In this document: positions 1 through 36,421 of the stretch, piece by piece
Position numbering within the stretch: the stretch's first letter is position 1
Layout of the letters: each line of letters begins with the position of its first letter
Virus record (IMG/VR): IMGVR_UViG_3300038701_002576
Location: 1 to 36,421 of that record
DNA length: 36,421 nucleotides
From: a virus
Strand: one strand, 5' to 3'
Made by a program: the position numbers and the translations under genes
Notes under the pieces: generated by a model
Databases searched by the model: none
The model's input: the letters and a program-made list of their open reading frames with translations, nothing else
Told to the model about the DNA's origin: nothing

Positions 1-1134
1 AACAGCTGTAGCCTCATTCCAAGTTGCATCAGCGATTAGATCTTGGTTCAGTAGCCCTACATCCTTCACCGTCAGACCAATACCTGAGTTATCCGTTAAA
101 TTACCAACCCCACGCACAGTAATAAAGCCGTTTGTGCAACTAGAGTCCACTTTCACTTGGCCAGATAGGAGATCGATCGAATTAACGTCACCTTGGGTGA
201 TATTAGTTAACTCAATACCACCAGAATATGCGCGCATAATCAAGCTAGAGGCGGAATCATTAAGGTCAAGTGTGGGTGTGGACGTCCCAGCCACATTAGA
301 CCAAGAGTCGACTATTAGTAGCACCCCTTCAAAATTAGACGGCATGGTCAACGTACCCTGCAATAAAGATTCTTTTATGAATTTCTCTCTGCTCGTAGTG
401 GCTAGTTCACTCAATGTGAGGTCGTTTATTAGGCAGTTGGCCGTAGATATCAATCCTGATACCGATCCTGTTACTGTTGCATCAAAGAGCTCACATCCTT
501 CTAGATTAGCACCTGCTGTGAATGTTATATTAGTTTTTGTAATCCCCTGCCCTACCACTTCATAGCTATCTATAGATGCTGTAGCACCAAATGTATAATC
601 TCCTATTATAAATAACTTATCGAATCCCCTAAATTCGGCTATTAATATAGCGTCATCTAGATTGTTCACTGGTGCCTGCGGGGTTCCTACAGGGAATATT
701 GTTCCTGAGTTGGAACTTGTAGCGTCGATATGAACACCTCCGCCATACGAAGAATACTCTACAGCCTGATTAGATATCAGACCTGCTGAATTTGCAGACC
801 TAACGGAAACTTGGTTCACATTAACAACATCACCGACATTACTATTAGCCCCAACAAGATTAACCGCATATTGGCCATCCTCGAAGGTAACCGTATACCC
901 GTTGATAATCTCTATTACCCTAGCGTACGTAATCCCCCCTAGTAAGACTTCTGTATTATGATTGTGGGTGTCGACAAATGGCATGCCTCCAACACTATCC
1001 TCTATATCCTTTAGCTCTAACCTGAAGTCATTCAGATCCAGCTGCCTGATCTCTGTTGGCGTTGCCTGAACTAATGCCATATCAGCTTTTGGAACCGTAA
1101 TGATTCTTGTTGTGTAGTCTATTGTTAATGCCAT
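1..1134 (-). CDS. Virion fibre/appendage protein, N-terminal part (continues through the genome joint)
   Basis: The protein starts MALTIDYTTRIITVPKADMA, an N-terminus I associate with phage tail- or appendage-fibre proteins. The gene runs off the left edge and, through the terminal repeat, continues at 36421-36229, giving about 398 residues. The body is rich in Gly, Ser, Thr, Asn and Val in beta-type alternation, as in beta-helical fibres, with no signal peptide or membrane segment. It lies 2 bp downstream of the 1137-1391 gene and is followed by the prohead protease gene in the leftward operon. An adhesin or head/neck fibre is the best reading. The exact virion position is inferred from order only, and a base difference at the joint leaves one residue uncertain. 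Confidence 0.7.
   Translation of the reverse strand, partial: MALTIDYTTRIITVPKADMALVQATPTEIRQLDLNDFRLELKDIEDSVGGMPFVDTHNHNTEVLLGGITYARVIEIINGYTVTFEDGQYAVNLVGANSNVGDVVNVNQVSVRSANSAGLISNQAVEYSSYGGGVHIDATSSNSGTIFPVGTPQAPVNNLDDAILIAEFRGFDKLFIIGDYTFGATASIDSYEVVGQGITKTNITFTAGANLEGCELFDATVTGSVSGLISTANCLINDLTLSELATTSREKFIKESLLQGTLTMPSNFEGVLLIVDSWSNVAGTSTPTLDLNDSASSLIMRAYSGGIELTNITQGDVNSIDLLSGQVKVDSSCTNGFITVRGVGNLTDNSGIGLTVKDVGLLNQDLIADATWNEATAV
3..128. repeat. Terminal direct repeat, left copy
   Basis: These 126 bases are identical to 36294-36419 at the other end of the window. The flanks diverge: base 2 differs from its counterpart, and bases 129-130 read CG where the right end reads TC. Both copies lie in the same fibre gene and in the same reading frame, so joining them restores one ORF. 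This is expected for an assembled circular contig or a terminally redundant phage genome. A true intragenic duplication is less likely but not excluded. Confidence 0.9.
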
Positions 1135-1136
1135 TG

Positions 1137-1391
1137 TTACTTATCATGAACTGTACTTCCAGTACCCATTAGTCCTCTAAAACCCATAGCTTGCAAGGCG
1201 TTGATTCTACCTTCGAGCTCTAAAAGTTTCTGGTTATTATTCGTAACCACCCTTCTCAAGTCTACATTATCAGAAAGTAATTCATGATTCTTATTCTGTA
1301 CTTTGATTAATAAATCCGCTACAGCATCTACATTCATCTTCTTCACAGTCTCTTTCGTTCCTTCTATTTCTTTAAATCTTTCTTCTGTCAT
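1137..1391 (-). CDS. Small coiled-coil protein of the fibre cluster
   Basis: 84 residues starting MTEERFKEIEGTKETVKKMN. The first ~65 residues are strongly helical with heptad-like Leu/Val spacing (VADLLIKVQNKNHELL, then NNNQKLLELEGRINAL), predicting a coiled coil. The Gly-rich tail (FRGLMGTGST) looks unstructured. It is packed between two large fibre genes, 1 bp from the upstream stop and 2 bp before the next start, so it is probably a trimerisation, linker or chaperone partner of a fibre. No family was recognised. Confidence 0.6.
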   Translation of the reverse strand: MTEERFKEIEGTKETVKKMNVDAVADLLIKVQNKNHELLSDNVDLRRVVTNNNQKLLELEGRINALQAMGFRGLMGTGSTVHDK

Positions 1392-1392
1392 T

Positions 1393-3300
1393 TTATTGAT
1401 CTAACACTAAACGTCTATTAATTGTTAATCCTGTTGAGCTACTTACTGTACTATCCAATGTTATCATTTTATAGTATGGTGCAGTTGTTGCTTTTCTGGC
1501 ATATCCTGTAAGTGGCTGGTTCGCACCATAGGTTCTTGATGACGAAATATTACCACTCGCATCAGTTGCTCCGTATATTGTAACACCTGTTGCAGTGATA
1601 CTACCTGTGTAGCTAGTTGAACCGGAGTTTGTTGTTGTGTATGTGTATGTATTCGCGTCTGTAACGGTAATCTGGAAGGCCCCACTATTATCCTCTATTT
1701 TATCCGTAATACCTTTTAGTTTGACATATTCATTACTGTTAAGACCGTGGGCCGTATGTGACACTGTTGCGGTTGTTCCAGACCTGGTAATAGTTACTGA
1801 TTCCTCAAAAGGCAAATCTCCTGTACCATCAGCCGCCTGCAAGTAAACCCTAACATCCTGCTCATTGTTCCCATTCTCGTCTTTGATGTTGATTAGCGTG
1901 GTCACAGGGTCAATAGACAGCGTTACTGTTATCCCCGCCGCATCATCAATACCGATATTTGCAGGGGTTGCAGCCCCGCCGTCCACAGTACAATCAATCA
2001 GGCTCAAGGTAAGCGAGCCAGATGTTGCATCAAATCTGAAAGTGGAGCCGTTAACATCATCAGTACCACTAAAGCCAGTGAAATCTACACCTGTAAGTGT
2101 CAAATCATCATCCACACCGGTGCCGAACCTAATTGCATGGTGTGCATTCGTACCTTGTGAGAAAGAGCACCCTGTGTACTCTGTCAGACTGGTACTGGAG
2201 GTTGTTGTCCTATCGTCGAGTACTGCGCCTTCGTCTGCAGCAACAGTAGAGGTTAAAATAGATGTATTACTGATGTCAGCCTCATTGAGGGTAACTAACC
2301 CGCAGTTAAGTATTGTACAGCCTGTAAATGACGCTTTAGAATCCATCACTAAGCTTGCCCAATTGATATATGTATTACCGCTAACGGTTGCCGTGCCTGT
2401 ACCACCTGTGTTAGCTGCCAGAAGAACTGGGCGGGTATCTTCTCCTGCTTCGGTACCTTGTCCAATATGTGCGATATTAGTTTCACTAAAGGCATTTCCT
2501 GTTGAATAGTCAACTGTGTACCCTGAAAAACCTGCTGCGAAGAGGCCATCAGGCCACACGATCGTTTGATTGGAATCTGTGAATACAGTATCTGTAGCAG
2601 TTCCCATTACCATCATTCCATACACTAAATAAACACCCTCTGCTTCACGTATATAACCATAACGTGCTGTATTAGTGCCCCAATCGGCATCAGACAAATC
2701 TTGCCAGGTGGCATCAGCGTCTGCACCATCACCACCTTCAACTACAAGGCCTGCCCCTATATCCACGGCGTCTAGCCCTTGGTTAGGGGATTTAGATGTA
2801 CCAGTTTGGTCGTACCATAGGCCCACCATATCCATTGCAGTTAATGTAGGTCCACCGCCACCTGTCGAACTACGATGTGATGCGATGTTAGGGTTTATCG
2901 GTACAACTAACCAAGATTTATCTATCGGATATGTATCATTACCCTGTACATCGTAAGCATAGTACGCACTACTTGCAGAAGCTGTTGTTGACCCACTACC
3001 AAGTCTAATTTGCAACCCGGGTGTAGCTACAGACTCTAATAGACCAGGGGTTGTACATACATACTTAACCATGTAGGTTTGGTATGTTCCGGTTGCGGTA
3101 CTAGCATCTGTATTCACAGAGTCAGAGTGGAAAATACCACGCTGTGCTGTTCCACCTTTACGTGCATAACAGTTAGATCCTTGGTAAAAGAAATCTGTCT
3201 CAAGTGCACCACCGGCACCACCTCCATCTGAACCCCACTCAGTAGTAGCTTCCGCATCGTTTAGCCTCGTGTTGTTAGCTGATACTGATACTGCTGCCAT
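1393..3300 (-). CDS. Large fibre/appendage protein with beta-helix-like body
   Basis: 635 residues, low in Lys and very rich in Thr, Ser, Gly, Asp and Asn. The central part (about residues 310-450) has short repeated beta-strand turns typical of right-handed beta-helix fibres (for example CTILNCGLVTLNEADISNTS). Around residues 500-575 is a small beta module with the signature SHTAHGLNSNEYVKL...ITVTDANTYTYTT, seen in many phage structural proteins. The leader is AT-rich (TAAATACAT) without Shine-Dalgarno. Its place in the block between portal and capsid protease suggests a head-, neck- or tail-attached fibre. Receptor binding is an inference. Confidence 0.7.
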   Translation of the reverse strand: MAAVSVSANNTRLNDAEATTEWGSDGGGAGGALETDFFYQGSNCYARKGGTAQRGIFHSDSVNTDASTATGTYQTYMVKYVCTTPGLLESVATPGLQIRLGSGSTTASASSAYYAYDVQGNDTYPIDKSWLVVPINPNIASHRSSTGGGGPTLTAMDMVGLWYDQTGTSKSPNQGLDAVDIGAGLVVEGGDGADADATWQDLSDADWGTNTARYGYIREAEGVYLVYGMMVMGTATDTVFTDSNQTIVWPDGLFAAGFSGYTVDYSTGNAFSETNIAHIGQGTEAGEDTRPVLLAANTGGTGTATVSGNTYINWASLVMDSKASFTGCTILNCGLVTLNEADISNTSILTSTVAADEGAVLDDRTTTSSTSLTEYTGCSFSQGTNAHHAIRFGTGVDDDLTLTGVDFTGFSGTDDVNGSTFRFDATSGSLTLSLIDCTVDGGAATPANIGIDDAAGITVTLSIDPVTTLINIKDENGNNEQDVRVYLQAADGTGDLPFEESVTITRSGTTATVSHTAHGLNSNEYVKLKGITDKIEDNSGAFQITVTDANTYTYTTTNSGSTSYTGSITATGVTIYGATDASGNISSSRTYGANQPLTGYARKATTAPYYKMITLDSTVSSSTGLTINRRLVLDQ

Positions 3301-3313
3301 TATCTATATGTAT

Positions 3314-3535
3314 TTACTCATTAATTATTACTGCAGGCGATGAAGTCTCATCTGTCCTGTCTACCAAAGGGTGCTGCTTGCCTGTACGGGTACTCTTTAC
3401 TGAGAAACCTGAGCAGTCTGAGCACTGGACTCTGGTTCTGCGCGGATCTGGTTGTTCTGTTAGATTGACCAGGTTAGCAGAACTACAATAAGGACACTTT
3501 CCCTCTCTGTTTGATTTGATTTGCTTTGTTCCCAT
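3314..3535 (-). CDS. Small zinc-ribbon protein in the virion gene block
   Basis: 73 residues from the ATG at 3535 (MGTKQIKSNREGKCPYCSSA). Two CxxC pairs, CPYC near residue 14 and CSDC near residue 38, predict one zinc ribbon. The tail is polar and disordered. The ATG is one base beyond the upstream gene's stop, which favours this start over an upstream in-frame one that would overlap the neighbour by about 100 bases. A zinc ribbon among fibre genes could be a regulator or a nucleic-acid binding accessory; no function can be assigned. Confidence 0.65.
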   Translation of the reverse strand: MGTKQIKSNREGKCPYCSSANLVNLTEQPDPRRTRVQCSDCSGFSVKSTRTGKQHPLVDRTDETSSPAVIINE

Positions 3536-3536
3536 A

Positions 3537-4031
3537 CTATGCTGCATTAAAAGCTGAACCTGCAAGACTGAACTGCAGAGAAGTAAACTTGGCCGTATCT
3601 GTATAATCACCTGTAATACTAATGCATACGCGCCACTCTTCATCTAGAGTACCTTGCTGATTAGAAACTTGGCCAATGGTAGATCCAGCTACATAAATTA
3701 TATTATCTATACCAGGGTCTAACCAGACTAGGTCAGGATCGAGAACTATATCCCTGTCTTGAGTGAAATTAGGAATCCTAAATTCATCAAATTGGTATGC
3801 TGTTATCCTACTTGGGGCATCATTAGATGATGTCTTGTTGCGTCCTTCAACTACTGTCTGGAACCCGATTGACCCATCCGAAATAAGATTTTCGAATTTG
3901 GTATTCATCTCTAAGGCTTTCCACCTAGTACCGTTGGTATTATCTTGCCAATCTGATACGTAAATATGACCATTTACGACATCTGATGCTGTTAAGGTTG
4001 TATTTTTCTCTAATTCAAATTTTTGTGCCAT
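3537..4031 (-). CDS. Hypothetical virion-associated protein
   Basis: 164 residues starting MAQKFELEKNTTLTASDVVN. It is acidic to neutral with alternating hydrophobic and polar residues predicting mostly beta structure, several Trp residues and no membrane segment. It sits between the 722-residue fibre-like gene and the zinc-ribbon gene in the leftward late unit and is preceded by a strong terminator-like hairpin at 4064-4085. A structural or decoration role is inferred from context only. Confidence 0.6.
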   Translation of the reverse strand: MAQKFELEKNTTLTASDVVNGHIYVSDWQDNTNGTRWKALEMNTKFENLISDGSIGFQTVVEGRNKTSSNDAPSRITAYQFDEFRIPNFTQDRDIVLDPDLVWLDPGIDNIIYVAGSTIGQVSNQQGTLDEEWRVCISITGDYTDTAKFTSLQFSLAGSAFNAA

Positions 4032-4063
4032 CGCCTTGTTTTCGTTTAGTTAAAATAATATAC

Positions 4064-4085
4064 CCTAGCCCCACATGGGGCTAGG
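4064..4085 (-). terminator. Terminator-like hairpin after the 722-residue virion gene
   Basis: A 9-bp perfect stem, CCTAGCCCC / GGGGCTAGG, with a 4-base loop, lies 8 bases past the stop of the 4094-6262 gene. On the minus strand it is followed by GTATATTATTTTAA, U-rich but interrupted, so termination may be partial. This would reduce expression of the downstream fibre genes relative to upstream ones. Confidence 0.6.
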
Positions 4086-4093
4086 AAAATAAC

Positions 4094-6262
4094 CTATTCA
4101 TCTGTTGTTCTAATCGCTGTTGCGCTACCACCACTTGATCCCATCGTTACTGTTGTTTCGAATGTCTTGATAGGTGAAGCATCACCATCCCGAACTCTTA
4201 CAAATAGGTTTCTATCTGCTGAGTAAACTGATGTAAATGACTCTGTTGCAGCATCTGCTAATTCGTCCTTGTAACCGATGTATACATTGTTACCTGCTGC
4301 ACCTGCACCACCTGTAGCGTTCACTGATAGGAAGTTATCTTCCGTATCTCCAGGGTTGGAAACCGTGAATGTTGAACCTGTGTATGAAGTATACAGCAGT
4401 CTTCTGTAGTACCCGTTATCATCCTGAACTCTAACAACACCAGATGCTGGCGTGTCAGAAGGGATAGTCTCGTTAACTATAACTGATGTGATTGCATCAG
4501 CACTCAATGTTGTATTTAGAGATAGCTGCCTTTTGTCGATATCAGAACTTACCGCACCATTTACAGATGCTGTTGCGCCTGATGTTCCACCAGTCATTCC
4601 AGAGTTATCTGTTGGTACAGAACCAGTTAACGGTTCTCCAATAATGATATATCCTGTTGAACCTTGGTCAACTACTTCAGCTACTTGCGCTGTTGCTGCT
4701 GGTGAGGTGAATGTAATCACTTCGTCTACAACAAAAGGTCCACCTGCTTCACCATCGTAAGCAAATCTATAACCACGTTGATTAACTGTTACATAATCTT
4801 CTCCAGAAACTAGACCACCGATTGAAACTGTTACGTTGTTAGGTGGAGTAATCTGGTTGTTACCAAGCTCGAACAGAATATCAGAAGCTGTTAAATCTTC
4901 CGATGCTACACCGATACCATAACCACCAATAATAGAAGAACCTGTTGAGGCACCTATGAAAGGGAAGGTTAGTAGTGGTTCACGATCTGTTACCGTCACA
5001 TTTACATCAACTGTTGCTGAAGATGTACCACCAGTGATAGTTAGACCATCAGTTGGCGCAACACCTGTCAATAGTTGAATCCACATAGTATCAGCAGCTG
5101 TTGTGCTGTCGATTGCTAGAAGTTGACCTGTACCACCAGTCCATGAAACGGCTTCGAAAGCGTTAAATGTTCCTGTTGGTGTATCTACTTCGATTTGTAA
5201 TGTAATACCACGGAACAGTTCTCCAGAAATACCATATAGCGTATCTGAAGTACCTTGTGTAGATGTCCACTTCGCATATTCATATAGATCGTTGATTGTA
5301 GGTGATGCTGGAGTTGCCCCACCACCAATATCCCAACGAGAGTAGTATTCCTCGTTTGTTGAGTTATTATCTACATCTTGAGAGTCATCGAAACCTTCAT
5401 TGTCATTAGCGAATTGATCCCAAGTATCTACTGTTGCTGGTGATGTCTGGTTGTTAAGGTCAGTTGCGTCAGATAACGCGAAAACGTTGTTACCTCGAGC
5501 AGTACCATTAACCTTGAACTCAGAGTATGTATTACCGAATCTTCTTGCTGTACCAATTAATCTACGACCATCAATATCAACACCTGCTGTCCTAGTTTTC
5601 AACATAAACCTATGTGAAATACCGTTAGCAGAATCAGAGTTCAAAGGAGAACCGATAAGGTAAGTGTCAGCAGCATCCCAATCGTTCTCAGTACCACCAT
5701 ATAGAATACCTGTAATAGTAGTTGCTGTATTAGCTGTAATAAGGGCTTGAGAGCCATCTGTAGTGTTGTAAATTGTGTAACCTACCCATTCGTCTACAGT
5801 CCAAGATTCACCAGAGTCTGTTAGTACTGAAGCACCACTTGAACCATCATGTGCACCACCGATACTAGTATTCCACCAGTCATCAGAAAGGACTGCACCG
5901 TCTTGAATGATTTGGATTTGCACGCTAGCATTACCAAAGTTCACAAAACCATCGTATATGTCATCGCCACCATTTTGGATGATAGAACCATCATAAAGGT
6001 GTTCAGATGAAGCATCATCAATGTTGTATGGTGCAAGTAGAGTAATAATGTTGTCTGTTGAACGATCAGACGGCGTATTGTCTGTAATATCTAGCTCATC
6101 GTCGCTAGCTGTGGAACTGGCATCATCTGCAAGCCCTCCTAGCCATCTGTGAAACTCGATAACTGTCGCATAAGAAGGAGCTGCTCCATTGTGGTCGTCA
6201 CCGATATACCGGATCTCTCCTGTCTGCCTGTCAACTGTCCAGTCTGTTGCTGTTAAAGCCAT
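4094..6262 (-). CDS. Large virion structural/fibre protein (722 aa)
   Basis: Starts MALTATDWTVDRQTGEIRYI. It is very rich in Asp, Thr, Ser, Gly and Asn, low in Lys, and beta-rich throughout, with recurring GTSSATVDVNV / GTSGATASVNG units around residues 425 and 580 that suggest an internally duplicated beta domain. No signal peptide, protease motif or membrane segment is visible. Composition and location point to a virion appendage. The leader is AT-only (TTAATTAATTAACTAACT) with no Shine-Dalgarno. Which particle component it forms cannot be read from sequence. Confidence 0.7.
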   Translation of the reverse strand: MALTATDWTVDRQTGEIRYIGDDHNGAAPSYATVIEFHRWLGGLADDASSTASDDELDITDNTPSDRSTDNIITLLAPYNIDDASSEHLYDGSIIQNGGDDIYDGFVNFGNASVQIQIIQDGAVLSDDWWNTSIGGAHDGSSGASVLTDSGESWTVDEWVGYTIYNTTDGSQALITANTATTITGILYGGTENDWDAADTYLIGSPLNSDSANGISHRFMLKTRTAGVDIDGRRLIGTARRFGNTYSEFKVNGTARGNNVFALSDATDLNNQTSPATVDTWDQFANDNEGFDDSQDVDNNSTNEEYYSRWDIGGGATPASPTINDLYEYAKWTSTQGTSDTLYGISGELFRGITLQIEVDTPTGTFNAFEAVSWTGGTGQLLAIDSTTAADTMWIQLLTGVAPTDGLTITGGTSSATVDVNVTVTDREPLLTFPFIGASTGSSIIGGYGIGVASEDLTASDILFELGNNQITPPNNVTVSIGGLVSGEDYVTVNQRGYRFAYDGEAGGPFVVDEVITFTSPAATAQVAEVVDQGSTGYIIIGEPLTGSVPTDNSGMTGGTSGATASVNGAVSSDIDKRQLSLNTTLSADAITSVIVNETIPSDTPASGVVRVQDDNGYYRRLLYTSYTGSTFTVSNPGDTEDNFLSVNATGGAGAAGNNVYIGYKDELADAATESFTSVYSADRNLFVRVRDGDASPIKTFETTVTMGSSGGSATAIRTTDE

Positions 6263-6298
6263 AATTTAGTTAGTTAATTAATTAAAAATATATTGACC

Positions 6299-6610
6299 CT
6301 ATGTCCTATCCAAAAAAGAGATAGATACATGTACGGTCGTGTCTGTCGTTATTTTCAAAACCTCTGTAGTTAGCAAGTTGTAAGCTACAGAACGTCTTTC
6401 TAATGTACCTTTATCTAGAACTGTAGTATCAGGAAGGATCTTTACTTCCGCACCACTTGTTCCTCCCTCCATCGAGACTACCGCGTTACCATTAGTATCA
6501 TTCACTATAAGTATATCGTGAACAGTCGTGGTAGTGCTAGCTGGTACCGTATATAAAGTTGTTGTTCCTGCTGTAACTATTTGCTTTACTGAGTTTGGTG
6601 TGTTTGCCAT
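6299..6610 (-). CDS. Small beta-rich virion protein (head decoration/fibre candidate)
   Basis: 103 residues starting MANTPNSVKQIVTAGTTTLY. The VTAGTTTLYTVPASTTTTVHDILIVN pattern (N-terminal strand pairs around a Thr-rich turn) is common in small phage proteins annotated as head-fibre or structural proteins, and the whole chain looks like a compact beta sandwich. It is separated from the 6612-7367 gene by a single base. Decoration function is inferred. Confidence 0.6.
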   Translation of the reverse strand: MANTPNSVKQIVTAGTTTLYTVPASTTTTVHDILIVNDTNGNAVVSMEGGTSGAEVKILPDTTVLDKGTLERRSVAYNLLTTEVLKITTDTTVHVSISFLDRT

Positions 6611-6611
6611 A

Positions 6612-7367
6612 TTACATAAATGTTCCTAAATAAGCTAAATACTCTATATCTGTAGTATCTCCCCCTCCGCCTGATTGGCTTTCATTCTCCCATTTACTAC
6701 TAGAGCTATTGTAAACAAGTACCTGGTTATCCAGGAGATTGTTTATGTCCACATCACCAATATCTGATACTGTTGCTACGCCGCCACCCCCACCAATAAA
6801 TGTAGTTTGGTTAGTTGATTTTGGAGATATCTTTAGAACTGCTTCCTCGAAGTCCTTTAAACCTTTAAATGGATCTAACTTACTTTTCTTAGGTAGTGAT
6901 TCTAACTTCTCAACTATCTCTTCCCCAGTATCTGGACTACCATCTTCACCCTTTTTACCAGGCTTCCCCTTTTTACCAGGCTTCCCCTGCTCTCCTCTCA
7001 ACTCCTTCTTTAACTTTTCAGATAAGCGTAATCGTGGTTTCTTTTTTTTTACTTCTTCTAGACTCTCCTCTAGTCCGGATAGCCTACCCTGCACTCCTTT
7101 AGATAAATCATCAATAGTAGACTGTAATGATAGGACCTTTCTGCTCAATGATTGAGTGCTAGATTTTGACGAAGCTTCTGATAATTCAAATTCATTTATT
7201 AATTCACTAAGTAATTCACCTATTTCACTAACTTGTTTATTATTGGGAGATGCCTCCAAAATGTCCCTAAACTCCTGTAGAGAATCAATCACTTCTTTAT
7301 TGCCAAGGCCCCTTAGGTTCTGCTTTAAGAGCTTATCTAGATTATTTAGAAACTTAATATCATTCAT
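6612..7367 (-). CDS. Coiled-coil and collagen-like virion protein
   Basis: 251 residues from the ATG at 7367, whose A is the last base of the portal stop (TAATG), so translation is probably coupled; an alternative GTG start at 7391 would overlap the portal gene. Residues 1-130 are helical with heptads (about 90-110: LSLQSTIDDLSKGVQGRLSG). They lead into a short collagen-like Gly-X-Y stretch (GKPGKKGKPGKKGEDG) and then a beta-rich C-terminus ending YLAYLGTFM. Coiled coil plus collagen repeat is a usual plan for trimeric phage fibres. The position right after the portal gene suggests a neck or head fibre. Confidence 0.75.
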   Translation of the reverse strand: MNDIKFLNNLDKLLKQNLRGLGNKEVIDSLQEFRDILEASPNNKQVSEIGELLSELINEFELSEASSKSSTQSLSRKVLSLQSTIDDLSKGVQGRLSGLEESLEEVKKKKPRLRLSEKLKKELRGEQGKPGKKGKPGKKGEDGSPDTGEEIVEKLESLPKKSKLDPFKGLKDFEEAVLKISPKSTNQTTFIGGGGGVATVSDIGDVDINNLLDNQVLVYNSSSSKWENESQSGGGGDTTDIEYLAYLGTFM

Positions 7368-9772
7368 TAGATTACTGGTATTAATACACACCTACAATTA
7401 ATAGTATTCTCAATACTCCCTGCTGGATCGCTAGGATAGGATAACAGTTCTCCACTCACCAAGAATTTCTCACCACGTCCGACCTGTTGTCCATCTGCAC
7501 TTACATGATCAGCATTACTTGTGAAGAAGTTACGTACAAATGCATCATTAGCTGTAAGCCATTCAGCTGCCACTACGTCATCATTGTTTTCATAGCTATA
7601 ACGAGAAGAAAGACCAGCAATTCGGTTACTTTCGGTTCGGGTAATAATATCTAGCCTTCCTGTTGGGATTCCACAATCTCTATTATGCGCTTTATTATCA
7701 TTTTCAGGACATGGTAACTCGACGACATCATCAGTAAGCCCATAGAGGGTCCCGAGTAGCCTGTCGACAGTCTGTGCCAATGGATCTGGGTTATTGTACG
7801 TAATACCCTTAAGAGCTCTTAGAGCCGCATCCTGCTCTTCTTTAGTAAGCGAGGGTAGCCCTGCATTCTCACGTTGAGACTTATTAGTAATAAGCTCTAA
7901 CATCCTATTATACCTATTCTCTGACCCCGTTACACGGCCATCTACTATTGCCTGGTTAGTAATCGCATCTACATAAGCATTATGCCTTTGAAGAATGGAT
8001 GTATTCTGTACACCATCGAGATAGGAAGAGTATAAACCATTAACTTGAGATTTAAACTGATCTCTTGTTATGACTCCATCTTGAACTTGATTAACAAAGA
8101 TCAATAAGTCCTTACGACTCTTATCATCAAGCTTAGAGATAGCCTCTCCAGCGATTAGATTTATCTCTGTTAGTTGTTGCGGAGTTAGTTGTTTCTTTTT
8201 ATTATATAGTTTTTTGCCCTTGCTCTTAGCTACCACTACAGCCAGTGCTTGAGACTCTTTATTCACTCTCTCTGCAAATTCTGTATACAAGGAGATTAGC
8301 TCTCGGCGAAGAATGGAATCCTCTTCAACCTTAGGGAATACCTGCTCAAGGCTAACTGAATCCTCATCACGTATTCCATCTATATTATTTATGATACGGC
8401 CATACTGGCCTTTTAACATGTCACGGATACCTGCCTTAAAATCTAACTCACGATCCTTAACCAATCCTTTTGCGTACTTTCTAAGATCAGACCTGTTCTC
8501 AGACATAGCTTTATCACCCTCCTTAGGGTCATCAGTTTCCACTTCTTCATTTGGAACAGCTGGCTGAGATAGGAAGGATAATGGTTGGGTATCTGTTATG
8601 TAAACATCATCCTCATCACCCATCTCTATATCTAACATAGCTTTAGCTTCTCCCCTAGTTATAATCCCTTTCTCATATAACAAAGAAGCATCTTGAACAT
8701 TCTGGCTTCTGTCTTCAGTTACTGGATCATCAAAGATAAATACTTTATTACTATGATCTACCGCCCTATAGTAGTTAGGTAATAGGAACTCATTCATTGC
8801 GCCCTTTTCAAGCTCAAGCATGGACGTCAAAGTTGTCTTTTCATAGTTCTTAGTTGCTTGCTCTGTATTAGCATTAGTTGCACTTGGGAATACTAGGGCA
8901 ATATCAACACCATGAGCTAATAGTACATTCTCTCTCATTAGTCGCATACCCTCTATAAAGTCAGAATCTTTAGCACTCTCCATCACTTGCCTGAATTCAA
9001 TACCAGAATCTGAAAGCACCGCACTCTTCCTTGAATTATCTGACCCCTGGAAGCTTCTTAGGAATGATGCAAACCGATTTCTCTTTTCAGGATTTTGAGC
9101 ACCCGGAACTACCCAGTAACCATCAGGTTTATTATTATTCATGAATACATTCATATTCCAAGATTCCATGGACTCTAAAGAGTTGTGAGAGTACCTTGAT
9201 GCTTCTAGCGCACCATAACCACTCAACCAATCCTTTGGGTTAGGCTCTCGGAACGGAACTATGTCCAAGGGATCTATATCAATTACCTTACCAGTTACTT
9301 GGTGGTATTCATAGTGAATAGGCTCCCCTGTATTCTTATCTTTCTTTATCTTTATCTTGGTAGGATCAAGCACGAAAAACTCTGCTTTGGCATCTCTTTT
9401 ATTCTCTGGTTCAACTATTACCCAAAATGCATGCCCCGTTAGCTCTAGGTAGATCCTAGTAAGGTATCTAGCCTCTCGAAGTGTCTGTATAGAGTTAAAC
9501 CTCAACAGATCCTTTTGTAATTGATCATCACTAAGTGCGTTAAACCCATCTTCTTCCTCTTGAGCTAAGTATATATCATGCCCTGCTAGTGAGTTAGCGT
9601 TGTATCTAGATGCTATGTAAGTATATGATGTGAATTGGTCGAGGAAGTTAATATCCTTAACCGCACTAGTATGGTCTACCCATGAGCTACCGTTATCTAT
9701 ACGAATAGTGTTCTGTTGTACCGCTTTTTGTTGCCTCTGTAAGGTCTTGGTGAGTTCTTGTATTAGTCCCAT
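7367..9772 (-). CDS. Portal protein fused to a MuF-type head morphogenesis domain
   Basis: 801 residues. The first ~420 form an HK97-like portal (VDPTKIKI-type wing, long stem helices, RLMRENVLLAHGVDIALVFP, then NEFLLPNYYRAVD). The C-terminus carries a MuF-like domain: ITRTESNRI around residue 700, then SADGQ, FLVSGELLSYPSDP and the closing NTINCRCVLIPV with the usual C-R-C. Portals are normally about 400-500 residues and MuF proteins separate, so this is a natural fusion. The dodecameric portal is the DNA channel and MuF proteins are minor head components that can be ejected with DNA. The leader is CTAAATACAT with no Shine-Dalgarno. The gene lies 6 bp after terL. Confidence 0.9.
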   Translation of the reverse strand: MGLIQELTKTLQRQQKAVQQNTIRIDNGSSWVDHTSAVKDINFLDQFTSYTYIASRYNANSLAGHDIYLAQEEEDGFNALSDDQLQKDLLRFNSIQTLREARYLTRIYLELTGHAFWVIVEPENKRDAKAEFFVLDPTKIKIKKDKNTGEPIHYEYHQVTGKVIDIDPLDIVPFREPNPKDWLSGYGALEASRYSHNSLESMESWNMNVFMNNNKPDGYWVVPGAQNPEKRNRFASFLRSFQGSDNSRKSAVLSDSGIEFRQVMESAKDSDFIEGMRLMRENVLLAHGVDIALVFPSATNANTEQATKNYEKTTLTSMLELEKGAMNEFLLPNYYRAVDHSNKVFIFDDPVTEDRSQNVQDASLLYEKGIITRGEAKAMLDIEMGDEDDVYITDTQPLSFLSQPAVPNEEVETDDPKEGDKAMSENRSDLRKYAKGLVKDRELDFKAGIRDMLKGQYGRIINNIDGIRDEDSVSLEQVFPKVEEDSILRRELISLYTEFAERVNKESQALAVVVAKSKGKKLYNKKKQLTPQQLTEINLIAGEAISKLDDKSRKDLLIFVNQVQDGVITRDQFKSQVNGLYSSYLDGVQNTSILQRHNAYVDAITNQAIVDGRVTGSENRYNRMLELITNKSQRENAGLPSLTKEEQDAALRALKGITYNNPDPLAQTVDRLLGTLYGLTDDVVELPCPENDNKAHNRDCGIPTGRLDIITRTESNRIAGLSSRYSYENNDDVVAAEWLTANDAFVRNFFTSNADHVSADGQQVGRGEKFLVSGELLSYPSDPAGSIENTINCRCVLIPVI

Positions 9773-9778
9773 ATGTAT

Positions 9779-11014
9779 TTAGAAGGTTTCAAAATTTTCT
9801 GCGTCTAGATCAAATGTAAATAACTGAAATGGTTGTGTCTGCGTGAATAGCTTGTTCAACAAGGCTAAGGCGATGACACAATCATCATGCAGGCCTGGTG
9901 GCGCATTATATGTAATATTACCAGACCTAGTTATATCATACTCGAAAACCTCTAGTTCTGACAACAAAACCGGATAATTTGCTATGTGGATATCTGAGTT
10001 ATCCATTGATAGGCTCAAACCATTAATTATTTGTGATTTACTACTGTTGGTGAATTTGAAGCCCTCTATGTTCATACCGGCCTGTGATAACCTATCGAAT
10101 AGAGCATCACCCACACCCGTTGAGTCCATGATGAACTGAGGCCGATGGAACTTCTCCCAAATATTGACTATTCTTTGTATTTGAAACTCATAATCTATTT
10201 TATTAAACCTATCCATAAACAAGACCTCTTTAGTATCCAAGTCTCCTATCATTACCACTGTAAAGTCGGTATGCTTTGCTATATCAGCGCTCATTACATA
10301 ACTCTTATTAGGATCACCGACCTCTATAATGTTGTTATGAGCAAGTCTATGGATATTCCTAAAGACAGTTCCTTCCCCCTCTACGAAGTGGGCTAAGTAG
10401 TTCTGATTAAATACAGCCTCCGGAAGTGATTTCTTTGCTTCGTTAATAACCTTATCTGATACAAAAGGAGAGTCGTAACTAGAGAACTGAAAGCTTTTAT
10501 AATTGTCGTCATCAGATTGCCCTCTAACCCACATCTTATGGAACAGGTTCTTAGACTTGGGCGTTCCTATAATCCTAACTTGTGCGTGATGAAACATGGG
10601 TTCTAATGATTCTTCCCATAAACTATCTTTATGCAGAATAATTCCTGCCTCATTTAGAACGGCATAGTCATACTCAAAACCTTCAAGGTTTTCTGGCTTT
10701 TGGCTTGAACCGAAATCAATTACTTTATTCCCTGGTAGCTTTAGTTTATATTGTTGGCCATTCCATTTACATAGATGCCAGATAGGCTTAAGGAGAGGCT
10801 TATAGTATCTTTCTACATACGTCGTGAGGTTCGCTTGTGTAGTGTCAACATGGAGGCCGTATCGAGCATTAGGATCTGTTAACAGCGATTCTAGCAGCCA
10901 CTGAATGGAGTTGTAGGTCTTACCTACTCGCCTACCCGCAGAGATAATAGAATATTTATGGTCGTTGTATAAAGCAGGTTTTATAAAGCTTGGGACATTG
11001 AAACTAAGTCTCAT
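9779..11014 (-). CDS. terL: Terminase large subunit (packaging ATPase-nuclease)
   Basis: 411 residues. Walker A SAGRRVGKT is at ~25-33 and the Walker B-like YDYAVLNEAG at ~116-125, with Asn in place of the more usual Asp before the catalytic Glu. The RNase H-like nuclease has MSADIAKHTDFT with D245 and D251, IMDSTGVGD with D298, and the C-terminal HDDCVIAL with D378/D379. This is the PBSX/T4-like terminase architecture at normal length. It cuts concatemers and pumps DNA through the portal, powered by ATP, working with the small subunit encoded 7 bp upstream. Identification is secure from motifs and position. Confidence 0.95.
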   Translation of the reverse strand: MRLSFNVPSFIKPALYNDHKYSIISAGRRVGKTYNSIQWLLESLLTDPNARYGLHVDTTQANLTTYVERYYKPLLKPIWHLCKWNGQQYKLKLPGNKVIDFGSSQKPENLEGFEYDYAVLNEAGIILHKDSLWEESLEPMFHHAQVRIIGTPKSKNLFHKMWVRGQSDDDNYKSFQFSSYDSPFVSDKVINEAKKSLPEAVFNQNYLAHFVEGEGTVFRNIHRLAHNNIIEVGDPNKSYVMSADIAKHTDFTVVMIGDLDTKEVLFMDRFNKIDYEFQIQRIVNIWEKFHRPQFIMDSTGVGDALFDRLSQAGMNIEGFKFTNSSKSQIINGLSLSMDNSDIHIANYPVLLSELEVFEYDITRSGNITYNAPPGLHDDCVIALALLNKLFTQTQPFQLFTFDLDAENFETF

Positions 11015-11021
11015 CCCTCAA

Positions 11022-11369
11022 TTATACACTATCCCCTTCAATAATCTCTGCTTCAGTTATTTCTTTGTGTTCTATAAGGATAGTCTTATCACTCTTCTCT
11101 TCGACCTGAGCCCTTGTCAATTTTGGCTTAAAGAACTCTACTGTGTCTTTATACATAGACATACCCATAGCCTTCTCTTTTGGGTCAGGGCTATCCATCC
11201 ACTCCCTTAGGTTCCTCATATAGAGTTCTGCACCATCTGTAACAATAAACTCCCCAAGTTGCTCCCAAAGGAGTGTCCTCTTCCCTTTGGAACCCTTCTT
11301 CCTCCCTCCAGATGTGTTTCCTTTCGCAAAATTTCCATTGTTATGTCTTTTAGGTTTTGCACGTGCCAT
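11022..11369 (-). CDS. terS: Terminase small subunit-like protein
   Basis: 115 residues. The basic N-terminus FAKGNTSGGRKKGSKGK resembles the start of small-terminase/DUF5681-type phage proteins, followed by a helical core (WEQLGEFIVTDGAELYMRNL, then MGMSMYKDTVEFFKPKL) and an acidic tail. It lies 7 bp upstream of terL in the usual order. It would recognise the packaging site and recruit TerL. Its leader has tandem ATTACATTTT-like units and no Shine-Dalgarno. The call rests on position plus N-terminal composition. Confidence 0.75.
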   Translation of the reverse strand: MARAKPKRHNNGNFAKGNTSGGRKKGSKGKRTLLWEQLGEFIVTDGAELYMRNLREWMDSPDPKEKAMGMSMYKDTVEFFKPKLTRAQVEEKSDKTILIEHKEITEAEIIEGDSV

Positions 11370-11482
11370 AATGTAATAAAATGTAATAAAAAACGCATAT
11401 ATCTCGTGTCACATCATATTCTATCATTTTATGTTCCAGTTTTATATCTGCTATTTTTGCACCCAGTTGTGCTCACTCTTTG

Positions 11483-11638
11483 TCACAGCCCCAACAATAG
11501 ATAAACCATAATACAGAACGTACCAATACTAGCCAAGGTGCTTGGTAACAGACACCCTATCATCAAGATCTTGAAGTTATCGACCTCTGATGGCCCCTCT
11601 ATTACAACTGCTTTCTTAAAATCACTCCCCGTATTCAT
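11483..11638 (-). CDS. Small single-span membrane protein
   Basis: 51 residues (MNTGSDFKKAVVIEGPSEVD...). The C-terminal half, ILMIGCLLPSTLASIGTFCI onward to LLLGL, is one hydrophobic segment. The ATG overlaps the end of the upstream membrane-protein gene by 17 bases, suggesting translational coupling. Function unknown. Given two consecutive small membrane proteins in the early-type block, a host membrane or superinfection role is possible but untested. The 11400-11480 stretch downstream shows nothing beyond AT-rich sequence leading to the terS start. Confidence 0.5.
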   Translation of the reverse strand: MNTGSDFKKAVVIEGPSEVDNFKILMIGCLLPSTLASIGTFCIMVYLLLGL

Positions 11639-11876
11639 AATCTTCACTTAACAAATAAATATCTCCTACCTCTAACCACGCCTTCACTGTAATCCATTCT
11701 TCCTGACAGTCTAACTTATAGTTATGACCGTCAACCTCTGGTGTTCCACTATACATCGCCCTCACTACTTCACACTCTACGGTCTGACTCTGGTTAGGCC
11801 AAATAAGTAATAAAGCCACCATCCCAACTATCAGTATGAGAATTAAAATAATTGTCTCTTGCACTTTCTTATTCAT
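11622..11876 (-). CDS. Small membrane-anchored protein
   Basis: 84 residues from the ATG at 11876 (MNKKVQETIILILILIVGMV). That start overlaps the upstream stop by 8 bases and has GAAGGTG upstream as ribosome site; an upstream in-frame ATG at 11894 is less likely. Residues ~8-26 form a single membrane span or uncleaved signal anchor. The C-terminal ~55 residues are polar with two Cys (VECEVV, LDCQEE) that could form a disulfide outside the membrane. No family recognised. Confidence 0.65.
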   Translation of the reverse strand: MNKKVQETIILILILIVGMVALLLIWPNQSQTVECEVVRAMYSGTPEVDGHNYKLDCQEEWITVKAWLEVGDIYLLSEDYEYGE

Positions 11877-12372
11877 CTTGCACCTTCTTTCCATAGCTAA
11901 AATATTTAATTAACCGTTTTTCCCCGATTTCTTCGATTGCGGCTTGGGCTGATTCCAGGGACTTGAAATAGAAATTGTTGCAAAGTCCAGTGCTGTCAGA
12001 ATCTATCACAACTTTACCCCCACGGCTATCCTTGTAGTAATACAGGTGATGGTGCCAGATATTTTTTGCCCCATCCCAAACCTGATCATCATCAGCAAGC
12101 TCTCGCAGCTCACCTTCTATTTTTAGATACTCTAAATACTCTTCGGCCTCTTCTTCTGTCTTGAAACAGTTACCTTGGGAGTAGCGCCATTTATCCGAAT
12201 TACCTACCATCCACTGGCTAGCCTCTACCTCACCCAAATCGTCAATATACCAATACCCATCACCATACCCATACTTCCACCTACCACCCATAACCTCTTC
12301 AGTAACACCCTCACCCAAGTCAACATCTATCAAACCCCCTTTTTTTAAATCCTTTAATAATCTGTATTTCAT
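11869..12372 (-). CDS. Hypothetical early-type protein
   Basis: 167 residues starting MKYRLLKDLKKGGLIDVDLG. It contains NCFKTEEEAEEYLEYLK near residue 70, a motif common in phage and conjugative-element hypothetical proteins in which a CFKTxEEA helix ends a short beta domain. The same kind of module seems to recur near the C-terminus (FYFKSLESAQAAIEEI), suggesting an internal duplication. It abuts the 12373-12606 gene without a gap. No function can be assigned. Confidence 0.6.
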   Translation of the reverse strand: MKYRLLKDLKKGGLIDVDLGEGVTEEVMGGRWKYGYGDGYWYIDDLGEVEASQWMVGNSDKWRYSQGNCFKTEEEAEEYLEYLKIEGELRELADDDQVWDGAKNIWHHHLYYYKDSRGGKVVIDSDSTGLCNNFYFKSLESAQAAIEEIGEKRLIKYFSYGKKVQDE

Positions 12373-12606
12373 CTACGCACCCTCCTGAGCTAATGCGAAT
12401 CCGTAAGACACACCTTCATTGAATTCATCTATAAATCGAGCTGTAGTTTCGTTCTTCTTCTCTAAACCTAACGAAAGGTGTAAGAGTGAGGTCTTCACTT
12501 TCCCGATTGTTTTTAACAGGTCTTCGCGTGATTCTGCTGCTTCGAAGATCTCAGCTGAAATTAATGTACGTAGTACGGACTGTAGTAATTCTAATTCATT
12601 ATCCAT
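12373..12606 (-). CDS. Hypothetical small helical protein, first gene after promoter P2
   Basis: 77 residues (MDNELELLQSVLRTLISAEI...), acidic, almost entirely helical, no Cys. It follows the shared early promoter-leader unit at 12616-12664 and has no Shine-Dalgarno; the leader reads GTTAAAAAGTAAT on the plus strand, that is ATTACTTTTTAAC in the transcript. Being the first gene of a dedicated early transcript suggests an immediate-early role, but nothing in the sequence defines it. Confidence 0.6.
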   Translation of the reverse strand: MDNELELLQSVLRTLISAEIFEAAESREDLLKTIGKVKTSLLHLSLGLEKKNETTARFIDEFNEGVSYGFALAQEGA

Positions 12607-12615
12607 GAACTAATT

Positions 12616-12664
12616 GTTAAAAAGTAATATAATCAACTATATACTTATTTAGATATTATGTCAA
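12616..12664 (-). promoter_or_regulatory. Early promoter P2 with shared leader
   Basis: On the minus strand: -35 TTGACA (12664-12659), 17-bp spacer ending GTA, -10 TATAGT (12641-12636), then TGATTATA and TTACTTTTTAAC. It matches promoters at 13827, 15357 and 17203 in -10, spacing and initially transcribed sequence. Transcription would start near 12629, inside the conserved leader, about 22 bases before the ATG. Confidence 0.85.
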
Positions 12665-12667
12665 GTA

Positions 12668-13210
12668 TTAAAACATACTTTCTACAGCCTTTTCCATAGT
12701 AACAACTTTTACAGGGTCTTCCTTCGTAACTGTCTTTTTCTTCACTTCAGTTACTGGTAAACCTGTTAGTGTAAGTAATATTTCTTTCTGTTTCTTCTGA
12801 AAGAATGCTGTCATCTTATCGAATGCGGCATCTATTTCGGAAGGTTTCAACACCTTATCTGGGTTCGATCTCTCGTAATCAGCGATAACTTTATCAACAT
12901 CAGCAGTTGTGACTCTATTTTTATAATCAAAGTCCAGTTTCACATTCCTGTATCTCGTAATAGAATTATTAGTAGACTCGTGCATTTCTCTCTTGCCGAA
13001 TACGGCTGAGAGTGAAGCAGTCTTAGGTGTTCCCTGAATTTGTCCATCAATCACCCTTAAAAACCCACCTTGAATACACCACTTCAAGTTCTCAGGATAC
13101 AAATCCCCAACTGGAGTATGGATGTATTTATCTGGTGTATATTTATGGAGGCGAGCTTGGTAAACTAAATACTTTTTGATTGAGAGTGGTGAATAACTAA
13201 GCACTTTCAC
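12668..13210 (-). CDS. Hypothetical early-type protein, GTG start
   Basis: 180 residues (MKVLSYSPLSIKKYLVYQAR...). The GTG at 13210 is 3-4 bases after GGAG and overlaps the end of the YopX-like gene by 14 bases, so coupled translation is likely. The N-terminal half is mixed alpha/beta. Residues ~105-145 are helical and the C-terminus is Lys/Val rich. No family recognised. It ends just before the -35 of promoter P2, so it closes the P1 operon. Confidence 0.6.
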   Translation of the reverse strand: MKVLSYSPLSIKKYLVYQARLHKYTPDKYIHTPVGDLYPENLKWCIQGGFLRVIDGQIQGTPKTASLSAVFGKREMHESTNNSITRYRNVKLDFDYKNRVTTADVDKVIADYERSNPDKVLKPSEIDAAFDKMTAFFQKKQKEILLTLTGLPVTEVKKKTVTKEDPVKVVTMEKAVESMF

Positions 13211-13580
13211 CTCCTAGTAACCCCTTATTTTCGTAGATATTGCCGATCACCTCGATACCACGATGCCTTACATATAGGGGGCTGCATAGATCATCATATT
13301 TCTTTCCTAATATAGCAAAGCAGTACCCCTTACTTATAATAATTTTGATTAAACCTTTGTCGTTCACTATATCCCCCTCATAAATCTCCACACCATTCTT
13401 GCCCTCCATGCTAGTGTATCGCATCAACCCAATCTCATCAAAACTAAATTCTGACATGTCACCCTCTTCTTCATCTACCAAATAGCACTCAATCGTTTTT
13501 GTATCAAAATTAATCCGCTCTACCTTTACCATTATCTTATAGGCCTTTATCCAAGCCCTAAATTTAATTTTCCTATTCAT
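13197..13580 (-). CDS. YopX-family protein
   Basis: 127 residues from the ATG at 13580, preceded by GAGGTGC as ribosome site. Hallmarks of the YopX family are the N-terminal RKIKFRAWIK, the central GLMRYTSMEGKNGVEIYEGDIV and the C-terminal EVIGNIYENKGLL. YopX proteins are very common in phages of low-GC bacteria; their biochemical role is not established and they sit among early genes. The start overlaps the preceding stop by 8 bases. Confidence 0.88.
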   Translation of the reverse strand: MNRKIKFRAWIKAYKIMVKVERINFDTKTIECYLVDEEEGDMSEFSFDEIGLMRYTSMEGKNGVEIYEGDIVNDKGLIKIIISKGYCFAILGKKYDDLCSPLYVRHRGIEVIGNIYENKGLLGGESA

Positions 13581-13776
13581 CTTGCACCTCATCTAACCAT
13601 TTAAAGACCCCTTCCATCGTCATTTGACCTTCTGGATTCTCTAGGTACTTGTTATACGCATCGATTGATCTCTGAGACGCTAGGTATACATCACCTATCT
13701 CATCTGTAATGGTTATCGTTCCTTCTGGGAGGTTCTCAATCTCTTCTTTGGTAAGTGGTTTTGGTTCCTTAAGCAT
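13573..13776 (-). CDS. Hypothetical small protein, first gene after promoter P1
   Basis: 67 residues starting MLKEPKPLTKEEIENLPEGT, acidic, with a helix-strand-helix look. It is the first gene downstream of promoter P1 and lies a few bases after the shared TTACTTTTTAA leader, with no Shine-Dalgarno. The LTKEEIENLPEGT start is frequent in small phage hypotheticals. Function unknown. Confidence 0.6.
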   Translation of the reverse strand: MLKEPKPLTKEEIENLPEGTITITDEIGDVYLASQRSIDAYNKYLENPEGQMTMEGVFKWLDEVQDE

Positions 13777-13784
13777 ATATATAA

Positions 13785-13832
13785 TTAAAAAGTAATATAT
13801 GTGATCATATACGACTACTGACTTGGTGTCAA
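13785..13832 (-). promoter_or_regulatory. Early promoter P1 with shared leader
   Basis: On the minus strand: -35 TTGACA (13832-13827), 17-bp spacer ending GTA, -10 TATGAT (13809-13804), then CACATATATTACTTTTTAAT. It is the most diverged of the four copies in the -10 but keeps the exact spacing and leader. It drives the 13776-12668 genes. Confidence 0.82.
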
Positions 13833-13869
13833 ATTGATGTTCCCCTCAGGTTTGAGGGATCAAACTATA

Positions 13870-14340
13870 AAAATAGACCCCTTAAAAGGAGCCTATAAAC
13901 TGGCAATGTTCCCACAAAACCGTTTTATTGCACTTAACTTATTAACTATTTACTGCCCGAAGATAGTTTAAAGCATTTTAGTATAGTACAACTAATACCC
14001 TTTTTCAAGGATCATACTTTTTAGGTTGTTGTGAGTTCTTTCACAACCTTACCGCAAGCGTTTGGTTTTATTTTAAACTAGGTATCCTAGTTGGTTCGGT
14101 ACTAAAGTACCTTCTGGGAGGGGAGTTTTCGGTGAATAGTTGATAATATTGAGTACATGCCTCGCCTTTAACCCTAGCCTCACCTAGCGCATAAACTTCC
14201 CCCTCAAAAGGAACTCTATTGTGCGGCCACCCAAGTTAAACCATACGGCCTAACTTCGTCGGTGGCTAAGCTGCTACCCAGGTAAGACTAGTGAGCAATT
14301 AACTCAGCACAGCATGTAGCTGACTTTCATCTTACCGGAT
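13870..14340 (-). ncRNA. Candidate large structured RNA in the 650-base gene-free region
   Basis: No ORF of credible length occupies 13833-14433. Instead many hairpins are visible: 14028-14047 (GTTGTGA/TCACAAC), 14076-14092 (AACTAGG/CCTAGTT), 14098-14111 (GGTAC/GTACC), 14226-14266 (GCCACC/GGTGGC enclosing AAGTTA/TAACTT) and 14281-14336 (GGTAAGA/TCTTACC). A possible weak terminator lies at 13878-13891 on the minus strand. The minus strand is chosen because the tRNA-like element just upstream reads that way. Size and setting resemble GOLLD/ROOL-type phage RNAs, but I could not match a family consensus. Boundaries are approximate. Confidence 0.45.
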
Positions 14341-14343
14341 CTC

Positions 14344-14421
14344 CTACTGTGGGATTTGAACCCAGCCTGCATACACAGACCCACCAATATATCGCCAATT
14401 GTAGATGCGTATATCCAGTAG
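14344..14421 (-). ncRNA. tRNA-like element with T-arm but no recognisable anticodon arm
   Basis: The minus strand has a perfect T-arm core GGGTTCAAATCCC (UGGG/CCCA stem, 14350-14364) stacked directly on an acceptor-like stem CUACUG/CAGUAG (14416-14421 with 14344-14349). Between them, no 5-bp stem with a 7-base loop fits an anticodon arm. The intervening ~50 bases instead fold into one long irregular arm (AUACGCA/UGUGUAU, then CUAC-AAU/AUU-GUGG). Acceptor plus T-arm plus one long helix resembles a tRNA-mimic such as the tmRNA tRNA-like domain more than a tRNA. No CCA is encoded. Confidence 0.5.
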
Positions 14422-14433
14422 TAGTACATTCTA

Positions 14434-14838
14434 TCACACCAACTTCTCAACCTCTATTGGCCTTATAAGATAAACATCACTAACCCTAAAGACATGGTCT
14501 CCATTCTTAACAAAGTCACGACCAACCTCAAGTACCTCCACTATTTTAGATGCCAAACCACTATCCACTAACATAAGCCCATGCCCTTCTCCAGCCTCTT
14601 GCTCAAAGCGAACCTCATAATAGCCTTCATTAAAAAAGTAATCTTTATGACTAAATCCTATATCCATATAACTTAAACTAAAAACTAAAGTATTTAACCC
14701 AACCCGTTTGAGAGCCAGAGGGATCCAAATAGGAGCTTTCCTACTTATAAATATATCAATGTAGTAACCGGTTTTTATGTCCGTACATTTAAGCTTGCTA
14801 ACTGTCCCAAACTGGTCATCTCTTATTCGGTTGCCCAA
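14434..14838 (-). CDS. Hypothetical protein, first gene of the leftward unit
   Basis: About 134 residues if translation starts at the TTG at 14838 (GNRIRDDQFGTVSKLKCTD...). No in-frame ATG lies upstream before a stop, and no strong Shine-Dalgarno marks the start, so the N-terminus is uncertain. Mixed alpha/beta, no membrane segment, ends SDVYLIRPIEVEKLV. It lies immediately upstream of the tRNA-like element and structured RNA and would be cotranscribed with them. No family recognised. Confidence 0.5.
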   Translation of the reverse strand: MGNRIRDDQFGTVSKLKCTDIKTGYYIDIFISRKAPIWIPLALKRVGLNTLVFSLSYMDIGFSHKDYFFNEGYYEVRFEQEAGEGHGLMLVDSGLASKIVEVLEVGRDFVKNGDHVFRVSDVYLIRPIEVEKLV

Positions 14839-14975
14839 ATAATTTCATATGTGCCAGAAGGCGTGACCCTTAGCGCGAAAGGTTTATCACATGCACTTTT
14901 AATCCCAACCCGTATATCGATCATCAGGATCCTAACTATTATGCCACTATAATTCTTATACTCCCAGAGTTATGG

Positions 14976-15004
14976 AGTGGACTGGCAAGCCTGTTAGTGG
15001 ACTG
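14976..15004. promoter_or_regulatory. Two 9-bp direct repeats exactly 20 bp apart
   Basis: AGTGGACTG occurs at 14976-14984 and again at 14996-15004, a spacing of two helical turns, so both face the same side of the DNA. They lie between the sRNA terminator (15015-15042) and candidate -10 boxes for leftward transcription (TATAAG and TATAGT around 14953-14960) that have no good -35. This is the expected layout for an activator binding site upstream of a weak promoter. No protein partner is identified. Confidence 0.5.
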
Positions 15005-15014
15005 AGGTATCCAC

Positions 15015-15042
15015 GAAAAAACCCCGGCGGTTAAGCCAGGGT
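15015..15042 (-). terminator. Intrinsic terminator of the small RNA
   Basis: Minus strand: ACCCUGGC pairs completely with GCCGGGGU (one G-U pair) around a 6-base loop, followed at once by UUUUUU. This is one of the two cleanest rho-independent terminators in the window. It insulates the leftward unit from transcripts starting in the control region. Confidence 0.88.
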
Positions 15043-15120
15043 CGGTTCGATGAATTCTCTAAAAGCACCACAATTAAGTGATGTGAAGATATCTAATTGT
15101 ATCTCTTTTAGCAAATTCAT
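15015..15120 (-). ncRNA. Candidate ~105-nt small RNA with own promoter and terminator
   Basis: Transcription from the promoter at 15127-15155 would begin near 15120 and stop at the intrinsic terminator 15015-15042. The transcript's 5' segment (15118-15105) pairs with 15065-15052 in 13 of 14 positions, GAAUUUGCUAAAAG with CUUUUAGAGAAUUC. Inside this stem a second hairpin is possible (CAAUUA/UAAUUG, or CAUCAC/GUGGUG as an alternative). No ORF with a start and ribosome site is present. A regulatory or decoy RNA is the simplest reading. Confidence 0.7.
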
Positions 15121-15126
15121 ACAACT

Positions 15127-15155
15127 AATATAGAGAAGAAAATTTGGGATGTCAA
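15127..15155 (-). promoter_or_regulatory. Promoter of the small RNA
   Basis: Minus strand: TTGACA (15155-15150), 17-bp spacer, TATATT (15132-15127). It is near-consensus sigma70 and lacks the shared TTACTTTTTAAC leader of P1-P4, so this RNA is probably regulated differently from the early operons. Confidence 0.85.
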
Positions 15156-15159
15156 GAAA

Positions 15160-15193
15160 AACAGTAAAAGGCCCAGACATTTTCGTCCGAGCC
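15160..15193 (-). terminator. Second leftward terminator
   Basis: Minus strand: GGCUCGGAC pairs over all 9 positions with GUCUGGGCC around a GAAAAU loop (15170-15193), followed by UUUUACUGUUUUU. It ends just before the small-RNA promoter and would stop any leftward transcript from the 15.2 kb operator region, leaving a product of about 55-60 nt from the extended -10 box at 15225. Confidence 0.72.
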
Positions 15194-15224
15194 TAATCTG
15201 ATATTACTTCTTAACGAAGGACCT

Positions 15225-15279
15225 ATTATAGCATCTGGATCTTCTCAATCTTTGAGAAATTTTTCTCAATCTTTCTCAT
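15225..15279. promoter_or_regulatory. Palindromic operator with half-sites and an extended -10 box
   Basis: A perfect 8+2+8 palindrome TTGAGAAAttTTTCTCAA lies at 15252-15269. Further TTCTCA half-sites are at 15243-15249 (TTCTCAA, 20 bp from the same half of the palindrome) and 15274-15279. On the minus strand TGCTATAAT, an extended -10, is at 15233-15225, so the palindrome overlaps its -35 position. The site is also ~90 bp upstream of the rightward promoter P3. This looks like a repressor operator of the early control region; the repressor is not identified. Confidence 0.6.
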
Positions 15280-15356
15280 TATACACAGGCAGGGATGCAG
15301 GTGAGACGAGAACACCTTGCACAGCAAGCACGGTTCACTTTCTCATACTTTTCTCC

Positions 15357-15405
15357 TTGACTTTTCTTTCAATTATGTATATAGTTACGTATATTACTTT
15401 TTAAC
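15357..15405 (+). promoter_or_regulatory. Early rightward promoter P3 with shared leader
   Basis: -35 TTGACT (15357-15362), 17-bp spacer ending GTA, -10 TATAGT (15380-15385), then TACGTATA and TTACTTTTTAAC. The transcript would start near 15392 and reach the ATG at 15415 without a Shine-Dalgarno. It drives the recombination gene cluster. Confidence 0.87.
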
Positions 15406-15414
15406 AGTTATTTT

Positions 15415-15762
15415 ATGGAAAGACACATTAAAGTTTCCAACACTATAGGTAAGGTTATGAAATATGGTTATATCCAAGATTCAGACCTTAAAGCTCTGCG
15501 CAAATCAGAATTAGGAGATATCATTAAAGTTATTGCAACTGAGAATAAAGAAGCACAGGGTGCAGTAGTTGAGCTGGCATCATCAGTTGAATTAAAAAAT
15601 TATAATAGACTTATGAGCAATGCACGTAAATTGCAGAACCAAAGCCTGGTGTATAAGTTCAAACAACTTATCAACGGATTCCCTTGCTTGTTTGAGGGTA
15701 TAGTTATGCCTACATCAGGTGTAGCAGAGAATGAAGATGACTTTTATATTACAGTTAATTAA
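15415..15762 (+). CDS. Hypothetical first early gene
   Basis: 115 residues (MERHIKVSNTIGKVMKYGYI...). The basic, helical N-terminal two thirds are followed by an acidic C-terminus (ENEDDFYITVN). It is the first gene after P3, with no Shine-Dalgarno, and its stop lies one base before the ATG of the ERF gene, so they are cotranslated. The acidic tail and position suggest a nucleic-acid-processing partner of the annealing protein, as an inference. No family recognised. Confidence 0.65.
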   Translation: MERHIKVSNTIGKVMKYGYIQDSDLKALRKSELGDIIKVIATENKEAQGAVVELASSVELKNYNRLMSNARKLQNQSLVYKFKQLINGFPCLFEGIVMPTSGVAENEDDFYITVN

Positions 15763-15763
15763 T

Positions 15764-16375
15764 ATGGAAGACCAACAAGAAACTTTAACAGTTCATAAGG
15801 TGTTATCAGATATCCAAAAAAGGCTGGAAACACCTAAAAACATAGAAAATGAATATGGAGGATTTAAGTTCCGTAACGCAGAGAATATACTTAACGAAGT
15901 TAAAAGTCACCTTCCTGATGGTTTTTATGTTACATGCTCAGATGACAAACCTTTCGAGTTGCTGGGTTATATCTTTGTTACTGCCACTGCCTGCATTTCG
16001 GACGGATCAGAAACAATATGGGCGACGATGTCAACTCCTATTGACTTTGAGAAGAATACTAAGAATGGTAACTCTCAGCATGGAGGTAGCGCATCTAGTT
16101 ACGCTAGGAAGTATGCATTGCAAGGTTTGTTTGCAATAAGTGATCCAGGAGACGATCCAGATTCAAAAGACAATAGGGTTACCACAGCTAACAAGGTTGA
16201 GAAGCCATGGTTGAATGGGGTTAGTATAACGAAGGCTGTAGATGCCATTAAAACTGGCTCTGCGACGATCGAAGATGCTAAAGCTAAATATAGGATCTCT
16301 AAGGATAACATGGAGATTCTAGAGGCAGCTGAGCGTGAATTTAAGATGGATAATCAATTTGAGCAGACAGTTTAA
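15764..16375 (+). CDS. erf: ERF-type single-strand annealing protein
   Basis: 203 residues from the ATG at 15764. ERF family features are the N-terminal VLSDIQKRLETPKNIENEYG, FRNAENILNEVKSHLPDG, the beta core with YIFVTATACISDGSETIWA, and the C-terminal signature GSASSYARKYALQGLFAI followed by DPGDDPDS. ERF proteins bind ssDNA and anneal complementary strands in phage recombination and concatemer formation. The SSB-like gene downstream and the RusA-like resolvase at 22.3 kb complete a plausible recombination pathway. A separate exonuclease partner was not seen. Confidence 0.88.
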   Translation: MEDQQETLTVHKVLSDIQKRLETPKNIENEYGGFKFRNAENILNEVKSHLPDGFYVTCSDDKPFELLGYIFVTATACISDGSETIWATMSTPIDFEKNTKNGNSQHGGSASSYARKYALQGLFAISDPGDDPDSKDNRVTTANKVEKPWLNGVSITKAVDAIKTGSATIEDAKAKYRISKDNMEILEAAEREFKMDNQFEQTV

Positions 16376-16397
16376 TATTATTTTTTAAGAAAAGAAA

Positions 16398-16712
16398 ATG
16401 AATTTTACAAAGAGCTTCGGCTACACAAAAGAGACAGGTTCAGGCTGGACAGTATCAGTTACACCTGAACAAATAGACATTATGAAGTTTTACTTGTCTG
16501 AGTACACAGCTAAGACAGGTGAACAGAAACAAAGTGTTACCCTGTTCTTCAACAAGAAGACAGGTAAGCTGAGTATCATGACAAACAAAGCTCTTGATCC
16601 TGCGCATGTGGAATCTAAAAGAGAAGCACAATCTGGCCAATTCGAGAATAATGCCGTGACAAGAAACCCAGCAGCACAACAAACTATTAATCCAAACGAC
16701 GTACCTTTCTAA
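16398..16712 (+). CDS. Small ssDNA-binding-like protein with SSB-type C-terminal tip
   Basis: 104 residues (MNFTKSFGYTKETGSGWTVS...). A compact N-terminal domain of ~75 residues is followed by a Gln/Asn-rich linker and the C-terminal sequence NPNDVPF, closely matching the conserved DDIPF tip by which bacterial SSB recruits partner enzymes. No canonical OB-fold signature is obvious, so ssDNA binding is inferred from the tip and from position 22 bp after the ERF gene. Leader is A-rich with no clear Shine-Dalgarno (TTTTTTAAGAAAAGAAA). Confidence 0.6.
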   Translation: MNFTKSFGYTKETGSGWTVSVTPEQIDIMKFYLSEYTAKTGEQKQSVTLFFNKKTGKLSIMTNKALDPAHVESKREAQSGQFENNAVTRNPAAQQTINPNDVPF

Positions 16713-16713
16713 T

Positions 16714-17019
16714 ATGAGCGAGATAAAGACACAAAAACAATTTGAAGTACTTACACAAGAGACCCAAGCAGCATTGCTACGTGACAACAAGAGAAGGTCT
16801 AAGGAGCTAATCCAGGAGTTCAGAGCATTAAGCAAACAGCGGCGCAAATGGCTAGGGAAAACAAGCCCAGCTTACATCCTGCGACTAGAAGGCGAGACTA
16901 AGCAGATACTAGATGACTGGAGCCTACTAACTGGTAAACATAAATCAGAAGTGATTAGGCCGGCTATCGAGAAGGAAGCAAGGAAACTAGAAAGGATTCT
17001 TGAAGGTGGAGATATCTAG
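16714..17019 (+). CDS. Basic helical protein, possible ribbon-helix-helix C-terminus
   Basis: 101 residues, strongly charged (KQRRKW, RDNKRRSKEL). The C-terminal part, LRLEGETKQILDDWSLLTGK then HKSEVIRPAIEKEARKLE, has the strand-helix-helix pattern of ribbon-helix-helix DNA-binding domains. It starts one base after the SSB-like gene's stop. A transcriptional regulator or DNA-binding accessory is plausible; no specific family is claimed. Confidence 0.55.
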   Translation: MSEIKTQKQFEVLTQETQAALLRDNKRRSKELIQEFRALSKQRRKWLGKTSPAYILRLEGETKQILDDWSLLTGKHKSEVIRPAIEKEARKLERILEGGDI

Positions 17020-17206
17020 AGAGGAGACACAGCAGTTATTCCCTTTCTTAAACGAGAGGGAAATAACAAGGCTGGGTAATTTGATAGAGTCTCAATCAAT
17101 CCTAGCAAATCAAAGGTATGAAGAACTACTGTCGTGGTTGCGGCACGAGCATAAAGACATCTATTTGGAAGTTAGAGAAATAGAGAAAATTGACAAAAAG
17201 ACTTGA
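17000..17206 (+). CDS. Small helical hypothetical, TTG start
   Basis: 68 residues if the TTG at 17000 is used (KVEISREETQQLFPFLNERE...), overlapping the upstream gene by 20 bases; a GTG at 17006 is an alternative. Acidic and helical. Its TGA stop lies within the -35 box of promoter P4, so it closes the P3 operon. Function unknown. Confidence 0.55.
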   Translation: MKVEISREETQQLFPFLNEREITRLGNLIESQSILANQRYEELLSWLRHEHKDIYLEVREIEKIDKKT

Positions 17207-17251
17207 CAAAGGAGAGGTATAAGTATATAGTTGATTATATTACTTTTTAAC
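17203..17251 (+). promoter_or_regulatory. Early rightward promoter P4 with shared leader
   Basis: -35 TTGACA (17203-17208), 17-bp spacer ending GTA, -10 TATAGT (17226-17231), then TGATTATA and TTACTTTTTAAC. From the spacer's final GTA through the leader it is identical to P2 on the other strand. The -35 overlaps the end of the preceding gene. Confidence 0.88.
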
Positions 17252-17260
17252 CAACCATAT

Positions 17261-17323
17261 ATGTTAGCAGTAGCAATATTCTTACTATTCGCGATAACTC
17301 CTTACGCACTTGAGCAGATGTAG
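17261..17323 (+). CDS. Hydrophobic micropeptide or leader peptide
   Basis: A 20-residue ORF, MLAVAIFLLFAITPYALEQM, starts 9 bases after the shared leader of P4, exactly where the other three promoters have their first gene. It would be a single membrane-inserted helix. It may be a real membrane micropeptide or a leader peptide controlling the structured RNA that follows at 17324. The position relative to P4 is the main support. Confidence 0.5.
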   Translation: MLAVAIFLLFAITPYALEQM

Positions 17324-17400
17324 TACCTAGCTCCCGGAGTCTGGTTTTCCTGCGTGGGCCTCATATGAGCCCATGATTACTGGACTCTAGGATTTAGGTA
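17324..17400 (+). ncRNA. Structured 5' leader RNA before the zinc-finger gene
   Basis: Nested stems are visible: TACCTA (17324-17329) with TAGGTA (17395-17400), TCC with GGA (17390-17392), GAGTC (17337-17341) with GACTC (17383-17387), and a central hairpin TGGGC/GCCCA (17355-17373). The fold is closed, about 77 nt, and lies between the micropeptide and the next ORF on the P4 transcript. No riboswitch class was recognised. Confidence 0.5.
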
Positions 17401-17416
17401 TTAACAAACTCAAGTT

Positions 17417-17641
17417 ATGGACAAAGAGATAAAACAAGCATGTAACGATTGTGGTATTGAAGCTAACAGGCTAACTTGTCTGCGTAAATATGGTGCTGAG
17501 CCTAAACAGAAGAAGTTTAGCGTGTCGACTTACCATGAAGGTAAATGTGGAGCTTGTGGGGAAGTTAAGATGGTGACCGAATCAAGGGACTTCTTTCACC
17601 CTGACTTCTCTTTGTTGACACGCAGGAGGGGCAATGAATAA
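17417..17641 (+). CDS. Zinc-finger protein
   Basis: 74 residues. CNDC near residue 9 and CGAC near residue 44 (GKCGACGEVKMVTESRDFFHP) form two CxxC pairs predicting one zinc site, a plan found in many small phage proteins of unknown function. A further Cys (LTCLRKYGAE) sits between them. It overlaps the next gene by 8 bases. DNA- or RNA-binding is a reasonable guess only. Confidence 0.68.
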   Translation: MDKEIKQACNDCGIEANRLTCLRKYGAEPKQKKFSVSTYHEGKCGACGEVKMVTESRDFFHPDFSLLTRRRGNE

Positions 17642-17774
17642 AGATCTAAAAGATTACCAACTCTGGTTACTTAAGAAGTTAAGAACTATAAAAGATGAGC
17701 CGTATTCTACGACATTGGATACATTAGAAACGGCGCTGTGGGCTTTGGAGCAGTATCTGAAGGAGGTTAAATGA
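17634..17774 (+). CDS. Small helical hypothetical
   Basis: 46 residues (MNKDLKDYQLWLLKKLRTIK...), preceded by a strong GGAGG ribosome site, overlapping the zinc-finger gene by 8 bases and the following gene by 4 (ATGA). Entirely helical, amphipathic, mixed charge. The tight overlaps on both sides and the ribosome site support it as real. Confidence 0.65.
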   Translation: MNKDLKDYQLWLLKKLRTIKDEPYSTTLDTLETALWALEQYLKEVK

Positions 17775-17986
17775 ATAAGCAAGACGGGACGACTGAAGAG
17801 ATTGAGCTCTGGGGCTATAGGTCTAGTTTTGGTATATGCATATGGATTCCCCTGAGTATATATCTTGCAAACCAGACACACGGATTCCTTCCGACAGGCT
17901 GGAGGAGGACAGTTATCACAAGTCCATGGTGGGAATTTTGGGAAGGTGATAAAGTTATAAATAAGCAGTTTGACAACAAAGAGTAG
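17771..17986 (+). CDS. Small hypothetical, Trp-rich
   Basis: 71 residues starting MNKQDGTTEEIELWGYRSSF, with an AAGGAGG ribosome site 5 bases before ATG. Seven Trp residues, including WWEFWEG, and the weakly hydrophobic stretch GICIWIPLSIYLAN suggest membrane-surface association. No family recognised. It is followed by a 10-bp hairpin at 17999. Confidence 0.6.
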   Translation: MNKQDGTTEEIELWGYRSSFGICIWIPLSIYLANQTHGFLPTGWRRTVITSPWWEFWEGDKVINKQFDNKE

Positions 17987-17998
17987 ACTATTAACACA

Positions 17999-18038
17999 GG
18001 CGGGTTAGAATTTGACTAATCCTCTCTCCTAACCCGCC
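17999..18038 (+). terminator. Strong hairpin after the 17.4-18.0 kb genes
   Basis: A perfect 10-bp GC-rich stem, GGCGGGTTAG / CTAACCCGCC, with a 20-base loop, lies 12 bases past the stop. The downstream sequence is GTTGTTAG, not a U-tract, so it may act as an mRNA 3' end stabiliser or a weak terminator. Confidence 0.5.
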
Positions 18039-18078
18039 GTTGTTAGTAGTTAATTTAGATCTTTAAAATAGAATTTTG

Positions 18079-18239
18079 TTTGAGAGGTTGGTGAAAGATA
18101 GACACTACAGCTAGCTAGAACTTACTGCTAATAATGGCAGTACTGAACTATGGTCGAGATTACGACCTGTAAGGTCCCCACGAAGTAGTAGCGTTAGAGG
18201 GTGACCGTGCAAGGGTGCAAGTCCCTCGCACCTCTCAAA
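18079..18239 (+). ncRNA. Multibranched structured RNA upstream of the 18.28 kb gene
   Basis: Closed by a perfect 10-bp stem, TTTGAGAGGT (18079-18088) with ACCTCTCAAA (18230-18239). Inside are ACTAC/GTAGT (18104-18108 with 18185-18189), hairpin TACTGC/GCAGTA (18123-18142), hairpin GGTCG/CGACC (18152-18167), and a T-arm-like hairpin GTGCAAGGG/CCCTCGCAC (18207-18231, one mismatch). The last hairpin shares bases 18230-18231 with the closing stem, so the two compete. A terminator follows at 18239-18265. It resembles a riboswitch or attenuator, or a stable ncRNA; no known class was recognised. Confidence 0.62.
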
Positions 18240-18265
18240 GAGAATTTTATTCTCTGGTTTTATTT
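18239..18265 (+). terminator. Terminator/attenuator hairpin
   Basis: AGAGAAT-TTT-ATTCTCT (18239-18255) followed by GGTTTTATTTATT. It lies between the structured RNA and the ATG at 18281. The 3' portion CTCTGGTTTTATTTATTA is nearly the same as that after the hairpin at 18667, indicating a recurring intergenic element. Confidence 0.62.
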
Positions 18266-18280
18266 ATTAATAGAAACAGT

Positions 18281-18631
18281 ATGAAAGTAATCAAGGACGG
18301 TGATCAGTACCTAGTTGCAAAGGATGGTTTTATAAACTTACAAGACAGTAGCGACTATTTCTTTATTAGTAAAGATGAGTACGAAGATTTTATTAATAAC
18401 AAAGAGCTGGATATAGTAATTCAAACTCCCAGTGAGAAGCTACTTGGTGAAAGTGAGTGGCGTAGTTTTGTTATAGTTTACATTAACGGTGAAGAATACA
18501 CATCCTTACACGACGGTGAGCCGGAAGATAATACATTAGATAGGAACTTTAACGGTGTATTTAAAATCATAGAACTATTAAAAAAGTTAGGTGCTGATGT
18601 GCGAATGGAGGAAGTCGATGAGTCTGATTAA
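18281..18631 (+). CDS. Hypothetical early protein
   Basis: 116 residues from the ATG at 18281 (MKVIKDGDQYLVAKDGFINL...); an in-frame start at 18215 would fall inside the structured RNA and is rejected. Very acidic, alpha/beta, with C-terminal helix IIELLKKLGADVRMEEVDES. No convincing Shine-Dalgarno. It is preceded by an RNA-terminator unit and followed by the first 56-bp repeat. Function unknown. Confidence 0.65.
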   Translation: MKVIKDGDQYLVAKDGFINLQDSSDYFFISKDEYEDFINNKELDIVIQTPSEKLLGESEWRSFVIVYINGEEYTSLHDGEPEDNTLDRNFNGVFKIIELLKKLGADVRMEEVDESD

Positions 18632-18682
18632 ATACTCACAGGGGGTAAAAGCTCTGTGTGAGTATTTAATACTCTGATTTTA
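18627..18682 (+). repeat. 56-bp intergenic hairpin repeat, copy 1
   Basis: Matches 19287-19342 with two differences in 56 bases. It contains an 11-bp stem, AAATACTCACA with TGTGAGTATTT (18630-18667), whose 3' arm also takes part in a second overlapping hairpin GAGTATT/AATACTC followed by TGATTTTATTT. Mutually exclusive hairpins with a U-rich end resemble an attenuator. It overlaps the stop of the previous gene. Confidence 0.75.
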
Positions 18683-18701
18683 TTTATTAGTAAAAAAGTA
18701 A

Positions 18702-19067
18702 ATGTCAAACGAGATTGAGTTAAACGGGATTAAATATATTCCGAAAAGTGAAGCTAATGTAAAACTAGCCCAGAATACAGAGGGTTTAGATTACGTTATT
18801 ATTAGGGCAAATCGTGCAGGTGTCTTCGCGGGATATCTACTTGAAGACAATAACGAATCTGTAATATTAGTAGATTGTAGGCGCATCTGGTATTGGGAAG
18901 GTGCGGCATCGATAAGTCAGTTAGCTATTGATGGTGTTTCGGCTCCAGACGAATGCAAATTCCCAGATGCAGTATCAAAGATCAAAATAATGGGAGTTAT
19001 AGAAAACTTGATTTGCACCGAGAAAGCTATGAATTCGATAAAGGGAGTAGGTATATGGAAACAGTAG
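18702..19067 (+). CDS. DUF6948-type phage protein
   Basis: 121 residues. The family signature is plain: DYVIIRANRAGVFAGYLL, then RRIWYWEGAASISQLAIDGV, CKFPDAVSKIKIMGVIE and the end MNSIKGVGIWKQ. This family is widespread in phages without known function and is commonly followed by a Gly/Ser/Tyr/Asp-repeat ORF, as here. It overlaps that next gene by 13 bases and is flanked by the 56-bp repeats. Confidence 0.82.
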   Translation: MSNEIELNGIKYIPKSEANVKLAQNTEGLDYVIIRANRAGVFAGYLLEDNNESVILVDCRRIWYWEGAASISQLAIDGVSAPDECKFPDAVSKIKIMGVIENLICTEKAMNSIKGVGIWKQ

Positions 19068-19276
19068 TAAATAACTTTGGTTATGGTTCTGGTTCTGGTT
19101 ATGGTGATGGTTCTGGTTCTGGTTATGGTTCTGGTTCTGGTTATGGTTCTGGTTATGGTTCTGGTTATGGTTCTGGTTATGGTTCTGGTTCTGGTTATGG
19201 TGATGGTTCTGGTGATGGTTCTGGTTATGGTTCTGGTGATGGTTCTGGTTCTGGTGATACCGAGTTGATAGACTAG
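19055..19276 (+). CDS. Gly-Ser-Tyr-Asp repeat protein
   Basis: 73 residues. After METVVNNF, about 60 residues are GY, GS and GD dipeptides, ending TELID. GGGAG precedes the ATG. Such low-complexity chains are flexible and may form condensate-like or elastic segments. Here it accompanies the DUF6948 gene, possibly as an extension partner. Every repeat Gly uses GGT, Ser TCT, Tyr TAT and Asp GAT, showing recent tandem expansion of the DNA. Confidence 0.7.
   Translation: METVVNNFGYGSGSGYGDGSGSGYGSGSGYGSGYGSGYGSGYGSGSGYGDGSGDGSGYGSGDGSGSGDTELID
19079..19258 (+). repeat. Hexamer minisatellite, 30 units
   Basis: 180 bases built only from GGTTAT, GGTTCT and GGTGAT units. Because the unit is 6 bp, length change keeps the reading frame of the 19055-19276 gene. 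It is prone to slippage in replication and to assembly collapse, so the true copy number may differ. Confidence 0.95.
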
Positions 19277-19286
19277 ATCCCACACA

Positions 19287-19342
19287 ATTAAATGCTCACA
19301 GGGGGTAAAAGCTCTGTGTGAGTATTTAATACTCTGATCTTA
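19287..19342 (+). repeat. 56-bp intergenic hairpin repeat, copy 2
   Basis: Second copy of the 18627-18682 element, 660 bp downstream, with the same 11-bp stem (one change, AAATGCTCACA, making a G-U pair) and the same loop. It lies after the Gly-Ser repeat gene and before the 19367 gene, so the DUF6948 cassette is bracketed by direct repeats. Confidence 0.78.
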
Positions 19343-19366
19343 CAAAATAGAAGAAGGTTAAATGAT

Positions 19367-19600
19367 ATGCAAAAGTCAGTATGGTTAGTAGCAGAGTTTT
19401 TACGTAGTGCTGCACCCGAATACGGTACCGCCGTGGATATCGATGTAAAGCTAAATGAATCTATCGATTTACTTGTGGATTCAAAAGCGGATCCTAAGGA
19501 ACGTCGGGATTTAATTTCAGCTTGTCGCAAACATGCTGCTATCCTTCGTGGTCAACTTCGACGTTATCTTGCTGGTTTGGATGAGGCAGCAAATGCTTAA
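19367..19600 (+). CDS. Hypothetical early protein
   Basis: 77 residues (MQKSVWLVAEFLRSAAPEYG...), mostly helical, with a basic segment SACRKHAAILRGQLRRYLAG. GAAGG precedes the ATG by 9 bases. It overlaps the next gene by 8 bases. Codon and GC use here appear slightly higher than in neighbours. No family recognised. Confidence 0.62.
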   Translation: MQKSVWLVAEFLRSAAPEYGTAVDIDVKLNESIDLLVDSKADPKERRDLISACRKHAAILRGQLRRYLAGLDEAANA

Positions 19601-19904
19601 ATCTGAAGAATTCAGCAAACAGAAAGAATTAGAGGGGTTTGAACCCAAACAGAAGGATTACCAGATATTAGCTATTCCAGAAAAATCAATGGAAGCTATC
19701 GAAATGTTTGGTAATCTGGAAATTGTGTTCAAATCAAAATCAGAAGTACGGCAACACCTTTTAAGCATCATTGACCTTTTATCTGTTAGAGATGAAAGTA
19801 AGCTGATGCTTAGCGTTGCATACAAGCATCTTGTAAGAACTAATGAAGCGTACAGGGAATACATGGAAATGTTTCTTGCTTCAAGCACATTTAAAAAGGA
19901 GTAA
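19593..19904 (+). CDS. Hypothetical early protein
   Basis: 103 residues from the ATG at 19593 (MLKSEEFSKQKELEGFEPKQ...), which overlaps the upstream stop; a longer in-frame start would overlap heavily and is not supported. Helical, mixed charge, C-terminus SVAYKHLVRTNEAYREYMEM. Function unknown. Confidence 0.6.
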   Translation: MLKSEEFSKQKELEGFEPKQKDYQILAIPEKSMEAIEMFGNLEIVFKSKSEVRQHLLSIIDLLSVRDESKLMLSVAYKHLVRTNEAYREYMEMFLASSTFKKE

Positions 19905-19909
19905 CAAAG

Positions 19910-20194
19910 ATGGGTGATAAAACCTTTCTCGGAAGTATGTTTGACTTTAATCTTTATCCAAGCTTCAATGGTGCCGAAATGCTCGGCTTATCAGAAGAAG
20001 ATTTTTTAAAGGTTGAAGATTTTATTGAGGGTGATTTGATTTTCACCAGCAACGACCACCTTTACCGTATTTATGGTGAGGTAAAACATATACTTTTATC
20101 CGTTGACCAACATAAAGTTTTGGTCAAACCGTTTCAACATGGATTTGTAAACGATGTAGAAAAGGCATATAAAAACTATCTTGAAGCTCTTTAA
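19910..20194 (+). CDS. Hypothetical early protein
   Basis: 94 residues (MGDKTFLGSMFDFNLYPSFN...), preceded by an AAGGAG ribosome site 8 bases before ATG. Acidic N-terminal half, helix-rich C-terminus. It ends the small cluster 19.37-20.19 kb whose genes have clear Shine-Dalgarno sites, unlike the AT-leader genes on either side. Function unknown. Confidence 0.62.
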   Translation: MGDKTFLGSMFDFNLYPSFNGAEMLGLSEEDFLKVEDFIEGDLIFTSNDHLYRIYGEVKHILLSVDQHKVLVKPFQHGFVNDVEKAYKNYLEAL

Positions 20195-20246
20195 TATGTA
20201 AGTCTTGGGTGTGGACTATAACTACACCTTAACTTTAACTTTATAA

Positions 20247-20266
20247 CGTTATAGAGTTCTATAACG
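20247..20266. promoter_or_regulatory. 20-bp palindrome in intergenic region, operator candidate
   Basis: CGTTATAGA-GT-TCTATAACG is a perfect 9+2+9 inverted repeat. It lies within a run of TAACTTTAAC-like repeats between the 19910 and 20301 genes, and a GGTGT/ACACC hairpin lies just before it. The sequence then reads CTAATTTTTAACAGGTAACC to the ATG, echoing the TTTTTAAC of the early leaders but without their spacing. A protein-binding site or a bidirectional hairpin. Confidence 0.5.
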
Positions 20267-20300
20267 GATTATAACTTTAACTAATTTTTAACAGGTAACC

Positions 20301-20468
20301 ATGGAATATACAAAAGAAACATTAGCGCAATGGATTAAAGATGAACATTCTCGCTGCGAAGGACAAATGATGGAGAATGATATGACGAAAAATGAGTGGC
20401 TAGAGATTGAGAAGCTACTGGAGAAAGTCGCAGAGGCGGCAGGTTTGAACATTTGGAGTTTGATTTAA
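20301..20468 (+). CDS. Small helical hypothetical
   Basis: 55 residues (MEYTKETLAQWIKDEHSRCE...), all helical, acidic, one Cys. The leader contains TTTTTAACAGGTAACC directly before ATG, and the next gene has a similar TTTTTAACAAACAACC leader. It is supported by leader similarity and by filling an otherwise empty gap. Function unknown. Confidence 0.55.
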   Translation: MEYTKETLAQWIKDEHSRCEGQMMENDMTKNEWLEIEKLLEKVAEAAGLNIWSLI

Positions 20469-20484
20469 TTTTTAACAAACAACC

Positions 20485-20682
20485 ATGGGTAAAATAACGG
20501 CAAGACAGAGGAGAGAGAGGGGTGATACCATCTATACTGGATACGGGTATAGTATAGTGCAGTATACCCAAAAACCAAGGGTTATGCTTGAGTTTGGTGG
20601 TTTCGCAGATGTGATTTTACTAAAGGTGGATATAACAGATTTCATGCTTTTTCTCAGTAAGGTGACAAGGGAATGGAGCTAA
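20485..20682 (+). CDS. Small hypothetical
   Basis: 65 residues (MGKITARQRRERGDTIYTGY...), basic N-terminus followed by beta strands (YSIVQYTQKPRVMLEFGGFA). The leader is TTTTTAACAAACAACC and lacks a Shine-Dalgarno. No family recognised. Confidence 0.58.
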   Translation: MGKITARQRRERGDTIYTGYGYSIVQYTQKPRVMLEFGGFADVILLKVDITDFMLFLSKVTREWS

Positions 20683-20709
20683 CCAAAAACTAATTATTAG
20701 ATTAAGGAA

Positions 20710-21018
20710 ATGAAACCAGGGAACATAACAGTGTCGCTAGAGATGGCAAAAAAGTTAAGAGAAGCAGGGTGGGAGAAGGAGACGGTGTTCAGCTGGCAGT
20801 ACGGTATTAACAAAGAAGGCAGGGACTACTACTTACTTTTACTAAGCAAAGATGATGCTATGTCGCACAGAGATTTCTCAGCTCCAACCTTTCAAGAAAT
20901 ACGGGAGGGGCTCTGTAGATCTTCCCTTTATCGACATGGTTTCAACTTTAGTGAGTCACTACCAGATGCCGCAGCCGAAGCATGGCTATGGTGTAAAGAA
21001 GAAGGTTATCTAGATTAA
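20710..21018 (+). CDS. Widespread phage hypothetical protein
   Basis: 102 residues. The pattern AKKLREAGWEKETVFSWQYG, then APTFQEIREGL, then LPDAAAEAWLWCKEEGYLD matches a small protein family I recognise as common in phages of many hosts, with no assigned function. ATTAAGGAA before ATG gives a moderate ribosome site. It belongs to the P4-downstream early genes. Confidence 0.68.
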   Translation: MKPGNITVSLEMAKKLREAGWEKETVFSWQYGINKEGRDYYLLLLSKDDAMSHRDFSAPTFQEIREGLCRSSLYRHGFNFSESLPDAAAEAWLWCKEEGYLD

Positions 21019-21034
21019 TTATTAGAATAAGAAG

Positions 21035-21229
21035 ATGAAGAAGGGCAAGGAATTACAAGCATTGACAAAGTTTTTTGAAGAAGAGTTCGGCTATAATCCA
21101 TCAGCAGAGGAGTTAGATTACTTTAGAGAAACATTGGTTGGGAATAGGATCATATTGGGTGTCCATTTAGAAATAATAAAAGAGGAGCTTATAGGAAGTT
21201 TTCTTAGGTTTTTCAAGATCATCAAATAA
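21035..21229 (+). CDS. Small hypothetical
   Basis: 64 residues (MKKGKELQALTKFFEEEFGY...), helical with a basic end (GSFLRFFKIIK) that could be amphipathic. It ends 2 bases before the transglycosylase-like gene, suggesting coupled expression. Function unknown. Confidence 0.58.
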   Translation: MKKGKELQALTKFFEEEFGYNPSAEELDYFRETLVGNRIILGVHLEIIKEELIGSFLRFFKIIK

Positions 21230-21231
21230 AA

Positions 21232-21675
21232 ATGAAAACTGCCATCAACTGCCTACTATTCTTACAAGTAATATTTATAATATCCTTTGCATCTCCTAAG
21301 GCAACAACGGGATTGCCTGTTACCACCCAAGAACTTGTGGTTGCCCGGGATTTCCAGATAACCACGCCGATAGTTAGCACTCCTAAGGTTGAGCGTATAC
21401 CGTTTTCGGGGTGTGATGATGTGTATAACTACATGTTACCCCGTTTAGGCCACCAGAAGGCACTTACAATGCAGCGTATCGCCAGACTTGAGTCGAACTG
21501 TGACCCGTCAGCCAAGAATCCTAACAGTGGCGCTACAGGATTATTCCAAATAATGGCCGGTACTACATGGGGGTATGCAGACTGTACTGGTGATATTTAT
21601 AACCCTTTAGATAATATGGAATGTGCAGTTAAGATTTATAGGCTCCAAGGGTTTAACGCCTGGGCTGTTTATTAA
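21232..21675 (+). CDS. Secreted lytic transglycosylase-like protein
   Basis: 147 residues. A signal peptide or anchor spans ~4-21 (INCLLFLQVIFIISFASP), then a linker, then a small SLT-like catalytic domain: MQRIARLESNCDP with the likely catalytic E87, NSGATGLFQIMAGTTW and the short C-terminus AVKIYRLQGFNAWAVY. C61, C90, C118 and C131 could form two disulfides, fitting export. It would cleave peptidoglycan glycan strands. Its position with early genes rather than next to the holin suggests a role other than final lysis, such as DNA delivery support or exclusion; this is inference. Confidence 0.75.
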   Translation: MKTAINCLLFLQVIFIISFASPKATTGLPVTTQELVVARDFQITTPIVSTPKVERIPFSGCDDVYNYMLPRLGHQKALTMQRIARLESNCDPSAKNPNSGATGLFQIMAGTTWGYADCTGDIYNPLDNMECAVKIYRLQGFNAWAVY

Positions 21676-21787
21676 AATGGGTAAAGGGGGGTCAAACCCC
21701 ACGGTAACAAGACCCTTTTGCAGCAAGGTTATCCAAGGTCGGTTTTCAGAGGGGGTCGAATTGCGCGGTAATATGGTATAGTGAACC

Positions 21788-22075
21788 ATGGAACAAAAAA
21801 TCAACCCTTTCAATCAGGTCTTAATCAGTCAAACACGCAACGGCTTCGTTGTCACTTTCAAAGGAGAAGAAGGGGAGGGTGAGCTAAAGGAGTTCTACGC
21901 CGTTTATGAAGAAGGAGACAGTGAAGATAAAGGGCAATATCCTGGCAGTTCTCGAGCAGAGAATGAGAACCTGAAGAAGTTATTCTATGATCTGAAAGAA
22001 TACTTTGGATTCTATTGGAGCAAACACTCAGAAACTAACTTAGAAATTAATGTGGTCGACACAGATGCCGATTAA
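21788..22075 (+). CDS. Hypothetical phage protein
   Basis: 95 residues (MEQKINPFNQVLISQTRNGF...), very acidic, starting beta-rich and ending in a helix with KLFYDLKEYFGFYWSKHSE. It resembles small phage proteins often found beside HTH or RusA genes. The leader has TATAGTGAACC before ATG without Shine-Dalgarno. The preceding 112 bases hold a GGGG/CCCC hairpin and possible weak promoter elements, nothing stronger. Confidence 0.6.
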   Translation: MEQKINPFNQVLISQTRNGFVVTFKGEEGEGELKEFYAVYEEGDSEDKGQYPGSSRAENENLKKLFYDLKEYFGFYWSKHSETNLEINVVDTDAD

Positions 22076-22280
22076 AAGGCGACATAAAAAACTAGGAGAA
22101 TTAGCTGAAGAGCTAGGGGTCTCCAAGGCAAGACTTGCTACAATAGCCGGCGAGGTAGGTGCCCCCAAAATCAGGAATAGTTACGAGTTCAGGCAAGGGG
22201 ATATAATAAAAGTTAGATTCAGATTAAGATACTCATATACATCTAAAGTACGATCTAGGTGTAAGAATTACAATGACTAG
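22065..22280 (+). CDS. Helix-turn-helix DNA-binding protein candidate
   Basis: 71 residues from the ATG at 22065 (MPIKRRHKKLGELAEELGVS...); a GTG-type start 15 bases earlier is possible. KKLGELAEELGVSKARLATI has the helix-turn-helix pattern of MerR/XRE-like winged domains, followed by a basic beta-rich tail (IKVRFRLRYSYTSKVRSR). It is the best candidate in the genome for a transcriptional regulator of the operators near 15.25 and 20.25 kb, though this link is only inferred. It overlaps the RusA gene by 8 bases. Confidence 0.6.
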   Translation: MPIKRRHKKLGELAEELGVSKARLATIAGEVGAPKIRNSYEFRQGDIIKVRFRLRYSYTSKVRSRCKNYND

Positions 22281-22608
22281 AACCCCTATAAAACCACTAT
22301 CAGTCAACAAGGCGTGGAAAGGTAGACGATTCAAAACGCAAGACTATAAGAGATATGAAAGAGACCTCCTTTTAATACTTCCTAGCAATTTAAAGGTCCC
22401 TGAGGGTGAGCTAGAGATAAAGCTAGAATTTGGTTTCTCTAATAAGGCTAGTGACTTCGATAACCCAGTGAAACCCTTTGTCGATATACTACAGAAGAAG
22501 TATGATTTTGATGACAAGATGGTTTATCAGGCTGTAATCAAGAAGAAGATCGTGAAAAAAGGTGAAGAATATATAAAGTTTAGTATTAGTGAATACTCCG
22601 ATATGTAA
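22273..22608 (+). CDS. rusA: RusA-like Holliday junction resolvase
   Basis: 111 residues. LSVNKAWKGRRF near the N-terminus and KASDFDNPVKPFVDILQKKY with FDDKMV provide the conserved acidic residues (D61, D63, D71 and D80/D81) and N64/K67 expected of RusA family enzymes. RusA dimers cut four-way junctions in recombination and in debranching DNA for packaging. It works naturally with the ERF annealing protein encoded earlier. Confidence 0.88.
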   Translation: MTRTPIKPLSVNKAWKGRRFKTQDYKRYERDLLLILPSNLKVPEGELEIKLEFGFSNKASDFDNPVKPFVDILQKKYDFDDKMVYQAVIKKKIVKKGEEYIKFSISEYSDM

Positions 22609-22665
22609 TCTTTACATTTTTCTTACATTGCAGCTAGGCCAACATGATATACTAATGTGATTATC

Positions 22666-22896
22666 ATGAACTATAAACAGCTAACGATAAATGAGTGGAA
22701 AAATGGTTACCAAGTAAAAATCCCTGGTAGAATGTACGCATATTTTTTTTCATACGACGGCCCGTACAGCCAAGTAGTTGCCCTTATGGCAGCGAAAAAG
22801 ATCGTAGACGAATATTTTAAAATCGATGCCAGAGAATACAGAGAAGAGAATCTCACAATTAGAAGCAAAAGTAGCCGTCCAGGAAGTCCGGATTGA
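22666..22896 (+). CDS. Small hypothetical
   Basis: 76 residues from the ATG at 22666 (MNYKQLTINEWKNGYQVKIP...); GTG at 22657 is an alternative. The N-terminal beta domain with YAYFFSYDGPYSQVVALMAA leads into a charged helix. Its last 71 bases overlap the next gene in another frame, so one of the two C-/N-termini could be wrong, but both have normal starts. Function unknown. Confidence 0.5.
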   Translation: MNYKQLTINEWKNGYQVKIPGRMYAYFFSYDGPYSQVVALMAAKKIVDEYFKIDAREYREENLTIRSKSSRPGSPD

Positions 22897-23113
22897 GGCC
22901 CAGATAGAAGATAGCATGCAAATCCGAGAACAGTACAAAGAACTGACAATCGCAATTAAAGAATTGACAATAGAAATTCGCAATGAGCGTGAGGAGAGGC
23001 AAAGGGCTGTCAAGGATCTACCGTGGTTAACTAAATTCGCAGTTGGAGTTATCACTATTATAATCGGAGCTGTTTTGTATACTTTGTTGGATGTGATTGG
23101 GCTTAGAACTTAG
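22826..23113 (+). CDS. Coiled-coil protein with C-terminal membrane span (XhlA-like plan)
   Basis: 95 residues: heptad-rich helix ~5-65 (ISQLEAKVAVQEVRIEAQIE...), then KFAVGVITIIIGAVLYTLLD as a single membrane span at the end. This is the organisation of XhlA/haemolysin-type phage proteins that assist lysis, and it lies at the end of the rightward unit facing the holin and endolysin. Its stop overlaps the convergent HNH-like gene's stop by 3 bases. Family membership is suggested by architecture, not by a specific motif. Confidence 0.6.
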   Translation: MPENTEKRISQLEAKVAVQEVRIEAQIEDSMQIREQYKELTIAIKELTIEIRNEREERQRAVKDLPWLTKFAVGVITIIIGAVLYTLLDVIGLRT

Positions 23114-23622
23114 CCTTCTACGTAATTCATCTCATACCAATTCTCCCATAGTTTTCTATATAGATACAATTCGTCAGCTAAAAACTGTAAAAACTCAACA
23201 CCTTCTAATTCAAAAACGCTCCTGTCCCATTCGCCAGCTATTGTTTTGCGCTTAGCTACATTTCTAAATTGCATATCCACCGCCCAGTTGTTAGCTCTGA
23301 AGTTAAGGCCGATTTCCTCAGGGTTTGGTATATACATGAAGTGGTGGGTTAGGTGCATAATGTCACTTACCATTAACCCATTGCTAGGACTATTGTAATA
23401 GCTTGTTCCCTTGGTGTGGTCCAGATGGGCAGCTTGTAAAGGCAACTCGCTAATACCTGTTAGCTCACACTTATAACCAGCCCTCCTCATTATCTTATTC
23501 CTAGTCCCAGTCCTGAAAGCGCTATGCTCGTTTTCAGGCAATAAAAAAGACGCTCCGTTAAGAGCGTCTAGGTTGGCTTGGTGTAAATCCGTGTTGATTA
23601 TTTTATCAAATCGATTCGGCAT
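23110..23622 (-). CDS. HNH-like endonuclease
   Basis: 170 residues. YKCELTG (~50-56) then AAHLDHTKG with H66/H69, NSPSNGLMVSDIMHLTHHF with N81 and H90/H93 fit an HNH-type nuclease fold resembling HNH_2-like proteins that lack the usual zinc CxxC pairs. It is the last leftward gene, after the holin. An intrinsic terminator sits inside its coding start (23543-23569), so it is probably poorly transcribed from the late unit. It may be a moron or a homing-type gene. Confidence 0.68.
   Translation of the reverse strand: MPNRFDKIINTDLHQANLDALNGASFLLPENEHSAFRTGTRNKIMRRAGYKCELTGISELPLQAAHLDHTKGTSYYNSPSNGLMVSDIMHLTHHFMYIPNPEEIGLNFRANNWAVDMQFRNVAKRKTIAGEWDRSVFELEGVEFLQFLADELYLYRKLWENWYEMNYVEG
23543..23569 (-). 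terminator. Intrinsic terminator inside the HNH coding sequence
   Basis: Minus strand: AGACGCUC-UUAACG-GAGCGUC followed by UUUUUUAUUG. The 8-bp perfect stem with six U residues lies 53-80 bases after the HNH start codon, encoding residues DALNGASFL. It probably ends the bulk of late transcription after the holin gene. Confidence 0.85.
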
Positions 23623-23626
23623 AATC

Positions 23627-23881
23627 TTATAATGTTTCGAAGGTTAGTTCGTCTATCTTCTCAACCCCTGATTCGATATCATGTACCGCTTCTGGTACCC
23701 TGCTCATAATATCGTTCAAGCCTTCAACGCCGACATAACTCCCTACAATACCAAATAGGGTGTAGATGTCAGCCTGTTCTAAGCCTAACTCGAAGATGCC
23801 ATTTGAAATAACCACTAAGAATAGTGCGAGTGTGAATAAAAACTTACGGCTTGTTAACCTTTTTGCGAAATCATCATTCAT
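23627..23881 (-). CDS. Holin-like membrane protein
   Basis: 84 residues. After a short charged N-terminus (MNDDFAKRLTSRK), a hydrophobic segment ~14-30 (FLFTLALFLVVISNGIF) and a second weaker one ~39-56 (IYTLFGIVGSYVGVEGL) are followed by an acidic tail. Size, two spans and position 4 bases before the HNH start and directly after the M23 peptidase fit a class II holin. Holins open the membrane to end infection. Confidence 0.75.
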   Translation of the reverse strand: MNDDFAKRLTSRKFLFTLALFLVVISNGIFELGLEQADIYTLFGIVGSYVGVEGLNDIMSRVPEAVHDIESGVEKIDELTFETL

Positions 23882-24532
23882 TTATGTGTTTTTAATAGAT
23901 AATACTCCGTTTTCGAGCTGTAATGGCTCTTGAATAGCTTTAATGTCTGTATATGATATCTCTGTCACCTTTCCTACCTCAATGTAATCATTCATTGGTC
24001 TAGCCTCCCCTTTTAGAGGTAATTCATCAAAGTGTCTTTCCGTGACATTTCCCGCTTCATCCTTCACCTCTCGAATGAGACCTTGCACATCAACACCCTC
24101 TGTGTGAAATAGATATGGCACTTCGTTGACATGCCTCCAGTTGGTATTTGTAATAATACTGACATGCGTATGGGCTCCTGTCGACCATCCGGTATTGCCT
24201 GTGGTTCCAATCTGTTCACCCATCTCAACTTCACGGCCATTCACACCAGTTCCATTTGGGACATTCACACTATTAAGGTGTAAGAACATCCAAGTGAGGT
24301 TAAATCTTGAGCTCTTAAGGATCGCATACTTACCACCATTAGAATCTATCATGCCATATAACCTTCCTTTTTCAGGAGCGTAGACTGGCCTATTCTCTCT
24401 CTCCGCTGGGTCGATAGAGTTGTAGTCAACTCCCAGGTAATAAGCCCTAGGATTTCGTTGCATGTGACCTAGAAAGTTTGATGTTACTTTATATCTTTTC
24501 TCGAATGGGTAGATTGTATCTGTGTAGGTCAT
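23882..24532 (-). CDS. M23-type peptidase domain protein, probable endolysin
   Basis: 216 residues. The M23/LytM core is at ~20-125: YLGVDYN (~32-38) with D36, WMFLHLNS with H85, and GWSTGAHTHVSI with H121/H123. The first canonical zinc ligand (His four residues before D36) is Tyr32 here, so metal binding may be altered. No signal peptide. It sits next to the holin, as expected for an endolysin, although M23 domains also occur as tail-associated enzymes; the ~90-residue C-terminus has no recognised wall-binding motif. Confidence 0.8.
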   Translation of the reverse strand: MTYTDTIYPFEKRYKVTSNFLGHMQRNPRAYYLGVDYNSIDPAERENRPVYAPEKGRLYGMIDSNGGKYAILKSSRFNLTWMFLHLNSVNVPNGTGVNGREVEMGEQIGTTGNTGWSTGAHTHVSIITNTNWRHVNEVPYLFHTEGVDVQGLIREVKDEAGNVTERHFDELPLKGEARPMNDYIEVGKVTEISYTDIKAIQEPLQLENGVLSIKNT

Positions 24533-24535
24533 ATA

Positions 24536-25615
24536 TTATGTTTTATTAAGAAATACAATATCCATATATGTGATGCTTGAACTATCTGCAACATCCACAG
24601 TGTTCACACCGGCATCCGTGAAGGCCTGCAGTGTTACCGTATCACCAGCTGTAAGGTTTAAAAGTCCTTGAATAGGTGCGGATATACGGTTGACGTGGGA
24701 GGCGTGGGCAGTACTCTGCTTTACTAGAGACCCGTTAACGGTTATACCTGCAGAGTAGCGTTTATCAGTGACTATGTTATCAAATGCTACCTGACCCATC
24801 ACAAGGTGAATCCCCGTTTCCTGGGCAGTATATGTAGAACTTGCGAAATTACTGCCTATATCGAATGTCTCAGTATCGAGGTCAACATCGGTTGAGACGC
24901 CACTTGTTAGATTGTCTTGCTGAACTGCTAGATATGCACTAGTAGCTGTTTGGTCAAATACATTTATCTGCTCGCCTGTCTCACCCACTTCAATCTCATC
25001 TGTAGCTGTCATCTTGATCCCACTAACAGTAGCCCCACTTGATTTTTCTAACAATAAGCTATCGTTATTAGCTAGCCCCATGGCTTCAGGAGATACTAAT
25101 GTTTGAACCCTGGTATCTGTAATATACGCGTCTACAACTGTTGTGGCACCTGCAGGTATCTCATATTGCCCAACCCCAAGGTAGTCATTACCATCTGCCG
25201 GGAAACTAGGTACAGTAGGACTAGCTGCTGCAGTACCTGTGATTATCGCAATAGAACTACTGCCAGACCCCCTTGCACCTGCTGTTGCAGCATTATCTAC
25301 CTTTACTGCGACCAAATCAATCCTAGGGTTTGTAGGGTCTGCTGCAGTGACAGAAACATTCTCTGTCGCATCCCATTGCACAACATGGAATTTGGAGTTA
25401 CCGTCTCCAGCTGCATACGCACTATTATCGACTATAGCTATACCGGCGGCGACATCAACACTTAGGTTCGCACCAGCACCTCTCTCACTTACCAGGCTTT
25501 GCCCTGATGCCTTGTCATAGATACCAGCACGGGAAGCAAGTAGCTCTAGTGGCTTAATTAATTCATCAGCGGTATTATCTGTTGATCCATTTATTATCGT
25601 TTTAAAGTTTGCCAT
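24536..25615 (-). CDS. Tail/baseplate fibre with beta-sandwich C-terminus
   Basis: 359 residues. The N-terminal ~150 residues (IDLVAVKVDNAATAG...) with VVDAYITDTRVQTL resemble baseplate/receptor-binding protein bases. The C-terminal ~130 residues (YTAQETGIHLVMGQVAFDN, NGSLVKQSTAHASH, YMDIVFLNKT) have the jelly-roll pattern of C1q-like phage tips. It is the probable host-recognition protein. Leader AATACAAAT, no Shine-Dalgarno. Confidence 0.72.
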   Translation of the reverse strand: MANFKTIINGSTDNTADELIKPLELLASRAGIYDKASGQSLVSERGAGANLSVDVAAGIAIVDNSAYAAGDGNSKFHVVQWDATENVSVTAADPTNPRIDLVAVKVDNAATAGARGSGSSSIAIITGTAAASPTVPSFPADGNDYLGVGQYEIPAGATTVVDAYITDTRVQTLVSPEAMGLANNDSLLLEKSSGATVSGIKMTATDEIEVGETGEQINVFDQTATSAYLAVQQDNLTSGVSTDVDLDTETFDIGSNFASSTYTAQETGIHLVMGQVAFDNIVTDKRYSAGITVNGSLVKQSTAHASHVNRISAPIQGLLNLTAGDTVTLQAFTDAGVNTVDVADSSSITYMDIVFLNKT

Positions 25616-25622
25616 ATTTGTA

Positions 25623-26366
25623 TTATATTCTTATATAAAGTTGAGATACTAACCAGAAGTCACCTGATGCGAAATTACCACCAAGCCTAACTGTCTGAGA
25701 TGCTATACCAGTATACCCTGTGATAACCACTGAGCCCAAGTCAATGTAGAAATTTTCTTCTTGGTTAATAGTGACACCACTTGTGAAAGCATTCCCATCA
25801 ACACTGTTAATCCAGTTATGCTCTATAAATACCTGTGATTCGCCAACAGGGAAGGCGCTATGGATAAATTTACTCTGCATGAACACTATATTCCCAATCA
25901 TATAGAATTCAATAACGTTCAGATCCCAAGAGGTGATAACACTACCATCAGTACCTTTCCTAACATCAGGTGAGTAACTAAATATCAAAGGATGTCCTGA
26001 AGGGGCTTGGTTCCTACTATAGGAAAGTTCTATTACGTCCTTTGCCGTATCTAGGGTGTAATCATCACCTGCATAGAGAGGGTATGCTGCGCCAGGGATA
26101 GACTCAGTCACGTAAAAGTACCGATAATTACTATCACCTGTTTGTTTAAGTCTGACTTTATCCCCAGGTCTTAATATCCGCTGGTCACTAGACAGGTAGT
26201 TTACCTTAAGGCTACCTGCAGCCACCGTAGGGTTGTATTCGCTAGGTGCTAGGTCAAACCAATCGCTTGAGACTGGCTGTGTTGTATTTTCAATGCTAGA
26301 CACTCTAGATACAATATCTGCCACAACATCCGGCATTCCATTTCTGTCTATTGTCTCAATATTCAT
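25623..26366 (-). CDS. Tail-tip/baseplate accessory protein
   Basis: 247 residues (MNIETIDRNGMPDVVADIVS...). Beta-rich, with PGDKVRLKQTGDSNYRYFYV near the middle and a C-terminal half containing FMQSKFIHSAFPVGESQVFI in a jelly-roll-like pattern. It starts 2 bases after the hub gene and precedes the fibre gene; with both it probably forms the tail tip. No specific family recognised. Confidence 0.6.
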   Translation of the reverse strand: MNIETIDRNGMPDVVADIVSRVSSIENTTQPVSSDWFDLAPSEYNPTVAAGSLKVNYLSSDQRILRPGDKVRLKQTGDSNYRYFYVTESIPGAAYPLYAGDDYTLDTAKDVIELSYSRNQAPSGHPLIFSYSPDVRKGTDGSVITSWDLNVIEFYMIGNIVFMQSKFIHSAFPVGESQVFIEHNWINSVDGNAFTSGVTINQEENFYIDLGSVVITGYTGIASQTVRLGGNFASGDFWLVSQLYIRI

Positions 26367-26368
26367 CT

Positions 26369-27427
26369 TTATTGGTAGTAAATAATAAAAGGATTAATAA
26401 ACTCAGCACCTACAGAATCTATTATTACAGATATCTCAGCCAACCTTGCTTGCCCTGAGAATGTGCCTAATTTGTTTACCCCATTATCATAAGACACATT
26501 TAATATATCCCCTAGGTTTAGTTTATTATAAGTCAACCCGGAATTTGGGTGTATGCTAGGGCTTAACCTCCATCTAATAGGAGCATTCTCATTGATCAAC
26601 GCTGCTGCTTTAGTGGATAGATTTGTTTGAGACTTGGCGGAAGAATCCTTCACTAATAATTCTCTAACTCCATATGCGTTCTGCGAACCAGTATTTACTT
26701 GGTTTACAGATACTACATCATCACCAGTCCCTGCACCTCTTATTGTTATATCATTATAAACCCTTCCTTCACTAGTGAAGCCAAGCTCGCTGTTGTCATA
26801 AGACAGAGGCTGTAGATCATTACGCAAACTTCCATGAACCTGTTTAATTGAGATTACCACCCCTGTGACAGCACCTGAACCATCAACTGTATACTCCTCT
26901 ATGAAATCAAAGCTTTTCTGGTTATCAGACAAATTTATAATCAGTTGTCCTAGTTTAACATTTTCTAATGTCTGGTCAGCATCTCCTATTGTCTCAGTTG
27001 AGATGGTAATACCAAAATCACCATTAGTAACTGCTTGGACTTCAGTTGTTAGCGTGCTTACGATAGCACCAATATCGGTCATAGCAAAGATACGCCTATC
27101 TATTATCCTGTCGTTTAGGTGTGAGATATAGCTACGGCATTCAATCGTTATATCCCCCTCACTACCAGTCTTTGCTCCTGACACCTTAACTATAGGACCA
27201 AACCAGACCACCTCCCCATCCCTCTTGATTGCTACATTGGTTCTGGTTGGGATTAAAAGCTCCAGGCTGGCATTCCTACTATTATTCTCTAATGAAAAGC
27301 GACATGTACCAACCCCATTTAATTTATTGATAAAGGATAGGTTTTTGTAGTCTAAGATCTCAGAAGTCCTAGAGAGTGATCCATCAGATGGATCAAGGTT
27401 ATATGTTTCTAGTGTGTATACAGTCAT
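26369..27427 (-). CDS. Tail hub/Tal-like minor tail protein
   Basis: 352 residues. The N-terminal domain with GTCRFSLENNS, VAIKRDGEVVWFGPIVKV and ITIECRSYISHLNDRII is characteristic of siphophage hub proteins (gp27-like, Gp37-like). The gene follows the Dit gene with a TAATG overlap, which is the normal order. It forms the central hub of the tail tip beneath Dit. No C-terminal lytic domain is present, unlike longer Tal proteins. Confidence 0.82.
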   Translation of the reverse strand: MTVYTLETYNLDPSDGSLSRTSEILDYKNLSFINKLNGVGTCRFSLENNSRNASLELLIPTRTNVAIKRDGEVVWFGPIVKVSGAKTGSEGDITIECRSYISHLNDRIIDRRIFAMTDIGAIVSTLTTEVQAVTNGDFGITISTETIGDADQTLENVKLGQLIINLSDNQKSFDFIEEYTVDGSGAVTGVVISIKQVHGSLRNDLQPLSYDNSELGFTSEGRVYNDITIRGAGTGDDVVSVNQVNTGSQNAYGVRELLVKDSSAKSQTNLSTKAAALINENAPIRWRLSPSIHPNSGLTYNKLNLGDILNVSYDNGVNKLGTFSGQARLAEISVIIDSVGAEFINPFIIYYQ

Positions 27428-28311
27428 TATAAACTAAGGAATCTGTCCTCCCATTCAACTAGTATATTAGCTGTAGCGTCAAAGCCTGCTGCACTAAATC
27501 TAAGCGTATTACCGCCTGGCTCTAATGGAAATAATGTACCTGAGAAATCAGCAAAGATATTTGTAGAGCCATTCAAAACTACACTCACTCCCTGGTTATC
27601 TCTTGAAACAACAACAGTGTCCCCCATGACGAGTGTACGGTTAATTGTAAATGCACTGCTATTATCAAGGTTAGTGAGTGTTGGGTTAGTAATACCACCC
27701 CCAGCATCGATCGTAATTGTAGGGTAAGTGATTGCATTACCACTATTTGTTGCAGACTTAGTATCACTATTAAGGAACTCTATATCAAATCCATCAACTA
27801 AACCTCCATCATCAAAATCAAAATCACCACCAGGGCCTAAGTCATAACCTGCTACCTGAGCCAAAAATATAGTTGTTGAAAGTGTTGACTCCCCTGAGAA
27901 GAATGGGTCTTCTGATATTAATTGTAATTGAAATGTGCCGAAGGTAACTCGTCCAGTTTGTTGCACTATCTGAGGGGTACGTAACACCTTTGTGTTAAGT
28001 ATCTTTCTTGTTGTAGCAGTATCCCACCTAGTGATAGATAGCTCCCTACCATCATCTGTGCGATCAAAAGCTTCGATGAAGGCATCTAATCTTGAGAAAT
28101 AGGAGTCTGAGTTCAGGCCTGCGATGATCCCTTCCACTGTAATAATCCGCATACCATATCTTTGTAGGTAAACATTACCACCGTCCTGACCAACAAGATC
28201 AGACCTACTAGTTCTAATATCTAATCCTGTAGTTCCTGATAACTTATTGACAGTAATACCATTGTCATAATCTAAATCAAACCCGCCGTATGTCATTGCA
28301 AAATTATTCAT
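27427..28311 (-). CDS. Distal tail protein (Dit-like)
   Basis: 294 residues. The N-terminal ~140 residues match the Sipho_tail plan: TGLDIRTSRSDLVGQDGGNV, YGMRIITVEGII, then FGTFQLQLISEDPFFSGEST. The C-terminal ~130 residues form a galectin-like beta domain (ITYPTITIDAGGGITNP, LEPGGNTLRFSAAGF). Dit forms the ring joining tail tube and tip. It is encoded directly after the tape measure gene, as usual. Confidence 0.88.
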   Translation of the reverse strand: MNNFAMTYGGFDLDYDNGITVNKLSGTTGLDIRTSRSDLVGQDGGNVYLQRYGMRIITVEGIIAGLNSDSYFSRLDAFIEAFDRTDDGRELSITRWDTATTRKILNTKVLRTPQIVQQTGRVTFGTFQLQLISEDPFFSGESTLSTTIFLAQVAGYDLGPGGDFDFDDGGLVDGFDIEFLNSDTKSATNSGNAITYPTITIDAGGGITNPTLTNLDNSSAFTINRTLVMGDTVVVSRDNQGVSVVLNGSTNIFADFSGTLFPLEPGGNTLRFSAAGFDATANILVEWEDRFLSL

Positions 28312-28312
28312 A

Positions 28313-30115
28313 TTAAACTCCTGCTAATCTAGATCTAAGTATAAAATCAATTCTTTCTGCGGTAGAGACCGCATCTTCTCCTGGTTGGGTATAGACATTA
28401 ATGGTATTGCTATTACCAGAGCCAGATGTCGGAACTATCCTTCCTGGTGCATCAGGAATGAATGTCTCAACCCCTCTTTCTCCTACCGTTGTCGGTTGCC
28501 CTACACGTACACGACCACCTACAGCTCTATTCCCACCATTACCTCCAAAGAAGTTAGGCGTCGGGATCTTGACATTCTTAATATCATCAAATGTTTTGTC
28601 TATAAATTCTTTTGCTTCACGGAACGGTTTAGTGATCGCATCCTTAACTTGCCCAAATATCTCGCCAACCCTTTTCTTAAAGGATGTGAATTGATCTATT
28701 GCAGTTAGGACAAAATTCTCCGTAGCCTTCCCCATCTTTACCACACTAGTAACCACCTTTACCCCCACATTAATAAGTTCGACAAAGGCTGCAACTGCGA
28801 TCACAATCGCACCTGCGAGAAGCTTTAATATATTACCTCCTAATTCAAGCAGGAATTTTCCTAACTCTTGTATCTCAGGAAGGAAGGGCTCTAGCTCTGT
28901 CATCAATTCGCCAAAAGACTCTTTTAACTTTTCTACGGATGGCTGTATAACATCCCATGCCAATTTCAAACCCTCAACAACCGTTGTGAAAACACCTCCT
29001 AAGAAGTTTGCAAAACTCACGCCTGTGTCCCATACCTTTGTTAGTACTGTCCTGGTGAACTCAAGTACATTGGCTACATCGTAGAACTGATCCTTAGTTA
29101 GACCTAACTTACCAGCAATGTTGGCTAACATAATATTAGCCGCATCGCCAGACTCAACGAAGATAAATATTCCCTCTGTTAGGATCCTAGTGAAGTCATA
29201 GAGTTCGCGTCCTTTTTCAATCGCTAGCTTAAGACCTTTAACCAGGTTGTTGACTATAGATTTAGCCATAGAGATAATTGCGTCTTTGTTTTCGTTGATA
29301 AACTTTAGAAGTCTTTCTAATACCCCCTTAAATTGATCGAAGAGTCCCCCTTCTTCAATGACGCCAGTTTTACTGATCCCGACAACCTCTAATGCGAACA
29401 AGGTGAACTCATCCTTGAGGTTTGATATGATTCCACCAGCCGTAGCAGATTGCTCATCCATAAGGTTGAAAAATCTACCACCTTCGGAAGTCATTGTCTT
29501 AAATGCTGCGGCAACATCGTCATATGTTATTAACCCTTTAGACATCAAATCATCAACCTCACTTACTGCGACACCTAATTGTTCGGAGAGAAGCTCCCTC
29601 ATTGGAACCCCTGCGTTTACAAATTGAAGCATTTCCCCACCAGCAAGCCTAGTCTTAGCTTTAACTTGACCAAGCGCTAAACCTAACTGTTGAATTGGTA
29701 CACCCAACCCTGCAGAAACATCACCAAGTTGACCTAAGGTACCAATTATCTCCTCGGACTGAAACCCGTAAGCAAGTAGTTGTTTGGCAGACTGTTGTAT
29801 CCCCGTAAGTTCGAAAGGTGTTGTTTTTGCAAAATCTGCCAAGTCACCTAAAAGGGCTTCAGCTTTGCCGGCATCACCAAGCATAGTCTTAAACGCCACA
29901 GAGGTCTGCTCAAGGTCAGTTGCAGCCCTAAGCCCGAATACAGTGGCTGCAGCTGTAGCTGCACCTAAGGATGCGGCTAACCCCAATACTGCAGTCTTTG
30001 CAAATTGTACCCCTTTACCAACTACATTCTTTGCACTGCCCCCTATCTTATTAAAGATACCACTAGCCTGGTCCTTTGCAACAACCTTGATGTTTATTAT
30101 ATTTTCTGCGTTCAT
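28313..30115 (-). CDS. Tape measure protein
   Basis: 600 residues, largely helical. The N-terminal third carries the conserved tape-measure core (TDLEQTSVAFKTMLGDAGKA, FELTGIQQSAKQLLAYGF, GALGQVKAKTRLAGGEMLQF-like). There are hydrophobic segments ~38-62 and ~435-460 and a C-terminal GGRVRVGQPTTVGERGVETF motif typical of the processed end. Tail length scales at about 1.5 angstrom per residue, predicting a short tail near 90 nm. The start overlaps the chaperone gene by 4 bases. Confidence 0.92.
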   Translation of the reverse strand: MNAENIINIKVVAKDQASGIFNKIGGSAKNVVGKGVQFAKTAVLGLAASLGAATAAATVFGLRAATDLEQTSVAFKTMLGDAGKAEALLGDLADFAKTTPFELTGIQQSAKQLLAYGFQSEEIIGTLGQLGDVSAGLGVPIQQLGLALGQVKAKTRLAGGEMLQFVNAGVPMRELLSEQLGVAVSEVDDLMSKGLITYDDVAAAFKTMTSEGGRFFNLMDEQSATAGGIISNLKDEFTLFALEVVGISKTGVIEEGGLFDQFKGVLERLLKFINENKDAIISMAKSIVNNLVKGLKLAIEKGRELYDFTRILTEGIFIFVESGDAANIMLANIAGKLGLTKDQFYDVANVLEFTRTVLTKVWDTGVSFANFLGGVFTTVVEGLKLAWDVIQPSVEKLKESFGELMTELEPFLPEIQELGKFLLELGGNILKLLAGAIVIAVAAFVELINVGVKVVTSVVKMGKATENFVLTAIDQFTSFKKRVGEIFGQVKDAITKPFREAKEFIDKTFDDIKNVKIPTPNFFGGNGGNRAVGGRVRVGQPTTVGERGVETFIPDAPGRIVPTSGSGNSNTINVYTQPGEDAVSTAERIDFILRSRLAGV

Positions 30116-30309
30116 TTGTTTTTTGACTCTTTCTTCTTTACCTCTTCAAATAATGAATGTATTTCAAACATAGCTTCTATGTGCTCGTTGCTCGTTTTAC
30201 AGAAATCCTCATACTCTATATAACCAAAAACTCTCGTATAGTAGTAGTACCCAACCCTGGTTTCATCTTCTGGATCTAAAACAATGGAGCGATCATGGTA
30301 CTTGATCAC
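30112..30309 (-). CDS. Tail assembly chaperone, frameshift extension (gpT-like)
   Basis: 65 residues if read alone from GTG at 30309 (IKYHDRSIVLDPEDETRVGY...), but the frame is open upstream through RLADLRG to the A-run at 30330-30337. It therefore most likely is the -1 frameshift extension of the 30324-30668 gene, as in lambda gpG-gpGT. The acidic/aromatic N-terminal part is followed by a Lys-rich end (FEEVKKKESKNK). It chaperones the tape measure encoded next. Confidence 0.8.
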   Translation of the reverse strand: MIKYHDRSIVLDPEDETRVGYYYYTRVFGYIEYEDFCKTSNEHIEAMFEIHSLFEEVKKKESKNK

Positions 30310-30323
30310 CCCCCTTAGATCCG

Positions 30324-30668
30324 CTAGTCTTTTTTTTCTAAAGTTCCCGCTACAACCTGTACTATTTGCTTTATATCAGTAATCTCTAAGTGTTCAAGCA
30401 TTGATGGTTTGAAGTCTACCTCTGTACTATTTTCTGGATTCCATATTTTACCACCTACTATGCTGGGTTTTATAAAATCAATCATCTTCTCTATATAAAC
30501 AAGCTCGTTTATTTCTTCTCCTTTGTTCTTCTTCTTATCCAGTTTAGCTATCTCACTGTAAAACTTTTGTACCTCTCTATATCCTTTAGAATACAGATCG
30601 ATTGTTGCTTGTCTATCATCAGGATAGTAGCCATCCATACTGAATGTTTTTTTCTTTTTTGGAACCAT
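30324..30668 (-). CDS. Tail assembly chaperone, first product (gpG-like)
   Basis: 114 residues (MVPKKKKTFSMDGYYPDDRQ...), helical, basic, ending VQVVAGTLEKKD. It lies between the major tail protein and tape measure genes and overlaps a frameshift ORF, which defines the gpG role although the sequence family was not recognised. Unshifted product predominates in such systems and shifted product bridges tape measure and tube protein. Confidence 0.8.
   Translation of the reverse strand: MVPKKKKTFSMDGYYPDDRQATIDLYSKGYREVQKFYSEIAKLDKKKNKGEEINELVYIEKMIDFIKPSIVGGKIWNPENSTEVDFKPSMLEHLEITDIKQIVQVVAGTLEKKD
30330..30337 (-). other. Programmed -1 frameshift slippery site
   Basis: On the minus strand GAAAAAAAAGAC gives an A8 run 4-11 bases before the stop of the first chaperone gene. 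Slipping one base back at AAA-AAA joins EKK to RLADLRGVIKYHD. The downstream ORF is in the -1 frame, by coordinate phase. This is the conserved tail-chaperone frameshift position. Confidence 0.8.
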
Positions 30669-30695
30669 GGTACCTCTTTATAATAAATAAATATA

Positions 30696-30757
30696 GTTAA
30701 CCCTTAGGTTGCGCCTGGCCAAGAGGTACTTAGACCAAGCACCAACTAAGGGCTAAC
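30696..30757 (-). terminator. Long hairpin between major tail protein and chaperone genes
   Basis: Outer arms pair in 14 of 16 positions (GTTAACCCTTAGGTTG, 30696-30711, with CCAACTAAGGGCTAAC, 30742-30757). In the minus-strand transcript it follows the major tail gene's stop by 9 bases and is followed by TATATTTATTTATTA. It probably gives partial termination or a stable 3' end, so that tail tube protein is made in excess over chaperones. Confidence 0.65.
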
Positions 30758-30765
30758 TTGTTAGA

Positions 30766-31761
30766 TTAATAACTAGCTACAGCGTTTGTAATAGTAAACT
30801 TAGCTGGCGCATCTGTAATTCCAGGTTGATCGACTGGATTCAACGTGAAACTCTGTGTTACTGCCTCATTTGGGTCACCTTCATACGGAGTGTGCTCACC
30901 TACATTAGCAGAAGGATATTCCAATACAATACTAGGGTTAGTGTTAGCCACACTACCTGTTACTTCCCTATTAGTATCAGTGATAGTTATATCGTATTTT
31001 TTTAGTGTATTGTCCTTATAATCGGCTAAGATATCGTTATTAGACATCAATGCTGTAACTTCTGTGCTGTAATCATCTGCGGTTAAGAAGAATTGTGTTC
31101 GGTCTTCACTACCTAATTCATATGCTAGGGAGTCATCTAAAGTACCAAATGTATGGTTAGCATTCACTGTCAGTACACTAAATGCAGATTTTGCACCATC
31201 TTCATCACCATAGTTGAATACAACATTCTTCCCAACAAACTCATTAATAGCACCTGTGAAAGAGTTTGTTACAGCACCTGTAACAGGGAAATCACCTACT
31301 GCAGTACCTGTAACACGTACAAACCCTTGGTCAAAGATGAAGTTTAAATCTTGTAGTAAAACATCAGACATGATGTAATCATTCCTATTATCATCCTGCA
31401 GAAAGAGTGTATAGTAATTGTTAGTACTGTTAGTGTAAGTCAGCACGTGTTCGTACACAACAGTCTCTCCTGCTGCTGCTGCCGGTGTATCTGTATACCT
31501 TTGAAGTAGCAATAGAGGTAAAACATCCTCATCTACCTTCACTTCAAAAGGAAATTCACCTCCAACGATAGTCGTTTTATAAGCGTTATTCATATAACTT
31601 GAACCTGTTGCAGCTGTATTTGCTTCCTTTTGCACTATTGGATTGATACGGGCATTTGCCCCCTGTACCGCTAGCGTATATGTAGGGGTAGCTTCAGGTG
31701 TATTAAAAGTGTCCTGTTTAGCGATCCCCATTGTTAGGATTCTTCCTATTCCGTTTGCCAT
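30766..31761 (-). CDS. Major tail (tube) protein
   Basis: 331 residues. MANGIGRILTMGIAKQDTFN is a tube-protein-type start; the protein is Thr/Asn/Val rich and beta throughout, with a C-terminal extra domain (SIVLEYPSANVGEHTPYEGD...SFTLNPVDQP). It sits after the tail terminator gene and before the chaperone pair, with a strong AAGGAG ribosome site, fitting the most abundant tail protein. Longer than the ~200-residue minimum, so it carries a surface domain. Confidence 0.82.
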   Translation of the reverse strand: MANGIGRILTMGIAKQDTFNTPEATPTYTLAVQGANARINPIVQKEANTAATGSSYMNNAYKTTIVGGEFPFEVKVDEDVLPLLLLQRYTDTPAAAAGETVVYEHVLTYTNSTNNYYTLFLQDDNRNDYIMSDVLLQDLNFIFDQGFVRVTGTAVGDFPVTGAVTNSFTGAINEFVGKNVVFNYGDEDGAKSAFSVLTVNANHTFGTLDDSLAYELGSEDRTQFFLTADDYSTEVTALMSNNDILADYKDNTLKKYDITITDTNREVTGSVANTNPSIVLEYPSANVGEHTPYEGDPNEAVTQSFTLNPVDQPGITDAPAKFTITNAVASY

Positions 31762-31763
31762 TT

Positions 31764-31922
31764 TTATTTCTCCTTATTAGTTATTAAATTTTCCTTAATC
31801 TTTATAAATTCTTTATTTGCCTCTATCTGAGATGTGCTAAGTACTATGTACTTACGGCCCAAGATGTAACAAGTGTAAGACCTCTTGTCTTCTTTTTTTG
31901 TTTCCTTTTTTTTCTTTGCCAT
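31764..31922 (-). CDS. Small basic protein between tail genes
   Basis: 52 residues, MAKKKKETKKEDKRSYTCYI then LGRKYIVLSTSQIEANKEFI. Lys-rich N-terminus and short alpha/beta remainder. It ends 2 bases before the major tail protein ATG and its last codons supply that gene's AAGGAG ribosome site, so the two are coupled. Function unknown. Confidence 0.62.
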   Translation of the reverse strand: MAKKKKETKKEDKRSYTCYILGRKYIVLSTSQIEANKEFIKIKENLITNKEK

Positions 31923-31938
31923 TAATATATTCTAATAT

Positions 31939-32427
31939 CTAATTAGCTCTAGGGTCAACTAGAACCGAAACGTTAAACCTTATTACAAGTAGCAACTCGA
32001 CACCTCCAACACCATCTCTAAGGCCGAAAGCAGGGTTGCTTATATCTACCTTTAGTACCTGAAAGTCGTTTGCGTTCTTATCTGTTAATGTACCCAGGTT
32101 ATTTGGTATCTTAGATAGATAATCAACCTGTCTATCGTACATATGCAAGAGTTTAGAAACCTTGTCAGACCCCTCTGTAGCATCTGTTGCAGCCTCTAGA
32201 AAGGCCGGAACCGTAGCAATGAACCCATAGACGCGCCTGTCATCATTTGCACCTAATACCGTGTAGTCAGGAGTATCTGGCAACAGCACACAGCTATATT
32301 CTGGTTGGTCAAACCCTGTATACCAAGAAGAAACACCTGTAAATAAACCACCACCTTCTTCAAAGTTCAATGCTGCAAAATCAGTGAGGAGTTTTTGATA
32401 AATGGTATCACCATAGTAAATGCTCAT
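31939..32427 (-). CDS. Tail terminator/completion protein candidate
   Basis: 162 residues (MSIYYGDTIYQKLLTDFAAL...), alpha/beta with a long helix in DKVSKLLHMYDRQVDYLSKI and a beta C-terminus GGVELLLVIRFNVSVL, the usual pattern of gpU/HK97 gp11-like tail terminators. Position directly before the tail tube genes and 4-base overlap with the gp10-like gene support it. Confidence 0.68.
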   Translation of the reverse strand: MSIYYGDTIYQKLLTDFAALNFEEGGGLFTGVSSWYTGFDQPEYSCVLLPDTPDYTVLGANDDRRVYGFIATVPAFLEAATDATEGSDKVSKLLHMYDRQVDYLSKIPNNLGTLTDKNANDFQVLKVDISNPAFGLRDGVGGVELLLVIRFNVSVLVDPRAN

Positions 32428-32930
32428 ACTTTTATTCTACCATCTAGAATGGGTTGAAGTATATTAGAAGCTGTCTTTGCTGCAACCTTTTGTGTATCCT
32501 CTGTAGCACGAGTAGCGAATTTGTTTGGCCTAATGCCCCCCAGCCGCCCTATATCACCTGATCGGACCCTACCTCTCGTATAACCAAAGTCTGCAGCCCC
32601 TTTTAATCTTCCAGTCCCTCTGTGTAATGCAACAGGGTATGCTTCACCTCTGTCATTAACCGCATTAGTCCTAATCAACCGTTCCCCCTTTTTAGGCCTT
32701 GTGACTCTTACCTGCCTTCTTAATTCACCATCATCAACAGGTGATTGTAGCTTATAGTTTCTCTCTGCCACTGTAGCAACGCCCCTTAACATCCGATCAC
32801 CTATTCTACCCATCTCAACTTTGCTGTTAGTTAGTAACGCCTCCACTGATGGTGTGAAATTAAAGTCAACTTGGAATCCTATCTTACCTGAACTTGTTTG
32901 GGTTAGAGGTAATCCTCTTAACTTTGCCAT
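32424..32930 (-). CDS. HK97 gp10-like neck/tail-joining protein
   Basis: 168 residues. Features of the HK97-gp10 family are an N-terminal helix (SKVEMGRIGDRMLRGVATVA), SPVDDGELRRQVRV and a basic C-terminal part. The RPNKFATRATEDTQKVA stretch resembles the usual F-x-x-A/P ending before the last helix. It probably sits at the head-tail interface. ATG overlaps the previous stop (TAATG). Confidence 0.78.
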   Translation of the reverse strand: MAKLRGLPLTQTSSGKIGFQVDFNFTPSVEALLTNSKVEMGRIGDRMLRGVATVAERNYKLQSPVDDGELRRQVRVTRPKKGERLIRTNAVNDRGEAYPVALHRGTGRLKGAADFGYTRGRVRSGDIGRLGGIRPNKFATRATEDTQKVAAKTASNILQPILDGRIKV

Positions 32931-33250
32931 TATTTCAAATAGACACGTAATCTAAGGTGTGAATCACTATCATCCACAAAATCATTGTAATTACTTAGTC
33001 CAGCAACGAAGTAGTCTTCCCCATTGATAACAATCTTATCAGCCTTGTTAACTGATATATCCTCATCAATGTATAAGTTGAATTCTTTACCAAAGCGACT
33101 TTCGTTGATTAATTGAGATTTATCTCTAACAGGATGTAGAAAACCTGAACCAGAAGTTATGATCGATTCAGTACCATGGCTTGTTGCAGTTCCTTGACTT
33201 AACCTTCTCTGCTCCCATGAAATGTTGAAGAAGTCAGTGATAACACTCAC
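32930..33250 (-). CDS. Head closure (stopper) protein candidate
   Basis: 106 residues from GTG at 33250 (SVITDFFNISWEQRRLSQGT...), preceded by AGGAGGG and overlapping the upstream stop (GTGA). Beta-rich with DKIVINGEDYFVAGL, typical of SPP1 gp16/HK97-type closure proteins that seal the portal exit. Order between connector and gp10-like genes supports it. Confidence 0.7.
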   Translation of the reverse strand: MSVITDFFNISWEQRRLSQGTATSHGTESIITSGSGFLHPVRDKSQLINESRFGKEFNLYIDEDISVNKADKIVINGEDYFVAGLSNYNDFVDDSDSHLRLRVYLK

Positions 33251-33906
33251 ACTTCCCTCCTGTATTTATCCAAGATTATTGTATTCGAAGCAATATACCT
33301 CTTTACTATGGACGTTCCTCCAGAAGCAGATGTATTAACAACTTGTGTTGTATCACCATAGCTTACACTGAAGTCACCTATCTTCTTAGAAACAACATTC
33401 GCACTGCCACTCTTAGATGTCTCCCCGCTTGTGCTGTAACGGTCCTTAACACCCTCTAGAATCACAGCCTTTAGATCTTCGGGGGCAACAGGGCCAGGTG
33501 CACCATAACCACCAGTATAATCGATCTGGAGGCGATTTCTAGAATCATCTTTATAAACCAAGAACTCGATAGTACCAGAATCTCCGTTGACTACATAGTC
33601 AGCACTGTTGAGGGTTTCACCATTGGCGGTGATTGTGATCGTCTCTCCTGTTGCGATAGGCCAAACATCAACAGAGGCCACGGGAGTTATGCCTCTCTCG
33701 TATAAACGAGGGTTATAATAGGGGTCGTTAATAGGGTTCCAATATTTCAACACCTCATCAGTTACAACCGCAACCTCAAAGTTCCTTCCGCAGTATGCTG
33801 AGATTTCTGCCTCTATGTACCCAATGATGGACTCAACCAAGGTTTGATCTGAGTCATCTGGTAGCCCTAGATATTCCTTAGCTTCGGTGTATGTAACTAG
33901 TGACAT
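33247..33906 (-). CDS. Head-tail connector/adaptor protein
   Basis: 219 residues. MSLVTYTEAKEYLGLPDDSD then IIGYIEAEISAYCGRNFEV is the phage gp6-like connector pattern, and VAPEDLKAVILEGVKDRYST forms the second helix pair. The extra C-terminal ~70 residues (SKKIGDFSVSYGDTTQV) are common in this family. It forms the ring under the portal. Leader CTAAATACAT, no Shine-Dalgarno. Confidence 0.85.
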   Translation of the reverse strand: MSLVTYTEAKEYLGLPDDSDQTLVESIIGYIEAEISAYCGRNFEVAVVTDEVLKYWNPINDPYYNPRLYERGITPVASVDVWPIATGETITITANGETLNSADYVVNGDSGTIEFLVYKDDSRNRLQIDYTGGYGAPGPVAPEDLKAVILEGVKDRYSTSGETSKSGSANVVSKKIGDFSVSYGDTTQVVNTSASGGTSIVKRYIASNTIILDKYRREV

Positions 33907-33919
33907 ATGTATTTAGTAA

Positions 33920-34105
33920 TTATTTAGTTCTTTTTCTCGTCTTACCTGGTTTAGTCTTAGTCTTTCTTGGTGTTGGTTTTTTAATCTCAACAACTTCACT
34001 TTTAATAGCCTCGAATACCTTTTCTTCAATTTCGTATTCCTGGCCACCTATATATCTAACGCCTAGATAACTAAACTGGTTTTTTGCTTTTATTTTAATT
34101 GCCAT
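33920..34105 (-). CDS. Small basic virion-cluster protein
   Basis: 61 residues: MAIKIKAKNQFSYLGVRYIG, GGQEYEIEEKVFEAIKSEVV, then a Lys/Arg/Pro/Thr-rich tail. Such short proteins with a 35-residue beta domain and basic tail commonly follow the capsid gene in siphophages; role unknown. A strong hairpin at 34110-34129 stands immediately before its start. Confidence 0.68.
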   Translation of the reverse strand: MAIKIKAKNQFSYLGVRYIGGQEYEIEEKVFEAIKSEVVEIKKPTPRKTKTKPGKTRKRTK

Positions 34106-34109
34106 AGGT

Positions 34110-34129
34110 GAGGGGGCCGAAACCCCCTC
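34110..34129 (-). terminator. GC hairpin after the capsid gene
   Basis: A perfect 7-bp stem GAGGGGG / CCCCCTC with a 6-base loop, 15 bases beyond the capsid stop and 4 bases before the next ATG. No U-tract follows, so it more likely protects the capsid mRNA 3' end or limits translation of the next gene than terminates. Confidence 0.6.
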
Positions 34130-34144
34130 CAGCTATAACAACTA

Positions 34145-35377
34145 CTATGAAGCAGCAGTTCTTAAGAACATAATGTTCTCTGGTAAAGTAACAGCATGAC
34201 CTGTTCTCTTAATACCACGTAGCATTCGTCCACCTGTTTCATTTAAGTTAACGCTGTTGAACGTACCAGCATTAATTACTTCAAATTCAACACCTAGTCT
34301 ATCACCAATCACTAATGTCTTACTTAAGTCAGCAATGAATGCGAACTTAGTAGAAACAGCAGTATCAGAAAGTTGAGGCAACATGTTGTTACCTGCACCA
34401 TCAGTATCACCGATTTCTACAACTTCAAGACCTGCAACACGAGTAATTCGACCATTTTCATAACCAATCTTTGCCATCTCTTGGTAACCAACAGAAGCAG
34501 TTACTCTAGCGCTAACAGCAGCTAGAATGTCAGGAGAAAGATAAAGTTTAGCGTTCATTGCTCGGCTCATACCTAGTGTTTTGAGTGCTGCAAAAGCATT
34601 CTCAATATCACCTGCAGTCATATCAGTAAAGTCTACACTACCTGAAGTAGTAGAACCACCTAGGTCATAGTTATTAGTACCTGTTACCTGAAGAAGACCT
34701 TCAGAACCGGCAACAGCTGAGTTTAAGAAGAAATATTGTTCTTCACGAGCGAAAGCTTCAGCGAACTCTTCTCTTAGTTCTGCTAGAACATTGATTTCAG
34801 AATCCTGTTCTAACTCATAAGTCCAGTTTGTACCACCAATGTATCCACGAGCTGTAATTGTTCTTTCAGTGAATGTTGGTTCACTTGCTGTAAGACCTGT
34901 ATTTTCACCAGGAACAGAAACAGTTACTTTAGTGTCTAATTCATTTAGTTTCACTACACCAGCATTCATTGTTCGAACTTTTGCGTTTTGTCTCAACTGA
35001 GAATATGATTCCATATTCTTGATTAAGTCTGTGGCAAATTCTGTTGGAACAATTGCAGAATCATCGGAAGTGTTTAGAGTTTTCCCGTAGCGAGAACCCC
35101 AAGCACTCTTAGATACTTCAATAGCCTTTTCTTTATTACCTTCAGAAAGGTGTTTGAAGAATTGACCTGTTTTACTCATTTTTTCAGCAACTTCTGCTTT
35201 AGCAGCATCAACCGCTTTACCAGAGAAGTTAGCTTTCTTAGCGAATTTAGCGCTGTTCTCTAGTCCTTTTTTGTATGCTTCATCAATAACATTGATCAAG
35301 TCAGAAGTCAGAGGGATATCTACACCCTTTTCTTCTACTTTCTCAACTTGTGGAGCGTCTTTTTGTGTATCTGACAT
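34145..35377 (-). CDS. Major capsid protein (HK97 fold)
   Basis: 410 residues. The helical N-terminal ~115 residues (delta/scaffold domain, rich in Lys/Glu/Ala) precede the shell: ATDLIKNMESYSQLRQNAKV, WTYELEQDSEINVLAELREE for the spine and P-domain, LYLSPDILAAVSARVTASVG, and the C-terminal RMLRGIKRTGHAVTLPENIM. Cleavage by the adjacent protease probably falls near residue 100-115. Order protease-capsid-connector is standard. Confidence 0.93.
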   Translation of the reverse strand: MSDTQKDAPQVEKVEEKGVDIPLTSDLINVIDEAYKKGLENSAKFAKKANFSGKAVDAAKAEVAEKMSKTGQFFKHLSEGNKEKAIEVSKSAWGSRYGKTLNTSDDSAIVPTEFATDLIKNMESYSQLRQNAKVRTMNAGVVKLNELDTKVTVSVPGENTGLTASEPTFTERTITARGYIGGTNWTYELEQDSEINVLAELREEFAEAFAREEQYFFLNSAVAGSEGLLQVTGTNNYDLGGSTTSGSVDFTDMTAGDIENAFAALKTLGMSRAMNAKLYLSPDILAAVSARVTASVGYQEMAKIGYENGRITRVAGLEVVEIGDTDGAGNNMLPQLSDTAVSTKFAFIADLSKTLVIGDRLGVEFEVINAGTFNSVNLNETGGRMLRGIKRTGHAVTLPENIMFLRTAAS

Positions 35378-35415
35378 TTTATTAGTTAAAGAATTAATAT
35401 AAATTTCTGTACCCC

Positions 35416-36192
35416 TTACCTTTGTTGTTCAATAACAGCCTGAACCAAGCTTTTGTAGTCTCTGAATCTGGCTGTCTGGGTCTCAGTTTTAGGAAGCTCT
35501 TGGGTCTCAACAACTTCTACCTGACTCTTTAACTTACTTAATAATACATGATGAAGGCTTTCTAGATCAAGTAATTCATCTCCAGAGGCTTCAATCTCTA
35601 GGAGTTCACGCACCTCTTTAGCAAATGATCGGTACTTTTTAATCTTCGGGTGTATGTCCTCGTAGTTATTCAGCTTAACATTAAGTTTATCAATACTTTC
35701 TAAATCCTTTGACTTGATTACTTGAGCCTTAGGGTTAGCAGGTACATTCACAGAACTTAACTCATAAAGCACCCATTGGTTAATAGCCCTCTTTTGATGA
35801 TCATACTCCATAACACCGAATCCGATGGATACCGGAAGTATATGGTCGGGATCATCTGCTATGGCTTTAACCGCACGGCCTGCTTCTGTATCAACGAACT
35901 TAATCTCACCTACGACAGTGTCACCATCTACACGTGTATTGAGTACTGTGCCTAATCTTGTATCAACAGTTCTCCCACTTTGATCATGTGCATCGATAAA
36001 TACTATAGGATCACCTACATTTGTGAAGCCAGATACCATAACTATTTCTTCATCACGGTCATATATCTCTTTTGTAAGGACGACTTTATAAGTTTCCTTT
36101 GCTTTTGTAATTAATCCTAATTTTCTAACGGTAGGTATTTCACCTTCTCCGCTTTTATATGCCTTGAAGGCTTTGTTTAAATCTTTTGCCAT
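35416..36192 (-). CDS. Prohead protease (HK97-type, S78)
   Basis: 258 residues. Core motifs are VVLTKEIYDRDEEIVMVSGF, FIDAHDQSG with H69, DDPDHILPVSIGFGV with S122 and YELSSVNVPANPKA, which give the His/Ser residues and closing signature of S78 prohead proteases. The C-terminal ~100 residues are helical and may help scaffolding. It cuts the capsid N-terminus during maturation. A fibre gene lies immediately upstream in transcription order, so portal and protease are far apart. Confidence 0.92.
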   Translation of the reverse strand: MAKDLNKAFKAYKSGEGEIPTVRKLGLITKAKETYKVVLTKEIYDRDEEIVMVSGFTNVGDPIVFIDAHDQSGRTVDTRLGTVLNTRVDGDTVVGEIKFVDTEAGRAVKAIADDPDHILPVSIGFGVMEYDHQKRAINQWVLYELSSVNVPANPKAQVIKSKDLESIDKLNVKLNNYEDIHPKIKKYRSFAKEVRELLEIEASGDELLDLESLHHVLLSKLKSQVEVVETQELPKTETQTARFRDYKSLVQAVIEQQR

Positions 36193-36228
36193 ATTATTAT
36201 TTTCCCATTAAATGTAAGTAAAGGTCAA

Positions 36229-36421
36229 TTAGTTGCTCCATCCTCTGCCCTTCTTTTGTACAGCAGCACCTGTTGTACCTACGGTTCTGTGATCAGCTGT
36301 AGCCTCATTCCAAGTTGCATCAGCGATTAGATCTTGGTTCAGTAGCCCTACATCCTTCACCGTCAGACCAATACCTGAGTTATCCGTTAAATTACCAACC
36401 CCACGCACAGTAATAAAGCTC
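36229..36421 (-). CDS. C-terminal part of the fibre gene spanning the joint
   Basis: Continuation of the gene at 1-1134 through the terminal repeat. It encodes the last ~64 residues, including DVGLLNQDLIADATWNEATA and ending VQKKGRGWSN before TAA at 36229-36231. The end is 37 bases before the prohead protease start. Joined gene length is about 398 residues. Confidence 0.72.
   Translation of the reverse strand, partial: SFITVRGVGNLTDNSGIGLTVKDVGLLNQDLIADATWNEATADHRTVGTTGAAVQKKGRGWSN
36294..36419. repeat. Terminal direct repeat, right copy
   Basis: Identical over 126 bases to 3-128. The last two bases of the window (TC) differ from those at 129-130 (CG), suggesting end-of-contig error, strain variation or a real second junction. 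Confidence 0.9.

Follow-up and report, generated by a model that had tools for sequence, protein, structure and literature searches.

A gene-free stretch in a phage genome is here tentatively interpreted as an orphan structured RNA, read from the minus strand as the 3' part of a leftward transcript and carrying at its 5' edge a tRNA-like element that may serve in its processing. The window analysed is the whole of IMG/VR virus record IMGVR_UViG_3300038701_002576 (36,421 bases); its source is an unclassified phage, with genes for head, portal, terminase, tail and ERF recombination proteins. The candidate stretch has no coding signal, shows an excess of folding on the minus strand, harbours an acceptor/T-arm pair that is rarer than chance would give and is bounded by promoter-like and terminator-like sequences (table 1); that the RNA is transcribed, processed and endowed with any function is what we infer.

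Table 1. Features of the candidate RNA and of its surroundings, in order of position in the window (z, folding score against dinucleotide shuffles).
Feature	Positions	Strand	Description
67-aa ORF	13573-13776	- (leftward)	followed by the YopX gene; flanks the ORF-free stretch
Promoter	13804-13832	-	TTGACA-17-TATGAT, then TATATTACTTTTTAA; reads into the next leftward operon
Terminator-like hairpin	13873-13896	-	AUAGGCUCCU-UUUA-AGGGGUCUAU, then UUUU; z -3.9; likely 3' end of the RNA
Domain 2	13900-14128	-	four simple hairpins and a longer interrupted stem; z -3.1 (plus strand -1.9)
Domain 1	14129-14442	-	closing helix 14442-14431/14139-14129, then a long branched core; z -4.6 (plus strand -1.2)
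Domain 1 core	14142-14331	-	z -4.1 (plus strand -1.5)
Stacked hairpin	14226-14266	-	GCCACC/GGUGGC, with inner AGUUAGGCC/GGUUUAACU at 14255-14234; pairing probability 0.90-0.95
tRNA-like element	about 14339-14427	-	acceptor CUACUG/CAGUAG (six pairs); T-arm UGGG-UUCAAAU-CCCA
134-aa ORF	14434-14838	-	TTG start, uncertain; codon usage coding-like; no known relatives
Branched hairpin and terminator-like hairpin	15020-15125	-	GACCCUGGC...GCCGGGGUU-UUUU; z -7.3, the strongest among the tested stretches
Promoter-like site	15127-15155	-	TTGACA-17-TATATT, 11/12; TATATTACTTTTTAA, carried by four other promoters of the phage, is missing

Locus and transcription signals

The original prediction had placed some 600 bases without a gene between a leftward ORF and a promoter, and this description holds: 13777-14433 (657 nt) is devoid of any ORF of at least 60 aa, and the short ORFs inside it have negative or near-zero codon-usage scores and so rate as non-coding, while both flanking ORFs score positively. 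A conserved overlapping ORF was the finding that was to speak against an RNA; no ORF of this size is present, nor any coding signal. Conceptual translations of the stretch gave no convincing match to PHROG (best E 0.015), and this result, together with the codon scores, led to the rejection of a gene remnant. Neither tandem repeats nor iterons were found in the ORF-free stretch, and a type III antitoxin of the tandem-repeat kind was discarded on the former ground. The candidate RNA has the orientation of both flanking genes, and the stop codon of the 134-aa ORF lies within the closing helix of its first domain. The start of the 134-aa ORF is overlapped by a 33-aa ORF (14823-14924, minus strand) that has AGGA as a putative ribosome site; the 134-aa ORF has a TTG start only, and a frameshift or a sequencing error may separate two parts of one gene.

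Four promoters of the phage share TTGAC(A/T), a 17-base spacer, a TATA-type -10 box and TATATTACTTTTTAA, namely those at 15357 and 17203 on the plus strand and at 13832 and 12664 on the minus strand. This 15-nt motif, placed right after the -10 box, is reminiscent of a phage-specific regulatory signature. Promoter sites matching 11 of the 12 consensus positions number four in the window, as compared with 1.2 expected. The leftward unit that contains the RNA would most plausibly be driven from the promoter-like site at 15155-15127. The structured element directly after this site (15020-15125) is possibly a leader or attenuator, or else a small RNA in its own right, about 105 nt long; its strong terminator-like hairpin, at 15043-15020, stands between that promoter and the RNA, and this counts against the proposed transcript. 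At the opposite end, in favour of a structured RNA, a terminator-like hairpin is found exactly at the 3' end, with the promoter of the next operon after it; since that promoter reads into the next operon, it marks the end of the unit to which the RNA would belong. Transcription directions and GC skew both switch at about 15 kb, and the divergence region (14839-15414) is likewise rich in hairpins. The divergent promoter region also contains a direct repeat, TTCTCAATCTTT, in two copies 21 bases apart (15242-15274), which resembles repressor operators.

Minus-strand folding and the tRNA-like element

Over the stretch as a whole (664 nt), the folding z-score against dinucleotide shuffles is -4.7 on the minus strand and -2.7 on the plus strand; a lighter shuffle run over 13865-14440 gave -3.4 and -1.8, respectively. 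The asymmetry between the strands is clearest in domain 1 and in its core, where the helices include one of 8 bp (14318-14311/14161-14154) and one of 14 bp with G-U pairs (14291-14278/14187-14174). Domain 2 is AT-rich (36% GC) and its structure is moderate only. G-U pairs, possible in the minus-strand RNA alone, occur in the main helices; the inner helix of the stacked hairpin has two of them, so that it is fully paired on that strand only. Both the stacked pairing at 14226-14266 and the presence of at least five hairpins had been anticipated in the original prediction; on the minus strand hairpins are found at 14266-14226, 14213-14197, 14111-14098, 14092-14076, 14047-14028, 14012-13997 and 13896-13873, each with a pairing probability of about 0.75-0.99.

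The weight of these scores is set by controls. In an analysis that included folding windows of 320 nt, control stretches at 19521, 19841 and 33921, which are wholly or largely coding, reach z-scores of -3.5 to -4.0, so that the candidate has a real excess of folding, but one that other parts of the genome share; the genuine ROOL RNA of L. salivarius pMP118, on the other hand, scores only -1.4. The folding z-score is therefore neither specific nor sensitive for RNAs of this kind, and folding strength by itself is weak evidence.

The tRNA-like element expected at one side of the stretch was also recovered, as an acceptor stem and T-arm at 14425-14340, i.e. the 'top half' of a tRNA at the 5' edge of the candidate RNA; in the predicted structure a single long hairpin replaces the D and anticodon arms. 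A strict search (T-loop UUCRA, GC-rich 4-bp stem, six contiguous acceptor pairs and tRNA spacing) finds one site in the window, at 14360 on the minus strand, against 0.0067 expected per shuffled window, with criteria that were set post hoc; a looser form of the acceptor/T-arm combination is expected 1.35 times per window by chance. A run of 22 nt is identical to the 3' end of the tRNA-Val of Serratia phage Slocum. A tRNA gene was nevertheless rejected, because the tRNA model RF00005 (gathering threshold 29 bits) gives no match in this element even at E<=10, ARAGORN at its default settings calls no tRNA in the region, and the class II tRNA, Tyr(AUA), that ARAGORN calls at the relaxed 83% threshold belongs to a type of call made as frequently in shuffled sequence. 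When the long transcript adopts its lowest-energy folds, the T-arm strand is paired elsewhere (alternative GCUGGGUU/GAUCCGGU), so that the T-arm fold and this alternative compete.

Known RNA families and competing explanations

Rfam returned no match at the gathering threshold over the whole window and, at E<=10 on 13700-15500, no noteworthy one. Neither GOLLD (RF02032, a model of the conserved 3' region; gathering threshold 150 bits) nor ROOL (RF03087; 99.1 bits) was matched at gathering, at E<=10 or in a record-wide family search. As the record-wide search for ROOL matched none of its control genomes, a separate positive control was added with cmscan, by which the ROOL RNA of L. salivarius pMP118 was found at 130.4 bits (E 2.6e-28). 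The resemblance that had suggested these families is one of setting. Both are RNAs of phages and prophages, often near tRNA islands, that form cages (PMC12286853). The candidate is comparable to GOLLD, a large RNA of 500-800 nt or more often located near tRNAs or containing them, and to ROOL (model of 574 positions) in length and in its phage setting. It differs from GOLLD in the missing match to the conserved model and in its neighbour, which by ARAGORN and RF00005 is a tRNA-like half and not the adjacent or internal tRNA gene of that family, and it differs from ROOL in that the search that recovers a true member leaves it unmatched. Thus, of the original prediction of a large structured RNA next to a tRNA-like element, the general reading stands as a fair one, on the minus strand, whereas membership of GOLLD or ROOL is unsupported, the covariance-model search proposed along with it, with these and other models, having given no family match. 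Despite the similar size, the phage setting and the tRNA-like neighbour, a divergent GOLLD or ROOL RNA assembling into a cage is largely refuted and must be regarded as very improbable.

Other likenesses are looser. In phage K two long intergenic RNAs of 635 and 1154 nt, lnc001 and lnc002, are encoded on the minus strand and have been tied to GOLLD and ROOL by their location near tRNAs and their abundance only (PMC9241854); they were seen by RNA-seq, whereas the candidate described here is known from sequence alone and is likened to them by description. The mascRNA/menRNA family (RF01684) and the tRNA-like domain of tmRNA resemble the candidate in joining an acceptor stem and T-arm, the D and anticodon arms being reduced or missing, to a longer RNA. 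However, mascRNA, the best tRNA-like Rfam match, scores 17.3 bits (E 3), far below its threshold of 42.5, and default ARAGORN finds no tmRNA; at low thresholds its calls run into the hundreds across the window.

Relatives of the locus were sought through the terminase, portal, major head protein, 134-aa ORF and YopX. In the collections searched, which may lack records very near the window, identity to relatives is at most 38% for the terminase and 43% for YopX, and there are no relatives for the major head protein or the 134-aa ORF; the phage has no close kin there. When the region was compared as DNA with phages and plasmids, including at E<=10, the only matches were of 22-31 nt, due to chance or to tRNA T-arms. 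Phages, plasmids, some 250 related loci, the IMG/VR scans and one genome scan yielded no homologue of the RNA, which weighs against the orphan-RNA reading, the related loci having been searched by blastn and nhmmer and a subset also by single-sequence covariance models; the exact T-arm pattern had no match, and the exact junction pattern three chance ones.

Among the competing explanations, an ordinary structured spacer is possible and nearly as likely as an orphan RNA. The stretch would then comprise the 3' untranslated region and terminator of the 134-aa gene followed by the promoter/operator of the next operon, with no separate RNA, and its hairpins would stabilise the mRNA or stop transcription. 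The positions of the terminator (13896-13873) and of the promoter (13832-13804) fit this exactly, comparable folding is found in other stretches, coding ones included, and the divergence region too abounds in hairpins; yet about 540 nt is a lot of 3' untranslated sequence for a phage with a compact genome of 36 kb, the organised, strand-specific fold of domain 1 lies far ahead of the terminator, and an acceptor/T-arm pair is nothing that a terminator requires. That pair would instead be a relic if a class II tRNA gene, the Tyr(AUA) of the relaxed ARAGORN call, had decayed next to a non-functional spacer. Phage tRNAs are frequently lost and degraded, and the good T-arm and acceptor stem, the 22 nt shared with the 3' end of a real phage tRNA and the class II call at the 83% threshold are all in keeping with such a history. 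As shuffled sequence yields as many ARAGORN tRNAs at that threshold, the covariance model is empty at E<=10 and the folding of 14331-14142 is left unaccounted for, a decayed tRNA gene is nonetheless improbable.

An element acting at the level of DNA, such as a replication origin or a packaging site adjoining the packaging genes, could be imagined, because at the place of the stretch, about 15 kb, both the direction of transcription and the GC skew switch, and the leftward block that follows it contains the terminase and portal genes. The strand asymmetry of the folding and its dependence on G-U pairs, selection for which is not expected in DNA, and the lack of iterons and tandem repeats make this quite improbable.

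Proposed transcript and further elements

If the orphan-RNA interpretation is retained, a transcript would start from the 15155-15127 promoter, proceed through the leader/terminator hairpin, the 134-aa ORF and the RNA, and stop at 13873, the structured RNA itself spanning roughly 570 nt, from about 14440 to 13873 on the minus strand. The acceptor/T-arm helix is a recognition feature of RNase P or RNase Z; therefore, with the tRNA-like element acting as a processing signal at the 5' edge, a cut there would release the folded RNA from the mRNA, after which it might persist as a stable phage non-coding RNA. Such a freed RNA would be analogous to GOLLD, ROOL and the phage K lncRNAs, no relatedness being claimed. 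That it represents a new class of large phage RNAs, in which a tRNA mimic within the transcript attracts the tRNA-processing enzymes of the host and so frees the RNA from its mRNA, is unlikely. If true, an unrelated example in a small phage would be an independent case beside GOLLD and ROOL, abundantly expressed RNAs that form homo-oligomeric, RNA-only cages of unknown function, and a tRNA mimic used as a processing handle would offer a testable route for making large phage RNAs. With one orphan sequence at hand, its present value is that of a candidate for RNA-seq and for a renewed search once relatives appear.

The same phage may encode a second tRNA-like non-coding RNA, at 18072-18243 on the plus strand, with a folding z-score of about -3.3 and no Rfam match. 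A closing helix UUUGAGAGGU/ACCUCUCAAA and a Leu-tRNA-like start, GGUUGGUGAAAGAUAGACAC, are accompanied by a T-arm-like hairpin, GGG-UGCAAGU-CCC, and further hairpins fill some 80 nt in between. Shortly after the 17203 promoter, the segment 17318-17400 (plus strand) folds into a long hairpin of very high stability (-38 kcal/mol, z -5.0) that contains an inner palindrome, CTCATATGAG. Near-identical hairpins, CTCACAGGGGGTAAAAGCTCTGTGTGAG-TATTTAATACTC, follow two neighbouring genes at 18637-18680 and 19297-19345 (plus strand) and are perhaps repeated terminators or processing sites. A long run of GGTTCTGGTTATGGTTCTGG-type repeats occupies 19070-19270 on the same strand, and one of its frames would encode Gly/Ser/Tyr-rich repeats.

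Follow-up and report, generated by a model that had tools for sequence, protein, structure and literature searches.

The question raised by this locus is whether a hairpin that looks like the T-arm of a tRNA, lying in a gap without assigned genes in a phage genome, belongs to a tRNA-like RNA or merely resembles one by chance. The original prediction, made for positions 14344-14421 of the 36,421-nt stretch of viral DNA analysed here (the window), was that a T-arm and an acceptor stem are combined with one long arm in the place of the D and anticodon arms, as in the tRNA domain of tmRNA, and that the whole might act as a processing signal for an adjacent large RNA or as a decoy for tRNA enzymes. 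The observation is partly confirmed and the interpretation partly supported by the analysis described below. The reading which is preferred, at a probability of about 0.42 and with chance resemblance as a close rival, is that an anticodon-less tRNA-like segment, built on the plan of T4 RNAC, stands at the 5' boundary of a structured, non-coding RNA of the phage.

The genome is that of a tailed phage with terminase, portal, tape measure and capsid genes and with recombination genes of the ERF and RusA types. The contig ends (1-130 and 36292-36421) overlap with 127 of 130 positions identical, which probably makes this a complete genome, about 36.3 kb long and either circular or terminally redundant. 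A 107-aa ORF at 18953-19276 on the plus strand encodes low-complexity repeats of the GSGYGSG type, and long repeats are found in the other frames as well. When the terminase was compared with 50,697 phage records, 170 of them matched, all below 60% identity, and the best-ranked match had 30.4%. No relative carrying the element's region was found in the IMG/VR or GTDB genomes scanned; the phage records gave two 28-base matches only, judged to be chance, and plasmids gave none. Of five proteins compared with viral contigs (TerL, tape measure, upstream ORF, portal and ERF), three led to a total of three loci with identities of 23-42% and two to nothing; the capsid protein had no match in genome contigs, and neither the RNA-core pattern nor the promoter pattern had a match in viral contigs. 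The lack of a relative in which covariation might be seen is the main limit of the analysis, and because of it chance resemblance has to be weighed throughout.

Sequence and predicted fold of the element

The element lies on the minus strand, where the reverse complement of 14344-14421 contains GGGUUCAAAUCCC; its parts are listed in Table 1. The T-arm had been described as perfect, and its stem does consist of four Watson-Crick pairs, out of the five of a tRNA (the fifth would be C.C), closing a loop that fits the UUCRANY form. The acceptor-like stem was likewise found as described, with six Watson-Crick pairs and a strand directly continuous with the T-stem, so that the two stack to 10 bp as against 12 bp in tRNA. 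In place of the 7-bp acceptor and CCA end of a tRNA there are 6 bp, or six of seven pairs in the register 14423/14343, and no encoded CCA; the CCA end of a tRNA may be added by an enzyme.

Table 1. Features of the element and its surroundings, in window coordinates
Feature	Coordinates	Strand	Basis
tRNA-like element: acceptor-like stem, two arms, T-arm, without anticodon loop	14341..14423	-	MFE -24.2 kcal/mol and free-end scan
Acceptor-like stem, 5' strand CUACUG	14416..14421	-	sequence; fold
Arm 1, GAUAUACGC/GCG(A)UAUAUU, 11-nt loop, occupying the place of D and anticodon arms	14386..14415	-	fold
Arm 2, GGUCUGU/GCAGGCU, GUAU loop, at variable-arm position	14364..14381	-	fold
T-arm UGGG-UUCAAAU-CCCA	14350..14364	-	sequence; within 22-nt identity with 3' half of a phage tRNA-Val
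Acceptor-like stem, 3' strand CAGUAG, followed by GAGAUCC, no CCA	14344..14349	-	sequence
Upstream ORF, 134 aa, no family match; stop about ten bases before element	14434..14838	-	
Extended -10-like TGATAGAAT, no -35, absent from promoter scan list	14428..14436	-	sequence reading
Structured region without assigned genes, including and downstream of element	13868..14421	-	MFE z -4.40
Competing partner UGUGGGA and CCAGU, for 14354-14348 and 14366-14362 if RNA starts at 14421-14436	13899..13916	-	predicted pairing
Intrinsic-terminator-like hairpin	13873..13896	-	
Promoter of next leftward genes, TTGACA-17-TATGAT	13804..13832	-	

Whether the remainder forms a single irregular arm depends on where the piece is cut. 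As the minimum free energy (MFE) structure of the exact 78-mer the single arm stands: it is a long irregular hairpin of -22.8 kcal/mol (z -1.55; 17 of 200 shuffles reached this energy or a lower one), and its long arm takes CUG from the acceptor, so that arm and acceptor compete, with pairing probabilities of 0.33 for the acceptor and 0.57 for the T-stem. It does not stand for the 83-mer 14423-14341, which has two extra bases at the 5' end and three at the 3' end and whose MFE structure is a four-way junction of acceptor, two arms and T-arm, with probabilities of 0.84 for the acceptor and 0.88 for the T-stem. In these models the three-element plan is therefore one of two nearly equal folds, both of which are fragile. 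No anticodon loop is present in the 83-mer fold, as had been stated.

With eight or more flanking bases on each side, the probability of the element's acceptor falls to 0.02 or less and that of the T-arm to between 0.06 and 0.48. The loss can be traced to the 3' flank, since 10 bases on the 3' side alone reduce the acceptor to 0.00 and 10 bases on the 5' side alone leave it at 0.34. For comparison, among the 31 real tRNAs of T4 and Serratia phage Slocum, 27 hold an acceptor probability above 0.5 with 10-base flanks, and none falls below 0.01. Within 14421-13868, imposing the T-arm and the acceptor costs 6.7 kcal/mol under an energy model that omits T-loop docking and co-transcriptional folding.

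The structured region and the chance of resemblance

The element sits in a 657-bp gap without assigned genes, the largest internal gap of this kind in the genome, about 470 bases of which follow the element. On the minus strand the region 13868-14421 has an MFE that none of 100 shuffles equalled (z -4.40), while the plus strand gives z -1.22. This z-score is below those of all 88 windows sampled genome-wide (mean -0.54, sd 1.42), although that ranking used 14 shuffles per window and the ends of 13868-14421 were picked by the analyst; the lowest score among the 88, -3.89, belongs to the neighbouring 14860-15413 on the minus strand. No Rfam family matches the region, which is, on the strength of these folding models, a candidate orphan structured RNA. 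The extended -10-like sequence, read from the letters, would start an RNA near 14421, and the terminator-like hairpin is likely to be its 3' end.

Other transcription signals surround the gap. The pattern GTAATATA-N7-ATATAC occurs in four exact copies (12624-12644 and 13792-13812 on the plus strand, 15377-15397 and 17223-17243 on the minus strand), each overlapped on its opposite strand by a promoter, TTGACW-17-TATAGT/TATGAT, followed by TATATTACTTTTTAA; two of these promoters point leftward and two rightward, and the four sites are probably one promoter/operator class of the phage. At 15155-15020 on the minus strand a strong promoter match (TTGACA-17-TATATT) is followed about 85 nt later by a strong terminator-like hairpin, a sequence arrangement that makes this a candidate for a short RNA, or for an attenuated leader that precedes leftward genes.

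The estimates of how often such an element arises by chance cover both its components and its whole fold. A T-arm of the element's quality is found in 5% of 300 shuffled windows, and a T-arm with at least three G-C pairs plus a 6-bp acceptor, a combination set after the element had been seen, in 1.3% of 300. When the T-arm is taken as given, 5000 shuffles of the flanks produce a 6-pair acceptor at a rate of 15% under lax and 0.4% under strict criteria. The three-arm T-loop topology with a closing stem of at least 6 bp is produced by 12 of 4000 full shuffles and by 25 of 4000 in which the T-arm was kept. A free-end scan, which accepts pieces of 68-97 nt whose MFE structure has three arms, a closing stem of at least 5 bp and, in the final arm, a T-loop of the UUCRA form, yields one occurrence in the window, from 8 T-loop candidates on both strands; the same fold appears in 7 of 281 shuffled windows (2.5%) and in none of the 3000 sequences made by shuffling the gap. 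The scan criteria were defined after the element was seen, so these shuffle figures flatter it, and shuffles do not mimic a region whose structure has some other cause. In calibration on five control loci the scan recovered 17 of 31 ARAGORN tRNAs and passed 2 of 23 candidates that are not ARAGORN tRNAs, both of them tRNA-related: T4 RNAC and a near-threshold tRNA of phage Slocum. The latter (locus L008, 10474-10546, minus strand) is an unannotated, degenerate tRNA that ARAGORN misses and that scores 27.9 bits with RF00005, just under gathering.

The explanation that competes most seriously is that the element is a hairpin which resembles a T-arm by chance and lies within a structured leader or non-coding RNA, that the 3' strand of the T-arm pairs with 13916-13910 or with a nearby GAUCCGG, and that nothing reads the hairpin as tRNA-like. 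In predicted transcripts running from 14421-14436 to 13868, the helix UCCCACA/UGUGGGA formed between the T-arm 3' strand and 13916-13910 has a probability of 0.68-0.91, as against 0.01-0.10 for the T-stem; the disappearance of the tRNA-like fold at 8-base flanks also speaks for chance. The long-range helix however depends strongly on where the 5' end is placed, its probability being 0.13 for a start at 14410 and at most 0.10 for starts from 14440 on. The shuffle frequencies of 5% for the T-arm and 2.5% for the three-arm form leave room for chance, as does the behaviour of ARAGORN at a threshold of 80%, where 15 "tRNAs" are reported in the window and between 8 and 25 in each of 20 shuffled windows. 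Against chance stand the failure of all 3000 gap shuffles to reproduce the three-arm fold and the placement of the element in the largest internal gene-free gap, at the edge of the structured region. On balance chance is a quite plausible account of the locus, somewhat short of even odds.

Comparison with tRNA, RNAC and other known RNAs

A confident cloverleaf with an anticodon, which would have been incompatible with the tRNA mimic that was proposed, did not appear. ARAGORN reports no tRNA or tmRNA gene in the window at its default and 90% thresholds, nor, at default thresholds, a tRNA with an intron, and Rfam has no match at gathering scores and hence no cloverleaf call for the element. In the 116 bases around the element RF00005 has no match up to E=10, and the best tRNA-type match of a permissive Rfam search is to mascRNA-menRNA (RF01684), over the whole model, at 17.3 bits. 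A second T-arm-like hairpin near 21690 has no tRNA-type match.

A decayed tRNA gene of class II length (83 nt), retaining the T-arm and acceptor but without present function, would account for the length of the element and for its order of acceptor, long arm, variable-type hairpin and T-arm. ARAGORN below its usual thresholds draws an 83-nt tRNA-Tyr(ata) here, which persists up to a threshold of 83% and includes a hairpin resembling arm 2, and the 3' half of the element shares a 22-nt identity with the 3' half of a phage tRNA-Val (BLAST E 0.09). The anticodon loop so drawn lacks U33, however, and its stem consists mostly of G-U pairs; the phage carries no tRNA according to ARAGORN; and even the degenerate Slocum tRNA is scored by RF00005, which is silent on the element. 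A decayed tRNA is therefore unlikely.

The proposed likeness to the tRNA domain of tmRNA found no support. The element shares with that domain an acceptor with a stacked T-arm, but the acceptor and T-arm are about 50 nt apart in the element and hundreds of nt apart in tmRNA, and the Rfam tmRNA model aligns with the 15-nt T-arm only (6.7 bits). A permuted tmRNA is called at 13802-14445 by ARAGORN only at 80-81%, and at 80% all 20 shuffled windows give tmRNA calls as well (2-13 each); the combination of a covariance match and a tag frame that defines tmRNA was not found. With mascRNA/menRNA the element has in common a tRNA-like form with reduced arms, but its score is far under the gathering score of 42.5, the alignment takes another 5' acceptor strand (14391-14385), and mascRNA is a 3'-end product of a mammalian lncRNA.

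The plan that the isolated element reproduces is that of T4 RNAC (species 1 RNA), a 139-nt RNA annotated as misc_RNA rnaC (locus L007, 1909-2047, minus strand), which passages of PMC9697503 describe as a late RNA confirmed by Northern blot and whose biological role is given as unknown in PMC3014915. In its predicted fold the acceptor has two U.U mismatches, and the other parts are a long irregular arm, a further hairpin and a perfect T-arm. DNA like that of RNAC is present in 718 of 50,697 phage records (698 with coverage of at least 80%), and covariation supports T4 RNAC as tRNA-like. In an alignment of eight phages chosen for diversity (T4, RB69, Entb_45, PS49, Kc304, fHe-Yen9-01, Melville and NM4.3), 94.5% of cells pair and double changes occur in 20 of 44 pairs (0 of 500 shuffles), the structure tested being the RNAalifold consensus from the same alignment. 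The T-stem varies in pairs (CCGGG/CCCGG, CCUGG/CCAGG, CUUGG/CCAAG), and the UUC of the T-loop is lost in two of the eight sequences (Entb_45 and Kc304).

RNAC, with its relatives in the Straboviridae, and the element are alike in being phage-encoded and in combining an acceptor-like stem, a long irregular arm that replaces the D and anticodon arms, another hairpin and a T-arm, a plan which the element shows in the MFE structure of the isolated piece only. T4 RNAC and the element also have in common a UUCRAAU T-loop, the lack of an anticodon, and weak Rfam tRNA-type scores (17.5 and 17.3 bits); RNAC matches no family at gathering score, its best tRNA-type match being tRNA-Sec. They differ in length (139 nt as against about 80 nt), in the position of RNAC within a tRNA cluster, in the covariation of RNAC among its relatives, and in the stability of the fold: with 10-base flanks the three outer acceptor pairs of RNAC have a probability of 0.92 and the acceptor of the element 0.02, the fold of the element thus being lost, while at 20-base flanks the outer pairs of RNAC fall to 0.02 and its T-arm remains at 0.97. 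Beyond the T-arm there is no sequence homology, and a covariance model built from the eight RNAC sequences does not find the element, aligning with the T-arm only (5.4 bits); its best score in the window is 12.2 bits at 35326-35192. Judged by sequence, the element is not a member of the RNAC family and shares only the common plan.

T-loop motifs are recurrent in large non-coding RNAs, as stated in part of PMC4810234, and the element might be a T-loop module used for docking within a large ornate RNA in the style of GOLLD or ROOL, rather than a tRNA mimic. The likeness lies in a large structured phage RNA near a tRNA-type element, and the z-score of the region, lower than any of the 88 sampled, points the same way; but neither GOLLD, ROOL nor any other Rfam family matches the region in searches up to E 10, no partner for the T-loop was identified, and this explanation is very improbable.

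An attP core copied from the 3' end of a host tRNA is scarcely credible: attP sites in tRNA genes do carry the T-arm and the acceptor 3' strand, but the 19-mer TTCAAATCCCACAGTAGGA is absent from the genome and viral contigs searched, no integrase is found among the products scanned, which do not include every small ORF, and the contig ends overlap.

A proposed tRNA-like 5' border and its possible role

The preferred reading, in which a structured RNA is bordered on its 5' side by an anticodon-less tRNA-like segment, builds directly on the sequence of the element, the fold predicted for the 83-mer in isolation, the low frequency of that fold among shuffles and the element's place in the largest internal gene-free gap. 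The three-arm MFE structure and the shuffle rarity lend modest support to tRNA-likeness beyond the T-arm, within the models used. If this reading is correct, a structured RNA would be transcribed leftward from the element to the terminator near 13873, the tRNA-like fold would prevail in vivo, and host tRNA enzymes would recognise it, with RNase P cutting near 14421 and RNase Z or exonucleases acting near 14343; these cuts would either trim the downstream RNA or leave a stable RNA of about 80 nt. Such processing is suggested by general knowledge of tRNA-like substrates, and, as to mechanism, we would bet on end processing and stability over translation. The substrates of RNase P named in part of PMC11143913 also include tmRNA, the tRNA-like ends of plant viruses and phage C4 RNA.

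A bolder version is rather unlikely, namely that the element represents a new, unrelated class of anticodon-less phage tRNA-like RNA which works as a built-in processing tag, such that cuts by tRNA enzymes define where a structured RNA of about 475 nt begins and the T-arm switches, pairing either within the tRNA-like fold or in a long-range helix that closes the large RNA.

Should the resemblance prove to be due to chance, the locus would be a useful caution against relying on a perfect T-arm alone when it lies in an AT-rich gap of a phage genome. If the tRNA-like reading is true, this phage would provide a small genome for testing what anticodon-less tRNA-like RNAs do, and the existence of a second, unrelated RNA on the RNAC plan would imply that such RNAs have repeated origins among phages.
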